Shown one piece after another: positions 1 to 64,000 of a stretch of DNA of 64,000 nt (position 1 is its first letter; each line of letters opens with the position of its first letter). Source of the DNA: Nitrospira sp. MA-1 (lineage in GTDB: Bacteria; Nitrospirota; Nitrospiria; Nitrospirales; UBA8639). The DNA lies in the NCBI GenBank assembly GCA_032139905.1, contig JAQJDB010000006.1:62001-126000 (forward strand), read 5' to 3'. Under the pieces are notes generated by a model. It did no database searches and had not been told where the DNA came from. It saw only the letters and a list, made by a program, of their open reading frames with translations. The position numbers were made by a program, and so were the translations under genes.

Positions 1-147
1 ACGATTCAGGAACTCCAAGTTAAGGGTGTCCCGATCACGGATGGCCCCACTCGATCCTCATCCGGCAGCCGGTTTATTTTTATCGATGCGCCGGATGGCT
101 ATGAAATTGAGTTGATAGAACGACCAGCGGGAGTTGCCATCGTCTGA
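1..147 (+). CDS. Glyoxalase/VOC-fold protein, C-terminal fragment
   Basis: The window opens inside a reading frame that runs 48 codons to a TGA at 145-147. The visible tail contains FIFIDAPDGYEIELIER, which matches the closing beta-strand of vicinal oxygen chelate (glyoxalase I-like) proteins, where the glutamate of the E-I-E-L segment is normally a metal ligand. The start lies outside the window, so substrate and subfamily cannot be assigned. It sits 27 bases upstream of uvrC on the same strand and may be co-transcribed with it. Confidence 0.6.
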   Translation, partial: TIQELQVKGVPITDGPTRSSSGSRFIFIDAPDGYEIELIERPAGVAIV

Positions 148-174
148 CCATCGGGGGGCAAGGTAAGATAAGTA

Positions 175-1917
175 ATGATGAATGCAGACACACATACTCC
201 TCAGGTCCTCTCTGACCAACCAGGTCGCTTGAGCGGAATATTAAATAATCTTCCCAAGCAACCAGGGGTCTATCTCTTTAAGGATCGTCGGGGCGACATT
301 ATCTATATTGGAAAAGCCGCCGTGTTATCGGACCGGGTGCGATCGTATTTTCAGCATGGGGCCGATCTGACACCTAAAAGCCGGGTGTTGTATTCGCAGA
401 TCGCGGATTTGGAAACCATCATCACTCACTCGGAATTCGAAGCCCTTCTGTTAGAAAGCAATCTGATCAAGCGTCATCGTCCCCGGTTCAATGTGGTCCT
501 TCGGGATGATAAACAATATCCCTATCTCCGGTTGCCGATTCTGGACGATTTCCCGAGGCTGTCTATCGTCCGCCGGGTCAAACAGGACAAGGCGTTATAT
601 TTCGGCCCGTATGTTCCTACAGGGGCCATGCGTGACACGCTGAAAGTGATTCGCAAGGTGTTCCCCCTGGCCACCTGCAAAATCGACATAAATGGGACCG
701 CTGAGCGGGCCTGCCTGGAATTTGAAATCAAGCGATGCATGGCCCCCTGCACGGGAAATCAGACGAAGGAGGACTATCATCAGATTGTGAAGCAGGTACG
801 TTGGTTTTTAGAGGGACGGGACACCGAATTACTTGAGTCATTGCGGTCAGGCATGCAGGAAGCGGCAGAGCGGGAAGAGTATGAAGAAGCCGCGCGTCTA
901 CGTGATCAGATAGGGAACATTGAACGGATGTTGGCCAAACAACGGGTGGCGCAAATCACTGCACGGGAGCAGGATATCATGGGGTTGGCTAGACTTGGTG
1001 GAGCAGCGGATGTGCAGATACTGTTTGTGCGAGGCGGCTTGTTAATCGGCCGTCGGGATTTCTTCTGGTCCGACGCTCACGGCGTCACTGATGAAGAACT
1101 GGTACGGTCGACGCTTGAACAGTTTTATGCCAAATCCGTCCTTCCCCCCAAAGAAATTTTACTTCCCGTGGGTTTTGATGATCTATCGCTAATCCAGCGC
1201 TGGTTGTCCGAGAAAAAAGAGAAAACCGTTCGCGTCCTAGTTCCGGAACGGGGAGCGAAATATGATTTGCTCCAACTCGCACAGGAAAATGCCGCAGTGG
1301 CTCTCAAGGAACATCTTCGGGTGCAATCCGAATCCAGTGAAGCGGTGGAAGAGCTTCAGACGATCCTGGGGGTACCACAGATTCCAGCTCGCATTGAATG
1401 TTTTGATATTTCCAATACCATGGGAACCCATTCAGTCGCCTCCATGGTGGTCTGGGATCAAGGCAGGATGAAGAAGTCCGACTATCGGCGATTTCGCATT
1501 AAAACGGTAGAAGGCGCCAACGACTTCGCCAGTATGCATGAAGTGGTGAAACGCCGATACGGCGGATCGTTGGCTACCAAGCCAGGAAAAACGTTGCCGG
1601 AGCCCAACCTGGTCGTGATTGATGGTGGAGCCGGACAATTGGCCGCGGCCATGGAAGCCATGGCGGAAGTTGGGCTTTCGCATGTCTCCATCTGCGGCCT
1701 CGCTAAAGCGAAGGGTGAAAAAGACGAACGGATTTTTTTGCCAGGTCACAAGACTCCCATTATCCTGCCCCTCAAATCCCCCGCCACGCGGCTGGTCCAA
1801 ACCATCCGGGATGAAGCGCATAGGTTTGCGATCACCTTTCACCGCAAATTGCGTGGCGACGCGATGATTCCCATTCAACCCCTGCATGCCACAAAAACTT
1901 CAAAAGTGAGATCCTAA
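175..1917 (+). CDS. uvrC: Excinuclease ABC subunit C, short C-terminus
   Basis: UvrC makes both incisions around a lesion in UvrABC nucleotide excision repair. The 580-residue product has the GIY-YIG nuclease domain near residues 28-105 (GVY at 31-33, YIG at 44-46, then DRVRSYF), the UvrB-interacting UVR segment near 225-260 (EYEEAARLRDQI), and the RNase H-like C-terminal nuclease with its acidic and histidine residues visible in ECFDISN, NDFASMHEV, VIDGGAGQL and DEAHRFAITFHRK. UvrC normally continues about 50-60 residues past this last motif into a tandem helix-hairpin-helix DNA-binding domain. Here the frame stops about 22 residues after it, and no HhH-like sequence appears in the other frames downstream. 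Family assignment is secure; the shortened end is the odd point. An ATG ATG pair opens the frame and the first was used. Confidence 0.95.
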   Translation: MMNADTHTPQVLSDQPGRLSGILNNLPKQPGVYLFKDRRGDIIYIGKAAVLSDRVRSYFQHGADLTPKSRVLYSQIADLETIITHSEFEALLLESNLIKRHRPRFNVVLRDDKQYPYLRLPILDDFPRLSIVRRVKQDKALYFGPYVPTGAMRDTLKVIRKVFPLATCKIDINGTAERACLEFEIKRCMAPCTGNQTKEDYHQIVKQVRWFLEGRDTELLESLRSGMQEAAEREEYEEAARLRDQIGNIERMLAKQRVAQITAREQDIMGLARLGGAADVQILFVRGGLLIGRRDFFWSDAHGVTDEELVRSTLEQFYAKSVLPPKEILLPVGFDDLSLIQRWLSEKKEKTVRVLVPERGAKYDLLQLAQENAAVALKEHLRVQSESSEAVEELQTILGVPQIPARIECFDISNTMGTHSVASMVVWDQGRMKKSDYRRFRIKTVEGANDFASMHEVVKRRYGGSLATKPGKTLPEPNLVVIDGGAGQLAAAMEAMAEVGLSHVSICGLAKAKGEKDERIFLPGHKTPIILPLKSPATRLVQTIRDEAHRFAITFHRKLRGDAMIPIQPLHATKTSKVRS

Positions 1918-2255
1918 GCATCCGCCAGACTGTTGTGTTGATCTCGGCCAGGGTTGTCCCTGTCCACAAATCCTCGCAAAAGGTGATCCGGGACCTCTTC
2001 GAAAACATGTGCCGGCGGATTTCCGCAATGCTTCATGGGAATATTGTATGGAGCGAGAGGGTTTTCCGCTTCCTTGAAAAAATTGGGTTTGGCTGTGATG
2101 AGCAGGCTGAGAATAGGGGTTTGCTTGAGGTTGTATTCTCCTTTTGTCCGTTTTTCGACGAACCCAAGGCTTCTTACTCCTGAGTGAGAGATTTAAGGTC
2201 TTCGAGGGCTCCACCGAAGGATACACACATCACGTATGAAGAGGAGGTGTGACGG
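1918..2255. other. Intergenic stretch, uvrC to zinc-ribbon gene
   Basis: About 340 bases without a gene I can support. Open frames on both strands exist here but have no recognisable domain and no good start context. The end of the stretch carries a strong purine-rich ribosome-binding site at 2241-2248 for the next gene. Confidence 0.4.
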
Positions 2256-2504
2256 GTGCAATGCCCTCGATGTCAGGGAACCATGATAGTTGATCACTTT
2301 GTAGATATGGCTACGAGTGGCGAGATTTGGATGCCTGGTTGGCGGTGTCTGATGTGTGGAGAAATCGTTGATCCGCTCATTGAGCATCATCGTCAATTGC
2401 AGCGTGAACATCAGGAAGTGGTTGGTGCCATTTCCGGATCAACCGCTCGCCCTCCCTCACCTGTTTTCGTGAAGTCGCGCAAGGCGAATAAGCGGTCCTT
2501 CTAA
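2256..2504 (+). CDS. Small zinc-ribbon protein of unknown function
   Basis: This is an 82-residue protein with two CxxC pairs: CPRC at residues 3-6 and CLMC near residues 31-34. They are separated by a short hydrophobic stretch containing GEIWMPGWRC, the layout of a treble-clef or zinc-ribbon knuckle. The start is a GTG at 2256 placed 7 bases after GAGGAGGT (2241-2248), which fixes the start convincingly. The C-terminal third is basic and looks disordered. I do not recognise a named family; a role in nucleic-acid or protein binding is only a guess from the zinc fold. Confidence 0.65.
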   Translation: MQCPRCQGTMIVDHFVDMATSGEIWMPGWRCLMCGEIVDPLIEHHRQLQREHQEVVGAISGSTARPPSPVFVKSRKANKRSF

Positions 2505-2814
2505 CCTTTCTGTTTTTCCCCTTTTCCCTGTGCATTTATTCGCGATCCTGTGGTCTGCATGGCCTCCTTGCGAGTTGCTTGTGGGGTGGGTTTCTCTATG
2601 CTAGATTCCTCAGGATGCTGCGGAAAAATCAGCGTTTCCCAACGTCAAATCTAGAGGCAATGATCCTCTCAGTTTCCAAATTTCTTTATCCAATTTGACG
2701 AGGAAATATTTTTACCCATTCCGACATTCCTTAACAAATGTGACGAGGAAGCAGGGATGTATTTGTGGCGCACCATCGAGGCGACCACCGAATCTTCTTT
2801 TATAAGGCATAAGC
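2505..2814. other. leuS upstream region with direct and inverted repeats
   Basis: Non-coding. It contains a 7-bp inverted repeat (CTAGATT at 2601-2607 and AATCTAG at 2648-2654) and an imperfect direct repeat of about 25 bp ending in TGACGAGGAA (2696-2705 and 2741-2750, period 45). No T-box consensus was seen. It probably holds the leuS promoter and 5' leader. Confidence 0.4.
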
Positions 2815-5445
2815 ATGGCACATACCTACGATCATCAGACCGTTGAAGCAAAGTGGCAGGCATATTGGGATCACTCCGGGACTTTTCAAGTTCAGGAAGA
2901 TTCGGATAAGCCCAAATATTATTGCTTGGAGATGTTTCCTTATCCCTCTGGTCGCATTCATATGGGCCATGTGCGTGTGTATGCCATCGGGGATGTCGTG
3001 GCTCGCTATAAGACAATGCGTGGATATAACGTGTTGCACCCAATGGGGTGGGATGCATTCGGGTTGCCGGCCGAAAATGCCGCGATTGAGAAAGGGGTGC
3101 ACCCCAACGTCTGGACTCAAGAGAATGTGGCCTATATGAAAAGGCAACTCCAACGTATGGGTCTGTCCTATGATTGGGATCGGGAGGTGAACACCTCCCA
3201 GCCTGAGTATTACCGCTGGAATCAATGGATCTTTGTGAAAATGGTTGAGCGTGGATTGGCGTATCGGAAACGCTCGGCAGTGAATTGGTGTCTTTCTTGT
3301 GAAACGGTCTTGGCGAATGAGCAGGTCCTGGAGAAAGAAGGAAAAGACGGGGGCGTGTGCTGGCGATGCGAGTCGGTCGTCATTCAAAAAGAATTGGAGC
3401 AGTGGTTTTTCCGGATTACGTCCTATGCTCAGGAATTATTGGATGGCTGTGAGCGGTTAGCGACCTGGCCTACTCGTGTGCTGGCCATGCAGCGGCATTG
3501 GATTGGGCGGAGCGAAGGGGTGGAGCTGGATTTTCCCTTAGCGGAGACCGTAGCCGGGCTACAGGCGATCCGGGTGTTTACCACGAGACCGGATACAATT
3601 TATGGCGCCACCTTCATGAGTCTGGCCCCGGAATCGCCCCTGGTCGAACAATTGATAACCGGGAGACCTGAGGCCGCAGGAGTGCGAGAGTTTGTGACTC
3701 GTGTGTCTCGCGTGGATAAAGCGACCCGTACGGCTGCTGATCGGGAGAAAGAAGGGGTGTTTACCGGCGCCTACGCCATCAATCCGTTTACCAAGGAACG
3801 CATTCCGATTTGGGTGGCGAATTTTGTGTTGTATGAATATGGCACGGGGGCGATTATGGCTGTTCCCGCGCATGACCAGCGAGATTTTGAATTCGCACAA
3901 ACCTATCACATCCCGATTCGGCTGGTAATCCAAGACCCGGAAGGCAAGTTGGCCTCTGAAACCCTGGAGGCCGCCTATGTAGAACAGGATGACGCAGGCC
4001 TTTTGGTGAATTCAGGGAATTTTTCCAGCTTGTCCGTGTCGCAAGCCAAACAGGCCATCGGCGAATATGTGGAAACACAGGGATGGGGGAAACGAACCAT
4101 CAATTTTCGGTTAAGAGATTGGGGGATCTCCAGACAACGCTATTGGGGCACGCCCATTCCGATGCTGTATTGTGATCGGTGTGGCATTGTTCCGGTCCCT
4201 GAAGGCGACTTGCCGGTGCTGTTGCCTGACGATGTGCCGTTCACGGGGAAGGGTGGGTCTCCACTTAAGGAATCTCCTTCGTTTGCACAAGCCACCTGTC
4301 CCACATGTGGCGGTCCGGCACGCCGTGAAACCGATACCATGGATACCTTTGTGGATTCGTCATGGTATTTCCTTCGCTATTGCTCGCCTAAAGACACCAC
4401 ACAAGCGGTGAATCCCCAGGCCGCACAACATTGGATGGCAGTGGACCAATATGTCGGTGGAATCGAGCATGCCGTGTTGCATCTGTTGTATGCACGCTTC
4501 TTTACCAAGGTTTTACGTGACCTGGGTCTCACGACGGCTGATGAACCCTTCACCCATTTGCTTACGCAAGGCATGGTGACCAAGGATACCTATTGGTGTG
4601 AAGAGCATCGATGGCTGCTTCCCACTGAAATCAAAAAAAATGGTGAACAGCGCGTCTGTATTCACTGTGGTCAGGCCATTGTGACAGGCCGCACTGAGAA
4701 AATGTCCAAGTCTAAAAAGAATATTGCCTCCCCTGAGGACTTGTGTGACCGATATGGGGCGGACACGGCCAGAATGTTTTCCTTATTTGCCGCACCACCG
4801 GAAAAAGATTTGGAATGGAGCGATACGGGAGTGGAAGGATGCTACCGTTTTCTCAACCGGGTCTGGCGTCTGGTGCAGGATCTCCTTCCGGTCGTGAATG
4901 GGGCGGCTTCAAATCAGGGATCCGGCGAGTCCGTGCTTCTCCCTCAACTGCAACGGGCCACGCATCAGACGATAAAGAAAGTGACGGAGGATCTTGAGCG
5001 GGGTTTTCAGTTTAATACGGCCATTGCGGCTCTGATGGAATTTGTGAATGAGTTGTATAAGTTCTGGAAAGAACATCCGGGGGAGACGTTAACCCCTGCC
5101 GAACGAGCCGAGTGGCGAACAACGATGGAAACCTTGGTGATGTTGCTTGCACCCTTTGCTCCACATGTGACGGAGGAGTTGTGGGAGATGCTGGGGAAGC
5201 GGCCAGGGATGAGCCGGCAGGCCTGGCCCAAATTTGATCCCGTTCTAGTGGCCAGCGCCGAATGGACGATTCCTTTACAGGTGAATGGAAAACTCCGGAG
5301 TAAGATCGTGGTTCCAGCCGGATCGACAAAGGAGCAAATCATTACAGGGGCTCAGGCGGATCCCAAATTGGTGGAATGGTTGCAGGGCAAGGTCGCCCGC
5401 AAAATTATTTACGTGGAACAGAAGCTGGTGAATTTTGTCATTTAA
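2815..5445 (+). CDS. leuS: Leucyl-tRNA synthetase
   Basis: A class I aminoacyl-tRNA synthetase that charges tRNA-Leu. The 876-residue length is normal for bacterial LeuRS. The HIGH-type motif is HMGH within [13 protein letters not shown] near residue 50, and the KMSKS motif is intact near residue 630. Between them lies the CP1 editing domain, with [12 protein letters not shown] near 255 and a [15 protein letters not shown] segment near 345. Cysteine pairs (CLSC/CWRC, CDRC/CPTC and a later CIHC) look like zinc-binding knuckles. The anticodon-binding and C-terminal domains follow ([14 protein letters not shown]). It is the first gene of a leuS-lptE-holA run, an order also known in proteobacteria; lptE starts inside its last codons, indicating co-transcription. 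Confidence 0.98.
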
Positions 5446-6160
5446 CGCCCTCCCACGAGGTAGGCTTCTTAAGCGGGTGAGATGGCTGCTGAGCGGATGG
5501 GGTGTCGTGCTCCTGTGTCTGAGTGCCGGATGTGGGTACCAATTCACGGTTGAGGGGCCGGGTCCGGTGGTCGGGGATAGTGCCGACCATGTTTCGCAAG
5601 GACCGCCGGTCCGTTTGGTCTTTCCTGTTCTAAAAAATAACAGCTTTGAACCAAACCTGGAATTCAAATACACCAGGTACCTTCGTCAGGCGTTTCAATC
5701 GGTCGGAAGCGCCGAATTTGTCGATGATGCCTCCGCCGATTTTATTATGGAAGGCGCGATCCTATCGGTCTCGCTTCCTTCGTTGGCCTTTACCCGCACG
5801 CAGACACAAGAAAGCCGAGTGATGGTGAGGGTGGTGGTGAGGGTGAAGGATCGGAAAACGGGAAGAGTCCGATGGTCTCAAGCCGGAACCAGTACGGCAG
5901 AGTTCTTTGTGGGGGCCAAATCAACCTCAGATTCCGAGACTGGATTGCAATTTAACCGGGTCTTGCAGGACCGGGCCGTTGAACAAGCGGGGATACAGGT
6001 GGCTGCCGACTTAGCCGATCAATTTTTGGGAGCCAGGGATCAGGGGGTTTTTGATAGGAATAGAAATGACGCTGTCCCGGATCCGGAATCCAGTGAGGAC
6101 GAATCCCTCGATATCTCGCCTCAGGGAGACTTTTTGCCCCCAGGTTCCCAGATGCCTTGA
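5435..6160 (+). CDS. lptE: LptE-type LPS assembly lipoprotein
   Basis: This 241-residue protein has a basic N-terminus, a hydrophobic core and the lipobox LSAGC, so it should be an outer-membrane lipoprotein exposed to the periplasm. The mature part begins GYQF and includes [15 protein letters not shown] and a long beta-rich segment, as in LptE/RlpB, the plug of the LptD translocon that inserts lipopolysaccharide. Position between leuS and holA supports the call, because that order is a hallmark of lptE. The start used is a TTG overlapping leuS by 11 bases; a GTG at 5477, about 12 bases after GAGGTAGG, is a good alternative and keeps the signal peptide. The acidic C-terminal tail looks disordered. 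Confidence 0.82.
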
Positions 6161-6209
6161 TTAACGGAATGGTTTGGCAGGTTTCTCTCCTGCTTTGGGC
6201 GCATTCACC

Positions 6210-7301
6210 ATGAAAGTTCATGAACTTCAAAGTCAGATCAACCGGCAAGGGTTATCCCCTCTGTATTTGGTGATTGGGGAAGAGCCCTATTTTCGCGATC
6301 AGGCCTTGAGCATTCTTCGTGCGGCAGGTCAGGAAACGGATGGTTCAAAGTTATCGGACCATTCAACGACCAATGATTCCTCCCAGATGTTTCATGTCGA
6401 TGTCGTCTATGGTGATGAAACCGACGCGTCGGAAATATTAGCCATTTCTGAAGAAACCTCGTTTTTTTCTCTGAGGCGACTGCTCATCATTAAATGGGCA
6501 GACAAGCTGTCTGCCCGGGATGGTGAAGCCCTCATGCCCTATTTTCAGGCTCCCAATGAAACGACCACGCTGGTCATCACTGCGGCGAAATTGGATGGGC
6601 GAACGAAGTGGGTGCAAGACCTGAAAAAACGGGCGACGGTGGTGGAATGCTCTCCGGTATTTGAGGGGCAGCGAGCAGGGTGGGTTACGCAGCGAGCCCG
6701 AGAGTTAGGCTTGCAGTTGGAGGACAGTGCTTTGGAGATATTGAAGGATCAGATTGCCGAAGGGTTGTATGGGACGGCTGGTGAATTACAGAAATTGGTG
6801 GCGTTTATGCCGGAAGGACATCGTGTCAGCGCCACGGATGTGGAAACGGTTAGGGGAAAACCGCCTGGTATTTCGGTCTTTGACTGGTCTGAAGCCGTCG
6901 CCCGAGGAGATCAGGGGCGAGCCCTGGATATCGTGGCAAAAAATTTGGAAACGGGCGAAGCACCCTTACGTATGTTAGGTGCCTTTTTGTGGCAGATGCG
7001 GAAGATTTGGAAAACTCACGCGTTGATGCAGGAAGGGCATGATGCGGGACAGGCCGCACGCCAGGCAGGAGTTCCCCCATTTCGTGCCCGTGAATTTGTC
7101 CAACAGGTGCAGCGGTGGAACGAGCCACTCCTCCGCAGGGCATGGGAACTATTCGCTCAAGCTGATTCGGCTCTCAAAGGAGGGCAGGCATCACGTCCGA
7201 AGCTTATTTTGGATGATCTGGTCATCCAACTGTGCCAGGCCACAAAAGCAGGTCAAGGCACCAAGGTCTTAGCTGGTCGCACGAAACCTCACAAGGTGTG
7301 A
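6210..7301 (+). CDS. holA: DNA polymerase III delta subunit
   Basis: HolA is the delta subunit of the clamp loader, which opens the beta sliding clamp during replication. The 363-residue product begins MKVHELQSQINRQG and continues PLYLVIGEEPYFRDQAL, the standard N-terminal AAA+-like signature of delta. FFSLRRLLIIKWAD and the later GELQKLVAF and ISVFDWSEAVARGD segments also fit the family. I chose the ATG at 6210 over an upstream TTG at 6174 because family members normally start at this motif. It follows lptE closely and converges on rpsT, with only 24 bases between the stop codons. Confidence 0.93.
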   Translation: MKVHELQSQINRQGLSPLYLVIGEEPYFRDQALSILRAAGQETDGSKLSDHSTTNDSSQMFHVDVVYGDETDASEILAISEETSFFSLRRLLIIKWADKLSARDGEALMPYFQAPNETTTLVITAAKLDGRTKWVQDLKKRATVVECSPVFEGQRAGWVTQRARELGLQLEDSALEILKDQIAEGLYGTAGELQKLVAFMPEGHRVSATDVETVRGKPPGISVFDWSEAVARGDQGRALDIVAKNLETGEAPLRMLGAFLWQMRKIWKTHALMQEGHDAGQAARQAGVPPFRAREFVQQVQRWNEPLLRRAWELFAQADSALKGGQASRPKLILDDLVIQLCQATKAGQGTKVLAGRTKPHKV

Positions 7302-7325
7302 GATTCCGTGACCATTTTAACCGAA

Positions 7326-7598
7326 TTATTTGGTTGAGAGAGTATTGACGCGGGAGGCGAGGCGGGAAACCCAACGAGAGGCGGTGTTCCGATGAAGCGT
7401 GCCTTTGGTGACCGCTTTATGCAGCTCAGAGGTGGCTTCCCGCAAAGAAGCCTTGGCCTCGTCGCCCTTGTTCTCTTTGACTGCCCCATTCACCTTCTTG
7501 ATAAAGGTCCTTACCCGTCGCAGGATAGACCGGTTACGTTCCTGGCGTTTCAGAGTTTGACGAGCTGCTTTGATTGCTGAATGATGTCGATTAGCCAT
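7326..7598 (-). CDS. rpsT: 30S ribosomal protein S20
   Basis: This 90-residue, very basic helical protein begins MANRHHSAIKAARQTLKRQERNR, the typical S20 opening, and binds 16S rRNA in the small subunit. Length and lysine/arginine content match the family. A GGAGG sequence lies just upstream of the ATG on the minus strand (complement of the bases near 7608-7612). It is transcribed alone, convergent to holA, as is common for rpsT. Confidence 0.97.
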   Translation of the reverse strand: MANRHHSAIKAARQTLKRQERNRSILRRVRTFIKKVNGAVKENKGDEAKASLREATSELHKAVTKGTLHRNTASRWVSRLASRVNTLSTK

Positions 7599-7772
7599 AT
7601 TTTCCTCCAGAGAAAAAAACCGAATCGATTTTTTATCACAATTGCATGAAAGTGGTCAAATGAACGCGTCGTAAACTGTTGTGGTGGTCAAAAAGCCTCA
7701 TGACCATTGAGAGATGAGTTTATCTTGAAAAATTAGGTCAAATATCGTTGGTGGGCGCGAGTGGTATTTGGC

Positions 7773-7801
7773 TTGCGACCCTTACGGCCCTCTGATAAGA
7801 T
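7773..7801 (+). promoter_or_regulatory. Candidate sigma-70-type promoter for tRNA-His
   Basis: TTGCGA at 7773-7778 and TAAGAT at 7796-7801 are separated by 17 bases, and the tRNA begins 35 bases downstream. Spacing and sequence are close to the housekeeping consensus. This is a by-eye call. Confidence 0.4.
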
Positions 7802-7835
7802 TGCCCTCTTCTTCTGCGTGAAAATTCCATGTGAT

Positions 7836-7913
7836 GGTGGGTGTAGCTCAGTTGGTTAGAGCGCCGGATTGTGGATCCGGAGGTCGCGGGTTCAATTCCC
7901 GTCACTCACCCCA
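7836..7913 (+). tRNA. tRNA-His (GTG anticodon), CCA encoded
   Basis: A complete cloverleaf can be drawn: acceptor stem GTGGGTG (7837-7843) with CACTCAC (7903-7909), a D arm with AGCTCAGTTGGTTAGAGC, anticodon stem CCGGA/TCCGG around the loop TTGTGGA with anticodon GTG, and the T arm with GGTTCAATTCC. The histidine-specific extra G(-1) at 7836 can pair with C73 at 7910, and the CCA end is genomically encoded at 7911-7913. Confidence 0.96.
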
Positions 7914-8185
7914 TTTATTTTCATAATCCACGTAAGCCCGTTTGTAGGTATGTTGTAGATGCCGCAAACTCCCATCGTGTTTTCTACATTATCTCCGCCT
8001 GGTATTTTTTTCGAATAATGACGGAATGATACGTTCTATTCCGCTAGTGCTGCTTCGCTTCCTTACTCCCAGACAACTTTGATGTACACATGAGTTGCTT
8101 TGGAGGCGAGTCATCATTTGGCCTGCCTCATTTTGGTTGGAATCAGATCTAGGGCACGATGACTTTTTGAGAAGAACCAAGTCCA

Positions 8186-9751
8186 CTAGTCATAGGTAAA
8201 GGGCAGGTATTGGTAGAGCCAGGTTTCGGTCAGGGTTCGATCCCCAAGCTTCAGGAATAGGCGGAGATTGACCGGCTCCTTGCCTTCGACATAGAGATCG
8301 AAAGCTGCCCGCCAATTCCTGGTGCCGACCACTTGCAGGGCGTATTCGTTGTCGATTCGACCCTTGGACGTGCTGATGACCGGTTTAACTTTGTCCAGCT
8401 TGGTGATCTCATTGAGTGGCCCACCCTCGAAGTCAATCACGAATTTCCGGCCGCCTTTCGGGCGTGGCTGACCGGGAACGCCGGCATTGCCCAGTCGGGT
8501 GTGAATGACCCGGGCGACCGTATCGGACGGATAGGGTTCGGTCGCGACCCAATGAAGTCGATAGGTGTAATGCCACTCGGAGCCGGCCTTAACCGGTTCT
8601 TTCGGCAGCCAATAGATGACGATATTGTCATGGATTTCGTCGTCGGTTGGAATTTCGATCAATTGGATTGCGCCTTCGCCCCACTCACCTGCCGGCTCGA
8701 TCCAGACGCTTGGCCTCCGGTCATAGAATACTCCGTCATCTTCATAGTGGTAGAAGGCGCGATCCCTCTGCAGCAAGCCAAAACCCCTGGGGTTGGTATC
8801 GGCGAAGCTATTGGTCATGACCGATGACGGGTTGTTGAGGGGACGCCAGATACGCTCGCCTGCCCCGGTCCACATTGTCAGACCGTCGTTATCATGGATT
8901 TCTGGCCGCCAGTCCCTGATCTGATGGCGATTATTTTCGGCATACCAGAACATGCTGGTCAGCGGTGCGATCCCCAGGCGTTTGATGTCCTGGCGCGGGT
9001 AGAGATTGGCGTCGATATCCATGAGGATCTGCTGGTTTTTGATGCAGACCATGCGGAACGCACCGGTGACGCTCGGGCCGTCGAGCAGGGCATAGACCAC
9101 AAATTCCTTGCTGTCCGGGGTGCCCGGCTCCAACCAGAATTCGGTGAATCGGGGAAATTCCTCCGGGGTGGGCAGGGCCGGATCGATTGCCACGCCTCGC
9201 GCCGAGAGGCCGTATTGATTGAGTTCTCCGGAACTGCGGAAATAAGAAGCACCGAGAAACGCCATCCAATCGGTGGTTGCTCCTGGTCCATCCTGGAGGC
9301 GAAAGCCGGAGAAGCCAAGATCATCCGGAAAGACCTTGCCGAGACTGGTTCCGCCAAAGGTGTAGTACTCGGAACGGTAAAGAATTTCTCGGGACCGGCC
9401 ATCCTCAAGAGCATGAATCTTTACGGGCACTTTGAAATAGCGGCCAAGATGGAAGAACTGAGCCGGAAAATTCACGCTGCCGTCTTCGCCCAGCCCTCGC
9501 TCGCGTTTGAATACGATCTCCTGAAAGGCGTCGTAGTCGATTGATTCCAAGACCGCGTCATGACGGACCACAGGCTCCTCATAGGGCAACGTGGCCATTG
9601 CCTTGGCGCGTTGCTTCAGCTCATCAAATGAGAAAGGTTTGGCGGTATCGAACTGGATTCCGGAGGTCCCGGCTCCACTTCGCGCCTTGGGGAGGGCAGT
9701 CAAGGCACCGAGAGCGCTCATTACAACGAGAAATTGTCGGCGATTCAACAT
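8186..9751 (-). CDS. Periplasmic glucan biosynthesis protein, OpgG/OpgD family
   Basis: This 521-residue protein belongs to the MdoG/OpgG family that shapes osmoregulated periplasmic glucans. The N-terminus NRRQFLVVMSALGALTALP resembles a Tat signal peptide (RRQFL followed by a hydrophobic stretch), which is a feature of OpgD rather than OpgG. Family segments visible include FSFDELKQRAKAMA, FFHLGRYFKVPVKIH, YRSEYYTFGGTSLGK, ENNRHQIRDWRPEIHDNDGL and FADTNPRGFGLLQRDR. The gene stands alone, with no opgH glucosyltransferase next to it, so the glucan synthase must be encoded elsewhere or be absent. It is GC-richer than the housekeeping genes around it, which may hint at transfer. Confidence 0.88.
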   Translation of the reverse strand: MLNRRQFLVVMSALGALTALPKARSGAGTSGIQFDTAKPFSFDELKQRAKAMATLPYEEPVVRHDAVLESIDYDAFQEIVFKRERGLGEDGSVNFPAQFFHLGRYFKVPVKIHALEDGRSREILYRSEYYTFGGTSLGKVFPDDLGFSGFRLQDGPGATTDWMAFLGASYFRSSGELNQYGLSARGVAIDPALPTPEEFPRFTEFWLEPGTPDSKEFVVYALLDGPSVTGAFRMVCIKNQQILMDIDANLYPRQDIKRLGIAPLTSMFWYAENNRHQIRDWRPEIHDNDGLTMWTGAGERIWRPLNNPSSVMTNSFADTNPRGFGLLQRDRAFYHYEDDGVFYDRRPSVWIEPAGEWGEGAIQLIEIPTDDEIHDNIVIYWLPKEPVKAGSEWHYTYRLHWVATEPYPSDTVARVIHTRLGNAGVPGQPRPKGGRKFVIDFEGGPLNEITKLDKVKPVISTSKGRIDNEYALQVVGTRNWRAAFDLYVEGKEPVNLRLFLKLGDRTLTETWLYQYLPFTYD

Positions 9752-10508
9752 ATTGGGACCACCTGCGAGGTGAAAGAAACCTGTGAAGACAGCATAGGAT
9801 TTTGCCCTAACCCTTGTGGCGCATTGTCAGCCAATGCCAAAACACGGGGACTCATGAAAGAATTACCATCCACAGCCATATTTTGGTTTCCGTAGAGGGC
9901 TTCCGATTCTGGCCCTCGGCTCGACGTTTGGTGATAAGAATAGTAAATGGATTTGGGGAGGGTCAGATAAATACCAAAGAATTCACCGGAGGGTCAATCA
10001 GCGCGGCCAGGGATCGGAGGGGAAAACGCTTGAAATAAACATGTATGCGCGAATTTTTGATAATTTTGAGGGGGATTGAAACACACTACCCTGGATTGTC
10101 AGACGAAGAAATTATCGGAATGGTGTTTTGGAGATGATCATGAATAGTTCGATCAATGGAGTGTTTTTTCAAAGCGAATTTTTTTGTTCCATTAATATGT
10201 AGAATGATGTAGACTACGATATCTTTCTTCATAATTAAGCTGAGTTATCGTGGACCAGGATAGTGTCATGCCCCCAACGTCCTTTCCTGACATGCCTACC
10301 TGCCTGCTCCAGGCAATTTCCAAACTCTTTCCATATATTCATCAGGATCATGGCTTCCCTGATCCGAATCACGACGCCTTGAAAATTAATTGAAAACCCA
10401 TATACGGTGGACAGAAATGCCTTTTTGTTAACCAGACAGCCTGAAGAGATGTAGAAGCCATAAGCGGTTTAGAGAATATTGATGAAACGAAATGAGAAAG
10501 GACGCACA
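9752..10508. other. Long intergenic region upstream of repeat protein
   Basis: About 750 bases, AT-rich toward the middle and right half. I see no convincing gene: the longest frame (9814-10038, plus strand) has no domain or ribosome-binding site. I looked for a GEMM-type c-di-GMP riboswitch in front of the surface-protein gene and did not find its conserved core. A promoter for the divergent glucan gene and one for the repeat protein probably lie here. Confidence 0.35.
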
Positions 10509-13331
10509 ATGCGGAAAGCTCACGGGAAGGTATTGCCTTTAGGGGCTCTCGTTTTTGTCCTGGTAATGCTAGGGGGAGTGTTTCCGTCCATGGCTCAAGC
10601 CACTGTCCTCACAATCAACTTTGCAGGATCAGGCACTGGAAGGGTAGAAGCCAATTCTCCGGGGACTGATACGTTGAACATTTTTGCGAGTAACACGCTA
10701 GACTATGATCAGAATTCCTCTGTCACGCTTACCGCCGCTCCGACCGGGATTGGGACATCACAGTCAATCTTCAGTAGTTGGGCTGGTTGTGCAAACACTT
10801 CTGGAGATCAATGCACCGTGGTTATGGATGCCGCCAAGGCGGTGACCGTAACCTTTAATCTCGTCCCGGTCAGTCCACCGGTCACCCCTCCCGTCAATCT
10901 TTCTGTCAATTTTGCGGGAACGGGAACGGGACAGGTTGCTGGAAGTGGGGCGGGAACAGCGCCGTTCACTATATTTAATAGCCAAACCATACCCTATGAC
11001 GTAGTTCAACCACCTTCTTCGGTTACCCTTACGGCTACTCCGACCGGTTTAGGGGCATCCCAGTCAACCTTTGCTGGTTGGAGCGGTGCCGGGTGTACGG
11101 GCACGGGCACGTGTACGGTGAGTATGTCGGCCGCGCGGACGGTGACGGCCACGTTTATTCCCGTGCAACGGACGCTGACGGTCACGAAAATTGGCACGGG
11201 GACGGTCACCAGTAATCCTCCGGGCATCTCCTGCGGGAATGACTGTACGGAGGATTATGCCAATGGGACGTCAGTGACGTTGGCGGCGGTGCCGACTGCA
11301 GGCTCGACGTTTGGGGGTTGGAGTGGCAGCGGGTGTACGGGCACGGGCACTTGTATCGTGAGTATGACGGCGGCGCGGGCGGTGACCGCCACGTTTACTC
11401 CGGTGCAACGGACCTTGACGGTCACGAAAATTGGCACGGGGACGGTCACCAGTAATCCCCCGGGCATTTCTTGCGGGAACGACTGTACTGGGAGCTATGC
11501 CAATGGGACGCCGGTGACGCTGATGGCGGTGGCGAGTGCCGTTTCGACTTTTGAGGGGTGGAGTGGCAGCGGGTGTACGGGCACGGGTACGTGTGTTGTG
11601 ACCATGACCGCCGCACACACGGTGACCGCCACGTTCACGACCGTGCAGGAAACCCTGACAGTTACGAAGGGTGGGACGGGTAGTGGAACGGTCACCAGTA
11701 ATCCTGCGGGCATCGCTTGCGGGAACGACTGTATCAAGAGTTATACCAACGGGACGTCGGTGACGTTGACGGCGGTGGCGAACGCAGGCTCGACCTTTGG
11801 GGGTTGGAGTGGCAGCGGGTGTACGGGCACGGGAACATGTAACGTGAGTATGACGGCGGGGCGGACGGTGACCGCCACATTTACGACCGTGCAAGAGACC
11901 CTGACGGTTACGAAGGGCGGGACGGGTAGTGGGACGGTCACCAGTAATCCAGGGGGCATCTTTTGCGGGAACGATTGTACCGAGGGCTATGCCAATGGGA
12001 CGCCGGTGACGCTGACGGCGGTGGCGAGTGCTGGCTCGACGTTTGGGGGTTGGAGTGGGAGCGGGTGTGATGGCACGGGCACGGGCACCTGCACGGTGAG
12101 TATGACGGCCGCACGGACGGTGACGGCCACGTTTACTCAGAATCCAGGCAATCAACCGCCGTCGGTGAATGCGGGGCCTTCGATTACGATTGCGTTACCG
12201 AATACTGCTGCACTGAATGGCACGGTGACGGATGATGGTCTGCCGGCCACGCCGGGGACGGTGACCAGCACGTGGAGTAAAGTGAGCGGGCCGGGGACGG
12301 TGACCTTTGCTAATGCGTCAGCTCTGAGTACGACAGCCAGTTTCAGCGAAGCGGGCACATACGTCTTGCGGTTGACCGCGACGGACGGTGAGTTCGGACC
12401 AAGTTCCGAGCTGACCATTACTGCGAATAATGCCGGTGCAAGAAGATTATCCAACGATTTGAATGCTGATGGAACGGCAGATCTGCTTTGGCGAAATAGT
12501 CTCAATGGCCTTGTGGTGGGCTGGCTCATGAAGGATGCTGCGGTGACCACGACCGGTGTGTTGGGTGGAGTCCCATCGAATTGGCAGATTATGGGGATGG
12601 GCGATGTGAATGCGGATGGCCAGGCCGACGTGATTTGGCGAAATACGACGACCGGAGTCGTGGCGGTGTGGTTTATGGATGGCTTGGCCCACACCTCGAC
12701 TAGCTTCCCTGGGAGTGCGTCCCTCAGTTATGTGATCAAAGGAATCGGTGATGTGGATGGCAATGGAACCGCAGATCTTATCTGGCACAATAAGGTCAAC
12801 GGTTCATTGGCTATCTGGCTGATGAATGGGTCGACTATTGCCCAGTCGGGCTTCCCTGGTAGTGCGCCTGTGCAATGGGAAATCGTCGGTGTCGGTGATG
12901 TGGATGCCGATGAAAGAGCCGATGTGATTTGGCGAAATACGACGACCGGGGCGGTGGCGGTGTGGTTTATGGACGGCTTGACCCACAAGTCGACTGGATT
13001 TCCAGGGAGTGCGCCTCTCAATTATGTGATCAAGGAAATCGGTGATGTGGATGGCAATGGTACGGCCGATATCGTCTGGCACCATAAACTCAATGGTTCG
13101 GTGGCCATCTGGATTATGAACGGGCCCACAGTGGCCTTTGTCGGATTTCCTGGTGGCGTGCCCCTGAACTGGCAGATCACGGGAATGGGTGACGTGAATG
13201 CCGACGGTCAGGATGACGTCATTTGGCAGAATCGGGCGAGTGGCGCGGTGGCGCTGTGGCTCATGAACGGGAAAGATGTCATGGATACTAAATTCCCGCG
13301 TGGCACTTCCACTGACTGGGAAATACAATAG
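10509..13331 (+). CDS. Secreted multi-repeat protein: InlB-like B-repeats, PKD-like, FG-GAP
   Basis: A protein of about 940 residues with three regions. After a signal peptide (MRKAHGKVLPLGALVFV to SMAQA) come six B-repeat-like units of about 75-85 residues. The last four are close copies, each with a CGNDC and a GC(T/D)GTGTC cysteine pair and the ending VTATF. A PKD-like Ig domain follows (QPPSVNAGPS to YVLRLTATDGE), then six FG-GAP/VCBS-type repeats of about 45 residues with DxNxDG calcium-binding-like loops, D-x-IW-R/H-N, WLMNG and GFPG motifs, plausibly a beta-propeller. The start chosen is the ATG 6-7 bases after AAAGGA; a TTG at 10479 and an ATG at 10482 are alternatives. It is probably exported and surface-associated; the ligand is unknown. 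A paralogue of its C-terminal half is encoded at 14534-16138. Confidence 0.85.
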   Translation: MRKAHGKVLPLGALVFVLVMLGGVFPSMAQATVLTINFAGSGTGRVEANSPGTDTLNIFASNTLDYDQNSSVTLTAAPTGIGTSQSIFSSWAGCANTSGDQCTVVMDAAKAVTVTFNLVPVSPPVTPPVNLSVNFAGTGTGQVAGSGAGTAPFTIFNSQTIPYDVVQPPSSVTLTATPTGLGASQSTFAGWSGAGCTGTGTCTVSMSAARTVTATFIPVQRTLTVTKIGTGTVTSNPPGISCGNDCTEDYANGTSVTLAAVPTAGSTFGGWSGSGCTGTGTCIVSMTAARAVTATFTPVQRTLTVTKIGTGTVTSNPPGISCGNDCTGSYANGTPVTLMAVASAVSTFEGWSGSGCTGTGTCVVTMTAAHTVTATFTTVQETLTVTKGGTGSGTVTSNPAGIACGNDCIKSYTNGTSVTLTAVANAGSTFGGWSGSGCTGTGTCNVSMTAGRTVTATFTTVQETLTVTKGGTGSGTVTSNPGGIFCGNDCTEGYANGTPVTLTAVASAGSTFGGWSGSGCDGTGTGTCTVSMTAARTVTATFTQNPGNQPPSVNAGPSITIALPNTAALNGTVTDDGLPATPGTVTSTWSKVSGPGTVTFANASALSTTASFSEAGTYVLRLTATDGEFGPSSELTITANNAGARRLSNDLNADGTADLLWRNSLNGLVVGWLMKDAAVTTTGVLGGVPSNWQIMGMGDVNADGQADVIWRNTTTGVVAVWFMDGLAHTSTSFPGSASLSYVIKGIGDVDGNGTADLIWHNKVNGSLAIWLMNGSTIAQSGFPGSAPVQWEIVGVGDVDADERADVIWRNTTTGAVAVWFMDGLTHKSTGFPGSAPLNYVIKEIGDVDGNGTADIVWHHKLNGSVAIWIMNGPTVAFVGFPGGVPLNWQITGMGDVNADGQDDVIWQNRASGAVALWLMNGKDVMDTKFPRGTSTDWEIQ

Positions 13332-13525
13332 GATGATCTGATGTGACATTGTTTGATGCTGAAGGCCAAACCGTCATCGCAAAAATGAGAGTGATGGTTT
13401 CATTGTAGGTCCGCCGGGGACAGTTGTTTTAGTAAGATCAGAGCAAGGCGGGCTGGCAGTCCGGCAGTTTCAACAGAAGGCGATCCCTCAGGTATACGCG
13501 GTAGGACAATATCTTGCCTCTTGAT

Positions 13526-13557
13526 AAAAGCCTCACATCTTCGGGTGTGAGGCTTTT
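13526..13557 (+). terminator. Strong UUCG-loop terminator hairpin
   Basis: A perfect GC-rich stem, GCCTCACATC pairing with GGTGTGAGGC, closes a TTCG tetraloop and is flanked by AAAA on the left and TTTT on the right. It is therefore a likely bidirectional intrinsic terminator. It lies about 190 bases after the stop of the repeat-protein gene. Confidence 0.8.
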
Positions 13558-13575
13558 GTCATGAAAAAATTCTTT

Positions 13576-13638
13576 CCTCACATTTCATGTGGAAATATTG
13601 TGTGCAGTAGGGGGCAATGAATCATGTGAAATGTGAGG
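13576..13638. repeat. 12-bp inverted repeat sharing the terminator 8-mer
   Basis: CCTCACATTTCA at 13576-13587 is repeated inverted at 13627-13638 (TGAAATGTGAGG), with 39 bases between. The core CCTCACAT is also the stem sequence of the terminator at 13526-13557, so the same word appears in four arms within about 110 bases. Confidence 0.6.
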
Positions 13639-14108
13639 TCATGCCGTAAATACATGAGTGCTGGATGGAGGCTCAGTTGCTCCATCTTATTCACTTGAAA
13701 ATACGGCAAGAGGTCTGCCCTTGGTCGTGAGGAGGTTCTCGCACTACTCTTCTATGTTAAGTCTATGCCTATTGCCAATTTCGTTTTTCGAGACGCATCT
13801 CTTTTTTTTATTGTTTTGTTGCGTTTCCTCTTCTGAGTGAATGGTCTGTCCTTTCTCCTCCTGATAATTTATAAAAATGTTTTCGTCTGGGTCATGTACC
13901 CTCCTGCGAGATAAAACTATTCCGGGTAGGATGACGCCATACCCCTTTTAGCCCAAGCCTAATTTCTCTTCTCCCGCTCGAAGAAACCAACAGCAGTGCT
14001 GATCCCCTCTTTTTTTAACCAGGAATTTACATAACATTCGGTTGAGGTTTTGTAGAAGGGAGGCCTGAGCTTCGAGAACGATTGGCTCCTGTTGGTGATT
14101 CTTGAATG
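13639..14108. other. Intergenic stretch between repeat-protein genes
   Basis: About 470 bases, with a T-rich section near 13800. A 60-codon frame at 13658-13840 has no domain or start signal and I do not accept it. Nothing else supported. Confidence 0.3.
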
Positions 14109-14251
14109 GGGCTGTTGAAAAAAGCCGCCAGCGGCGTTCTCGTCATTTTTCCGTGCTCACGTACTGGAAGTACGCTCTGCGCGCAAAAATGACTGCGGCC
14201 TTGCTGGACGAACCCTTCGAAAGGCTCAGGGCATGCTTTTTTGAACCGCCC
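14109..14251. repeat. MITE-like palindromic element with terminal inverted repeats
   Basis: A 143-bp element. The ends GGGCTGTTGAAAAAAGC (14109-14125) and the complement of 14235-14251 (GGGCGGTTCAAAAAAGC) match at 15 of 17 bases. Nested inside are GCCGC-CA-GCGGC (14124-14135), GTCATTTTT (14142-14150) with AAAAATGAC (14185-14193), and a central hairpin CGTACT-GGA-AGTACG (14160-14174). It carries no gene. The structure fits a non-autonomous palindromic repeat or REP/MITE. Target-site duplications are not obvious, and no second copy was found in the window. Confidence 0.65.
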
Positions 14252-14533
14252 CGAGCCTCTGATAGGCAACGTGCCTGTGGGTCAATGTGCCCATGGAAAT
14301 TATTATTCAACACTCCCTGAATTTGATCACCGCATAGGGAAATGGCCTTTGGGAAATAATAGGGGAATGCCTCTATTGGTGTTCTATGCGAGGGAGAAAT
14401 TCCAACGTTTTTAAGGAGTCTTGAGAGAATACAGAAATGGCGAGGGAGGGAAGATCTGGAATGTGCCACACGAATTTTAAGAATGGAGTTGTCTATCCGA
14501 TAAGGGTAGTCAGCGTTGCTCATTTAATCACTT

Positions 14534-16138
14534 ATGTCAAATCAATTGATGTCCAAACACGAAATAACCCACGTAACCGTTCTGGCCGGGACCATCAGTG
14601 CCCTCATCCTGGTAGGAATGATTGGCATATTTCTTCCGTCACAAGGTCTCGCTTATAAAATCGAGATTGGTGTATCAGGGCCGATTGGGGGGGATTCAGT
14701 TGCCGAGGAAAATGGACGTACTGAAATCCAATTAGACACGGGTCCGGTGATCGGACCGGATGGTGAAGCCGGCTCTGCTTTTGCCACAGCCAATTTAGCG
14801 ACTGGAACCCTCGCACTTAAAGTGACCTCGACGACTCCCGATGCCAGCTCGCAATCGGGAATGGGACTGGCCTCCATTCATATTGATGATCGTTTAACAT
14901 TTAAGCTGGATCCCAACGTCTCGGTTGCGAATATTAAGTTTTCCATGAGCGTCGATGGGTTTCCCTCTTGTCAGGATTTGTCGTCCAATTGCTTTACCAA
15001 TGCAATCATTCGTCTGGGAGATGTGAGTGATCAGGCCCTCGGCCTTCCTTTACCGGAGCCAAAGGTATTGGAGGTGAGGGTCAAAGTTGTTGATGGGCAG
15101 GAGCTCCCCATTGAGGCATTTTTGTCGGCCAGGGTGGAGATGAATAATCTCATTGATGTCAGCGATCCAAGTGCAACGATCAGATTGATTCTGCCAAAGG
15201 GAGTCAGCTTTACCTCTGAATCTGGGGTGTTTCTCGGTCTTCAGGCTCCTTCGGAGGAACCCTCTCCCCGTGCCCCTGTGAATTCCGATCTCAATGGAGA
15301 TGGCAAGGCGGATATCGTCTGGCGCAATGTGAGAACAGGTGAGGTGGCGGTGTGGTTGATGAATGGCGGTCTGATTGGTTCGTCGGGATTCCTGGGTGGG
15401 GTTTCATCGGATTGGCAGATCGTTGGAGTGGGTGATGTGGATAATGACGGCATGTCTGATATTGTCTGGCGCCATGCTCTCAATGGTGCGGTGGCTGTCT
15501 GGTTTTTGAACGGGTTGACGATCACGTCCGCCAGTTTCCCTGGGAGCGCGTCCTTGGATTGGGTGATTAAGGGAGTGGGCGATATGGACGGCAATGGCAG
15601 TGCCGATCTCATCTGGCACAATACGCAAAACGGAGCGGTTGCGGTCTGGCTCATGGATGGAACCTCAATTAGCCGATTCCGTTCCCTGCCCGGCGTGCCA
15701 TTAGCGTGGCAGATCGTCGGGATAGGTGATATGAATGCGGATGGTCTTGCGGACATCATTTGGCGCCATACCGGCGGGGTATCCGCCGTGTGGGTGATGG
15801 ATGAGTCGGCGATTGCCTCAGTGGGCTTCCTCGGAGGGACCGCACCGGAATGGGAGAAAGCGGGTTTTGGTGATTTGAACGGCGATGGGACGACCGATAT
15901 GGTCTGGCGTCATACCCGTACCGGGAAGGTGGGGATCTGGTTGATGAACGGCGGGGCGATTGAAGTTTCGGGCTTCTTGGCAGGTATGCCTTCGGGGTGG
16001 CGGATTGCGCAGGTGGGTGACGCAGACGGCGATGGGAAGGCCGATGTGATCTGGCATAATCGCAGTACAGGACAAGTGGCTGTCTGGCTCATGGATGGAC
16101 TGACCGTGTCCTCGACAGAGTTCCCCGGCAGCATTTAG
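14534..16138 (+). CDS. Secreted FG-GAP/VCBS repeat protein, paralogue of 10509-13331
   Basis: This 534-residue protein has an N-terminal hydrophobic export segment (VLAGTISALILVGMIGIFLP, ending near QGLAYK), a unique domain of about 200 residues and then six FG-GAP-type repeats from about residue 255 onward. The repeats read D-x-N/D-x-DG-x-A/S-D-I-V-W-R/H, then VAVW-(L/F/V)-M-NG and (F/L)-GG or PGS. They are the same kind as in the 10509-13331 protein, and the shared phrases (QIVGVGDVD, VWLMNG) suggest duplication within the genome. The unique domain is beta-rich and unknown to me. The first methionine was kept because the signal segment follows directly. Location is likely periplasmic or extracellular. 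Confidence 0.8.
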   Translation: MSNQLMSKHEITHVTVLAGTISALILVGMIGIFLPSQGLAYKIEIGVSGPIGGDSVAEENGRTEIQLDTGPVIGPDGEAGSAFATANLATGTLALKVTSTTPDASSQSGMGLASIHIDDRLTFKLDPNVSVANIKFSMSVDGFPSCQDLSSNCFTNAIIRLGDVSDQALGLPLPEPKVLEVRVKVVDGQELPIEAFLSARVEMNNLIDVSDPSATIRLILPKGVSFTSESGVFLGLQAPSEEPSPRAPVNSDLNGDGKADIVWRNVRTGEVAVWLMNGGLIGSSGFLGGVSSDWQIVGVGDVDNDGMSDIVWRHALNGAVAVWFLNGLTITSASFPGSASLDWVIKGVGDMDGNGSADLIWHNTQNGAVAVWLMDGTSISRFRSLPGVPLAWQIVGIGDMNADGLADIIWRHTGGVSAVWVMDESAIASVGFLGGTAPEWEKAGFGDLNGDGTTDMVWRHTRTGKVGIWLMNGGAIEVSGFLAGMPSGWRIAQVGDADGDGKADVIWHNRSTGQVAVWLMDGLTVSSTEFPGSI

Positions 16139-16583
16139 ACCGAATGGGGCGTTTACGCTACGCGTAGTCCTCCTTCACAACCGATCTTATTCAACCCAAT
16201 CCCCTTGAGCTTGAATCACCAGGATCTGTCTATACAGTTCTTTGTTTCGCTCTTCTGCAAGTTCCCACTCACCTCATTGTTCTTTTCAACAAAAATAATC
16301 ATGAAAGAGGAAAATCTCGCAAGAGATTCCTAATGGGCTGTCCCTTAATCAAATTTTTTTTGAAAAGGGCTATTGGTCAAGGTTCTCCGTAATTGTGGTG
16401 GGTCAATTCCGAGTTTGTATTGCTTCCCTACTGGGCATGGGGGTATTCGGTTTTTTGTATGGAGTGTGAGAAATGAGGCAGGTGATAGATCCCAACAAAT
16501 CAGGTTGGATCTGTGGGAGTCGTGCCATGGGAAAAACGGGTATTGCCCATACGATTTGTCATGTGTCCATAGTCGAATCAGGA
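16139..16583. other. Intergenic stretch before the glycosyltransferase block
   Basis: About 445 bases between a plus-strand gene and a convergent minus-strand gene. Short frames on both strands near 16345-16642 show no recognisable domain. The only notable word is a 10-bp palindrome CTACGCGTAG near 16158. No clear terminator was seen. Confidence 0.3.
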
Positions 16584-17720
16584 TCATGGTTTTGTGGACT
16601 GCTCTTGGTTCCTCAGCCCATCAACGACCACCTCTAGTATGAAGTTATTCAACTTCTCCCTATACTGGTCGATAGCGAATTGTTGGCTTAATGCCTCTGA
16701 TGGGACTTGAGTGGCAAGTCGTTCAGCTTCGGACGAATTCAAGAAGGTCACCCATTCCTCAGCACTATCGATGGTCACCAGCCCCGACCCGGATGAGCAT
16801 GTGAGGCCACGTACAGCCTGGTTGGTCGCAAGAACGGGCATTCGATTGTACAGACTCTCCGCAAGTTTGATGTTTACACCGGCTCCTTCGCGTATGGGGC
16901 AGATCATGATATCCACCTGTTCCCATACCTCTCGAAGATCTTTGACAAAGCCATGGGAGATCACGTTGTCACAAGTGGGTATCTGGTCACTCTGTCGCCC
17001 AAAGACGTGAACGGTGATTGGGCGGCGTACCTTGGGAAGGATATTCTCCATCACCCACTTCCAACTTTGGCGATTGGGCCACCATGCGAAATCGGCAAGG
17101 AATCCAAGCCGCAGAGGGCCGTTGAGTTGCGGCTGACGAATCACGGGAGGATTAGTAAATAAGGGCGGAATATGAAGCGTTCGCAACCCTGGGACCTGGT
17201 CGCAACTCCAAGCCATTTCAGTTGACGAAAGAAATATCACTCCTCGCGAACGACGGAACCCCTCGATCTCATACTGACGTTGTTTGCTAATTTCCCGTTT
17301 GAGGACATGTGAAAGGAAGGGGTAATTGGCCAGTTTCTGAGTCAGCACCTGGTGCTCCAGATTATGTGCGATGAGCACGGTCGGCATTTCTGGCGGGAGT
17401 TCGGTGATCGCCCACAACATGTCCCCGCCGTTGATCACGGCGGCCTCGAAGGGCTGAGAGCGGGCGATGGCGCGGATTCGCCGCGTCAACTCCGGCTGCC
17501 GGGTAAACAACGGCAAGGCGGGCAGGGGGGAGAGGCACGACCGGGCCAACGCCACGAGCTGGCGTGACCGATACCAAGGGCCTGGAGGCGGGTGCCGGGG
17601 GGCCACCACCTGGACGGCGTGCCTCGTTTCCAGGGCCGCCAGCAGGCCGCGCGTGTACGTCCCGGCTCCCCCCGGGTGTGTCGTAGGGTCCACCAGCGAC
17701 GCCATCAAGAGCTTGGCCAT
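16584..17720 (-). CDS. Glycosyltransferase, GT4-like (GT-B fold)
   Basis: This 378-residue protein opens KLLMASLVDPTTHPGGAGTYTRGLLAAL, the glycine-rich donor-proximal loop of GT-B glycosyltransferases. The C-terminal half carries LRLGFLADFAWWPNRQSWKW, VHVFGRQSD, MICPIREGAGVNIKLAESLYNRMPVLAT (the E-x7-E-like nucleotide-sugar region) and a terminal GLVTIDSAEEW. It should transfer a sugar to a lipid-linked or cell-surface acceptor; donor and acceptor cannot be read from sequence. It lies 6 bases downstream of the GT2 gene, so the two are probably one transcript. Confidence 0.85.
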   Translation of the reverse strand: MAKLLMASLVDPTTHPGGAGTYTRGLLAALETRHAVQVVAPRHPPPGPWYRSRQLVALARSCLSPLPALPLFTRQPELTRRIRAIARSQPFEAAVINGGDMLWAITELPPEMPTVLIAHNLEHQVLTQKLANYPFLSHVLKREISKQRQYEIEGFRRSRGVIFLSSTEMAWSCDQVPGLRTLHIPPLFTNPPVIRQPQLNGPLRLGFLADFAWWPNRQSWKWVMENILPKVRRPITVHVFGRQSDQIPTCDNVISHGFVKDLREVWEQVDIMICPIREGAGVNIKLAESLYNRMPVLATNQAVRGLTCSSGSGLVTIDSAEEWVTFLNSSEAERLATQVPSEALSQQFAIDQYREKLNNFILEVVVDGLRNQEQSTKP

Positions 17721-17726
17721 AAGCAG

Positions 17727-18695
17727 TCAGCGATATTTCGTGTGGTCGACGCGCTGGTGCCGGAAGGCCAGCCGCATGCCGGTGATTTCGAGAAAATGAA
17801 CCCACAGGGTCAGTCCCAGGGCGACGGGATAGTCCGTCAGCCGCAGCCCGTATTGATGGCCCACCCGGAGACACGTCCCCACGCTCTCCACCACCCGCCC
17901 TATGTAAAACAACGGAATGGACGCCGGCCCGAGCCGGAGCAGCCAGCTGAATCGCAACCCGGGATCAATCTGCCGGATTCGGATCGTGGCCCAGCCGATA
18001 TGGCACCGAATATCCCGCTCCATGGTCCAGCCCTCGAAGTCGTGGATCACGGTCATGGTGGGCTGAAAGAGAAAACGGCCGCCGTCCCGCCTCATGGCCG
18101 CCGATTGGAGCTGCGCGGCGTAGGGGCCTTCTCCCTCCGGCAGGGGAAACCGTGCGTACACCTCCCGGCGAAACCCGGAGTTGTTATTGGAAATGAAGCG
18201 GGTCGGGCCTTCTTTGCCGGGATCGAGAAAGCCGCGGGAGAGGACCGACAGACAGCGCTCGCTGGTGGTTTTGCCCTCATACCTGGTGCGGCCGCTCACC
18301 GCCACGTAGTCGGGATGGGCCCGGAACGTGGTGATCAGGGCCTGCAGCCAGCCGGCCACCGGAATGCAGTCGACATCCAAGAGCGCGATGATGTCCCCCT
18401 GCGCCGCCTGTGCGCCCGCGTTCTTTTGTTCGTAGGTCGCATTATGAGGCACGCCGATCACCCGTAAGCCCGGTAACAGGGCGAGCACCTCCGCCGGAAG
18501 GCTTCGGGCCCGCTCTTGTGTCTCGACGAGCAGAAATTCCACGGGGGCGTCCACCTCCTGGGCGGCGAGGGCGTGCAGACAACTGCGCAGATCCGCCAGT
18601 TCGGCGTGGCGCTCGGTGTCATGGTCCGCCACAATCAGCACGCTTACCACCGGCCTGGCAGTGGGGCCGGGCTCCGGCTGCTCCTTCTCACGCAT
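17727..18695 (-). CDS. Glycosyltransferase family 2
   Basis: A 322-residue GT-A protein. Residues 15-25 (RPVVSVLIVAD) give the first strand. ATYEQKNAGAQAAQGDIIALLDVDCIP supplies the asparagine-rich loop and the DxD metal-nucleotide motif (DVDC). Hydrophobic stretches toward the C-terminus (LLRLGPASIPLFYIG, ALGLTLWVHFLEITG) suggest membrane association. A GGAGG lies 8 bases before the ATG on the minus strand. Base composition is distinctly GC-rich compared with the housekeeping genes, as in the neighbouring glycosyltransferase. The product of the pathway is unknown. Confidence 0.85.
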   Translation of the reverse strand: MREKEQPEPGPTARPVVSVLIVADHDTERHAELADLRSCLHALAAQEVDAPVEFLLVETQERARSLPAEVLALLPGLRVIGVPHNATYEQKNAGAQAAQGDIIALLDVDCIPVAGWLQALITTFRAHPDYVAVSGRTRYEGKTTSERCLSVLSRGFLDPGKEGPTRFISNNNSGFRREVYARFPLPEGEGPYAAQLQSAAMRRDGGRFLFQPTMTVIHDFEGWTMERDIRCHIGWATIRIRQIDPGLRFSWLLRLGPASIPLFYIGRVVESVGTCLRVGHQYGLRLTDYPVALGLTLWVHFLEITGMRLAFRHQRVDHTKYR

Positions 18696-18769
18696 GGGTC
18701 TTCCTCCAGTTGCTGTGTTTGCGCGCGCCTGTTTTTACAGGCGGCGCCTGTCTTGACTCTACCCGCCAC

Positions 18770-19966
18770 TCACTCCACGGGAATGGAATTATTCCTGACG
18801 GGAGGCCGTTTGGCAATGTGTCCCGAAGACGTGTGGGTTAACCGGCAATACAGTTCCGCATGGTGTCGGGCGCTGTCCTCTTTCGTGTAGCGCGGGAGCA
18901 CGGTCGCGCGAGCCGCCCGCAGCTTGGCCAAGGCCGGGGCCGGGTTCGCGATGATCGCGAGGGCCGCGTCGGCCAACGCGGCAGGATCGGAGGGGGCGAC
19001 CAAGGTCCCGTATTTTCCGTGTTCCAGAATTTCGGGAAAGGCCCCGCTCCGGCTTCCCACTAACGGGACCCCGGCGGCAATCGACTCCAATACTACCTTT
19101 CCGAAGGCTTCGTTGTAGGACGGGATCAGCAATAGGTCCATATGGGTCATGATCTCGCAAATCTGTGGTTGGTGCCCCGTGAACTCGACATATGCCGAGA
19201 GGCCGAGGGCCACCACTTGCTCCCGGAGGGCTTGTGCCAAGCTGCCGGTCCCGACGATCTGGAGGCGAGCCCCGGGGATGGCCTCGACGATGGTCCGCAT
19301 GGCCGCGATCGCCACCCGATGGCCTTTTTCGAATTCGAGCCGGCCGACAAGACCGAGGACTGGCCGCGCGGGATCGGTGAGCGCGCGGATGGCCGGCAAA
19401 TTGGCACGGCCTGACAGAAAGCGTGGGAGATCGAAAAAGCTGTGGATGATTTCGGCACGGTCCCATTCGTCGGGATGTAACTGGTTCTGTCGCACATGCT
19501 CGGCCACACAGACGTAGGCGGTGGTGCTCGTGGCCAACCAGCTCTGCATGGTACGCATCACCGGCCTTAGGAACCAGGGAGGCGGTGGTTCATCAAAATT
19601 AATCGTTGCGATGACGATTGGCACGCGCGCCAGTTTGGCCGCCAGACGGGCCCACACATTACAAAATGGTGATTGGGTCTGCACGATGTCCGGTTGGATG
19701 CGGCGGAAGGTCTGATAAAAGGCCTTGAGAACCTTGAGCATGCCGATTGGGTTAGTAAGCCGCGGGATACCCAGCCTCAGCTCATGCACGGGGCACCCCG
19801 TCGCCTGGACCGCAGCGCCAATTCTTGAGGTGGTGGGCATCAAGGTGACGATTTCAAAGCTGAAGCGCTCGCGGTCAAGTTCCTCGGCCAGGCCCAACGG
19901 GGCATGTTCCCCGCCGGCATCGCGGTAAAATCCAAGATAGGCATACAAGACCGTTATTCGTTTCAT
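18770..19966 (-). CDS. Glycosyltransferase family 4
   Basis: A 398-residue GT-B enzyme beginning MKRITVLYAYLGFYRDAGGEHAPLGLAEELDRERFSF in its first 37 residues. Classical GT4 marks follow: LGLVGRLEFEKGH (start of the C-terminal Rossmann domain), ARLQIVGTGSLAQALREQV, YVEFTGHQPQ and the catalytic/donor stretch PSYNEAFGKVVLESIAAGVPLVGS with its two glutamates seven residues apart. I placed the start at 19966 because the family motif begins there, although the frame stays open to 20029. GC-rich like its neighbours. Together with 16584-18695 it forms a likely surface-glycan set. Confidence 0.87.
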   Translation of the reverse strand: MKRITVLYAYLGFYRDAGGEHAPLGLAEELDRERFSFEIVTLMPTTSRIGAAVQATGCPVHELRLGIPRLTNPIGMLKVLKAFYQTFRRIQPDIVQTQSPFCNVWARLAAKLARVPIVIATINFDEPPPPWFLRPVMRTMQSWLATSTTAYVCVAEHVRQNQLHPDEWDRAEIIHSFFDLPRFLSGRANLPAIRALTDPARPVLGLVGRLEFEKGHRVAIAAMRTIVEAIPGARLQIVGTGSLAQALREQVVALGLSAYVEFTGHQPQICEIMTHMDLLLIPSYNEAFGKVVLESIAAGVPLVGSRSGAFPEILEHGKYGTLVAPSDPAALADAALAIIANPAPALAKLRAARATVLPRYTKEDSARHHAELYCRLTHTSSGHIAKRPPVRNNSIPVE

Positions 19967-20260
19967 GGGTCCCGCGCAGGATCCTCTCCTCAGCTTGCTG
20001 AGAAATGTGCAACGGTGCTGAGACAGCACATTTGAATGAGGCCTTTTCGTTTGTTAGGGAGCGGTATGCTAGAGGAATTGTCCCGGATGGGGCCGCTCAA
20101 TCTTCCAAATAGAATAGCATGAAGTGAGTCGAAAGCCACATGAGATTCTAAGATATTGTTGATGTTTGACTTTTGTTCGGACATTCTTTTTCAAGATACT
20201 ACCCATTAAATTTTGTCGAATATGACGGGTGATTTGATTGGATATCCGGCCAGATAGTCT
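19967..20260. other. Intergenic stretch between glycosyltransferase and phosphodiesterase genes
   Basis: About 290 bases, AT-rich on its right side in contrast to the GC-rich genes on both sides. A 64-codon minus-strand frame (19990-20184) has a weak start context and no domain. It probably holds the promoter of the glycosyltransferase at 18770-19966. Confidence 0.3.
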
Positions 20261-21766
20261 TTAGTCATATGCGAGAAGGGACTGGCCGGGAAGGTCCTCG
20301 TAGGGAATACCCGCTGCTGCACAGACCGTTGCGCTCAGATCGACCAGATTTGGGGTCCGGTTATTGATCGGGCGATAAGTTCCCGATCGTGGGACGATAA
20401 TCGCGCCCCCGCCGGGTATGTGGTTTCCTGATCGCCCTGATCCCGCACCTCCGCGCAACACCGTGCCGTATTTCGGTGAAATCACGCCGCGCAGGTTTGT
20501 CGATGATTGGTTACTCCATCGGATAACCAGATCGGGAAGCCTGTCTATTTTGTGCCCTGGAGGTAAATGGTCTCCTGGGCGTTCAATGTCCGCGATGCAT
20601 TCTTTACCATCGATGTCGTAAAAGGTTCGCAAGCCTTCGGTAATCTGGTCGCGGAGCACGGTTGCTTCGGATTCGGTGACGATCCCATTTCGCTCGCGCC
20701 CGCGGATGTTGAGTCGAACCAATCCAGGGCCGTCTGAAGGAAGCGTGAAGGCCCGTACCGTCTTCCAATCTTTCCCGATTGTCCCCAGTCGAGCTGTAAG
20801 CTGGAGAGACAATGAATCCGGTAAGGCATCTGCGACTTTAGAGCGGAGCGAGGTGGGCACTATCGCCCGCAGTCTCGTCAGGATGTCATTTCCTGATGAC
20901 GTGTGGACGATGGGGCGCGGGTTCAGAATCCGTTCCAGCATCTCGGGAAGAAGATCGGCCCGACAGGTCTCCGGACCCATTCCCTTTGCCCAGAACACGA
21001 GAATATCTGCGTTGTCAGGCAGTATTCGTGTTATTCGACCAAGTGCTGCGTCGGCTGCGAGATAGACCTCAATCAAGGAATCCTCCAGCAGACTTGCTCC
21101 GGCCGTGGACTGCCCGATGGCGTCGACGGACGCTGGATCCCGAAGCTGGTGACCCGCAAGATGGACAGCAGCCATGCCTACCCAGAGAACATCGGCTTTC
21201 TTTTCCTCCAGCAATTGTTCAACAGCGCTCGCGAGACGGCCGGGCGCCTGTATGAGGATCTTCCGGAGGTGAAGCAAATGGCGTTGTGACGGCTGACCAA
21301 AGGTCTCCTCACCTCTTGGTGTCTTGCCAAGGTGTTTCAAGAGTTCCCCGTTTGCGCCGGAAGGACGCGACCATTTGGCCAAATGGACCCGCGATCGAAA
21401 CTGGCATCCGCTCACGACGATACCGTTCCTCAGCTCTTGCAAGGGATGCTCAGGTGGATCTATGGCAAGGACTCGTTTGCCTGCCCGGTCCAGTCGTCGG
21501 AATAGGGTGTCATCCGGTATCAGCTCGTGGGATAGCCGTAGCTTTTGTTCGGGAGCCGACCAGGTAAACAAGGAGTAAACCCCGTGCTCGGACAGATGCT
21601 GACCTGTGTAAAGAGTGGCGTAGACGGCTCCATCAAGAAAGGGGGGGGCGAGTTCGACAACCTCCCCCTTTTGTTGAAGAGACGCGAAATTCGGCAGTCG
21701 ATTGTCACGGATCAACTGCTCCATGAGGGGACGCGATGGAGCTTCCAAAGAGATGATTGCGATCAT
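20261..21766 (-). CDS. Alkaline phosphatase superfamily / type I phosphodiesterase-like protein
   Basis: This 501-residue protein has the layout of nucleotide pyrophosphatase/phosphodiesterase-like enzymes. The N-terminal PNFASLQQKGEVVELAPPF is followed by ATLYTGQHLSEHGVYS, where a threonine would act as nucleophile. DTLFRRLDRAGKRVLAIDPPEH, an ADILVFWAKGMGP segment (in place of the usual SDHG) and a late GNHIPGGGAIIVP follow, with a C-terminal NLVDLSATVCAAAGIP as in sulfatase-like proteins. Some metal ligands are not obvious, notably the usual Asp-His pair in the GMGP segment, so activity may be altered or lost. There is no signal peptide. Neighbouring glycosyltransferases suggest a role in modifying a phospho- or sulfo-substituted glycan; this is inference. 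Confidence 0.7.
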   Translation of the reverse strand: MIAIISLEAPSRPLMEQLIRDNRLPNFASLQQKGEVVELAPPFLDGAVYATLYTGQHLSEHGVYSLFTWSAPEQKLRLSHELIPDDTLFRRLDRAGKRVLAIDPPEHPLQELRNGIVVSGCQFRSRVHLAKWSRPSGANGELLKHLGKTPRGEETFGQPSQRHLLHLRKILIQAPGRLASAVEQLLEEKKADVLWVGMAAVHLAGHQLRDPASVDAIGQSTAGASLLEDSLIEVYLAADAALGRITRILPDNADILVFWAKGMGPETCRADLLPEMLERILNPRPIVHTSSGNDILTRLRAIVPTSLRSKVADALPDSLSLQLTARLGTIGKDWKTVRAFTLPSDGPGLVRLNIRGRERNGIVTESEATVLRDQITEGLRTFYDIDGKECIADIERPGDHLPPGHKIDRLPDLVIRWSNQSSTNLRGVISPKYGTVLRGGAGSGRSGNHIPGGGAIIVPRSGTYRPINNRTPNLVDLSATVCAAAGIPYEDLPGQSLLAYD

Positions 21767-22394
21767 GGGGTGATTCTTATGCGAGATTTGGTCAGTCGCA
21801 TGTGCCCAGAGATCAAGAGCACCCTGCTTCTGCGTTCCGGAACAATACTTGAAGAGATATAACTTCCGAGCCCCGAGCCCAAAAAAAATTTGTTTGCAGG
21901 GAACTCCTTTTGTGTTCCTCTATTCCTGACGGATTCTTAAAGAATATAAATGAAACTGTCCAGTTTTATATAAACAATGAAAGCAACCTCATTCCATTGT
22001 TGCTCCCTCTGCAGAGACTCAAGGAATGCCCAGTATTATGCTTTCGAAACCCTGCGAAATCAATTGTGGCGGTGGATATCCGACTGGCGCCGACGAAGAT
22101 GACCTTCCCAACCAGAAATTTGGCATAACGAATTCTTATCGAATGACTTTGCGCAATGTGAAGTCACGCATCCAAAAGTTATTCTGTCCGAAGCGTTGGC
22201 GTCATCGCCTGATATGCTAAATCGTCCTGAAGCCGATCTTTCAGGGTATTTCCAGACTGGAAGCAATCCATAGGGATCTACCTGAATCGGTTGGTGGATG
22301 ACCAAAAGATTGGAAAACACAGAAACGTTCGTTCTCAAGCAAAGCGTGGTTGTGAAATTTTCGTCAGATATTTTATGAATTCCTTCACCGTACC
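21767..22394. other. Intergenic stretch upstream of phosphodiesterase gene
   Basis: About 630 bases between two minus-strand genes. Frames on either strand lack domains or start signals. AT-rich in 21880-21990. I see no RNA gene or repeat. Confidence 0.3.
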
Positions 22395-23024
22395 TTACGG
22401 CGTAAAAAATGAAACCCCGACATTAAACAGACAGCCGTTCAACCCTATATTCCGTTCGCCAATCCCTGCGTTCGAAATGTGATGGAACCGAATGCCGAAG
22501 GTCATTGCCATGTTCTGCGTCACAAAATATGACACGCCCGGACCCGTTTGGAGGACAAAATTAAATTGCGTGCTTTGTTCGGGAATCCGGGGTCCCAAAT
22601 CCGTCCACAACATGCCTGCTCCGGCATCCCAAAATGGCATCCAACGTCCAAAGTTGAGGAAATTGTATTTCACCACTAACGAGCCTCCGAACGCCGAGGC
22701 GCTAAAAGGTTCATAATAGTGAGCAGCCAACGGTTCAATTAAAAGTTCGACATTACCCGATGTCCAACCTGAGCCAATCTCATCCGTCAAAACCTTACCC
22801 AATTGAGGCAGAAAGTAGACTCCACTGCGATTAGCCGACGGCTCGTTGCCAAAGGCATTATTCCCTTGCCAAAACCCGGTGAGAAATCCGAATTCGAGGG
22901 TGCCCTTAGTCACACGACTTCTCGCATCAAAATCTGACCCCCAAGTTGGTCCCACCATAAGGAGAATGCATATCATACCCATCACACCTATAAAGAGGAG
23001 TTCCTTTTTTAAGCCCTTAAACAT
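22395..23024 (-). CDS. PagL-like lipid A 3-O-deacylase (acyloxyacyl hydrolase family)
   Basis: A 209-residue outer-membrane beta-barrel candidate with a signal peptide (LLFIGVMGMICILLMVGPTWG) and alternating hydrophobic strands ending in a C-terminal aromatic (GVSFFTP). The strand RFHHISNAGIGERNIG carries the H-x-S-N signature that forms the active site of PagL, which removes an ester-linked acyl chain from lipid A. The catalytic glutamate cannot be assigned by eye. I set the start at 23024, 5 bases after GAAAGGA, rather than further upstream. It stands next to glycan genes, which fits remodelling of the lipopolysaccharide layer. Confidence 0.72.
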   Translation of the reverse strand: MFKGLKKELLFIGVMGMICILLMVGPTWGSDFDARSRVTKGTLEFGFLTGFWQGNNAFGNEPSANRSGVYFLPQLGKVLTDEIGSGWTSGNVELLIEPLAAHYYEPFSASAFGGSLVVKYNFLNFGRWMPFWDAGAGMLWTDLGPRIPEQSTQFNFVLQTGPGVSYFVTQNMAMTFGIRFHHISNAGIGERNIGLNGCLFNVGVSFFTP

Positions 23025-23236
23025 GAATTTCCTTTCGGTTTCACGGGATGTATGCAAAAGAATATGGTTATGGTTTACAAATTGGACATCAATTGTGGTC
23101 AAGTTTCGTTCATTTCTCATGGCGGTGTTCGTGAAACTCCAGCAATGAGCAGGAATTTCTCATAATTGGAACCAACAATTCAATGAACTTTTTAATCTAA
23201 CGGGTTACAATCTTTAGACTATTGGGGTTAAAAAAA

Positions 23237-23428
23237 ATGGAATCTTCTTCCCTACATTTTAACAACCCTTCCAAGAATGTTGGGGAGGATTCCTTCAAGC
23301 GACTGTCCCTGGCCGTTCGCGAGTTAGATAAACTTATCAACCGGGCGAATCAATTGGCTCATCTCTCAGAGCAAGGCATACCCTGGGATCAATCAACCCA
23401 GCCTGACCAGACTCACCCCTCTCCCTGA
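23237..23428 (+). CDS. Small hypothetical protein
   Basis: A possible 63-residue protein (MESSSLHFNN start) with a predicted helix in the middle (FKRLSLAVRELDKLINRANQLAHLSEQG) and a proline-rich end. A TTG at 23222 is an alternative start and the ribosome-binding site is weak. It diverges from the PagL-like gene. No family recognised; it could be spurious. Confidence 0.3.
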   Translation: MESSSLHFNNPSKNVGEDSFKRLSLAVRELDKLINRANQLAHLSEQGIPWDQSTQPDQTHPSP

Positions 23429-23916
23429 CGCTGGCCGATTTAATAACAGGGGTTTTCTCAACTTTACGAAATCTTGTTCTTTCCTCTACCCAATAGAATT
23501 TCATTTTCTGCGCGCAACTAAGCAGTACGGGTTTATCATAAATTAAATTTATGAAACTCAAACGGCTTCCAGCGAAATCTTCTGAATGATCGCCCGGACA
23601 CATAGTGAGGAGCGTTCCAGGTCGATTGGGGTTGGTGGGTGGTCTCGAGGCATTTGGGGGCAGGGAATATTCACATACAAGGCTGTTGGATTACCGTAGG
23701 TATAAGCTCGGCATGTGGAGTGCCGGTGTGCCCGGCCGCTGGAAGAGTGGCTCGACACGGTTCCACTTCAAGTAGATGGCCGTTTTTCCTGAACTGAGTT
23801 CGGTCTTAGGCTTGCTGGAATGAATTCATCTGAATAATCAGTCAAGCAGTAAGGAGGGGACCTAAAAGGTTCAATGACGTCCCTGAAATGAACTTTTCAG
23901 GTGTCCTGAGTACGGG
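23429..23916. other. Intergenic stretch
   Basis: About 490 bases with no supported gene. A 66-codon minus-strand frame at 23558-23758 has an unlikely composition and no ribosome-binding site. No RNA structure recognised. Confidence 0.3.
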
Positions 23917-24084
23917 CTACTTGTGGTGTGCGTGAAGTGTTTTGGCATCAGAGGAAAGCGATACCGTGTCCTGGGTTGAAGACGATGAGGACGGATTCCC
24001 CTGGGGTATCGTGGCTGCTTGAATAAGGGGAAGCGCAGCTTGGTTGAGGAAGTTGGCGGCAGCTAATGCAGAAATTTCACTCAT
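23917..24084 (-). CDS. Small conserved-looking protein of 55 residues, unknown
   Basis: A 55-codon frame starting MSEISALAAANFLNQAALPL on the minus strand, with AAGGAG (complement of 24093-24098) 8 bases before the ATG. The N-terminal half is an alanine/leucine-rich amphipathic segment (NFLNQAALPLIQAATIP). The C-terminal half is serine-rich and ends HAHHK, so it looks disordered. Codon positions look coding, with many third-position C and T. It faintly resembles the small YjfB-type proteins, but that is too weak to name. It lies about 130 bases downstream of the NSS transporter gene on the same strand. Confidence 0.5.
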   Translation of the reverse strand: MSEISALAAANFLNQAALPLIQAATIPQGNPSSSSSTQDTVSLSSDAKTLHAHHK

Positions 24085-24211
24085 GAGGGAGTCTCCTTTC
24101 GCTCAGGAGTCTTGTCGGATTGGTCTCAGGAATTCTTGAAATATATTCTCCCAAAAATCAGGATGTCTGTTAGAGACTGCGGAAAATTAGGCAAACTTGT
24201 CGGTCTTCAGG

Positions 24212-25576
24212 CTATAGAATGCCGATCGCATTGAGGAGGACAATAAACACCGCAACCGGGGCGATGTAACGTACGAGGGCCTGCCAGGCCAGGTAGAGGG
24301 TAGGATTATGAATATTAAGTTCGGATTTAGTGCTTTCGGCCTTCATGAGCCACCCGGCAAAGAGGGCAATGAGAATTCCACCCAGGGGAAGCATGAGATT
24401 GGATGTCACAAAATCTAACAGGTCAAAGAAGGTTCCTCCGAAGAATGTGATTTCTGCCCACCAGTTGAATGACCCGACTGTTCCGAGGCCAATCAGCCAG
24501 GTGGCAAACCCTGAATACAGGGAAGCCTTGATTCGTGATAATCCAAGCGTTTCAATGAGCCATGTGACCAGTGGTTCGATCAAAGAAATCGACGACGTCC
24601 AGGCGGCAACCAGCAGGAGAATAAAAAAGAGCGAACCGAAGGCGAGGCCGCCGGGCATGTTGCCAAACGCGACGGGCAGTGTTTGGAAAATGAGACCTGG
24701 GCCAGAGCCGGGTTCCAAATTGTTCGCAAACACGATTGGAAAAATGGCCATGCCGGCTAATAAGGCGACGAAGGTGTCGGCGAGGCCAATGATAATGGAG
24801 GTGGAGGCAATTGAGGTGTCCTTGGGGACATAGGAGCCGTAGATCATGATGGTGCCCATACCGAGACTGAGACTAAAGAAGGCTTGCCCCATCGCCGTCA
24901 GCATGCTAGCGCCAGTCAATTTGCTGAAGTCCGGGGTAAAAAGAAATTCCAGACCCTTGCCAAAAAACCCGGTGGTCATGCTGTAGGCGACCATGAGTAG
25001 CAATAGAATGAAAAGGGTTGGCATGAGAAATTGAATCGCTCGTTCCAGACCGCCTTTGACGCCACCCGCCACGACGCCCATGGTCAAAACCATAAAAATT
25101 GTGTGCCAGATGAAGAGAGTGGTTCCGCTCCCCACGAAACTGCTGAAGGTGTCCGCAGCAAATTGGCCGCTGGCGCCACTAAATGTTCCTCCTGCAGATT
25201 TGAAGATGTATGCCAGGGTCCACCCGCCGATGACACTGTAATAGGAAAGGATCAGCATGCCTGCCAGAGTCCCGGACCATCCAACTATCTGCCACCATTG
25301 AGTGGTGTTAGTTTCTTTAGCCAAAATCTGCATGGAACGAATGGGTGTGGAGCGTCCTCTACGCCCCAACAAAATTTCGGCCATCATCAATGGAATTCCC
25401 AGGGCTGCCACGCAGAGGATATAAACGAGAACAAACGCACTCCCTCCATTTTGTCCTGTGAGGTAGGGGAATTTCCAAATATTGCCCAAGCCTACGGCTG
25501 CACCCGTAGCCGCGAGGATAAAGGTCCATCGTGAGGACCATTGGCCATGTACCGATTGTCGATCGGAGATATTCAT
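24212..25576 (-). CDS. Sodium-dependent transporter, NSS/SNF family
   Basis: A 454-residue membrane protein with about 11-12 hydrophobic helices. TM1 shows the family mark AATGAAVGLGNIWKFPYL, whose unwound GLGN part binds substrate and sodium, followed by GGSAFVLVYILCVAALGIPLM. A TM6-8 core follows (AFFSLSLGMGTIMIYGSYVP, FVALLAGMAIFPIVF). Bacterial members such as LeuT and MhsT import amino acids with sodium; the substrate here is unknown. No partner genes are adjacent. The ATG chosen gives a short cytoplasmic N-terminus, as is normal for the family. Confidence 0.92.
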   Translation of the reverse strand: MNISDRQSVHGQWSSRWTFILAATGAAVGLGNIWKFPYLTGQNGGSAFVLVYILCVAALGIPLMMAEILLGRRGRSTPIRSMQILAKETNTTQWWQIVGWSGTLAGMLILSYYSVIGGWTLAYIFKSAGGTFSGASGQFAADTFSSFVGSGTTLFIWHTIFMVLTMGVVAGGVKGGLERAIQFLMPTLFILLLLMVAYSMTTGFFGKGLEFLFTPDFSKLTGASMLTAMGQAFFSLSLGMGTIMIYGSYVPKDTSIASTSIIIGLADTFVALLAGMAIFPIVFANNLEPGSGPGLIFQTLPVAFGNMPGGLAFGSLFFILLLVAAWTSSISLIEPLVTWLIETLGLSRIKASLYSGFATWLIGLGTVGSFNWWAEITFFGGTFFDLLDFVTSNLMLPLGGILIALFAGWLMKAESTKSELNIHNPTLYLAWQALVRYIAPVAVFIVLLNAIGIL

Positions 25577-25762
25577 TGAAGATAGAATTATTCCCTGAAG
25601 ATTCAGGGGAGTGTAGTGTAGGTGCCAGACACTTTCAAGGTTTTTAAAGTATGCCTGGCGTAGAGATAACGTCTGACTTGAGATGTCGCTCCTGTCTGAC
25701 TATAGTGTCGCCTTCTTCTGTTTCGAGTGTGTCTTTCGTGAGGAGTTGGAAGGGTTGAGTTG

Positions 25763-27253
25763 ATGAGTGACGAACAACGAAATCGAAAAGTGATTGCTTT
25801 GGCGCCGATGCCACCGGAAAAATCTGCTTATGCTTTGGCTCGATATAGCCGTTCGCCCGATTCTATTGAGGAGAGTCTGCGATGGGTCCATTCTCATTCT
25901 TCCGAAAAGTTTTGGGAGCAGTTTTATTTTGCGTATGGGCATGGCTCGATTGCCGATTTGGGTCACGCGACGGTGTGTTTCGAGCAGATTTCCGAGCTGG
26001 CGGCGATTCGTCTTGAGGATGAGCCGCTGTGGGATGGACAGGCCAAGTCCAGCCGCTATCAAAACTTTGCCGCAGCCGGGTGTTACGTGCCCAACGAGAT
26101 TGCCAATAGCGAAATTGAGGGCGAATATCGCGGCATCCTTGGGAGTCTCTATAACATTTATCGTTTGTTGAAAGATCCGATCCAAACTCATCTGGGTAAG
26201 CGGTATCCCAGGCCGGAGACGATGAAGCCGGCAGACTATGCCCGGACCATCGGTGCCAGGACTTATGATGTCATTCGCTATCTGCTTCCACTGGCGGCCA
26301 TGACGAATGTGGGGCAGGTGGTAAGTATTCGTACGCTGGAAAAGCAAATCACGCGTTTGCTATCTGCTCAATTGCCGGAGTTGAAGGGAATTGGTGAAGA
26401 TCTGAAGGAGGCGTGCGCCAAATCACCCTCAACGGTGTGGGCCGAGTTGCATCAGGAAGAGACCAAAGGGTTAGAGCCCTTGGCGCCGACATTAGCCCGG
26501 TATGCGGAGGCCAACGAGTATCAGGGGTCGGCTTACAGGGACGTGTTTCGCCAGGTGAAAGGACGATTGAAGACGGCAGGCTATGATGATCCGAAATCGT
26601 GGAAAGGCAAGGATCAGCCGGTTGATTTGCTGGAGCCGCATGCCCCGTTGGATGAATTAGTGACGACGCTGGTGTACCGAGTGAGTCATGCCCCTTATCG
26701 GGTACTCCTTGAATGGGTACAGCAGTGGTCAGAGAAAGAGAAGCAGGAAGTGGTCGATGCCGCGCTTCGTGGTCGTGGTCCTCATGATGACTTAATAAAG
26801 GAATTTCGATCCGGGTATGCATTTGTCTTTGATGTTCTGATGGATATCGGGGGGTGGCGGGATATGCACCGGCACCGACGTTGTCAGCAGATTCAGCAGA
26901 ATTTTACGACGATTCATGGGTATGAGGTGCCGTCGGTTTTGGCGGAGGCTGGAGTGGAGAGAGAGTATCGGCAGGCTATGGATGCCGTGCAATCGGATAT
27001 TGAGCAATTGCGCGTCAGCAATCAGGAAGCGGCACTCTATGCCATTCCATTTGGGTTTCGTGTTCGGTGTTTGTTTAAGATGGATTTTGCGGAAGTTGAA
27101 TATATTGCCAAATTACGGTCCGGGGTAAAGGGCCATTGGTCGTATCGAACCGTGGCGTGGCTGATGAAGCAAAAGATGCTTGAACGACATCCGTATTTGG
27201 GGACTCTCATTGAGGCTACTTCCCCTGATATTGAAGATTCGCTGACGCGATAG
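25763..27253 (+). CDS. Double-length ThyX-family protein (FAD-dependent thymidylate synthase-like)
   Basis: ThyX makes dTMP from dUMP using FAD, NADPH and methylene-tetrahydrofolate, usually as a tetramer of about 220-250 residues. This product has 496 residues and seems to hold two ThyX-like halves. The first has HGSIADLGHATVCFEQISELAAIR and a late SSRYQNF. The second has DIGGWRDMHRHRRCQQIQQNF and FAEVEYIAKLRSGVKGHWSYRTVAWLM. The canonical RHRxxSxNExSxR motif is not intact in either half: the first keeps S-x-RY and the second keeps RHRR. The start is the ATG at 25763. Family membership is likely; catalytic activity as a thymidylate synthase is not certain. It is followed closely by a TPR gene. 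Confidence 0.8.
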   Translation: MSDEQRNRKVIALAPMPPEKSAYALARYSRSPDSIEESLRWVHSHSSEKFWEQFYFAYGHGSIADLGHATVCFEQISELAAIRLEDEPLWDGQAKSSRYQNFAAAGCYVPNEIANSEIEGEYRGILGSLYNIYRLLKDPIQTHLGKRYPRPETMKPADYARTIGARTYDVIRYLLPLAAMTNVGQVVSIRTLEKQITRLLSAQLPELKGIGEDLKEACAKSPSTVWAELHQEETKGLEPLAPTLARYAEANEYQGSAYRDVFRQVKGRLKTAGYDDPKSWKGKDQPVDLLEPHAPLDELVTTLVYRVSHAPYRVLLEWVQQWSEKEKQEVVDAALRGRGPHDDLIKEFRSGYAFVFDVLMDIGGWRDMHRHRRCQQIQQNFTTIHGYEVPSVLAEAGVEREYRQAMDAVQSDIEQLRVSNQEAALYAIPFGFRVRCLFKMDFAEVEYIAKLRSGVKGHWSYRTVAWLMKQKMLERHPYLGTLIEATSPDIEDSLTR

Positions 27254-27290
27254 TGTCTCGGCAGTATTGAACTCGACAAAGGATGTGGGC

Positions 27291-28310
27291 ATGAGTGTGG
27301 ATTATGAGCGTGTGATCAATGACTCCATTTGCCAAGGTGAATGGGATGTCGTCTATGAAGAGGCACGACGGTGGTCGGAGCAAGCTGAGTGCGGGCCCTT
27401 GCCGTTTTTTGCGTTGAATGTCGTCTGCATGTTGCGAGGGGATTTTGCCGAAGCGTGGCAGGTCTATCCTCGGGCTTTTGGAGAAGAGACCGATGTGCAA
27501 ATACTTAAAGAGTGGATTGCGCGCTTACTGAGGGATCGATCCGATAATCCAAATTTCTTGTTATTTGAAGGCGTGTTTCATACGCAGTGCGGCCGACTGG
27601 AAGACGCGGTGGTCAGGTATGAACAAGTCGGAGCTTTGGCTCCACATTCTCCTTATCCATACTTTTTCCTGGCGCAGATTTATCAGGTCAAAGACCGCAT
27701 CGACCAAGCTGTCAAAGCTTATCGCGAAGCGATAAAGCGAGACCCTTCCTATGTGGCAGCTCGCCTAAAGCTTGGAGTGGCCTATCAGGACCAGGGGCAG
27801 TTGGAAATGGCTATTCCCCAATACCGGGAAGTTTTGAAACTCCGTCCTGATGAACCATTTGGGCATACCAATCTTGCATGTGCTCTAGCCGAACAAGGAA
27901 AGTTGGAGTTGGCAATTGAAGAATATAAAAAAGCATTGAAGATTATTCCCAATGATGCTGAGGTTCATTTCGCCTTGGGAGGTTTGTATGAAAACAGGGG
28001 ACGATTGGATTTAGCCAAACGACAGTATGAAGAAGCTCTTCGGCTGGAACCGAATTTTGCTCCAGCTGCGACGGCGATCGGCTGGTTTTTATATGATAAG
28101 GGGCAAGACAATTTTGCGATGGATTATTTCAGCCGCGCGCTCAAAGCGAATCCTAATGATGCGCAAGCCACTTTTGGCGTCGGCCGGATCTATGATGAAA
28201 AAAACAAGCCGGAACTGGCGGTGCAGCATTATCAACGGGCACTCTCTTTAGAGAAGGATCCAGACCGGAAAATGCGCATTCTCAATTTTATGGATAAACT
28301 GCTTGGATAG
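27291..28310 (+). CDS. Tetratricopeptide repeat protein
   Basis: This 339-residue protein has no signal peptide and is therefore probably cytoplasmic. From about residue 95 onward it consists of consecutive 34-residue TPR units (for example PYPYFFLAQIYQVKDRIDQ, YVAARLKLGVAYQDQGQLE, AEVHFALGGLYENRGRLDL), seven or so in total. TPR solenoids bind peptides of partner proteins. AAAGGA lies 8 bases before the ATG at 27291. It follows the ThyX-like gene by 37 bases and may share its transcript; partner unknown. Confidence 0.82.
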   Translation: MSVDYERVINDSICQGEWDVVYEEARRWSEQAECGPLPFFALNVVCMLRGDFAEAWQVYPRAFGEETDVQILKEWIARLLRDRSDNPNFLLFEGVFHTQCGRLEDAVVRYEQVGALAPHSPYPYFFLAQIYQVKDRIDQAVKAYREAIKRDPSYVAARLKLGVAYQDQGQLEMAIPQYREVLKLRPDEPFGHTNLACALAEQGKLELAIEEYKKALKIIPNDAEVHFALGGLYENRGRLDLAKRQYEEALRLEPNFAPAATAIGWFLYDKGQDNFAMDYFSRALKANPNDAQATFGVGRIYDEKNKPELAVQHYQRALSLEKDPDRKMRILNFMDKLLG

Positions 28311-28365
28311 GGCAGATTACCGCAATAGCTAATCGGTAGAGGACATTCTGGTTGGTAGGGAGAGT

Positions 28366-28644
28366 TTACTCTTGCCTAAAGAACTGTTGAATGGCCGACA
28401 TTTGAGGGATGAGATCTCCTGTGCTCTGTACTTCCTTTCGTATCTGTTCTTGTAAGTAGGAAGAGTACCCCACCTTGTTGACGAAAATTGGAAAAAATTG
28501 GTCAGGCGTGAGCGCGATATGCGTTCGTAATTCCTCAACAATGTCATCACTGATGGGGATAAAAGTACTGCCAATATGGAGAATAACTCTATAGTAATTC
28601 CCATCCCCACGTTGTTCCAATCTCAACCCTGTTTGTGTCCCCAA
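28366..28644 (-). CDS. Small hypothetical protein
   Basis: A 92-residue frame opened by a TTG at 28644 with a GGTGGGAG stretch 7 bases upstream on the minus strand. It is beta-rich at the N-terminus (LRLEQRGDGNYYRVILHIGSTFIPIS) and helical toward the end (SYLQEQIRKEVQS). No family recognised. It is convergent with the TPR gene and divergent from serC. Confidence 0.45.
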   Translation of the reverse strand: MGTQTGLRLEQRGDGNYYRVILHIGSTFIPISDDIVEELRTHIALTPDQFFPIFVNKVGYSSYLQEQIRKEVQSTGDLIPQMSAIQQFFRQE

Positions 28645-28843
28645 GTTATTCTCCCACCTTCTTCATCTCTATGAAAGCGCTCTCTATTCGCGGGTCATTG
28701 TAGGGTATCCAAAATTGGAATAACAAGGTTCCGTACTCTTCTTGACTGGTCTGGGACCCTGTGCTAGCGTACTCCCTTTTTCACGCTGGTGAGGCCAGTG
28801 GTTTTTCCTGGGGCCAGTTTAAGTATGGAGGATGAGTCCGATA

Positions 28844-29926
28844 ATGTCGCGGTTATATAATTTTAGTGCGGGGCCGGCGATCCTGCCGGAAGAGGTGCTG
28901 AAACAGGCTCAGGCCGAATTGCCGGATTGGCACGGTTCCGGTGCATCAATCATGGAAATGAGCCACCGTGGGAAAGAGTTTGTCTCGGTGGCCGCAGAAG
29001 CCGAGCAAGATGTCCGTGATTTATTAGGAGTACCCGCTAATTACAAAGTGCTCTTTTTGCAAGGCGGGGCATCAACTCAATTTGCAACTATTCCCATGAA
29101 TATCTTACGTGGGAAAAGTAAGGCTGATTACATTCTGACTGGTGCGTGGGGCAAAAAAGCCGTAAGTGATGCTAAAAAATATTGTGCAGTAAATGTTGCG
29201 GCATCTTCCGAAGGCGATAATTTTACCAGTATTCCGCCGTTTGAACGTTGGGCATTAAGTCAGGATGCTGCCTATGTGCATTACACGCCAAATGAAACGA
29301 TCGGTGGGGTGGAATTCCACTGGGTGCCAGATACCGGCGCGGTACCGTTAGTTGCCGATTTTTCATCAACTATTTTATCGCGTGCCATTGATGTCAGTCG
29401 GTTTGGAATCATCTATGCTGGCGCACAAAAAAATATCGGCCCCGCTGGTTTAACCTTAGTGATTGTGCGGGACGATCTCATCGGAGATGTGTTGCCGATT
29501 ACTCCAAGCGTGTACGATTATGCCAAGCAAGCCGAAGCGGATTCTATGTTGAATACACCTCCAACCTATGCGGTGTATATTGCCGGTTTGGTATTTAAGT
29601 GGTTAAAAAAGCAAGGTGGCCTCTCGGCGATGGGTGCCATCAATCAGCGGAAGGCCGGTAAACTTTATGCGGCAATTGATGGGTCAAAATTTTACCGCAA
29701 TCCGGTAGAAAAATCTTCTCGTTCCTGGATGAACGTCCCATTCATTTTGGCCAATCCTGATTTAGATAAAGCGTTTATTACAGAGGCGAAAGAGGCAGGA
29801 TTAACCACACTCGAAGGTCATCGCTCGGTTGGTGGAATGCGCGCCAGTATTTATAACGCGATGCCTGAAGCCGGAGTTGATGCGTTAATTGATTTTATGG
29901 CCGATTTTGAGAAACGCAAAGCCTAA
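28844..29926 (+). CDS. serC: Phosphoserine aminotransferase
   Basis: SerC converts 3-phosphohydroxypyruvate and glutamate to phosphoserine, the second step of serine synthesis, and also acts in pyridoxal phosphate synthesis in some bacteria. The 360-residue product has the class V aminotransferase pattern: [18 protein letters not shown] at the start, [17 protein letters not shown] for phosphate binding, and [14 protein letters not shown] with the PLP lysine near residue 194. [17 protein letters not shown] closes the active site. I chose the ATG at 28844 because the family begins at MSR; GGAGG lies 12 bases upstream. serA follows about 200 bases later. The codon use is more AT-rich than in several neighbours. 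Confidence 0.95.
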
Positions 29927-30130
29927 CGTCTCTCCGGAATCCCGGTTACGAATGACTTCCCAGTATGATGCCGATATGTATTGTGAATACACTATCAGTG
30001 TTCGTGGGGTTGAATGAAAAGTAGGTGAGTCTCTCTGGGTGTATGTGAATGAGATGCCCCATTAACGGGCAAGACTCCTCGATGTTGCTTTGTGCGAATT
30101 TAAGTGGGGCCTCCCCTATTTGGAGATACT

Positions 30131-31714
30131 ATGAATATTTTAGTGAGTGACAGCCTTTCCCCTAAAGGAGTTGAAGTCTTAGAGCGGGCCGGATTTTCTG
30201 TGGATGTGAAAACCAAGCTCACGAAAGAGGAATTACTTCAAGAAATACCAAAATATGAAGGTTTAGTTGTTCGGTCTGCAACCAAAGTCACTAAAGACGT
30301 GATCGAAGCAGGAACTCGTCTTCGTATTGTGGGACGTGCTGGAACCGGTTTGGATAATGTCGACAGTGAAGCGGCAACCCGGCGTGGCATTGTGGTCATG
30401 AATACCCCGGGCGGCAATACAATTACCACTGCGGAACACACGATGTCGATGATTGCTTCGATGAGTCGAAAAATTCCGCAGGCGACCATGTCCATGAAGG
30501 CAGGTAAATGGGAAAAAGCACGGTTTATGGGAGCAGAACTCTATAATAAGACCTTGGGATTGGTAGGATTAGGCCAGATTGGGTCGTACGTTGCAAAATT
30601 GGCTCAGGGGTGGTCCATGAATGTGATTGGCTATGATCCTTACTTGGCCGTTGATCGAGCAAAGCAGATGGGAATTGAAGTGGTGGAATTAAATGAATTG
30701 TTTCATCGTTCTGATGTGATATCGGTTCATACGCCTTTGACCAATGAAACGAGAGGGCTCATCAACACCGAGACAATAGGGAAGATGAAAGATGGCGTCA
30801 TGATCGTGAATTGTGCCAGAGGCGGAATCATTAATGAACAGGATTTATGTGATGCGCTGAAATCTCAAAAAGTTGCAGCGGCGGCTTTTGATGTGTTTGA
30901 AACTGAGCCAGTGGATCCCAAGCATCCCCTTATGTCTCTTGATAACTTTACCTGCACCCCTCATATCGGCGCTTCTACTGAAGAAGCTCAAGAGAATGTG
31001 GCGATTGGTATTGCTGAACAATTCGTTGATTATTTCAAGCGAGGCATTGCCAGAGGGGCTGTGAATGTTCCTTCTGTGGCACCAGAAGTACTTCCCCAAC
31101 TGCAGCCTTATTTGGTTTTGGCCGAGCGTATGGGGCGATTTCAGGCCCAATTATTAGATGGAGGGATTAAATCCGTCACCATTGAGTATTTTGGTGAAGT
31201 GGCTCAACTTACCGTGGCACCCGTGACCGTCGCGGTGTTAAAGGGTCTGCTCTCTCCTATTTTGGAAGATGTCATTAATTACGTGAATGCTCCTATCGTG
31301 GCAAAAGAACGTGGTATTGAAGTTAAGGAAGTGAAGAGTAGTGATGCCGGAGACTTTTCCAGTCTAATTCGGATCAAGGTCGAAGCTGGTCCTCGTACGT
31401 ATTCCCTTGGTGGAACGCTCTTTCATCGTCAAGAGCCACGTTTTGTCGAAATAAACCAATTTCAGGTGGAAGTAGTCTCGGAAGGCCAAATGATTTTGAT
31501 CGATAACGTGGATCGCCCTGGGGTGATTGGCATGGTTGGTCAGATTTTAGGGCAGCATGATGTCAATATTGCCAGGATGCAATGCGCGAGGGTCGAGCGT
31601 GGTGCATCGGCATTGCTAATTATTGGTCTGGATGCCCCACTCGCTTCCGCCGTGTTGGATCTTCTCAAGAAAGAGAAAGATATTCTGTCCGTTCGCATGG
31701 TTGATCTAAGCTAG
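30131..31714 (+). CDS. serA: D-3-phosphoglycerate dehydrogenase
   Basis: SerA oxidises 3-phosphoglycerate with NAD, the first step of serine synthesis, making it the natural partner of serC upstream. The 527-residue form has a substrate/NAD core (GLVVRSATKV, GRAGTGLDNVD, LGLVGLGQIGSYVAKLAQG, NCARGGIINE, TPHIGASTEEAQENVA with the catalytic histidine). It also has an intervening domain around 320-450 and a C-terminal ACT domain (VDRPGVIGMVGQILG), which in other bacteria binds serine for feedback inhibition. GGAG lies 8 bases before the ATG at 30131. Confidence 0.96.
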   Translation: MNILVSDSLSPKGVEVLERAGFSVDVKTKLTKEELLQEIPKYEGLVVRSATKVTKDVIEAGTRLRIVGRAGTGLDNVDSEAATRRGIVVMNTPGGNTITTAEHTMSMIASMSRKIPQATMSMKAGKWEKARFMGAELYNKTLGLVGLGQIGSYVAKLAQGWSMNVIGYDPYLAVDRAKQMGIEVVELNELFHRSDVISVHTPLTNETRGLINTETIGKMKDGVMIVNCARGGIINEQDLCDALKSQKVAAAAFDVFETEPVDPKHPLMSLDNFTCTPHIGASTEEAQENVAIGIAEQFVDYFKRGIARGAVNVPSVAPEVLPQLQPYLVLAERMGRFQAQLLDGGIKSVTIEYFGEVAQLTVAPVTVAVLKGLLSPILEDVINYVNAPIVAKERGIEVKEVKSSDAGDFSSLIRIKVEAGPRTYSLGGTLFHRQEPRFVEINQFQVEVVSEGQMILIDNVDRPGVIGMVGQILGQHDVNIARMQCARVERGASALLIIGLDAPLASAVLDLLKKEKDILSVRMVDLS

Positions 31715-31785
31715 CTAGACGGTTTCTTTCTGCAGACTATCTTGGCCAAACATTTCGAGTTGGCGGGTTCTCTTCCATACGCCTC

Positions 31786-33111
31786 ATGAAACCACTCCGT
31801 TCGCTTATCCCCATTGGCACAGCCACCTTACTTCCTCATACAGCGCAAAGCATTCGGAGGTTGGAGGATCAATTATTAGCCCAATGTTCGACCTGGGGCT
31901 ATCAGGAAATCATTCTTCCTACCTTTGAGTATCTTGATGTCCTAGCCGTGGGCCTGGCTCCTGAAATCTTAGAGAAATGCTATAAATTTGCTGATTGGGC
32001 ATCAGGAAGAATTCTGGTCTTGCGACCTGATGCCACGGCTCAGATTGCCAGGATGGTGGCCATGGGCCTTGGAGGAGAAACTCTTCCCTTACGGTTTTCC
32101 TATCGGACCACAGTTTTTCGGTATGAACCCGAACATCGGGGGCGAGACCGCGAAGTATTTCAGGTCGGATTTGAAATGCTTGGCAATGATACTTCTCAAA
32201 GTGATGCCGAGGTTGTGACATTACTGGCTGGGCTTCTGGAAGGGATTGGATTGCCAGAATGGAAGATTTCTCTTGGTCATGTCGGGTTTTTTAAAGCCCT
32301 ATTGGCCCAATCAGGTCTGTCTCTGAATGGGCGAAAGCAGGCAGAAATCGCGGCAGCCCATAAAGACCTCCCTCAGTTGGAAAAGATATTAGAGACTGAA
32401 CGGTTATCCCGTTCTAAGGTAAAGGACATCTTGCAGGTGCCGGAACGGTACGGCCGTGATGAAGTGTTGGAATGGGGAATGCGAATTGCGGGGAAGGATT
32501 CGCAATTGCTTAAACCCCTACAACGTCTGACGCAGGTCTATCGGCAATTGATAGCGAATGGAGTGCAAGATCACATTCTTTTGGATCTTGGTGAGTTTCG
32601 TGGTTTTGACTATTACGATGGTGTGGTCTTTGATGTTTTCACCTCCACGTTCGGCAGTGAAATCGGTGGAGGAGGGCGATACAATCATTTGGTTGGGCGG
32701 TTTGGCCGAGACCTTTCCGCTATTGGATTGGGGTTGGATTTGGACCGCGTGTTTTCCGCCTTGGAGCGCGGAGGAAAAGTGGGCGGCAACGGGTTGCAGC
32801 CTGTGAGAATTTTTACTTCTCCTCATCAAGCTGAGGCATCTTATGCTCTTGCCCAACGATTACGGGGGGCTGGGATTTGTGTGATTGAAGAAATGATAGA
32901 GGGTTCTCCAAAGTCTGCTTTGAGGTGGGTCATCACGGTGGCTCGGCGTCGAGGGTTGCCGTGTGCATTGATTTTTGAAGAAAGGACCTCCACCCCGCAA
33001 TCGGTGCTTTTATTAGAATTCGCCTCCTTTTCTCAAAAACCCCGGCAAACCCGGATGCCAGTTCAAGAACTTCCTCAACGGTTACAAACATTCAGCCATG
33101 ACAATATCTGA
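31786..33111 (+). CDS. hisZ: ATP phosphoribosyltransferase regulatory subunit
   Basis: HisZ is a paralogue of histidyl-tRNA synthetase that lost charging activity and activates the short form of HisG in histidine synthesis. The 441-residue product shows class II synthetase motifs: ILPTFEYLDVLAVGL, ILVLRPDATAQIARM, RFSYRTTVFRYEPEHRGRDRE (motif 2) and SEIGGGGRYNHLVGRFG. There is a reduced C-terminal domain and no clear HisS anticodon-binding domain with LGxxD. HisS would show other conserved blocks, so HisZ is preferred. No hisG lies beside it. Its end overlaps dnaB by 14 bases, suggesting translational coupling. Confidence 0.85.
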   Translation: MKPLRSLIPIGTATLLPHTAQSIRRLEDQLLAQCSTWGYQEIILPTFEYLDVLAVGLAPEILEKCYKFADWASGRILVLRPDATAQIARMVAMGLGGETLPLRFSYRTTVFRYEPEHRGRDREVFQVGFEMLGNDTSQSDAEVVTLLAGLLEGIGLPEWKISLGHVGFFKALLAQSGLSLNGRKQAEIAAAHKDLPQLEKILETERLSRSKVKDILQVPERYGRDEVLEWGMRIAGKDSQLLKPLQRLTQVYRQLIANGVQDHILLDLGEFRGFDYYDGVVFDVFTSTFGSEIGGGGRYNHLVGRFGRDLSAIGLGLDLDRVFSALERGGKVGGNGLQPVRIFTSPHQAEASYALAQRLRGAGICVIEEMIEGSPKSALRWVITVARRRGLPCALIFEERTSTPQSVLLLEFASFSQKPRQTRMPVQELPQRLQTFSHDNI

Positions 33112-34453
33112 AGCACCAGAGGTTCGGGTTCCTCCTCAAAATCTAGAAGCGGAACAATCCGTTCTTGGAGCGATACTTCTTGATAATGCTGCGCTCAATC
33201 GAGCGATGGAAATCTTGTCGGAGGAGGATTTTTATCGAACGGGGAACCGTGTGGTGTATCGCGGCATGGTGGCATTGTCCGAACGAAATCAACCTGTTGA
33301 TCAAATCACCCTGACAGACTATTTACGAGGGACCGGCGAACTCGACCAGATAGGGGGTGCTTCGTATATTGCCGAAATTGTGCAAGTGGTTCCCAGTGCC
33401 GCCAATATTCGGTATCACAGTAATATTGTTCGCGATAAATCCTTGCTTCGTGGCCTCGTACGAACCGCCACCGACGTGGTCATGCGGGGCTATGAAGGGA
33501 CGACGGAGACGAATGAACTTCTGGAGTTTGCTGAACGGGAAATTTTCCGGTTGGCTCAGGGACATTTAGGAGGCACGTTTGCGCCCGTTAGTAGTATCAT
33601 TAAAGACAGTGTTGAGATTGTGGATCGGTTGTATAGCCGAAAAGAGCGGATCACCGGTGTGCCGACTGGGTTTACAGACCTGGATAATTTGCTGGCCGGG
33701 CTTCAACCATCCGATTTAATTATTGTGGCGGGTAGGCCGAGTATGGGGAAGACCAGTTTAGCCTTAGGGATGGTCGAACATGCCTCACTTCACTCCAATG
33801 CTGTGGTCGGCATTTTTAGTTTGGAAATGTCTCGAGCACAACTGGTTTTGCGCATGCTGAGTTCTCAGGCTCGTCTCGATTCTCATGCTCTTCGTACCGG
33901 ACAGTTGACCAAACATGATTGGGTGGCCTTGACTGAGGCGGCCGGACGACTTGAGCAGGCTAAAGTCTTTATTGATGATTCTGGAAATTTGACCGTTCAG
34001 CAAATGCGTGGAAAAGCGCGGCGGCTTAAGGCTGAACATGGATTGAGCCTGTTGATCGTTGATTATTTGCAACTGATGGAAGGGAGAGGAAATGCCGAAT
34101 CCCGGCAGCAGGAAATTTCGGATATCTCCCGGGCCTTAAAAGGACTGGCGAAAGAATTAAATATTCCGGTTATTGCCCTATCCCAGTTGAGTCGGGCAGT
34201 AGAAAACCGGACGGACAAAAGGCCCATGCTTGCCGACCTACGTGAATCGGGAGCAATTGAACAAGATGCGGATGTGGTGATGTTTATTTATCGAGATGAA
34301 GTTTACAATCCTGATTCCGACGATAAGGGCATTGCGGAAATCCTGGTGAGAAAACATCGGAATGGGCCCATTGGAGAAGTGGATCTGCAATTTCATGACC
34401 GGTATGCCAAATTTAATGACTTAACGAGAGTGCGTGAGGCTGGTATAGTATAA
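33098..34453 (+). CDS. dnaB: Replicative DNA helicase
   Basis: A ring-shaped 5'-3' helicase that unwinds DNA at the replication fork and recruits primase. Of 451 residues, 10-115 form the DnaB N-terminal domain (VPPQNLEAEQSVLGAILLD). The RecA-like core carries Walker A GRPSMGKTS near residue 212, the H2 and H3 regions, Walker B LLIVDYLQLM, and ALSQLSRAVENR with LRESGAIEQDADVVMFIYR near the end. No intein is present. It overlaps the 3' end of hisZ by 14 bases. Confidence 0.96.
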   Translation: MTISEAPEVRVPPQNLEAEQSVLGAILLDNAALNRAMEILSEEDFYRTGNRVVYRGMVALSERNQPVDQITLTDYLRGTGELDQIGGASYIAEIVQVVPSAANIRYHSNIVRDKSLLRGLVRTATDVVMRGYEGTTETNELLEFAEREIFRLAQGHLGGTFAPVSSIIKDSVEIVDRLYSRKERITGVPTGFTDLDNLLAGLQPSDLIIVAGRPSMGKTSLALGMVEHASLHSNAVVGIFSLEMSRAQLVLRMLSSQARLDSHALRTGQLTKHDWVALTEAAGRLEQAKVFIDDSGNLTVQQMRGKARRLKAEHGLSLLIVDYLQLMEGRGNAESRQQEISDISRALKGLAKELNIPVIALSQLSRAVENRTDKRPMLADLRESGAIEQDADVVMFIYRDEVYNPDSDDKGIAEILVRKHRNGPIGEVDLQFHDRYAKFNDLTRVREAGIV

Positions 34454-34474
34454 CGAGTTGTTGAGGTAGGGTTT

Positions 34475-36280
34475 ATGAAATCTACAAGAGTGCTAGCTAT
34501 GAAGGTTCGTGCTGGGCAGACATTTCCAATGTGGTTGGGTCGTCTGAGGTCTCTCTTGTGGGGAATTCCGCTGTTGGTGGTATCTTGCGGGACAGCTCCC
34601 TCTCCCACGCTGAATGGACAAGAAGTGTCCATGGTAAGTCGAGAAACTTCTCACCCCCAGGCCTACTATCACTTCCTTCGTGGTTCCCTTGCCGAGTTGA
34701 ATAATGATGCCACTACGGCAGTAGAGGAATATCAGGCCGGTTTGGCTTTTGACACAGATTCGAACTTCTTGAAATTTCGTCTTGCCAAACTGCATTTCTC
34801 CATGTCGCATCTGACGGAAGCCTTGGGTTTAGCGAGACAAATTCCTGTGTCGGAGGTTTCTCAGGCGGCGATGTTTTTCGATTTGGCAAAAATCTTTGCT
34901 GGTGGAGGGGATACTGAACGGGCCTTGGAGGTTCTCACTGAAGGGGAACGACACTTTCCACAGGATGAACGGATATATATTTCTCATGGCACCCTTCTGT
35001 TAAATATGAAAGAGCTTCAAAAGGCTGAAGAGGTTTTCCATGAATTATTAGTTCATGTGCCTGGCTCAGCGGAAGCGCATTATTTTTTGGGCGTGATTGC
35101 TCTCGAGGCTAAAACGAAGCAGGAAGCCAAGGCCCATTTTCAGGAAGCCATTGCTCTTCATGCCACCTTTGAACGGGCGTATCTGAAGTTAGTGGCAATT
35201 TCCGAAGAAGAAAAGGACCCTCAGGAGGGTATTGCACTTTTAGAGCGCTATTTGATTGAAGTGAATCCGCATCATCGGGAATTCCGGTTGCGGGTCATCC
35301 GTTTATATATTGGCCAGCAAAAAACGGACAAAGCATTGAATCATTTGGACTATTTTCTCCAAGAAAATCCAGATGATTTGCATGCGCAAATTCTTAAGGC
35401 TCAAATCTATGGTGAATTAGGCAATTTTCCTGCTGCAATCGAGGAGTTAAATGCCATCTTGCGGGTGAGACCAAACGAATTGCGAGTTCGTGATTTCCTG
35501 GGATTGTTATATGAGGAAATGAAGGACTATGACCGCGCGATTCAAGCGTATCGAACTAATGTTCAAATGGATTCCACATTTTTCGATAGTATTCTGCATT
35601 TAGGCTTTGTGTCCTATCGGTTAAAACGCAACCAAGAGGCGCTTTCATATTTGGATCAGGCCGTTAATCTCAATCCTAAAAGGCCAGAACCGTATTTATT
35701 ATTGGGGTTGACCCATTTTCAGATGGAAGATTATCACAAGGCCAGGGCCAGATTGGAGGAGGGCATTCACCAGGACCCCTCAAATGCCGAGCTCCATTTT
35801 AATTTAGGGACAGCCTATGACAAATTAGACCTTTTCGATAAAGTGGTTCGTGAAATGGAGCAGACTCTTGAGTTGGATCCGGAACATGCGGATGCCTTGA
35901 ATTATTTGGGTTATAGCTATGCCGATCGTGGCATCAATGGGGAGCAGGCCTTGGCTCTTACGCAACGTGCTGTCGCGTTAAAACCCCATAACGGGTATTA
36001 CGTGGATAGTCTAGCTTGGGCGCTTTACAAACTTGGACGCATTGAAGAAGCGCTGGAAACGATTCAGCGTGCGGTCTCTTTAGTGTCCGATGATCCAGTG
36101 ATTTATGAACATATGGGGGATATTTTCCTAAGACAAGATGAACGAGATAAGGCACGAGAGGCATGGCTTCATTCACTGCAACTCGATTCAACCAATAAAC
36201 CGCTGGGGAAGCGGTTTCGTGACGCCGGTTTTGGGGAACCGATCCCTACCCTTTCCCACAAGTCTACCTTGACCCCCTAA
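34475..36280 (+). CDS. TPR-repeat lipoprotein
   Basis: This 601-residue protein begins with a basic stretch and the hydrophobic LLWGIPLLVVSCG, whose SC forms a lipobox, so it should be a lipoprotein facing the periplasm. The rest is a long array of TPR units, more than ten by eye (for example AEAHYFLGVIALEAKTKQE, FFDSILHLGFVSYRLKRNQE, ADALNYLGYSYADRG). GAGGTAGGG lies just before the ATG. Similar long TPR lipoproteins take part in envelope or secretion complexes, but no specific partner is indicated. It follows dnaB by 21 bases. Confidence 0.82.
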   Translation: MKSTRVLAMKVRAGQTFPMWLGRLRSLLWGIPLLVVSCGTAPSPTLNGQEVSMVSRETSHPQAYYHFLRGSLAELNNDATTAVEEYQAGLAFDTDSNFLKFRLAKLHFSMSHLTEALGLARQIPVSEVSQAAMFFDLAKIFAGGGDTERALEVLTEGERHFPQDERIYISHGTLLLNMKELQKAEEVFHELLVHVPGSAEAHYFLGVIALEAKTKQEAKAHFQEAIALHATFERAYLKLVAISEEEKDPQEGIALLERYLIEVNPHHREFRLRVIRLYIGQQKTDKALNHLDYFLQENPDDLHAQILKAQIYGELGNFPAAIEELNAILRVRPNELRVRDFLGLLYEEMKDYDRAIQAYRTNVQMDSTFFDSILHLGFVSYRLKRNQEALSYLDQAVNLNPKRPEPYLLLGLTHFQMEDYHKARARLEEGIHQDPSNAELHFNLGTAYDKLDLFDKVVREMEQTLELDPEHADALNYLGYSYADRGINGEQALALTQRAVALKPHNGYYVDSLAWALYKLGRIEEALETIQRAVSLVSDDPVIYEHMGDIFLRQDERDKAREAWLHSLQLDSTNKPLGKRFRDAGFGEPIPTLSHKSTLTP

Positions 36281-36679
36281 CTTCTCACCATCCTAAAATT
36301 TGACGTGGGTCAATCAATAATTAAGAGGGGGCTTCAGGTTATTTTAAAGGTCGCTACGTGGCGGTTTTGATGAATTTTTGTTTTAAGTCATTATTCGCGT
36401 CATGTTCTGATTCTTAAAGTTTTGGTTCTTTCTGGCGAATAAATAGTCACGCCTTTTCTTTATTGGCCTTGCGTGACGATTGATACTTCCAACCTTTGTG
36501 TCGCTGATATAGCCATTTTTATGAAATTAGTAGTGTTTGGCGTATATTCTTTGCCGTCTTTAAGGTCGTGTTGATAATCATCAAAGCCCTGGCTACTTGG
36601 AAAATCCAGGTGTACCATCATCCGAGGGTAAGATAAATAACAATCTATTGGAGAATAGTCCTCCATGGAGGTTTCCAGG
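36281..36679. other. Pilin gene upstream region
   Basis: About 400 bases, AT-rich, without a supported gene. I looked for a sigma-54 promoter, common for pilins: TTGGC and TTTGC occur near 36538-36555, but the GG to GC spacing is two bases too long. GGAGG lies just upstream of the pilin ATG. Confidence 0.35.
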
Positions 36680-37126
36680 ATGCTAACTCAACTCAATGAC
36701 CAAAGAGGATTCAGTTTGACTGAGCTGATGATTGTGGTGGCAATTATTGGGATTTTGGCGACCATAGCCATCCCAAATTTTTTGCGTTACCAAGCCAAGG
36801 CCAAGCAAACAGAGGCAAAAAGCAATTTGGTGGCAATCCATACCGCCGAAATTGCCTATTTCGCTGAGAATAATGGGTATATAGATGATTTTAATGCGAT
36901 TGGATTTGCCATGAGTGGGTCTTCGCAACGATATTTTTATAAAATTGGCAATGCCAATCTTGGGACATTACCTCCTGGTTGTACCGACCCGAATTTAGAT
37001 TCTGTAAGTGCATTGGGATTTACTGCAGTTGCAATTGGAAATATTGATGGAGATGCAACCTGCGACGTGTGGACCATTAATGAGGGAAAGGTCATCACGA
37101 ATGTGACAAATGATGTGTCTTCCTAG
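36680..37126 (+). CDS. Type IV pilin-like protein (PilA family)
   Basis: This 148-residue prepilin has a short leader ending in glycine, cleaved before phenylalanine (QRG/FSLTELMIVVAIIGILA), with glutamate at mature position 5. The rest of the N-terminal helix (TIAIPNFLRYQAKAKQTEAKSNL) is classic type IVa. The globular domain has two cysteines (PPGCTDP and ATCDVW) that could form the usual C-terminal disulfide loop. The start at 36680 follows GGAGG by about 9 bases. No pilus assembly genes are adjacent. A major pilin, a minor pilin or a pseudopilin cannot be told apart here. Confidence 0.9.
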   Translation: MLTQLNDQRGFSLTELMIVVAIIGILATIAIPNFLRYQAKAKQTEAKSNLVAIHTAEIAYFAENNGYIDDFNAIGFAMSGSSQRYFYKIGNANLGTLPPGCTDPNLDSVSALGFTAVAIGNIDGDATCDVWTINEGKVITNVTNDVSS

Positions 37127-37238
37127 TTTTTTTGTGTCATGGCGCGATGCATTTAACAGTAACCAATACAAGGAAATTTGATTTCCTAAAACTTTAACTG
37201 AATCGTTTTAAGAAACATGCCTCAAGAGGAGGGCAAAA

Positions 37239-38546
37239 GTGGATATGCTCGATAAAATTAAAAATCGGTCAGCCAAGGTTGGAGTGATTGGACTAGGATA
37301 TGTAGGGCTTCCCTTAGCCGTACTTCAGGCCAAGGCCGGGTACCAGGTGTTTGGGGTGGATGAAGTAGCAGCCAAGGTAGAAATGGTGAACCAGGGGCGG
37401 AATTATATATTGGATGTGGTGGACTCTGATTTGCGAGAAGTCGTTGAGCAAAAAAAATTAGCGGCGACAACCGATTTCTCTGTGTTACGGCAGTGTGATG
37501 TAATCCTTATTTGTGTGCCGACTCCTCTGACCAAAAATAAAGAACCGGATATTTCCGCCATTGTGAAAGTTCTTGGGCATCTTGCCGATAATTCACATCC
37601 AAATATGCTCGTTGTCTTAGAAAGTACAACATATCCAGGGACAACCGAGGAGGTTATTTTGCCCGCCTTAACCGCAACGGGCTTAACGGTTGGAAAGGAT
37701 CTGTTTGTCGCATTTTCTCCAGAAAGAGTTGACCCTGGGAATCCTGAATTTAAAACTCATAACACATTTAAATTGGTGGGTGGTGTGACAGAGGCATGCG
37801 GGGAAGTTGCCAAAACCTTTTATGAGCAATCCATCGTGAAAATCTTTCTTCTCAGCTCCCCACGGGTAGCGGAAATGTCTAAGGTATTTGAAAATGTTTT
37901 TCGCTCAGTGAATATTGCTTTAGTGAATGAGCTCACTCTGCTGTGTGACCGAATGAACATTAATGTATATGAAGTGATTGATGCTGCGGCCACGAAGAAC
38001 TTCGGTTTCATGCCTTTTTATCCTGGCCCTGGAGTGGGAGGACATTGCATTCCGCTTGATCCATATTATTTAGCGTGGAAGTCAAAAGAGTATGATGTCC
38101 ATACCAGGTTCATTGAACTGGCTGGGGAAATCAACGAAAATATGCCGTATTTTGTTATGAATAAACTGCAGCGGGTTTTAAATCAACGAGGGAAATGCTT
38201 AAAAGGTTCAACAATCCTTGTTTTGGGAGTAACCTATAAAGCCGACATTGAAGACCCACGTGAATCGCCTGCCACAAAAGTCATGGAGTTGCTGCAACAG
38301 GAAGGTGCGGATTTGCAATATTCTGACCCCTATACCCCTTCCCTCATTATTCAAGGGCATGAATATAAATCTCAACAGATAAATGCCGAATTGTTGAAGG
38401 GCAGTTCCTGTGCGCTGGTTTTGACCGCGCATTCTGCCTTTGATTACCAGTTAATTGTTGATCACGCTCCGGTGGTATTTGACACGCGGAATGGAACTCG
38501 TCAGGTGAAGCATCACCGTGATCGTATTGTTCTGCTTTCAACCTAG
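37239..38546 (+). CDS. UDP-N-acetyl-hexosamine 6-dehydrogenase (WbpA/WecC-like)
   Basis: A nucleotide-sugar dehydrogenase of 435 residues that oxidises carbon 6 of a UDP-HexNAc to the uronate in two NAD-dependent steps. The Rossmann start VGVIGLGYVGLPLA is near residue 14. ICVPTPLTKNKEPD, LESTTYPGTTEE, FSPERVDPGNPEF and PGPGVGGHCIPLDPYY follow, the last with the catalytic cysteine near residue 270, and VLGVTYKADIEDPRESPA lies in the third domain. The sequence fits the WbpA type more than UDP-glucose dehydrogenase. The GTG start follows AAGAGGAGGG. It would supply an acidic amino sugar for O-antigen or capsule. A terminator follows. Confidence 0.9.
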   Translation: MDMLDKIKNRSAKVGVIGLGYVGLPLAVLQAKAGYQVFGVDEVAAKVEMVNQGRNYILDVVDSDLREVVEQKKLAATTDFSVLRQCDVILICVPTPLTKNKEPDISAIVKVLGHLADNSHPNMLVVLESTTYPGTTEEVILPALTATGLTVGKDLFVAFSPERVDPGNPEFKTHNTFKLVGGVTEACGEVAKTFYEQSIVKIFLLSSPRVAEMSKVFENVFRSVNIALVNELTLLCDRMNINVYEVIDAAATKNFGFMPFYPGPGVGGHCIPLDPYYLAWKSKEYDVHTRFIELAGEINENMPYFVMNKLQRVLNQRGKCLKGSTILVLGVTYKADIEDPRESPATKVMELLQQEGADLQYSDPYTPSLIIQGHEYKSQQINAELLKGSSCALVLTAHSAFDYQLIVDHAPVVFDTRNGTRQVKHHRDRIVLLST

Positions 38547-38618
38547 GGAGGGTCTTAAATCAGAGCCTATTGACGGGTGAATAGCCATCGGGTTGACAGT
38601 CTAGTCTCGTTTCGTTAT

Positions 38619-38644
38619 AAAGCCCTGTTTAAGCAGGGCTTTTT
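38619..38644 (+). terminator. Intrinsic terminator after the dehydrogenase gene
   Basis: AGCCCTG and CAGGGCT form a perfect 7-bp stem around a TTTAAG loop, preceded by AA and followed by TTTT. It lies 73 bases after the stop codon and separates this gene from the hopanoid block. Confidence 0.8.
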
Positions 38645-38726
38645 GCGTCCTGTGAAAATCACATTGGTTGTTAACATTCCCCCAAAATCGCATTATAGAA
38701 TATTGCATCTCTGAAAGAACGTCTGA

Positions 38727-40895
38727 ATGAAGTTGCTCAAGCAATTCTTGGTACGGTTATCGGGTAATATTTTTGAAACCCTGACCCCAAAGTTAATACC
38801 CTATCGAGGAAAGCAAAAACCACCGCCCCTTAAGCTGGTTTCTCATAACCTGCATCCTGACGTTTCTCACGATCCTACTCTCCAACGTACGGCCAATCTT
38901 GGGCATATGAGTGCTCTGGAGTCAGCTCTTCAAAAAGGGGAGGACTGGTTATTGGGCATGCAAGATCCTGAACGAGGATTTTGGGTTCAGGAATTGGAAG
39001 CGGATACGACCCTGACATCTGAATATGTAATGCTTCGACGGTTTTTGGATATGGTGGATCCTGAAAGAGAGCGGAAAGCTACTCGGTATTTACTTCATAC
39101 CCAGCTTGAGGATGGCGGGTGGCCGATTTTTTCCAGAGGGCCTTCAGAAATCAGTGCATCGGTAAAAGCGTATTTTGCGCTCAAACTGGCTGGGGTTTCT
39201 TCTGATGAGCCTGTGATGCAACGTGCGAGGGATTTAATCCTTGGAAAAGGTGGTGTTGTTCAGGCCAATGTCTTCACCAAAATTACCTTAGCATTATTCG
39301 GGCAATATGATTGGCGGGGGATACCGTGTATGCCTCCTGAAATATTCTTAGCCCCGAGATGGTTTTATTTTAATTTATATGCGGTTTCGTATTGGTCTCG
39401 TGTAGTCATTATCCCACTTTTAATTGTTTTTGCCCATCGGCCCGTTTGCGCAATCTCCAAGGAACAAGGAATTGATGAACTTTTTCTTCAGCCTCGTCAG
39501 GAGGTGGATTATGCTCATGTGCCACCGCTGCATCGAGATTCCACCATCCTAAGTTGGCGGAATTTCTTTGTGTGGGTCGATGGGCTGCTTCGTTTATATG
39601 AGGCCTACCCGATAAAGGCCCTTAGGAAAAAGGCGTTGAAAAGCGCACAGGCGTGGGTAATTGAACATATGGACGGAGAAGGTGGGTTAGGGGCCATTTA
39701 TCCCGCTATGGCCTATTCAATTTATGCACTTCGAGCTTTGGGATATTCTACGGATCATCCGTTAGTTCAGAAGGCATTGAGGGAAATTGAAGACCTTGAA
39801 GTCTACTCGAACTCGGGTAATACCCCAACCCCTACTATGTTGCATTTACAGCCTTGTCATTCTCCAGTGTGGGATACAGCGTTAATTATTAATACCCTGA
39901 TCGAACGGGGCCTTGCGCTGGACCATTCGTCATTGCGACGGGCAGATGCCTGGTTGCGATCCCGTCAATGTCAAAAAGTGGGAGATTGGGCTGTGTCAGC
40001 ACCGGAAGCTCGATCTGGTGGATGGGCGTTCCAATTTGAAAACGAATGGTATCCCGATGTTGATGATACCGCAGCTGTGATAACGGGGCTTGCCAAGATC
40101 CACCCTGTCGAGTTGTCCGGTTCTGATGGGGCCATTCAACGAGGATTTCGTTGGGCTTTGGCGTTACAGAGTTCTGATGGTGGATGGGGGGCATATGACA
40201 AGGATAACAATAAATTAATTTTCAATAAGATTCCTTTTGCGGATCATCAGGCTCTCTTGGATCCTAGTACAGCCGATTTAACCGGTCGATGTTTGGAAAT
40301 GTTGGGAACGTTAGGTTATGACCAGTCTCACCCGGCTGTGAACCCTGCAATTGAGTTCTTACGCAAGGAACAAGAGCCAAACGGAAGTTGGTATGGTCGA
40401 TGGGGGGTCAATTATATTTATGGGACTTGGTGTGTCCTTTCAGGTCTTCGTGCAATAGGCATCGATATGACGGTGCCCTGGATCCAGCAGGCCGTGATTT
40501 GGCTGGAGTCCGTTCAGAACCCTGACGGGGGTTGGGGGGAAACCTGTGATTCCTATGCTGACCCGCAGAAGGCGGGTCGAGGGGAAAGTGGGGCATCTCA
40601 AACCGCCTGGGCTCTTATGGCACTTCTTCAGGCCGGAGAATCGGACTCCATTAGTGTTGTCCGGGGAGTTAATTGGCTCATTCGCCATCAACGTGAAAAT
40701 GGTATTTGGGAGGAACCGTTTCATACAGGTACCGGGTTCCCCAGAGTTTTTTATTTACGGTATCATGGTTATTTTAAGTATTTCCCCATATGGGCCCTGA
40801 GTATGTACCGGAATGTAAAAGTAACCGGGGAGGCAAGGGCCGACCATTTACGAAAGGCCGCACAAGTGGCCAGACACATCAGCAAGCTTGTCTAA
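38727..40895 (+). CDS. shc: Squalene-hopene cyclase
   Basis: The enzyme cyclises squalene to hopene/hopanol, the pentacyclic core of hopanoids that order the outer membrane. The 722-residue product carries the acid catalytic DVDDTA near residue 445 and repeated QW motifs (LEDGGWP, SSDGGWGAYD, PNGSWYGRWG, PDGGWGE). It is a monotopic membrane enzyme; KIPFADHQALLDP and GTGFPRVFYLRYHGY are typical near the active site. It begins the hopanoid/lipid block and its C-terminus is followed within 44 bases by hpnG. No squalene synthesis genes (hpnCDE) are in the window. Confidence 0.96.
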   Translation: MKLLKQFLVRLSGNIFETLTPKLIPYRGKQKPPPLKLVSHNLHPDVSHDPTLQRTANLGHMSALESALQKGEDWLLGMQDPERGFWVQELEADTTLTSEYVMLRRFLDMVDPERERKATRYLLHTQLEDGGWPIFSRGPSEISASVKAYFALKLAGVSSDEPVMQRARDLILGKGGVVQANVFTKITLALFGQYDWRGIPCMPPEIFLAPRWFYFNLYAVSYWSRVVIIPLLIVFAHRPVCAISKEQGIDELFLQPRQEVDYAHVPPLHRDSTILSWRNFFVWVDGLLRLYEAYPIKALRKKALKSAQAWVIEHMDGEGGLGAIYPAMAYSIYALRALGYSTDHPLVQKALREIEDLEVYSNSGNTPTPTMLHLQPCHSPVWDTALIINTLIERGLALDHSSLRRADAWLRSRQCQKVGDWAVSAPEARSGGWAFQFENEWYPDVDDTAAVITGLAKIHPVELSGSDGAIQRGFRWALALQSSDGGWGAYDKDNNKLIFNKIPFADHQALLDPSTADLTGRCLEMLGTLGYDQSHPAVNPAIEFLRKEQEPNGSWYGRWGVNYIYGTWCVLSGLRAIGIDMTVPWIQQAVIWLESVQNPDGGWGETCDSYADPQKAGRGESGASQTAWALMALLQAGESDSISVVRGVNWLIRHQRENGIWEEPFHTGTGFPRVFYLRYHGYFKYFPIWALSMYRNVKVTGEARADHLRKAAQVARHISKLV

Positions 40896-40939
40896 TTTCC
40901 GTCCTGACTGCTCGTTTTTGGCATATCTCCCTTTGGAAA

Positions 40940-41767
40940 ATGATATGGCAGGAGCCTTTTCTGACCAGAATCGTCATACTGACAGCAACCCGAGTAGAGT
41001 TTAACGCAATTGGCCGAGTTCTTCCCAAAGGGAGCTCTGTTAAATGCGTAGGCCATGCTGGATTAGAGAGTCGGGCTGAGTCGACCCATGTATTGGTGAT
41101 TCAGACAGGAATGGGTCCCGACAAGGCCCGATCTATTGCCCAGAAAATTTTAGAGAGCGAAGTCTGCGATGTCGTTATTTCTACAGGTTTTGCCGGGGCT
41201 CTTAATTCCTCACCAATCGGATCGCTGGTGATTGGTCAGGAGGTTCTTCTATTGGGACAATCTGGAGATTTGATGTCTGATTTTGTTCTACCACCAATCA
41301 AGTGCCATCCTGATTGGGTCAATGCGTCCTTAGGCATCCAATTGATAGATGGGTATCCTCTTCAAAGTGGCCGCTTTGTGACAACGGATCAAGTGCTTAC
41401 ACAGGCTTCACAAAAAGGTATTCTTGGGAAACGGTCTGGAGCCGTGGCTGTCGATATGGAGAGTGGAGCGATTGGGCAAGTGGCGAGGCATCATGGTCTT
41501 CCTTTTCTGATTGTTCGTTCGATCTCTGATGGTATTAACGAGGATTTGCCGGTAGACTTCAATCTCTTTCTCAAACCATTTGGATGGGTTAAAGGAGTAG
41601 CACTGGTCCTATCCACTCCTCGGTGTTGGAAGGGATTATTTCGTTTGTATCAGAATTCCAAGCAGGCGGGTATCCAGCTTTCTAGTTTTTTTGAAAAATT
41701 TTTTGCCATTATTTTCACCCCAACGTTCTCTATGGCCATCAATAAATCTCGCTCGGAAATTTCATGA
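40940..41767 (+). CDS. hpnG: Hopanoid-associated nucleoside phosphorylase HpnG-like
   Basis: This 275-residue protein of the PNP/MTA phosphorylase fold shows RIVILTATRVEFNAI, GMGPDKARSIAQKI, ISTGFAGALN, SGRFVTTDQVL and VAVDMESGAIGQVARHHG, where the Met-Glu-Ser is the ribose-binding motif. In hopanoid producers HpnG removes adenine from adenosylhopane to give ribosylhopane. Position right after shc, with hpnH further down the block, supports this role. I set the start at 40940 since residues before it look non-coding and overlap shc; the frame itself remains open to 40790. Its last bases overlap the mlaE start (ATGA). Confidence 0.85.
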   Translation: MIWQEPFLTRIVILTATRVEFNAIGRVLPKGSSVKCVGHAGLESRAESTHVLVIQTGMGPDKARSIAQKILESEVCDVVISTGFAGALNSSPIGSLVIGQEVLLLGQSGDLMSDFVLPPIKCHPDWVNASLGIQLIDGYPLQSGRFVTTDQVLTQASQKGILGKRSGAVAVDMESGAIGQVARHHGLPFLIVRSISDGINEDLPVDFNLFLKPFGWVKGVALVLSTPRCWKGLFRLYQNSKQAGIQLSSFFEKFFAIIFTPTFSMAINKSRSEIS

Positions 41768-42531
41768 TATTGTTGCAACACATTGGGAGACGGACTCTTT
41801 TCTTGATAGAAGAAATGGGGGCCATGTTTGTGTTCTTGATCCGGACGTTTGGATGGTTATTCCGACCGCCAGTGAGGATCGTTCAAATTGTCAAACAAAT
41901 GTATGTTGTGGGGTTCAAGTCGTCCTTTGTTGTGATCCTGACGGCGTTATTTACCGGGATGGTATTAGCTCTTCAAGGCTATTATTCCCTGAGAAAGTTT
42001 GGGTCTGAAGGTTTATTAGGGTCTGCTGTGGCAATAAGCATGATCCGTGAACTGGGCCCTGTATTGGCTGCATTGATGGTGACGGCTCGTGCGGGATCCG
42101 CCATGACCGCAGAAATTGGGATTATGCGTATTACCGAGCAGATTGACGCATTGGAGACCATGGCGATCAATTCCTTGCAATATTTGATTACTCCGAAAAT
42201 TGTCGCGGCTCTTATTTCCGTACCCTTGTTGGTTGCTATATTTGACGTTGTGGGAATTTGGGGAGGGTATCTGGTTGGAGTCAAGTTGCTCGGAGTCAGC
42301 GGGAGCTCATACTGGAGTTCAATCGAATCAGCGGTGGAATGGAAAGATGTCTATGGGGGAATATTAAAGTCGATCAGCTTTGGCCTGATTATTAGCTGGA
42401 TCTGCTGTTATAAAGGTTATTATACGAGAATGAGTTCCGAGGGACTGGGAAAAGCTACCACTGAATCTGTGGTGTTAGCCTCGGTTCTCATTTTGGTGTG
42501 GGATTATTTTTTAACGTCTGTACTTATGTAA
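41764..42531 (+). CDS. mlaE: MlaE-type lipid transport permease
   Basis: This 255-residue inner-membrane protein has five or so helices and the MlaE signature GSAVAISMIRELGPVLAALMV followed by ARAGSAMTAEIGIMRITEQIDAL. It is the permease of an MCE-type ABC system that moves phospholipids, and perhaps other lipids, between inner and outer membrane. It overlaps hpnG by four bases and precedes mlaF by 12 bases. Confidence 0.94.
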   Translation: MILLQHIGRRTLFLIEEMGAMFVFLIRTFGWLFRPPVRIVQIVKQMYVVGFKSSFVVILTALFTGMVLALQGYYSLRKFGSEGLLGSAVAISMIRELGPVLAALMVTARAGSAMTAEIGIMRITEQIDALETMAINSLQYLITPKIVAALISVPLLVAIFDVVGIWGGYLVGVKLLGVSGSSYWSSIESAVEWKDVYGGILKSISFGLIISWICCYKGYYTRMSSEGLGKATTESVVLASVLILVWDYFLTSVLM

Positions 42532-42543
42532 CGTTACCATTCT

Positions 42544-43305
42544 ATGAGTCTACCGATTATCGTTAAGCTGGCCGAAGTAGAAAAAGCATTTGGCGAGCAG
42601 TCTGTGCTTAAAGGGGTCACACTGGACATTCCTAAGGGTAAAATTACCACGATCATCGGTCCAAGCGGTGAGGGGAAAAGTGTGATGCTCAAACACATCA
42701 TTGGATTGGTTCGTCCTGATCGAGGCAAGATCATCGTTGATGGAACAGACCTTACACGAATTAATGATCGGGAATTAAATGAAATACGCAAAAAATTTGC
42801 TATGTTGTTCCAATCGGCCGCCTTATTTGATTCCATGAATGTATTTGATAACGTCGCGTTTCCCCTGCGGGAAAAACGAAGGGCTGCTGAACAGGATATA
42901 TGTCGATTGGTTCAAGAAATGCTGGAAAGGGTGGAGTTGGGAAACATGGGTCATAAATTTCCAGCAGAATTGAGCGGAGGGATGAAGAAGCGTGCAGGTC
43001 TGGCGAGAGCTCTGGTGATGAGGCCTGAGATTATTTTATTTGATGAACCGACGACGGGACTGGATCCACTGATGGCCCATGCAATCCACAAGCTCATTTT
43101 AGCTATGCAAAAAACATTTGGGTTCACGGGGATTATGGTGAGTCACCAAATTCCAGAGATCTTTCCTATTTCAGATTGGGTTGCTATGTTAAAGAATGGA
43201 AAGATCATTGCTATGAGTCCATCGGATGAATTCCAGCAGACTGCCGATCCCGTCGTTCGTGAGTTTATTTCAGTCAATAATGGTATTCATCTTGCTCCTG
43301 CCTGA
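42544..43305 (+). CDS. mlaF: MlaF-type ABC transporter ATPase
   Basis: The 253-residue ATPase partner of MlaE. Walker A is GPSGEGKS near residue 40; the Q-loop region is KKFAMLFQSAALFDSM, the signature LSGGMKKRAGLARAL, Walker B LFDEPTTGLDP and the switch histidine in MVSHQIPEIF. The glutamate in GPSGEGKS is a little unusual compared with the common SGSGKS. It powers the MCE lipid transporter encoded with mlaE and mlaD. Confidence 0.95.
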   Translation: MSLPIIVKLAEVEKAFGEQSVLKGVTLDIPKGKITTIIGPSGEGKSVMLKHIIGLVRPDRGKIIVDGTDLTRINDRELNEIRKKFAMLFQSAALFDSMNVFDNVAFPLREKRRAAEQDICRLVQEMLERVELGNMGHKFPAELSGGMKKRAGLARALVMRPEIILFDEPTTGLDPLMAHAIHKLILAMQKTFGFTGIMVSHQIPEIFPISDWVAMLKNGKIIAMSPSDEFQQTADPVVREFISVNNGIHLAPA

Positions 43306-43425
43306 ATCGTTAATCTGGATAGTCGTTTAAGGAGTCATATCAAAATTTATGTCACGCTGAAATATGAGAATTATTCTTCCTGGCCCTTGCCTTAATGAAA
43401 TATCACTTAACCTAACTGAATTATT

Positions 43426-43872
43426 ATGATGGAACGTGGAAAACTTGAATTAATTGTCGGCATATTTGTGTTGGTGGGGGTCATTTGTCTTGGGTATTTG
43501 GCCATTAAACTTGGAAAACTTGAATTGGTTGGTGGTGATTATTACGAACTCCAGGCCGAATTCTCTTCTACATCCGGGTTAAAAAACGGAGCTTCTGTAG
43601 AAATTGCGGGAGTGGAAGTGGGCCGGGTAAAGAATATCGGTCTGAAACAAGATCGGGCTCAAGTGGTCCTTGCGATCCAGGACGGGATCACCGTGTTTGA
43701 CGATGCGATTGCTTCAATAAAAACTCGGGGGATTATCGGAGAAAAATTCATGGAATTATCTCCCGGGGGTGCTGGAGAACGCCTGGAAACTGGTGGAACC
43801 ATTATAGATACTGAATCTGGAATTGATTTGGAGCAGGTGATTAGTCAATTTATCCACGGCAATGTTGAATGA
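43426..43872 (+). CDS. mlaD: MlaD-type MCE-domain substrate-binding protein
   Basis: A 148-residue protein with one N-terminal membrane anchor (LIVGIFVLVGVICLGYLAIKLG) and one MCE domain (YYELQAEFSSTSGLKNGASVEIAGVEVGRV, continuing to IIGEKFMELSPGG). A hexamer of this protein forms a lipid channel on the periplasmic face of MlaFE. It lies 120 bases after mlaF and 32 before mlaC. Confidence 0.93.
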   Translation: MMERGKLELIVGIFVLVGVICLGYLAIKLGKLELVGGDYYELQAEFSSTSGLKNGASVEIAGVEVGRVKNIGLKQDRAQVVLAIQDGITVFDDAIASIKTRGIIGEKFMELSPGGAGERLETGGTIIDTESGIDLEQVISQFIHGNVE

Positions 43873-43904
43873 TTATTCGTTCAGTGAAATAGAGGTGGGG
43901 GAAT

Positions 43905-44597
43905 ATGCAAAGGGAATTGGTTCGGAGGCCTGAATCAACCATGAAGATGGGAGCAAATGCATCTCGAAGGTGTCAGTGGAGCAATTCTTTAAGAAATGTG
44001 GCGATTATTTTTTTTGGTTGGGTGGTAGTTTCTCTTGCATGCTTAACTGTTGCATGGGGAGGAGGAACTCCAACCGGAGCGGTCAAGGAGACCGTTGATC
44101 AGGTATTTGTGGTGCTGAGAGATCAAGCGTTGAAGGATCCTGGGAAAGAGATGGAGCGCCGGGCGAAGCTTGAAGAAATCATTGGGCGGCGATTTGACTA
44201 TGCCGAAATGGCCAAGCGCACCCTGGCTGCTCAGTGGAAGGGATTAAGTCCAGAGCAGCAACAAGAATTTGTAACTTTATTTCAGCAGTTTTTGGCAAAT
44301 TCCTACGTTGGTAATGTAGACGGGTATTCGGGGGAAGAGGTGGAATACCTAAAAGAACGCGAAAAGGGAGGATTTGCTGAAGTCCAGACCAAAGTGGTGT
44401 CTCCAAAAGTGCAGATACCCTTGGATTATCGTCTGTTGCAAAAAAATGGGGAGTGGCGGGTATATGACGTGGTAATTGATGGAGTGAGCTTGATGAAAAA
44501 TTACCGCGGACAATTTTCTCGCATTATTAACTCCTCATCGTTTGAGGCCCTTCTCGAGAAACTTCGTTCAAAAGCCGACCTGGGGACTTCGTCCTAA
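43905..44597 (+). CDS. mlaC: MlaC/HpnM-type periplasmic lipid-binding protein
   Basis: This 230-residue protein has a signal or anchor segment (NVAIIFFGWVVVSLACLTVAWG) and the Ttg2D/MlaC fold: IIGRRFDYAEMAKRTLAAQWKGLSPEQQQEFVTLFQQFL, RLLQKNGEWRVYDVVIDGVSLMKNYR. MlaC shuttles a lipid across the periplasm. In hopanoid gene clusters the same family is called HpnM, and the context here, downstream of shc and hpnG, makes a hopanoid-linked role possible. GAGGTGGGGG lies just before the ATG. Confidence 0.92.
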   Translation: MQRELVRRPESTMKMGANASRRCQWSNSLRNVAIIFFGWVVVSLACLTVAWGGGTPTGAVKETVDQVFVVLRDQALKDPGKEMERRAKLEEIIGRRFDYAEMAKRTLAAQWKGLSPEQQQEFVTLFQQFLANSYVGNVDGYSGEEVEYLKEREKGGFAEVQTKVVSPKVQIPLDYRLLQKNGEWRVYDVVIDGVSLMKNYRGQFSRIINSSSFEALLEKLRSKADLGTSS

Positions 44598-44609
44598 GGA
44601 GTCGGCTTT

Positions 44610-45818
44610 GTGATATCGCTTCGTTTCTGGGGCCTGGCGTTATTTCGCCTGGCTGTGGGCGGCGCTATCCTTCCCTCATCAAACGCACTCGCCGAGAATT
44701 CGTTTTTTGTGGTCCCTGCGGTTTCTTCTTCAAAAAATGATGGGCAGGACTTCGGGCTGATTACACCGATATTGAATTCAGATACGGAAGGGAACCTCCG
44801 TTCTCTCGTTGCCCCGATGCTGATCCACAATTCCTTTTTAGGAGTTCGGGGAACCTTGAACTATTTTCATTATTGGTCTGGCGGGAGGCAAATGGAGGCG
44901 GTCGGTTCGTATACCGAGGAAATTGAACGAAAGCTGAAATTTCGCTTCCAGGACCCTGGGTTTATCGAAGGGTTGTTCTTTGTGGATATTGGAGCACAAT
45001 TTTTTAAAAATGCGACCAAGCGGTTTTATGGCTTAGGGCAAATCACTCCTCAAGATAATGAAACAAACTATACTGGTCGTGAAATTCAAGTCCATTGGAA
45101 CTTTGGAATTCATTTGAATGATGTGACGCGTTTGGCGGTTAACCAAAGGTTTCGAGATGTAGAAATTCAACCGGGAGGCGTTGATAGCGAACCATATGCC
45201 AAGGATCGGTTTCCAGGAGATCCGGGAATGAAAGGCGCGACGATTTTGGCTCACCGTCTTGTATTCCAATATGATTCCAGGGATAACCTTAATACCCCCA
45301 CAGCAGGGACTCGATTCGAAGCGTTTGGAGAATTGGCTCAGAACTTTGATGCTGGAAAAAATGACGATATGTTGTACTTTCTGTCAGGGTTTGATATCAG
45401 ACACCTGATTCCGAGTCCCTCTAAGCGATATATTTTTGTGGCAAGGGCGATGGTGCAATTAAGTTTTGGGAGCGATATTCCCTTTTACGAGCAAAGTTCT
45501 TTGGGTGGAGAAGATAACCTCAGGGGCTTTGGGAGGGATAGATTTATAGACAAGCATATGGTGGCATTTAATGTTGAGGAGCGTATTCATCTATTTGGGA
45601 TGAAAATGTTTAACGTCGGTATCGAATGTGAATTAGCGCCATTTGTTGATATGGGGCGGACCTATCCAAATTTCGAATTTCGCCAGTTCCATGACTGGGA
45701 GGTAACGCCTGGAGTGGGATTCCGAGCCATCGTTCGTCCCAATGTCATGGCCCGCGTCGATTGGGGGTATAGTAAGGAGGGTGGAGCCGTGTTTGCGGGG
45801 CTCAATTATCCTTTCTGA
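44610..45818 (+). CDS. Omp85/BamA-like surface antigen barrel, no POTRA
   Basis: This 402-residue outer-membrane protein has a cleavable signal (FRLAVGGAILPSSNALAEN) and goes straight into beta-strands. Barrel marks are LVFQYDSRDNLNTPTAGTRFEAFGE, EQSSLGGEDNLRGFGRDRF (the conserved loop of the bacterial surface antigen family) and a C-terminal phenylalanine (GLNYPF). BamA and TamA carry N-terminal POTRA domains, which this protein lacks. It could be a lipid or protein channel paired with the Mla system just upstream; the exact role is unknown. The GTG start follows AAGGAG by 8 bases; the gap to mlaC is 12 bases, so they are probably co-transcribed. Confidence 0.85.
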   Translation: MISLRFWGLALFRLAVGGAILPSSNALAENSFFVVPAVSSSKNDGQDFGLITPILNSDTEGNLRSLVAPMLIHNSFLGVRGTLNYFHYWSGGRQMEAVGSYTEEIERKLKFRFQDPGFIEGLFFVDIGAQFFKNATKRFYGLGQITPQDNETNYTGREIQVHWNFGIHLNDVTRLAVNQRFRDVEIQPGGVDSEPYAKDRFPGDPGMKGATILAHRLVFQYDSRDNLNTPTAGTRFEAFGELAQNFDAGKNDDMLYFLSGFDIRHLIPSPSKRYIFVARAMVQLSFGSDIPFYEQSSLGGEDNLRGFGRDRFIDKHMVAFNVEERIHLFGMKMFNVGIECELAPFVDMGRTYPNFEFRQFHDWEVTPGVGFRAIVRPNVMARVDWGYSKEGGAVFAGLNYPF

Positions 45819-45837
45819 TGATAATGGTTAATTCGCT

Positions 45838-46629
45838 ATGCAGGGAAAATATGTGCTGACAATATCTGAAAATATGAATCAATATGTGCGTCTAAGTTTA
45901 TTCTCGCTAATGACGGGACTCCTCTTTCTCCCTTCTGGGACATTGTGGGGTGAGGAGGTAACCGATCAGCAATATCCCGAGAGCCTTGAAAAGGAGCTGG
46001 GGACCTTGATGAGGGAAGGAGCTGCAAATTCAACCGACCTGACTCGCTTGCTTCGGTTGGCCGGCTTGTATCTGGATCTGGGTTATGGGGTGTACATTGA
46101 TCGGGAGCAGAAGTTAGCAGCGTTCCAGGAGGGAGCCAGGGTTGCCCAAAAAGCCCTTGATCTTCGTGAGTCTTCTGCGGAGGCCCATTTTTTGTATGCT
46201 GCCAATCTTGGGAGTGCTGCGGAGTTGGAGGGTTTGGTCTCGGCGGCATTGACAATTCAGAAGTTGAAGAAGCATGTGCATCGAGTGTTGGAACTTGATC
46301 CGGAAAATGTTCAGGCTCACCATATGTTAGGGCGAATGTATGAGGAATTGCCTTGGGTCTTAGGAGGCGATCAGGAGTTGGCTGGGGATCACTTGAAAAT
46401 GGCGGTTTCTCTCGATAGCCTTTATGCACCGGCGGGGCTGGATCTTGCAAAGTGGTACCTGAAGCACGAGCAAACATTGGAGGCGGTGAGGGAGCTAACG
46501 CGGGTTGTTAACACGCCCCCTCTTAAAAAGAGGTGGATATGGGAACGGATTCATCGACCGGAAGCACAAGACTTACTGCAGCAGATTCTTAGTCAGGGGA
46601 ATGTTGGTCGTTCCAATGATCATTCCTAA
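45838..46629 (+). CDS. TPR/TatT-like periplasmic protein
   Basis: This 263-residue protein has a signal-like segment near residues 18-37 (LSLFSLMTGLLFLPSGTLWG). TPR-type helices follow (STDLTRLLRLAGLYLDLGY, AEAHFLYAANLGSAAELEG, NVQAHHMLGRMYEELPWVLGG). The layout, including the LGG motif near a repeat, is like the TatT/T component family of TRAP-associated proteins, but no TRAP permease lies nearby. It sits 19 bases after the Omp85-like gene, so it may work with it. An ATG at 45874 is an alternative start. Confidence 0.7.
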   Translation: MQGKYVLTISENMNQYVRLSLFSLMTGLLFLPSGTLWGEEVTDQQYPESLEKELGTLMREGAANSTDLTRLLRLAGLYLDLGYGVYIDREQKLAAFQEGARVAQKALDLRESSAEAHFLYAANLGSAAELEGLVSAALTIQKLKKHVHRVLELDPENVQAHHMLGRMYEELPWVLGGDQELAGDHLKMAVSLDSLYAPAGLDLAKWYLKHEQTLEAVRELTRVVNTPPLKKRWIWERIHRPEAQDLLQQILSQGNVGRSNDHS

Positions 46630-46755
46630 AGTCAGGTATCTAAATGCTTGACAGGGTATAGCAGCTATGGGAAGATTTTGTTTATTCTTATCGGAATTGG
46701 GGTATTTTTAGTTTTTCCCTTACAACAGGCTATGTTTATCAAGAAAGGATGAGCA

Positions 46756-48651
46756 ATGTCCTTGCTAAAGAGGATTGAAAGTCCAGCAGATTTAAAGAAA
46801 CTTTCCCGTGAGCAATTCCCTGAACTCTGTCAGGAAATTCGGGAACTCATTATAGAAGTGATTTCCCATGTTGGTGGGCATTTAGCCTCCAATTTAGGCG
46901 TGGTTGAGTTGACTGTGGCATTGCAATATTTATTGAATACTCCTGATGATAAAATCGTCTGGGATACCGGCAATCAGGCTTACACACATAAATTATTAAC
47001 GGGTCGGCGTGAACAATTTCATACGGTCCGACAGTTCGGTGGAATAAGCGGATTTTGTAAAAGAGAAGAAAGTATTTATGACACGTTTAATGCCGGACAT
47101 GCCGGGACCGGGGTTTCCGCTGCCGTGGGCTTTGTGGAGGCTCGTGAGCAATTAGGAAAGTCCAATAAGGTGGTTTGCGTCGTAGGAGACGGTGCCCTCA
47201 CTGCCGGAATGACTTTGGAAGGGCTTCAGCATGCCGGAGATATGGGCCGAGACTGTGTCGTGATCCTGAATGATAATCAAATGTCGATTTCCAAAAATGT
47301 CGGGGCCATTTCCGCCTACCTTAATCGGACCTTTACCGGGGAATTCTATACAAGGCTTCGGGAAGAAACTTCTCAACTCCTTGAGACTATTCCGCAAATT
47401 GGGGAACCCGTGAAGCGAATGGCGATACGGGCTGAAGAGCTGGCCAAAGGCTTTCTGCTGCCAGGCTTGCTTTTTGAAGAGTTAGGATTTCGATATGTTG
47501 GTCCGATTGATGGACATAATTTTGAGCATTTATTGCCGACTCTGGAGAATGTTCTAAAATTAAAAGGGCCAACTCTCCTGCATGTGATTACCAAAAAAGG
47601 ATTAGGGTTTCAGCCGGCCATGAAAAATCCTGTTTGGTTTCATGCCTGTTCACCCTTTGATTCCAAGACTGGGCAACCGGTGAAAAAGCCCGGTCACCCC
47701 TCGTATAGTTCCATTGCAGCCAAAACACTGATTCGTCAAGCCAAAAAAGATAACCGGGTGGTGGTCATTACGGCTGCCATGTGCGAGGGAACTGGAATGG
47801 CAGAGTTTGAGAAGGAGTTTCCTTCCAGGTTAATTGATGTAGGGATTGCTGAACAACATGCCGTGACGTATGCGGCTGGTCTCGCCGCTGATAATATGCG
47901 GCCGGTTATTTGTATGTACTCTACATTTCTGCAACGGGCATATGATCAGGTTGTGCATGATGTGGCAACCCAAAATCTTCCGGTGACCTTTTGTATTGAT
48001 CGGGGAGGATTGGTGGCGGAAGACGGAACCACGCATCATGGGGCTTTTGATTTTGCGTTTCTGCGGCATGTTCCCAATATGGTGATTATGGCACCAAAAG
48101 ATGAAAATGAACTTCAGCATATGGTCCAAACAGGACTGGTGCATGATGGGCCAGTGGCGGTTAGATATCCTCGCGGCAGTAGCCTGGGGGTGCCATTAGA
48201 TTCTGAACCCACTCCTCTTTCAATTGGACAGGGTGAATTATTGTCTGATGGGCATGATGTGGCGATTATCGCCATTGGAGTGATGGTTTCGGAGGCTATG
48301 AAAGCAGCGGAGCGTTTAGAAGAAGAGGGTGTGTCGGTGTCTGTCATAAATGCACGGTTTGTGAAGCCTCTGGATAAAAATCTTATTCGGGATGTTGCCA
48401 AAAAAGTGAAGTGTTTAATTACGATTGAAGAAGGTTGCCGGATGGGCGGTTTTGGATCGGCTGTATTAGAGTTTTTATCAGAGGAAGAATGTTGGAGTAT
48501 GCCGACCAAGGTGCTCGGGTTGCCAGATTGGTATATTGAACAGGGTCCTCAGGATTTGCTCCGGGAAAAGTATGGCCTCACGGCGGATGGTATTTATGAT
48601 CAGGCCAAGGCGTTGCATGACCGGGTTTCCCTTCAAGCCGCAATACGTTAG
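46756..48651 (+). CDS. dxs: 1-deoxy-D-xylulose-5-phosphate synthase
   Basis: Dxs joins pyruvate and glyceraldehyde-3-phosphate, the first step of the MEP route to isoprenoids. The 631-residue thiamine diphosphate enzyme shows SHVGGHLASNLGVVELTVAL, VWDTGNQAYTHKLLTGR, GHAGTGVSAAVGF, the ThDP motif GDGALTAGM with a later NDNQMSISKNVG, and the transketolase C domain FIDVGIAEQHAVTYAAGLA-like segment (LIDVGIAEQHAVTYAAG). AAAGGA lies shortly before the ATG. It provides precursors for the hopanoid genes upstream, with ispG immediately downstream. Confidence 0.97.
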   Translation: MSLLKRIESPADLKKLSREQFPELCQEIRELIIEVISHVGGHLASNLGVVELTVALQYLLNTPDDKIVWDTGNQAYTHKLLTGRREQFHTVRQFGGISGFCKREESIYDTFNAGHAGTGVSAAVGFVEAREQLGKSNKVVCVVGDGALTAGMTLEGLQHAGDMGRDCVVILNDNQMSISKNVGAISAYLNRTFTGEFYTRLREETSQLLETIPQIGEPVKRMAIRAEELAKGFLLPGLLFEELGFRYVGPIDGHNFEHLLPTLENVLKLKGPTLLHVITKKGLGFQPAMKNPVWFHACSPFDSKTGQPVKKPGHPSYSSIAAKTLIRQAKKDNRVVVITAAMCEGTGMAEFEKEFPSRLIDVGIAEQHAVTYAAGLAADNMRPVICMYSTFLQRAYDQVVHDVATQNLPVTFCIDRGGLVAEDGTTHHGAFDFAFLRHVPNMVIMAPKDENELQHMVQTGLVHDGPVAVRYPRGSSLGVPLDSEPTPLSIGQGELLSDGHDVAIIAIGVMVSEAMKAAERLEEEGVSVSVINARFVKPLDKNLIRDVAKKVKCLITIEEGCRMGGFGSAVLEFLSEEECWSMPTKVLGLPDWYIEQGPQDLLREKYGLTADGIYDQAKALHDRVSLQAAIR

Positions 48652-48660
48652 ATTATTTTC

Positions 48661-49860
48661 GTGTATATTTCTCGAAGAAAAACAAAGCAAATCCAGGTTG
48701 GATCGGTCAAAATTGGTGGCAATGCCCCCATATCGGTTCAGTCTATGACGATTCCTCATCCGAGGGATGTTGCTGGGACGGTAGAGCAAATTCAACAGCT
48801 AGAGAAAGCTGGGTGTGAATTAATCAGGGTGGCCGTGCCTGATATGGAGGCGGCTGATGCGCTTCCAAAAATAAAATCACAAACGACCTTACCCTTGATC
48901 GCGGATATTCATTTCGACCATCGTCTGGCATTAAAAGCCGCTAAAGTCGTGGATTGCGTCAGAATTAATCCAGGGAATATTGGGCCGTGGTGGAAAACCG
49001 AAGAGGTAATTCAGGCCGTCAATGACTATGGTATTCCACTCAGAATTGGAGTGAATGGGGGCTCGTTAGAGAAGCATCTTCTTGAGAAATACGGCTATCC
49101 CACAGCTGAAGCTCTTGCTGAATCGGCGCTGAATGCAGTCCATGCGTTGGAGGATGTTGGATTTACCAATATGAAGGTGTCCCTGAAGGCCTCTGACGTG
49201 CACATGGCAATGGACGCCTATTGGTTGTTTGCCCAACAGTCCAATTACCCTCTGCATATAGGCATTACTGAAGCAGGAACTGCAATGACTGGCGCTGTGA
49301 AGTCTGCTATAGGGTTAGGTTGGCTGCTTTCTCAGGGTATCGGCGATACCCTCCGGGTTTCGTTAGCAGCCGATCCTGTGGAGGAAGTCAAGGTGGGTTT
49401 TGAAATCTTGAAATCGCTGGAGCTTCGTCACCGAGGAGTCAATGTGATTGCTTGTCCGACATGTGGGCGAGTTGAAATTGATGTAGTGAAAATGGCGAAC
49501 GAATTAGAGCATCGACTGGGGCATATTACCACCCCAATCACCGTGTCTGTCTTAGGTTGTGTGGTGAATGGAATTGGCGAAGGGAAAGAAGCTGATATTG
49601 GAATAGCCGGAGGACAAGGCGTAGGGATTCTCTTTAAAAAAGGGAAATTGTATAAACGTGTGCCATCTGAAGAGCTTCTTCACACTTTAATTGAAGAGGT
49701 GGAATTGATGGCCAAGGAGCAAGGTGGTGGTCAAGAGCCGAGCATCAATATTCCTGAGACACCTGATGTCCTTTCCGGTAATCCCTCCTCTATGGAAGAT
49801 CTTTCCTTAAAATCAATACGGTCTGTTTCAAGAGAACTTCCCGTGTTGCCTCGTCAGTAA
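48661..49860 (+). CDS. ispG: 4-hydroxy-3-methylbut-2-enyl diphosphate synthase
   Basis: IspG is a 4Fe-4S enzyme of the MEP pathway. The 399-residue protein starts with [19 protein letters not shown] and has [32 protein letters not shown] and [16 protein letters not shown]. Cluster ligands are ACPTCGR and [13 protein letters not shown] near the C-terminal domain. The GTG start lies 9 bases after the dxs stop, so the two are an operon. The last 40 or so residues ([13 protein letters not shown] onward) form an extra low-complexity tail. Confidence 0.96.
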
Positions 49861-49887
49861 TGGTTCCAGCCCTTCCAAGACTAAAGA

Positions 49888-49921
49888 AAGAGAAAGCCAG
49901 ATCTTCTCTTGTACAAGAGAA
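49888..49921. promoter_or_regulatory. Alternating hairpin arms / 18-bp palindrome before tRNA-Cys
   Basis: AAGAGAA (49888-49894), TTCTCTT (49904-49910) and AAGAGAA (49915-49921) give two mutually exclusive hairpins. The right pair is part of a perfect 18-bp palindrome TTCTCTTGTACAAGAGAA (49904-49921). It overlaps a candidate -35 (TTGTAC) whose -10 TATAAT is at 49933-49938, 18 bases away and 11 bases before the tRNA. Confidence 0.45.
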
Positions 49922-49949
49922 AATAGACTTCTTATAATGATCCCGTCAT

Positions 49950-50025
49950 GGCGCCGTACCCAAGTGGCTAAGGGAGCAGTCTGCAAAACTGCGATTCAGC
50001 GGTTCGAACCCGCTCGGCGCCTCCA
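49950..50025 (+). tRNA. tRNA-Cys (GCA anticodon), CCA encoded
   Basis: Acceptor stem GGCGCCG (49950-49956) pairs perfectly with CGGCGCC (50015-50021). The anticodon arm CAGTCTGCAAAACTG gives anticodon GCA, the T arm contains GGTTCGAACC, and the discriminator T is followed by an encoded CCA (50023-50025). It lies between ispG and hpnH on the same strand. Confidence 0.96.
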
Positions 50026-50124
50026 TTTATTCGGGTTTTATCAGACGTAGGTGTTAGGTTTTTGCGGAGAAAAAGAAGTAGACGCTCTTGAAATTTGGCA
50101 ATTACCTCCAGGAGTAAAATAACA

Positions 50125-51141
50125 ATGTCGGTACCTGTGTCCCAAATGTACACCGTAGCTCATTATGCTCTCTCACAGCACTTGCGGGGTGTGAAGCGAT
50201 ACCCTCTTGTGATGATGTTGGAACCGCTCTTTCGGTGTAATCTGGAATGTGCAGGATGTGGGAAAATACAATACCCGGACCATATTTTGAATCGACGCCT
50301 GACGCCTGAGCAATGTTTGGCTGCGGCTGATGAATGTGGTGCGCCAATTGTGAGTATTCCTGGGGGAGAGCCCCTCATTCATCCTGAAATGCCAGCTATT
50401 GTCGAAGGGCTTGTGAGGCGGAAAAAGTATGTTTATCTCTGTACAAATGCCATTCTGCTTGAAAGAAAATTACAGGACTACACTCCCTCTAAATACCTTA
50501 CCTTCAGCATCCATATGGATGGCCTCAAGGAAGAACATGACCATGCCGTTTGTCGAGATGGCGTCTATGACGTTGCTGTGAAAGCCATTAAAGCCGCTTT
50601 GGCTAAAGGTTTTCGCGTAACGACCAATACGACATTATTTAATGATGCGGCGCCTGCTCGTGTGAGAAGATTTTTTGATGAGATGATGGAGTTGGGTGTG
50701 GAAGGCATGATGATCTCTCCTGGGTATAGTTATGAAAAGGCGCCGGATCAGCATAGTTTTTTAAGCCGTGAACGAACGCATTCGTTATTTGCGCAATTGC
50801 TGGCTCAACGAAAACGCAGTTGGCAGTTCAATCAATCTCCCTTATTCCTTGAATTTCTGATGGGGAAGCGAGAGTATGAATGCACCCCTTGGGGGAATCC
50901 CACGTACAATATTTTTGGTTGGCAGCGCCCCTGTTATTTATTGCAGGATGGGTACGTATCCACTTTTCGAGAATTAATGGAAGAAACGGAGTGGGAGCGT
51001 TATGGATCGGGACGACATGAACAATGCCGCGATTGCATGGTGCATTGTGGATATGAAGCTTCGGCTGTGAAAGATACCTTCAGTTCATGGGGTGGGTTTT
51101 TCGGCACCGTTAGGGCAACCCTGTTTCCCAATGCTGTGTGA
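50125..51141 (+). CDS. hpnH: Hopanoid radical SAM protein HpnH (adenosylhopane synthase)
   Basis: HpnH couples a 5'-deoxyadenosyl radical to diploptene, the first step of hopanoid side-chain extension. The 338-residue product holds the radical SAM cluster motif C38-x3-C42-x2-C45 (CNLECAGC), the SAM-binding GGEPLIHPE near 80-90, and a C-terminal cysteine-rich region (CRDCMVHCGYE). PWGNPTYNIFGWQRPCYLL is typical for HpnH. AGGAG lies 11 bases before the ATG at 50125. HpnG, which acts on its product, is 8 kb upstream in the same block. Confidence 0.94.
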   Translation: MSVPVSQMYTVAHYALSQHLRGVKRYPLVMMLEPLFRCNLECAGCGKIQYPDHILNRRLTPEQCLAAADECGAPIVSIPGGEPLIHPEMPAIVEGLVRRKKYVYLCTNAILLERKLQDYTPSKYLTFSIHMDGLKEEHDHAVCRDGVYDVAVKAIKAALAKGFRVTTNTTLFNDAAPARVRRFFDEMMELGVEGMMISPGYSYEKAPDQHSFLSRERTHSLFAQLLAQRKRSWQFNQSPLFLEFLMGKREYECTPWGNPTYNIFGWQRPCYLLQDGYVSTFRELMEETEWERYGSGRHEQCRDCMVHCGYEASAVKDTFSSWGGFFGTVRATLFPNAV

Positions 51142-51227
51142 TCTCCTATTTTTTGTTTTTCTTTTCCTTCCTCAATTCCGATCATCTGGTAATCGTCTCA
51201 ACGCCTTGCGGGAAGTATAGGGCCATT

Positions 51228-51575
51228 ATGGATTCAGATATGTCCTCAATCGGTTCTCCTCAATCCTGGGAAGGTCGGTGTCTGCAACCTTCGAATGAGA
51301 AAGAATTGCACGAAGCCATGAATCTCGTGTTTGATTATAGGGGCGATGTGACGATTCAACTCAAAAAGGGGGAGCAGGTTGTGGGATTTGTATTTGATCG
51401 TCAGGAGGAGGCTCCTCAGCCGTATATACAGCTATTCCTGCCAGGGGATCAACATCCTCGGATGGTTTTATACCAAGATGTGGCTGGAATCGAATTTTCA
51501 GGTCAAGATACGGCGTTTGGTCGATCGTGGGAGGACTGGGCGCAAAAGTGGAAGAAGTCTGAGTCCAGCTCTTAA
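51228..51575 (+). CDS. Small unknown protein downstream of hpnH
   Basis: A 115-residue protein starting MDSDMSSIGSPQSWEGRC. It has a beta-rich middle (GDVTIQLKKGEQVVGFVFDRQ, YIQLFLPGDQHPRMVLYQDVAGIEFSGQDTAFG) and a helical, basic end (WEDWAQKWKKSE). The repeated strand pattern suggests a small beta-barrel fold, perhaps PilZ- or SH3-like, but I do not recognise it. The frame stays open upstream to overlap hpnH, so translational coupling from a GTG at 51138 is also possible. Its position suggests a link to hopanoid synthesis. Confidence 0.6.
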   Translation: MDSDMSSIGSPQSWEGRCLQPSNEKELHEAMNLVFDYRGDVTIQLKKGEQVVGFVFDRQEEAPQPYIQLFLPGDQHPRMVLYQDVAGIEFSGQDTAFGRSWEDWAQKWKKSESSS

Positions 51576-52187
51576 CAATCTTAATAATACTATTCCCGCA
51601 AGCATTGTTTTCCCTTCATCGTTCTGAATCATCCAAATAATTCAAAACAGCTTTTGCATTTAATCCGATTCTAGGTGGGATGGGAATTTTTTTTCTCTCT
51701 CGACTCATTCACTGGTCTGTTTATTCTCCAAAAATACAGGCATGGAAAGGGTAAAGAGCCCGCAAGAACGTAGGAAATAATTGACGGTTGGCTTCTGACT
51801 GTGATAGAAGTCCTGAACTTTTTTGGGCCCAAGAGACCTATGTAGCCCAAGGGATTTTGAATAGGAAAAAACAATTGTTCCGGTCAGTCTGTTTATGGGC
51901 TTCAGAGGTAGACCATCATTCTTGGATTGAGGTCAGAATTTGTGGAAATGAGATGGAATGGCCTTGAGGCGGTCGTTGTTTCCGTGAGGGAAGCTCTGGC
52001 AGATATTTTGGAGAACGGGGAGTCAGGATTGATGTTTTATAGAAGGTTGTCCTTCACTAAAAAGATAAGGATCGGAAGAAGTAATTTTTAGAAGGAGTGA
52101 TTCTGGTCTTTAAGTCTAGAGGGGCAAATTTTAGGTGAGGTAATGTGGAATTTGGCAAACCAAGATTCAGGTAAACGAGGGGGAACA
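51576..52187. other. Long leader upstream of the respiratory cluster
   Basis: About 610 bases with no supported gene. It should hold the promoter for the ten-gene redox cluster. No riboswitch, binding-site repeat or terminator was recognised. Purine-rich GAAGGAG occurs at 52093 but leads to no reading frame of note. Confidence 0.35.
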
Positions 52188-52736
52188 ATGAACGAGTTTC
52201 AATTTGTAAAAAGTCTTTTAGTTAGTGGTTTGGCTGTCATGGGCCTGTCGATGTCAGCATGTGGTGGTGGGGGTGAAGGTCCGCCGCAACCTCCTCCTCC
52301 TGCTCCTCCGGAATATGCAGATAAACATATGCCGTCGGGTTATTGGAATAATCCGGAGATCCTTGCAGAAGGGGAGGCGATTTTTACCGGTCAGCAGAAT
52401 ATTGATGTGAATTGCGCGAGTTGCCATGGTAAAGATGGAAAGCCTGTGAAGGCTGGTGCTCGCGATTTCCGGCGAACCGAGCAAATGGAGCTATATTCGG
52501 ATGCGGTATGGTTTTGGCGAGTGTCTGAGGGGGTATCTGGTACAAAGATGAAAGCTTGGAAGAGCAAACTTTCAGAGGATGCCATTTGGAAGGTAATTGC
52601 GTATGAAGCCAGTTTTGGGCTCAAGGGCAAGGAATATGATGTTGCGAAAGGTCAATGGGTTCCTTCAGGAGGAGCTGGTGCCGCTCCTGCTGCCGCACCA
52701 CCTGCGGATGGAGAGCCTGAAAAAGCGGCAGAGTAA
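52188..52736 (+). CDS. Mono-haem c-type cytochrome lipoprotein
   Basis: This 182-residue protein has a signal peptide ending in the lipobox MSAC (Cys25), a proline-rich spacer (residues 32-41) and one class I cytochrome c domain. CASCH is at residues 76-80, and a distal methionine is likely in GTKMKAWKSKLSEDAIW. The C-terminus is alanine/proline-rich. AGGGGG lies before the ATG at 52188. It heads the redox cluster; it is likely a periplasm-facing electron carrier tethered to a membrane. Confidence 0.9.
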   Translation: MNEFQFVKSLLVSGLAVMGLSMSACGGGGEGPPQPPPPAPPEYADKHMPSGYWNNPEILAEGEAIFTGQQNIDVNCASCHGKDGKPVKAGARDFRRTEQMELYSDAVWFWRVSEGVSGTKMKAWKSKLSEDAIWKVIAYEASFGLKGKEYDVAKGQWVPSGGAGAAPAAAPPADGEPEKAAE

Positions 52737-52774
52737 TCCAGGAATTGAATGAAAAAGAAGGAGGGCGGGGACCC

Positions 52775-54490
52775 TTGAAAACACTGAATCGCAGTCTATT
52801 GATATTTCTAGCGTTGGGCCTAAGTGGAGTGGCTACTGCCTTTGGGCAGGTTCCAGATGCTCCACTTGTAGATTTTCCCTATTCGGGGAATCGAACGGCC
52901 GTATGGGTTGTCGCCCAACTTCATATATTATTTGCGGCGTTTATTCTAGGCGCTCCGATATTTGCGGTTGTAGCTGAATGGCTTGGGTATAAGAATAACG
53001 ATCCGAAGTATGACCGTCTGGCCAAGGAAGTCATTAAGGTTACAGTCATCCTGTATAGTATGACAGCCTTAACTGGAGGTTTGTTCATATTTGTCCTCCT
53101 GGGGACGTATCCTGACTTTTCGACATGGTTGATCAAGCATTTTTTCCTTGTCTTTGCGGTCATCTACCCTCTGCTGTTTATCCTTGAAACAATAATTTTG
53201 TATACCTATTTTTATTCATGGGATTCCATGAAGGGAGCGAAAAAAGGACGACATATCGCTCTTGGCATCCTATTGAATATAGTGGGAACGGTGACACTCT
53301 TTGTCATTGACGGACCGACCGCATTTATGAATACGCCGGCTAAAGCTGTGGAAGGCGTGTCATTGGTTGAGTTTATCCAGACCGCCAGCTTGTGGGACAA
53401 GATGGCTAACTTTAGCTGGATGCCCCTCAACCTCCATCGACTGGTAGGCAATGTGACGTTTGGTGGGTTTATTGCCGGACTTATTGCGGCTTATATGTTT
53501 ATGGGATCAAAAACAGAAGAGGAGCGCGCATATTACGACTGGATGGGTTTTGTGGGAAACATGATCGGCGTTGGGGCGCTGTTGCTCCTTCCATTCATGG
53601 GTTACCTCCTGGCCTACGAGTTGTGTGATTACGACGCTTCCATTTGTCCATACATGATGGCTGACCAATTGTCGATGTTTTTTGAGATGCAGGGGGCAAT
53701 GATCGGCCTGATCTTTCTGGCCAGTAATTATTACATTTGGTTAAGTCTTAAGCGAATACAGGGTGTAGAGCAGGTACGGATATCTGGATTCGTTGCAGTG
53801 GTGGTGGTGTTTATGCCGGCCATCATGGGATTTACCTGGAAAATGTTCCCTCCTCCTGAGTGGCAGTCTTTGATTGTCCTAGGAATTCTGGTCATTTTGC
53901 CTGTTGTGCTTGGGAAAGTTCCCGGTCTTAAGAATTTTACGGTGTCGGCATTCACCATGATTAAGGTTGGTTTTTTAATGATTGTGGTGGCAGATGCGAT
54001 TTGGATGACACCTCATGGTTTTGTTCCGACCCAAGGCCTGGCCACTGAGGAATTGGAATTGCCGTCATGGGCGAGTGAGTTAGCGCTTATGCCAGCGAAA
54101 AATGCTGCAGCCTTTACACTCGTGTTCCTGACTGTGGTCAATTATCTGTTGTATAACCGGGCAATTAAGCGAGGAACAATCATCTGGGGAAAAATTGATT
54201 TCGCTTCACAGTTTGTCCTCATATTCCTCGCCTTTAGTGTGATTTGGACAATGGGCCTCATGGGCACGGTACGTTCATTGACGCGAAAGTATTACCATGT
54301 TTATAACCTCGTTCCTGATTTTACTCCTGAAGCGTTTACGCCGACCCTGGCATACTCGGCATGGTGGATAACAGGGGTGACTATTGTGTTTTACGCTGTT
54401 GTGAGTTTTGCCATTCTTGTCACGCTAAAAGCTGGAAGCTCGAAACCGGCCACATCATTGGCATCCTCGGTCCCGGCTGAAGCTAAATGA
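52775..54490 (+). CDS. Cytochrome bd-like (CydA-like) membrane protein 1
   Basis: A 571-residue protein with a signal-like N-terminus and about 13-14 helices. Several CydA marks are kept: H50 in AQLHILFAAF (like the haem b595 histidine near position 19 of E. coli CydA), ILETIILYTYFYSWD (like the CydA LES...GWD helix, with the conserved acid), DGPTAFMNTP in place of NSWMQxP, and H221 in NLHRLVGNVTFGGF (like the b558 histidine). The Q-loop and the GRQPW segment of true oxidases are missing, as is a CydB neighbour. A TTG at 52775, 9 bases after AAGGAGGG, is preferred as start over one at 52745. It is probably a haem b membrane subunit of the redox complex; oxidase activity is doubtful. Confidence 0.85.
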   Translation: MKTLNRSLLIFLALGLSGVATAFGQVPDAPLVDFPYSGNRTAVWVVAQLHILFAAFILGAPIFAVVAEWLGYKNNDPKYDRLAKEVIKVTVILYSMTALTGGLFIFVLLGTYPDFSTWLIKHFFLVFAVIYPLLFILETIILYTYFYSWDSMKGAKKGRHIALGILLNIVGTVTLFVIDGPTAFMNTPAKAVEGVSLVEFIQTASLWDKMANFSWMPLNLHRLVGNVTFGGFIAGLIAAYMFMGSKTEEERAYYDWMGFVGNMIGVGALLLLPFMGYLLAYELCDYDASICPYMMADQLSMFFEMQGAMIGLIFLASNYYIWLSLKRIQGVEQVRISGFVAVVVVFMPAIMGFTWKMFPPPEWQSLIVLGILVILPVVLGKVPGLKNFTVSAFTMIKVGFLMIVVADAIWMTPHGFVPTQGLATEELELPSWASELALMPAKNAAAFTLVFLTVVNYLLYNRAIKRGTIIWGKIDFASQFVLIFLAFSVIWTMGLMGTVRSLTRKYYHVYNLVPDFTPEAFTPTLAYSAWWITGVTIVFYAVVSFAILVTLKAGSSKPATSLASSVPAEAK

Positions 54491-54514
54491 GAAGCTTGAA
54501 AAAAGAGGAAACAA

Positions 54515-55327
54515 ATGGCTAACCAAAGTTTTGCCAAGAGTGTCATGAAAAAGACCACCTTGGGGGTCATTATTGGAGTGTTGTTGGTAGTTGGGGCCAA
54601 GTTTACCCATTTCCCACCAGTCTTTCAGGTCATGTTTTTTCTTTATGCAATGCTAGGGGCGTTGGTATTTATTCTTTTAGATGCTCCGGCAATGAAACGG
54701 TTGGAAGGAGTGAAGGCTGTTGGGGCTTTAGTGGTGTTTTACCTCCTGCTTTCTGGACTTTATATTGCCGGGGCGTCGATTCTGCCTCAGTTTGACCCTG
54801 AAGATGAAAAGGGGAAAATTGAAAAAGTCTTGAAACTTCGTCGCGCCCAAACGGAACAAGGCAAAGCGGATGAGTTGATTGCCAGGGCAAAGGAATTGGA
54901 TGAACGGGCTAAAGCTATTTCCAAGCAACTGAGTTCTCTTGGAGCTGATACCAAAGTTGAGGTGGTGTCTACGCCAGGTCCGGCAGGTGGTGGAGCGGCC
55001 TCAGGCGACCTTGTGGCTCTTGGGAAAGATCAATGGGAACTTCAAGAGTGCTATAACTGCCATAAGCTGTATGGCCAGGGTGGGAAAAAGCGTGGGCCAG
55101 AGATGGATAATATCGGTAACCTCATGACCCCTGAACAGTTGAAGGAAAAAATTATAGATCCAAAAAGTTGGAAAGCAGAAGGATTCGATAAGGATTACGA
55201 TAAAGGGAAAATGCCTGATAAGTATAAAGATCTGATGTTCCCCCAGGAAATTGATGCGCTTGTTGCCTTTCTTGCTTCGTTAAAAGACGAATCAGTTAAA
55301 ACTCCGAAGCCAATAAAAATGAATTAA
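54515..55327 (+). CDS. Membrane-anchored mono-haem cytochrome c with coiled coil
   Basis: This 270-residue protein has three hydrophobic helices in residues 15-90, then a charged coiled-coil stretch (about 97-145, KIEKVLKLRRAQTEQGKADEL) and a glycine-rich hinge. The single cytochrome c domain has C179-Y-N-C182-H183, with KGKMPDKYKDLM probably giving the sixth ligand. A long rigid arm between membrane and haem is the notable layout; it could hold the haem near the Rieske head. It lies between the CydA-like and Rieske genes. Confidence 0.87.
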   Translation: MANQSFAKSVMKKTTLGVIIGVLLVVGAKFTHFPPVFQVMFFLYAMLGALVFILLDAPAMKRLEGVKAVGALVVFYLLLSGLYIAGASILPQFDPEDEKGKIEKVLKLRRAQTEQGKADELIARAKELDERAKAISKQLSSLGADTKVEVVSTPGPAGGGAASGDLVALGKDQWELQECYNCHKLYGQGGKKRGPEMDNIGNLMTPEQLKEKIIDPKSWKAEGFDKDYDKGKMPDKYKDLMFPQEIDALVAFLASLKDESVKTPKPIKMN

Positions 55328-55352
55328 TCAACATCTGAGGTTTTTCCTGGCT

Positions 55353-56297
55353 ATGCAACCAAAATTGACAGCAAAAGCATTGTGTGCGAACAAGGAAGTC
55401 GGGAAGATTTCTAAGGTTATTGTTGATCCACTTTCCCACGAAATTAGTCATATTATCGTTCAGGAATTGAATGGCCACGGGGCGCAACGCCAGATTCCTA
55501 TCGGCCAGGTTCAAGAGGTGGTGAGTGAGGAGGAAATTGTTCTTCGTTGTTCATCCGAAGAATTCGGTCAATTTCCAGTACTGGAGCGAGATCAGTACGT
55601 CACAATTAAGGAAGTGGAAATTGCGCATTTGGAGGATCATTTACATGTTGAACCTGGAGAAATCTTGGTTCCTTTGCCCCGTTTAGAGCAAGGGGTACCA
55701 AGGCGCACGTTTTTTACCAATATGACACATGCGATTGGAGCTTTAATTGCCTTGCCATTAGTGTTTCCTGTGTTGAAGTATCTCATGAAGCCAATGTTCA
55801 AACCCTACGATAATGCCTGGTTTTCGGTTGGCAATGTCAAAAAGGTGAATAAAGAGAATATTGGATTCCAATTCAAATTTACCCGTGGGTTTAAAGAAGC
55901 ATTTATGCCGGAGCAACAGATTGAAAAAAATATTTGGGTAGTCAAGGCAACTCCGGCAGTTCAAAAAGCCGTATACCAGGGGAATGATATGAAGTTTTAC
56001 GATAATAAAGGGGATGTTATTTGGGTAAACAAATCCAATTCTCCCTATATCGGCTACTCCGGGAAATGCCCTCATCTTGGTTGTGGGTATAAATGGAGAA
56101 AGACGAAAAACTTTCCGGACGGGGTGTTTTTATGCCCCTGCCATTTGAGTATTTATGATGAGGCTGGAAAAGTTATCGATGGCCCGGCACCTAGGCCGCT
56201 CGACGTTCTCCCTCTGCAAGTTGATGCGGGTGGAGAAGTGAAAATAATCGATGTGGAGTATAAAGCCGGGGTAAATAACCAAATTCGGCTTCTATAA
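55353..56297 (+). CDS. Rieske iron-sulfur protein with N-terminal PRC-barrel-like domain
   Basis: A 314-residue Rieske protein. Cluster ligands are C239, H241, C261 and H264, with a disulfide pair C244/C263 (CPHLGC and CPCHLS boxes). The usual G in box 2 (CxCHG) is replaced by L. There is one membrane anchor near residues 126-145. Before it lies a domain of about 100 residues (ANKEVGKISKVIVDPLSHEISHII, RQIPIGQVQEVV), which matches a PRC-barrel, a fold not usual in bc1 Rieske proteins. The domain would face the cytoplasm if the topology is standard. The next gene is cytochrome b, as in a bc complex. Confidence 0.9.
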   Translation: MQPKLTAKALCANKEVGKISKVIVDPLSHEISHIIVQELNGHGAQRQIPIGQVQEVVSEEEIVLRCSSEEFGQFPVLERDQYVTIKEVEIAHLEDHLHVEPGEILVPLPRLEQGVPRRTFFTNMTHAIGALIALPLVFPVLKYLMKPMFKPYDNAWFSVGNVKKVNKENIGFQFKFTRGFKEAFMPEQQIEKNIWVVKATPAVQKAVYQGNDMKFYDNKGDVIWVNKSNSPYIGYSGKCPHLGCGYKWRKTKNFPDGVFLCPCHLSIYDEAGKVIDGPAPRPLDVLPLQVDAGGEVKIIDVEYKAGVNNQIRLL

Positions 56298-56325
56298 AAG
56301 CCTAGGATGGAATGGTGAAAGGCGC

Positions 56326-57438
56326 ATGAAGGAAGACAGTCAAATCGCAAGTCCACAAAATGCTTTTGAAAAGGTTGTGGAATTTGTTGATGAGCGAGTA
56401 GGCCTGAAAACAATTCAGGCCAAAATGCTGAATGAGCCAATTCCCGGTGGTTCTCGCTGGGCTTACGCTTTTGGCTCGGTGTTGTTATTTATCTTTATTC
56501 TTCAGGTCGTCACTGGGATCCTGCTGATGTTCTACTATGTCCCCAGTACGGATCATGCTTATGCGAGTACTCAGTACATCATTCACGAGGTGGACTACGG
56601 ATGGTTTCTGTTGAGCTACCATTTTTGGGGATCCTCTGCAATGGTGGTTATGGTTTTCGCGCATATGTCTCAAGTATTTTTATGGGGTGCCTACAAAAAG
56701 CCGCGAGAACTGGTCTGGCTCGTCGGTTTGGCGTTATTTGGCATTGTGATGGGTTTTGGTTTTACAGGTTATCTTCTTCCGTGGGATCAACGCGCCTACT
56801 GGGCAACGGTGGTAGGTGTAGAAATTATGGATAAAACTCCACTTGTTGGTGATTTTATAGCTCGATTTCTTAAGGGTGGTCCTACGCCTGGGCAAATGAC
56901 CTTGAGCCGGTTCTTTGTCATACATGTCATGGTCTTGCCTGCTGCGTTAGCGGGGCTGGCTGGCCTTCATATTTTCCTGTTTAGAAAGGCCGGGCCCGCA
57001 GGTCCGTTCAGAGGAACTCCTGAAGAGATTAAAGCAAAAACAGATTATTTCTTTCCTCGTCAAATCTGGAAAGATATTGTAGCTATGGCCACGGTGTTCT
57101 TAATCATTTGTTCTCTGGCCTTCATTGAACCAGTGGTGCTGCTGGAAAAGGCGACTCCTGATCCTGGAGATTACCATCCTGAGCCTGAGTGGTATTTCTT
57201 GTTCTTGTTTCAGTTGCTGCGTTTGAAAATTTTTGGCGGGGAGTTTGGTCAGTTCCTTGGAGCTATGGCCATACCAGGTGCCTTTATGGCGTTTTTAGCA
57301 GCGTTGCCTTTTTTGGATACCAATTCAGAGCGCAATATTTTTAAGCGCCCCATCGCTCTGGTTGGGTGGACTGTGATCATGGTCTTTATTTTGGTGTTTA
57401 CGGTGTCCGCAATTATAAACCGACACTTTTTAGACTAA
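56326..57438 (+). CDS. Cytochrome b, b6-type haem spacing, fused subunit-IV-like half
   Basis: A 370-residue membrane protein with four haem-binding histidines: H99/H113 with 13 residues between and H200/H215 with 14 between. The second value is as in cytochrome b6, whereas mitochondrial-type cytochrome b has 13 in both. The RFFVIHVMVLP and FRKAGPAGP segments also look b6-like. The C-terminal half contains the quinol-site motif PEWY at 287-290 and resembles subunit IV, so it is a b6-IV fusion of about the combined length. The b6 Cys that binds a third haem is not seen. It forms the quinone-oxidising core together with the Rieske protein just upstream. Confidence 0.93.
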   Translation: MKEDSQIASPQNAFEKVVEFVDERVGLKTIQAKMLNEPIPGGSRWAYAFGSVLLFIFILQVVTGILLMFYYVPSTDHAYASTQYIIHEVDYGWFLLSYHFWGSSAMVVMVFAHMSQVFLWGAYKKPRELVWLVGLALFGIVMGFGFTGYLLPWDQRAYWATVVGVEIMDKTPLVGDFIARFLKGGPTPGQMTLSRFFVIHVMVLPAALAGLAGLHIFLFRKAGPAGPFRGTPEEIKAKTDYFFPRQIWKDIVAMATVFLIICSLAFIEPVVLLEKATPDPGDYHPEPEWYFLFLFQLLRLKIFGGEFGQFLGAMAIPGAFMAFLAALPFLDTNSERNIFKRPIALVGWTVIMVFILVFTVSAIINRHFLD

Positions 57439-57451
57439 TTTCTGGGAACAT

Positions 57452-58348
57452 ATGTCAAATACGAAGTTAGGACTTCTTGTTTTTTGGCCTACATTCTGGA
57501 CCGGATTTCCAATAAAGATGGTTGTCGCCTTGTTGTTGCTGGCGGCACACATCCACCCTTGGGAGGGGAGCGGGCTTTTTTTATTGCTACTTGTTTCCAT
57601 CCCGGTTGATATTTGGGCGCTTGGTCTGTGCGCGAGAACCGTTTTTATTGACCGGCTGAAGGTCGATCCGAGGCCTGGTATTGGCCTTCAACTTTGGATT
57701 CGATGGGCAGTCTTCAGTGCTTTGGCATTGCCGATCCTTCTTTTCGTGGTGTCCACGGTAGCGGAAACTGCTCAGTCAGTGGTTTCCAGTATTGTGGAAT
57801 CTATTAAAGAGAATATTTTTGTCATTCCGGTTGCCGAGCAGATAAGTCTGGAGCTTGTTATGTGGGGGAGTGTGGCGTCGGTCGCGCTCATTCTCTGTCT
57901 TTTCGGGTGGCTGTTTGGACTAGGGTGGCTTGCTCAGCCATTTGTAAAGGATGCGAAGCCAGTGGTCGGTTCCGCAGTGGACCAGGCTAATTTTTGGGAT
58001 AGTTTACGTATACCAGCGGATCAGCCCCTGCTCTTAACAGCATTTACCGGGTTAGGGGTGGTGTTGGTGTTTCTTTTCTGGGTTCTTCTGCCCCCAACAA
58101 CCCCTCATCCCCATGAAGAATATGTCTATACGTTTGAAAAAAAGGAAAAGGAAATAGTTGAACCAAAAAAGATACTAATGGAAGCGGAGCAAGTTCTAGC
58201 CAATGCAGAGCTTGCCGTCTTAAAGCTTCAGGAAGAGAATCCATTGGATTCAGAATCAGCTGTAAAATCTAAGGACCTTCCAAAAGAAAGCAAACAGAAT
58301 AATAAGATAGATACACAGGTTCCGGTTAAGGGAGAGGGAAAACCTTAG
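57452..58348 (+). CDS. Unknown polytopic membrane protein with coiled-coil tail
   Basis: A 298-residue protein with about six hydrophobic helices in residues 8-230 and a charged C-terminal helix (KKEKEIVEPKKILMEAEQVLANAE) that could form a coiled coil. No haem-binding CxxCH or clear family motif is seen. It lies 13 bases after cytochrome b and is followed within 66 bases by the second CydA-like gene, so it is probably a structural or accessory subunit. I do not recognise it. Confidence 0.75.
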   Translation: MSNTKLGLLVFWPTFWTGFPIKMVVALLLLAAHIHPWEGSGLFLLLLVSIPVDIWALGLCARTVFIDRLKVDPRPGIGLQLWIRWAVFSALALPILLFVVSTVAETAQSVVSSIVESIKENIFVIPVAEQISLELVMWGSVASVALILCLFGWLFGLGWLAQPFVKDAKPVVGSAVDQANFWDSLRIPADQPLLLTAFTGLGVVLVFLFWVLLPPTTPHPHEEYVYTFEKKEKEIVEPKKILMEAEQVLANAELAVLKLQEENPLDSESAVKSKDLPKESKQNNKIDTQVPVKGEGKP

Positions 58349-58414
58349 ACTAAGTTTTGGAATTTCTGGAGTGTAGCCTTGAACAAAATAATGAACGATC
58401 GAAGGGGGGCCAGA

Positions 58415-60277
58415 ATGAATACGGCCGGCCAATTAGGACATACAACCGTTTCGCAAGGAATGAATAGAATGCCTGGAATGCTTAAATTGGCAAGTTTTTT
58501 GGCCCTTCTCTTTCTTCCGGCTTTGGGTATGGCGGCTGGAGGTGCTGAGATTCAGGCAATGTCGGTGGAATATCGGGATGTTCCAGGAATCGGTAGCCGT
58601 AATCTGATATGGATTGTGGCCCAACAGCATTTGTTGCTGGCTGGTTTCGTTTTGGGTGTCCCAATTTTTGCCTGGATTTGTGAACTTGTTGGTTGGAAAA
58701 CGAAAGAAGCTCGGTACGACAAGCTCGCCAAAGAATTTACAAAGCTTTTGACGTCAGCCTATGCCACCACGGCCCTTTTTGGAGGGATCCTTTTGTTCCT
58801 CCTGATCGGACTTTATCCAAAGTTGATGGCTTACCTGACCGATATGTTTTTTCCTTCTTTCTTAGTATATTGCCTGCTCTTCTTACTAGAAACCGCCACC
58901 CTCTATATGTATTGGTACGGGTGGGATTACATGCAGGGAAATAAAAAGACATTCCATCTTTTTTTAGGATTCCTCCTGAATCTTTTTGCTCTTGGAATCA
59001 TGGCGGTTCCCAATTCATGGGCAACCTTCCAAGCGAGTCCTGTCGTGCTAGGGGAAGGAGATGCCTGGTCGAGAGCTTGGATGGCTATGCAAAATCCTAC
59101 ATGGATGCCGGTCAATATTCATCGCCTCATCGCCAATGTAGTGTTAGGTGGATTTATCGTGGGAGCTTATGCAGGCATCAGGTATCTTTTGGCGGTTTCC
59201 CGTGAAGAGCGTGAGCATTACGACTGGATGGGTTATGTCGGTAATTTTATTGGGGTGTTCGGTATGTTGCCCCTTCCCTTTGCCGGCTATTGGCTTATGC
59301 GTGAGGTGTACCAATACAACCAACAAATGGGGATTACCCTTATGGGTGGTTTCTTGGCATGGCTGTTTATTCTTCAAGCCATGCTGATTGGGGTGCTGTT
59401 CCTGGGGGCGAACTATTATTTTTGGATGGGAATTACCTATAGAATACCGGGGTCTGAAAACCAATACAAAAAACCGGTAATGGCGATGTTAATCGTCTTA
59501 TTATTGTGTCTCGGAATATGGATGACTCCGCATTCTTTGGTCGCCAGTTTGGCTGAAGCCCAAAAGATGGGTGGGACTCACCATCCCTTGCTTGGTGTTT
59601 TCGGTGTGATGTCTGCCAAAATGACGGTATCGAATATCATGATCCTCGTCACGTTTATGAGTTTTATTATGTATTGGCGCGCGGGAAAACAGGAAACGGC
59701 AGGTTGGGCAAAAGCAGCTAAAGCCATTATGGGAGGATTGCTTGTCATTGCAGGAATCGCCGTTGTGGTTCTTGGGGTATGGGGGTATTTCGTCCCTGCC
59801 ATCATTCGTATTAATTACTTTTCGGTCGCACAAGTATTAATTGTCCTGTTCATTATGATTACGTTCACTCCGCTAACCGCCATTTTAATGAAAAGTGCCA
59901 AAACTACAACCGAAATGGTGTGGGGTAAAATGCCTATTCGGGCAGGGTATAGTTTAGTTTTAAATGCGGTCATGGTGATTTTACTTATGTCATTAATGGG
60001 GTATGCCAGGTCATCATCCCGAGTACATTGGCACATTTATGGTGTTATGAGAGATACCTCGGAATATGCCTATTCCCCAGCATTAGGGTATGCAGCGGCA
60101 TTTATGTCTCTTAACACTTTTGTGTTTTGTCTAATCGTCGCGTTTATCTTTTGGGTGGCAACACTAGGTGATAAAGCCAAAGCTCAGCCGCCAAGGGGAT
60201 CTACCGTGGATATTCCTGGCCATTCGGCTCCAGCTATGGCTGGTGGTGCACCAAGGGCCGTGGAAAAGCTTGAATAG
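58415..60277 (+). CDS. Cytochrome bd-like (CydA-like) membrane protein 2
   Basis: A 620-residue protein, homologous to the product of 52775-54490, with a signal-like N-terminus and about 14 helices. It keeps H72 in AQQHLLLAGF, E159 in LLFLLETATLYMYWYGWD, PNSWATFQASP (close to CydA NSWMQxP) and H236 in NIHRLIANVVLGGF. Near the C-terminus RVHWHIYGVMRDTS resembles the GRQPW...YG...RT segment of CydA, which protein 1 lacks. There is no Q-loop and no CydB. The ATG at 58415 follows AAGGGGGG. It is likely a haem b subunit of the same complex; the more CydA-like C-terminus makes it the better candidate for a reactive haem. Confidence 0.86.
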   Translation: MNTAGQLGHTTVSQGMNRMPGMLKLASFLALLFLPALGMAAGGAEIQAMSVEYRDVPGIGSRNLIWIVAQQHLLLAGFVLGVPIFAWICELVGWKTKEARYDKLAKEFTKLLTSAYATTALFGGILLFLLIGLYPKLMAYLTDMFFPSFLVYCLLFLLETATLYMYWYGWDYMQGNKKTFHLFLGFLLNLFALGIMAVPNSWATFQASPVVLGEGDAWSRAWMAMQNPTWMPVNIHRLIANVVLGGFIVGAYAGIRYLLAVSREEREHYDWMGYVGNFIGVFGMLPLPFAGYWLMREVYQYNQQMGITLMGGFLAWLFILQAMLIGVLFLGANYYFWMGITYRIPGSENQYKKPVMAMLIVLLLCLGIWMTPHSLVASLAEAQKMGGTHHPLLGVFGVMSAKMTVSNIMILVTFMSFIMYWRAGKQETAGWAKAAKAIMGGLLVIAGIAVVVLGVWGYFVPAIIRINYFSVAQVLIVLFIMITFTPLTAILMKSAKTTTEMVWGKMPIRAGYSLVLNAVMVILLMSLMGYARSSSRVHWHIYGVMRDTSEYAYSPALGYAAAFMSLNTFVFCLIVAFIFWVATLGDKAKAQPPRGSTVDIPGHSAPAMAGGAPRAVEKLE

Positions 60278-60337
60278 GAATGGAATAAGAGAAAGACTAA
60301 AGGGCCATATTTCTTTGGAAAGCATGGGTGAGGAAAC

Positions 60338-60976
60338 ATGAGTGAAGTCGCGCTATTACAAATAATAGGCATGTGTGTCATTGGGGTAGGAATTCTTATC
60401 CTGCTTTTTATTAAGGGAATGTTCCTTCGGGTTTTAGGTTTTGTCGCGATGGTGTTGGGAGTCTTTAGTTTAATTGCCTTGAGCGTTCCGCAAATGGCCT
60501 CCTTGCCTCCTGCTGTAGAAACCTTCGATCTTGCCAGCGTTAAAAGCCCGGATGATTTGGCTTCAATTGGGCAGAAAATATTTTTTAGTAAAGGACAATG
60601 TGCCTTGTGCCATTCAATCGGGCCAAGTGAGTCTGCCCGGTGCCCAGATTTAAATGGTATTGGAGCAAAACTGTCTCCGGAATTTATCTATGAAAGTTTA
60701 ACTCAGCCTCAAGCCTATATTTATTTGGACTTCAGGCATGATGGTGTTCCAAAAGAATATCCGGCACAGATGCCCCATATCGACAAGGATCCTATCGGAT
60801 TAAGTAAGCAGGAAATTTATTCGGTCATTGCTTTCCTCCAAAAAATGAGTGGTGAACCAATCAGTATCAAAGTTGAGGACATTATGGAAACCGAGCAAAA
60901 ATCGGATGATTCGTTAAAGGTCGCTTCGGTCTCTTCACCACTGAAATCGCAAATGGAAAATTCGGCGGATCGCTAA
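60338..60976 (+). CDS. Membrane-anchored mono-haem cytochrome c
   Basis: This 212-residue protein has two N-terminal hydrophobic helices (about 7-25 and 29-50) and one cytochrome c domain with C88-A-L-C91-H92. Y-P-A-Q-M-P-H in the second half offers a methionine ligand. The end is serine-rich and disordered. It lies downstream of the second CydA-like gene and is probably an electron exit or entry port of the complex. Confidence 0.88.
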   Translation: MSEVALLQIIGMCVIGVGILILLFIKGMFLRVLGFVAMVLGVFSLIALSVPQMASLPPAVETFDLASVKSPDDLASIGQKIFFSKGQCALCHSIGPSESARCPDLNGIGAKLSPEFIYESLTQPQAYIYLDFRHDGVPKEYPAQMPHIDKDPIGLSKQEIYSVIAFLQKMSGEPISIKVEDIMETEQKSDDSLKVASVSSPLKSQMENSADR

Positions 60977-61004
60977 AGGGAATAGCCAGGTTGAGGAGAA
61001 CATC

Positions 61005-61730
61005 ATGAAAGGCCCTATTACTAGTGGAGCAATCGTTCTTGCTGGTGTGTTTATATTTTTAAAGTTTTTACTTCCGTTATTTACGGCACCACTTCCAGCA
61101 AGTTTAATTTACCTGTATTTGGCCTTAGCCCTGAGCGGCATTATGATTTATGGGACCATGAGTGGCCCATCCTTGGAGGCGATGATGGGCCCGGTCTTCC
61201 GTTTTTTATCTGGTCAAGGCCAATCAGGAATAGGCCATATGGCAAGATTGGCAGTGTTGGTAATGTTCCCGCTTCTGGTGGGGTGGCAGACGTACTCCAG
61301 TTTGGCTCCGAGCGACCTGCCGCCTGCGGAAAATAGAACCATTCATCCTGCACCTCCTGGGGAGTTTGTTGGTTTGTCAAATCCTTATCCAAAAACTCCC
61401 GAAAACATTATGATGGGTAAAGGCCTGTATGCAGCCTACTGCTCACCTTGCCACGGAGCTAATTTTGATGGAAAGGGCACAGCAGCTCCTGGGTTTAATC
61501 CTCCTCCAGCTGATTTTACTGATCCTGGGACCATTGCCCAGTTACAAGAGGCCTATTTGTTCTGGAGGATTAAAAAAGGTGGAGTAGGATTACCTGTGGA
61601 AGGAATGCCTTGGAAGTCAGCTATGCCAAGATGGGAAGAGGAATTGCCGGAAGAATTTATATGGAAAATTATAATGGGTGAATATGACGGAGCCCATCAA
61701 TCCCCACGGACGTGGGAAGAAGAAGAGTAA
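61005..61730 (+). CDS. Membrane-anchored mono-haem cytochrome c
   Basis: This 241-residue protein has three hydrophobic stretches in the first 100 residues (GAIVLAGVFIFLKFLLPLF, ASLIYLYLALALSGIMI, ARLAVLVMFPLLVGW). The cytochrome c domain has C146-S-P-C149-H150 and a candidate distal methionine in VEGMPWKSAMP. It is followed directly by a haem b protein, an arrangement that would let electrons pass between haem types. Confidence 0.88.
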   Translation: MKGPITSGAIVLAGVFIFLKFLLPLFTAPLPASLIYLYLALALSGIMIYGTMSGPSLEAMMGPVFRFLSGQGQSGIGHMARLAVLVMFPLLVGWQTYSSLAPSDLPPAENRTIHPAPPGEFVGLSNPYPKTPENIMMGKGLYAAYCSPCHGANFDGKGTAAPGFNPPPADFTDPGTIAQLQEAYLFWRIKKGGVGLPVEGMPWKSAMPRWEEELPEEFIWKIIMGEYDGAHQSPRTWEEEE

Positions 61731-61774
61731 GCATAACCCAATCATGTTGTGGATAAATGAGTGGAGAATATGAC

Positions 61775-62611
61775 ATGTCGAACGGACTAAGAAGCCTAGG
61801 TGCCATATCCATTATTGGGCTGTTCGGAGTCCTGGGGTTTACGGAAACATTTGCTAGCGAACCGCCGGCTTCCGATGAACTCGGGAGTGTTTCGGTTCGA
61901 ATGTATCAATTAGAAGGCAGCTTACCAACCGCTGACCCTAATTCTTCACAATGGGATTCAGTGCCTGGTTCTGAATTTAATCTGGCGCCACAGGTGCATT
62001 GGCCTCCCCGAATTCAGGAAGTAACCGTTAAATCAGTCAAGGCTAAAGGGGTTCATAATGGGCAAGAACTGGCTATTTTAGTGGAATACGATGATCCCAC
62101 AGAAGATCCGGGGGACGCCGCTGCACTTGAATTTATGGTTGGAGACAAGCCAGCCCATTTTGCCCATGGTCAGGAAATGCTGCAGGTTGAAGGTGGACCG
62201 GTAAACATTTGGTTTTGGAAAAAGGAAAGTGGCCAAGCTGTTGATATGAGTGCGAAGGGGTTTAAGACCTTGGAAACTCAACCTCACCAGGATGTTCAGG
62301 CAACAGGGGTTTGGCAAAATGGGACATGGAAAGTGGTCTTTACCCGATTGTTAAAAACTGAGGACGAGCAGGATGTTCAAATAGAACCTGGCGAATGGAG
62401 AAATGTGGCCTTTGCTTTTTGGGATGGGGCCATTGTGGATGGTCTTGTAAAGGAAAAAGGTGGACAGAAAGCCGTTTCTACTTGGTGGTATATTCGGGCT
62501 GAACCGAGTGCAGATAATTCCATTTTTGGTTGGGTTATATTGGGCTTAGCCCTCGCAGCGGCCTTCGAACTGGTGATTGTAAGGAAACTGAGAAAGGGGC
62601 AATCAGTATGA
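61775..62611 (+). CDS. Haem b-binding protein, ethylbenzene dehydrogenase gamma-like
   Basis: This 278-residue protein has a signal peptide and a C-terminal membrane anchor (GWVILGLALAAAFELVIVRKL). The central domain (WPPRIQEVTVKSVKAKGVHNGQELAILVEYDD, DAAALEFMVGD, NIWFWKKESG, GTWKVVFTRLLKTEDEQD, RNVAFAFWDGA) matches the haem b gamma subunit of type II DMSO reductase enzymes. In that family Met and Lys bind the haem; the Met in EFMVGD and a Lys in the WKVVF region are candidates here. In Nitrospira similar proteins are discussed as possible nitrite oxidoreductase gamma subunits. No molybdopterin subunit is in the window. Its stop overlaps the next ATG. Confidence 0.83.
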   Translation: MSNGLRSLGAISIIGLFGVLGFTETFASEPPASDELGSVSVRMYQLEGSLPTADPNSSQWDSVPGSEFNLAPQVHWPPRIQEVTVKSVKAKGVHNGQELAILVEYDDPTEDPGDAAALEFMVGDKPAHFAHGQEMLQVEGGPVNIWFWKKESGQAVDMSAKGFKTLETQPHQDVQATGVWQNGTWKVVFTRLLKTEDEQDVQIEPGEWRNVAFAFWDGAIVDGLVKEKGGQKAVSTWWYIRAEPSADNSIFGWVILGLALAAAFELVIVRKLRKGQSV

Positions 62612-63645
62612 AACTGATAGCGGGAGGCGGTCGTGATATAACAGTCATCGGTTTGGCCGTTGTCGGATTTACCTTCACGCTATTCTCTGGATGCGCAATT
62701 TTTGAGGATGAAAAAACCTCTAAGGGCCGAAAGCTCTATAACCATTATTGTAGTCATTGTCATGGGGAAACCGGACAACAAGGGGAAGGCTTTAATTGGG
62801 AGCGCATGTCGGACCCCAGACCTAAAAATCTCGCATCCAATGCCGAAATGTCCACCTTTAGTGATGAAGAGATTTTCCACACTATTTATCGGGACATGAA
62901 AGATACGACCGATCCCAAAGTATTAGATGACGAGGACTACTTTGCCGTCCCTACCATGCCGACATTTAAGTACACCTTATCGGAGGAAGAAATCTGGTCT
63001 ATTGTGGGTTATGTTCGGACCCTTCATGGTATGTCGTTGAGCTATGATTTTGAAGCCAGGAAAAAAGAATTAGATGAGGCATTCCAGGCGGCACAGCAAG
63101 AGATGGAAACGGCAAAAGCGTCTTTTGAGGCCGCAACCGAGAAAGCGGAGGCCGCTCAAGCTGCTTATGAAGAAACGCTGACAGATGAGCAGCTTGAGAA
63201 TTACGAACCGGAAGAAGTCACGATTCCGGAAGAGGAAGCGTTCCTGGCAGCGAATGAGAAATATGAAAACGCTAAAGCCTCTGTTGATAACTTTTTAAAG
63301 CGTCCTAAAAAGGCTCAGGTCTCTCGACCGGATCTCTCCTTACCTGAAGAGGAACGTGCCGTCCAAGCTAATCTGGGAAAACAGTTATATAATGACAAAT
63401 ACGGATGTCAGGGATGTCATAGCCTCAATGATGAAGGTGGGCTGGTTGGTCCTGCATTAGATCGAGCAGGATTTCGCCTCAATCCTACATGGGTCTATCG
63501 GTGGATTCTGTATCCTCAAGCCATGAAAAAACATACCAGGATGCCAAATTTAGGGATTTCAGACCAAGATGCCAAGGCAATCACGTATTATTTAGGGACA
63601 CTCCAGGCCCCAAAACCAGAAAATCCAGTTCCCCTCTCAGAATAA
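62608..63645 (+). CDS. Dihaem cytochrome c lipoprotein with coiled-coil linker
   Basis: This 345-residue protein has a lipobox (FSGC, Cys29) and two cytochrome c domains: C48-S-H-C51-H52, and C267-Q-G-C270-H271 in the C-terminal half. Between them, roughly residues 145-235, lies a charged coiled-coil segment (KKELDEAFQAAQQEMETAK) followed by an acidic EEVTIPEEEAF part. The ATG overlaps the previous stop (ATGA), indicating translational coupling. GMSL and TRMPNLG can supply the methionine ligands. It closes the redox cluster and would carry electrons to or from soluble partners. Confidence 0.89.
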   Translation: MKLIAGGGRDITVIGLAVVGFTFTLFSGCAIFEDEKTSKGRKLYNHYCSHCHGETGQQGEGFNWERMSDPRPKNLASNAEMSTFSDEEIFHTIYRDMKDTTDPKVLDDEDYFAVPTMPTFKYTLSEEEIWSIVGYVRTLHGMSLSYDFEARKKELDEAFQAAQQEMETAKASFEAATEKAEAAQAAYEETLTDEQLENYEPEEVTIPEEEAFLAANEKYENAKASVDNFLKRPKKAQVSRPDLSLPEEERAVQANLGKQLYNDKYGCQGCHSLNDEGGLVGPALDRAGFRLNPTWVYRWILYPQAMKKHTRMPNLGISDQDAKAITYYLGTLQAPKPENPVPLSE

Positions 63646-64000
63646 AAACAAAACGGTCCTTCTTTCCACGAGACGCGTGCCTTTAGGCTTGCATTAGCCA
63701 AAAAAGGTGTTCACCTACCATTTATCCATGCTAAGGACCTGGTTTGAATCTGGTGGTTCTAAGGAATTGTGGGAATGCTTTTGATAAACAGGCTAGGATT
63801 AAAAATAAAAAAAGCCTATGAGTGGCTGGAATTCTCCTGAGTGATTGGCCGATTAAAATAAAACTAATCGGTTTGTTTGTAGTCCTTACTTATTTTGTAT
63901 ATTTATGGATGCCCCATCCATATTCCTCCTAAAATAAGAACCCCAATCCAGACATGTTGTTTGAATAAAAAGAAGGCTTTTTCCCCTGAAATATTTGAGC
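63646..64000. other. 3' end region, no gene seen
   Basis: AT-rich sequence with several weak hairpins. The clearest is listed as a separate terminator at 63849-63880. No reading frame with domain or start signal was found before the window ends. Confidence 0.35.
63849..63880 (+). terminator. Candidate terminator after the redox cluster
   Basis: CCGATTA (63849-63855) and TAATCGG (63865-63871) form a 7-bp stem around a 9-base A-rich loop, followed by TTTGTTTGT. It lies about 200 bases after the last stop codon; being AT-rich, it is moderate in strength. Confidence 0.45.

Follow-up and report, generated by a model that had tools for sequence, protein, structure and literature searches.

The OR-N1 and OR-N2 proteins of Nitrospirales, known as bd-like_1 and bd-like_2 in N. 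moscoviensis, with NIDE0901 as the OR-N2 of N. defluvii, have been treated in several papers (PMC12342949, PMC10839748, PMC10579370), and the NIDE0901-like OR-N2 has been proposed to form with OR-N1 a terminal oxidase of the CydAA' type (PMC12342949, PMC10839748). In N. moscoviensis, bd-like_2 is followed by two cytochrome c genes and alt_NxrC_1, and the region carrying bd-like_1 and bd-like_2 shows high transcription (PMC6606698). No report on the purification of this type of OR-N enzyme was found in the literature surveyed. In the canonical CydA of Escherichia coli, His186 and Met393 are the ligands of haem b558 and Glu445 is that of haem b595, haem d has been assigned to His19 (PMC8585947), and Glu99 faces haem d (PMC6853902).

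Identification, classification and fold of the two proteins

The window analyzed here is the whole stretch of 64,000 nucleotides from Nitrospira sp. MA-1, and the genes of the cluster described below are all located on its + strand. It carries two genes encoding CydA-like proteins with a TTG start, P1 (OR-N1 or bd-like_1; 52745..54490, 581 aa) and P2 (OR-N2, bd-like_2, or NIDE0901-like; 58379..60277, 632 aa). The start of P2 was originally placed at 58415, where an in-frame ATG 12 codons after the TTG is also a possible start; the open reading frame used here begins at 58379. Both open reading frames correspond to real proteins of the CydA superfamily, matching the Pfam domain PF01654 (Cyt_bd_oxida_I) with E-values of 3.6e-16 (P1) and 1.6e-17 (P2). 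Their assignment to the haem-copper oxidases was rejected, as neither protein matches PF00115. In the phylogenetic tree built for this analysis, P1 and P2 fall into distinct clades with high support (98/100 and 100/99) and group with the proteins of N. moscoviensis and N. defluvii. A P2 homolog was identified in all the 146 Nitrospirales genomes searched, a few of these matches, at only 44–47% identity, being possibly a paralog.

The AlphaFold models of the two proteins are of medium quality (pLDDT 66.2 for P1 and 67.7 for P2) and fail in the C-terminal segment. Their best matches are solved CydA chains, with Z-scores of 28.7 (P1) and 21.8 (P2) over about 340 residues and nearly their full length, on which grounds any other fold was rejected and the CydA-type fold originally predicted was upheld. 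The next-best matches are membrane subunits of the alternative complex III (Z 14.7–17.0 for P2, with one at 11.8, and 19–23 for P1), while unrelated folds score about 11 or less. Ranking below CydA, the matches with the membrane subunits of alternative complex III and polysulfide reductase (Z about 12–23) can be read, at the level of the models, as a shared four-helix arrangement.

The genome, which is 99.98% complete, contains seven PF01654 proteins, two of which are canonical CydA proteins with an adjoining cydB gene; no CydB is encoded in the cluster carrying P1 and P2. No haem-copper oxidase (PF00115) was detected in this genome, and PF00115 is likewise absent from 64 of 97 Nitrospirales genomes.

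Organization of the gene cluster

P1 and P2 belong to a cluster of 11 genes, most of which were assigned by domain searches. It begins with a cytochrome c carrying a Cytochrome_CBB3 domain (52143..52736), followed by P1, a second cytochrome c (54515..55327), a Rieske iron-sulphur protein with a weak PRC-barrel match at its N terminus (55353..56297), the cytochrome b of a bc complex (56326..57438), an uncharacterised membrane protein of 298 aa located directly upstream of P2 (57452..58348), P2 itself, two cytochromes c (60338..60976 and 61005..61730), an NxrC-like haem b protein of the EB_dh / DMSO reductase type II gamma-like type (61757..62611), and a cytochrome c with two CxxCH regions (62530..63645). 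The NxrC-like gene occupies the position of alt_NxrC_1, and the order matches that described in N. moscoviensis (PMC6606698). The whole cluster is present in most of the 80 loci fetched, including those of N. moscoviensis and N. defluvii, in which the P2 ortholog occupies the same place, and the breaks occur chiefly at the ends of contigs. The spacing between P1 and P2 (about 5.7 kb) is kept in the same cluster across Nitrospirales, and in nearly all the loci they are separated by, among others, the genes for the Rieske protein and cytochrome b. Upstream of the cluster, 50095-51141 encodes an HpnH-like hopanoid radical SAM protein, and, on visual inspection, the open reading frames at 46756 and 48661 resemble Dxs and IspG from the isoprenoid pathway.

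The membrane protein encoded at 57452-58348 gave no match above the cut-off in Pfam or NCBIfam and occupies the same place in nearly all the loci, and is a candidate for an unrecognised subunit. It has a conserved TPHPHE motif after its last helix. In other orders of the class, the corresponding open reading frame is just 97–138 aa long and matches from about residue 181 onward. Among the loci compared, the long form of this protein is distributed in the same way as the two-helix insert of OR-N1 described below.

Two other contigs deserve mention. A Troglogloeales contig (L110:2663-10043) carries two P2-type genes along with a third bd-like protein, cytochromes c, and NxrC-like genes, and no P1. 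In a contig titled Nitrospinota (L136:3499-5415), the P2 protein is sister to that of the window (84% identical) and falls inside Nitrospirales, and this genome is likely to have been misbinned or mislabelled.

Haem ligands and quinol site

The conservation figures given here and below are based on 88 P1 and 122 P2 homologs. The two histidines originally noted in each protein (as H50/H221 and H72/H236) are indeed kept, and correspond to H60/H231 in P1 and H84/H248 in P2; all four are invariant, with a gap in a single row at H60. In the HHalign alignments with CydA, H60 of P1 (52922..52924) and H84 of P2 (58628..58630) are equivalent to His19 of E. coli, and H231 of P1 (53435..53437) and H248 of P2 (59120..59122) to the b558 ligand His186. 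The invariant M411 of P2, in the GVMSAK motif (59609..59611), was matched with Met393 by eye (FRIMVACG / YHVMAGLG), the CydA alignment stopping short of this residue; M449 of P1, in LALMPAKN (54089..54091), is also invariant and is aligned with M411 when the P1 and P2 profiles are compared using HHalign (57 P1 and 73 P2 sequences; probability 100, E-value 1.8e-86). Judging from these sequences, the methionine of the VMSAK/LMPAK motifs is the probable equivalent of Met393, the second ligand of b558. The LET...GWD helix previously attributed to both proteins occurs as such in P2, while P1 reads LET...SWD.

The glutamate of helix 3 corresponding to E. coli residue 107 is kept in 94% of the P1 and 98% of the P2 homologs. 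Glu99, on the same helix, is absent and is replaced in both families by an invariant tyrosine (Y141 in P1 and Y164 in P2). The profile alignments of P1 or P2 with canonical CydA end before the GRQPW region, and the position of Glu445 therefore rests on an ungapped match via the paralog bd3; a gapped MAFFT alternative places Leu/Met there instead, and no acidic residue was found at this position in either family under either reading. Since the carboxylates of Glu99 and Glu445 are missing, the active site must differ from that of canonical cytochrome bd. The original observation that neither protein has a Q-loop holds: the positions of Lys252 and Glu257 are occupied by Met317 and Met322 in P2, and P1, the alignment of which is gapped there, has no Lys. 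At the sites of Glu99, Glu445, Lys252, and Glu257, the two families therefore depart from canonical cytochrome bd to the same degree. A quinone role, which had been put forward as a possibility, is unlikely because the quinol-site residues are absent from both P1 and P2, in agreement with published statements on OR-N and bd-like proteins (PMC3578206, PMC10839748).

The NSW motif was correctly described as specific to P2: it consists of residues N212-S213-W214 (59012..59020), which are equivalent to residues 148-150 of E. coli CydA (NGW; canonically N-G/S-W), whereas P1 has DGPT there, its family carries D/N-G-P, and the Trp is absent from its homologs. Among the 122 P2 homologs, W214 is invariant, the Asn is present in 97%, and the central residue is Ser in 63% and Ala in 37%.

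The C-terminal segment

The original prediction focused on a GRQPW-like segment near the end of P2 that P1 was said to lack. This segment (residues 548-560, RVHWHIYGVMRDT; 60020..60058) does include HWHIYGVMRDT, at residues 550-560. The absence from P1 is ruled out by the ungapped profile alignment, in which HHalign pairs the P2 segment from end to end with residues 514-526 of P1 (RKYYHVYNLVPDF; 54284..54322), setting RSLTRKYYHVYNLVPDF of P1 opposite RSSSRVHWHIYGVMRDT of P2 and MGLMGTVRSLTRKYYHVYNLVPDFTPEAFTP opposite MSLMGYARSSSRVHWHIYGVMRDTSEYAYSP with no gap. The P1 version is strongly conserved, with a family pattern (R/K)K(Y)(F/Y)H-Y----D in which K515, H518, and D525 are invariant in the 88 homologs; in the 122 P2 homologs, R548, H552, G555, V556, and D559 are invariant and W551 is present in 98%. 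The residues invariant in both families (P1/P2) are M503/M537, M506/M540, G507/G541, R510/R544, H518/H552, and D525/D559. The differences consist in the replacement in P1 of W551 by Phe/Tyr, of G555 mostly by Asn, and of R558 mostly by Pro. The segment is common to both proteins, in altered form; P1 has lost the Trp, Gly, and Arg residues and not the segment.

The resemblance of this segment to GRQPW was assessed with a shuffle test. The P2 segment resembles two of three canonical reference regions (p 0.004 and 0.03) and not that of E. coli (p 0.88), while the P1 segment shows no likeness to any of the three (p 0.06–0.52); taken alone, this contrast is weak. The match between bd3 (GRLEWHISEIMP) and E. 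coli (GRQPWAIGEVLP), with a shuffle p of 0.006, supports the homology of the segment's site to GRQPW. The Glu445 that precedes GRQPW in canonical proteins has no counterpart here, where the corresponding residues are RSSSRVHW in P2 and RSLTRKYY in P1, and there are no acidic residues in residues 515-548 of P2. The models have a pLDDT of <50 at P2 549-570 and P1 507-542.

Fixed differences between the two families

Sharper contrasts between P1 and P2, which the original prediction had missed, lie in two pairs of helices and in several histidines. P2 has a two-helix hairpin at about residues 437-510 (59687..59908), which is absent from every OR-N1 sampled, both from Nitrospirales and from other orders. 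P1 contains an insert of roughly 60 residues (approximately 346-408; 53780..53968) that forms two helices, placed by the model at 348-367 and 373-391; this insert is carried by the OR-N1 of Nitrospirales and absent from that of other orders (L066-L072). H385 of P2, in the WMTPH motif (59531..59533), is invariant in its family, whereas its P1 counterpart H424 is conserved in only 75%; H401-H402 of P2 (59579..59584) are invariant in the 122 homologs and have no counterpart in the P1 alignment. Since the two CydA paralogs show fixed, clade-wide differences, the division of roles originally suggested is plausible on these grounds and on that of the separate clades; the segment, which is present and conserved in both, does not serve to distinguish them. 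OR-N2 seems the likelier catalytic subunit, because it has more fixed histidines (H385, H401, H402, and H552) and keeps the canonical Trp residues, with OR-N1 as its partner.

Possible function and alternative explanations

From the homology, fold, ligand conservation, and gene order observed, the lack of a haem-copper oxidase, and the papers cited, we infer a pairing, a haem content, an electron donor, and a reaction for the two proteins. P1 and P2 are quite probably OR-N1 and OR-N2 of the cytochrome bd superfamily, which together would make up the putative CydAA' oxygen reductase of Nitrospirales and would use no quinol; as part of this explanation, the altered segment would represent a structural element common to both proteins, in a version particular to the clade, and not a matter of presence or absence of a site. 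Electrons from nitrite oxidation would pass to membrane-anchored cytochromes c that the cluster encodes, then enter the pair at a low-spin haem with ligands of the His186/Met393 type, and move on, without quinol, to a second haem close to the His19-type ligand, where oxygen would be reduced. The PF01654 matches, the CydA fold, the invariant ligands, the missing quinol residues, the shared cluster, and the lack of both a haem-copper oxidase in the genome and a CydB in the cluster speak in favor of this reading; the two canonical CydA/CydB sets, which could respire oxygen, the missing Glu99/Glu445 carboxylates, and the medium quality of the models speak against it. It is possible, if rather unlikely, that P1, P2, and the 57452-58348 protein together form one oxygen reductase without the Glu99/Glu445 carboxylates, in which one of two unequal paralogs, with the extra histidines and the Trp kept, is catalytic, and the other has become the electron-entry partner by losing the hairpin and gaining the two-helix insert.

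The position of the Rieske and cytochrome b genes between P1 and P2, a similar role proposed for related bd-like proteins (PMC3578206), and the presence of two canonical bd oxidases could also mean that P1 and P2, rather than mainly reducing oxygen, serve in reverse electron transport, working with the Rieske/cytochrome b complex to drive electrons uphill from cytochrome c to quinone. This is unlikely in view of the missing quinol-site residues and of the lack of a haem-copper oxidase, which leaves the genome with no other obvious cytochrome c oxidase. The separate clades and the fixed hairpin, insert, and histidine differences, along with the P2 homologs occurring without P1 on the stretches fetched from L110, L074, and L075, would also suit two separate enzymes, such as homodimers, with different substrates; however, the two genes keep their spacing in one cluster across Nitrospirales and their products are treated as partners in the literature (PMC12342949, PMC10839748), which makes this quite unlikely. 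Whether the P2 segment is an oxygen or quinone site that was lost in a catalytically dead P1 was also considered: P2 keeps R..W..YG-MR where P1 has F/Y and N/P, and the shuffle test favors P2, but the P1 version is strongly conserved and shares invariant Arg, His, and Asp residues with P2, P1 keeps all three His/Met ligands, and the segment is modelled at low confidence in both proteins, so that this idea is very unlikely. The contrast originally drawn between the two proteins was partly right in its letters and wrong in its meaning, and the specific finding is largely ordinary.

For nitrite oxidisers of global importance, most of which have no haem-copper oxidase, the OR-N1/OR-N2 pair is considered the principal respiratory oxidase. 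The hairpin, the insert, the histidines, and the missing Glu99 and Glu445 provide concrete residues with which to test which subunit reduces oxygen.

Comparison with known systems

Canonical CydA (E. coli, Geobacillus) shares with P1 and P2 its fold and the equivalents of His19, His186, and Met393. In comparison, P1 and P2 lack the Q-loop residues, the Glu99/Glu445 carboxylates, and GRQPW as such, have extra helices, and belong to a cluster without CydB. Within the same genome, the bd-like proteins L004, L005, and L006, of the bd-like_3/4 type, belong to the same superfamily and resemble P2 in having the segment Trp, H385/H402, and the additional hairpin; they are 36–43% identical to it and form a separate clade.

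The closest system is the CydAA' pair of Nitrospirales, i.e., bd-like_1 and bd-like_2 of N. moscoviensis and NIDE0901 of N. defluvii, which has the same gene order, with adjacent cytochromes c, Rieske/cytochrome b, and an NxrC-like gene (PMC6606698, PMC12342949), and likewise the CydA-type fold and the missing quinol site. As expected of an OR-N-type system, the cluster carries two CydA paralogs instead of CydA and CydB. The N. moscoviensis proteins are 72% (P1) and 82% (P2) identical to those of the window, with no difference of kind found between them. P1 and P2 are orthologs of this pair, which has already been described.
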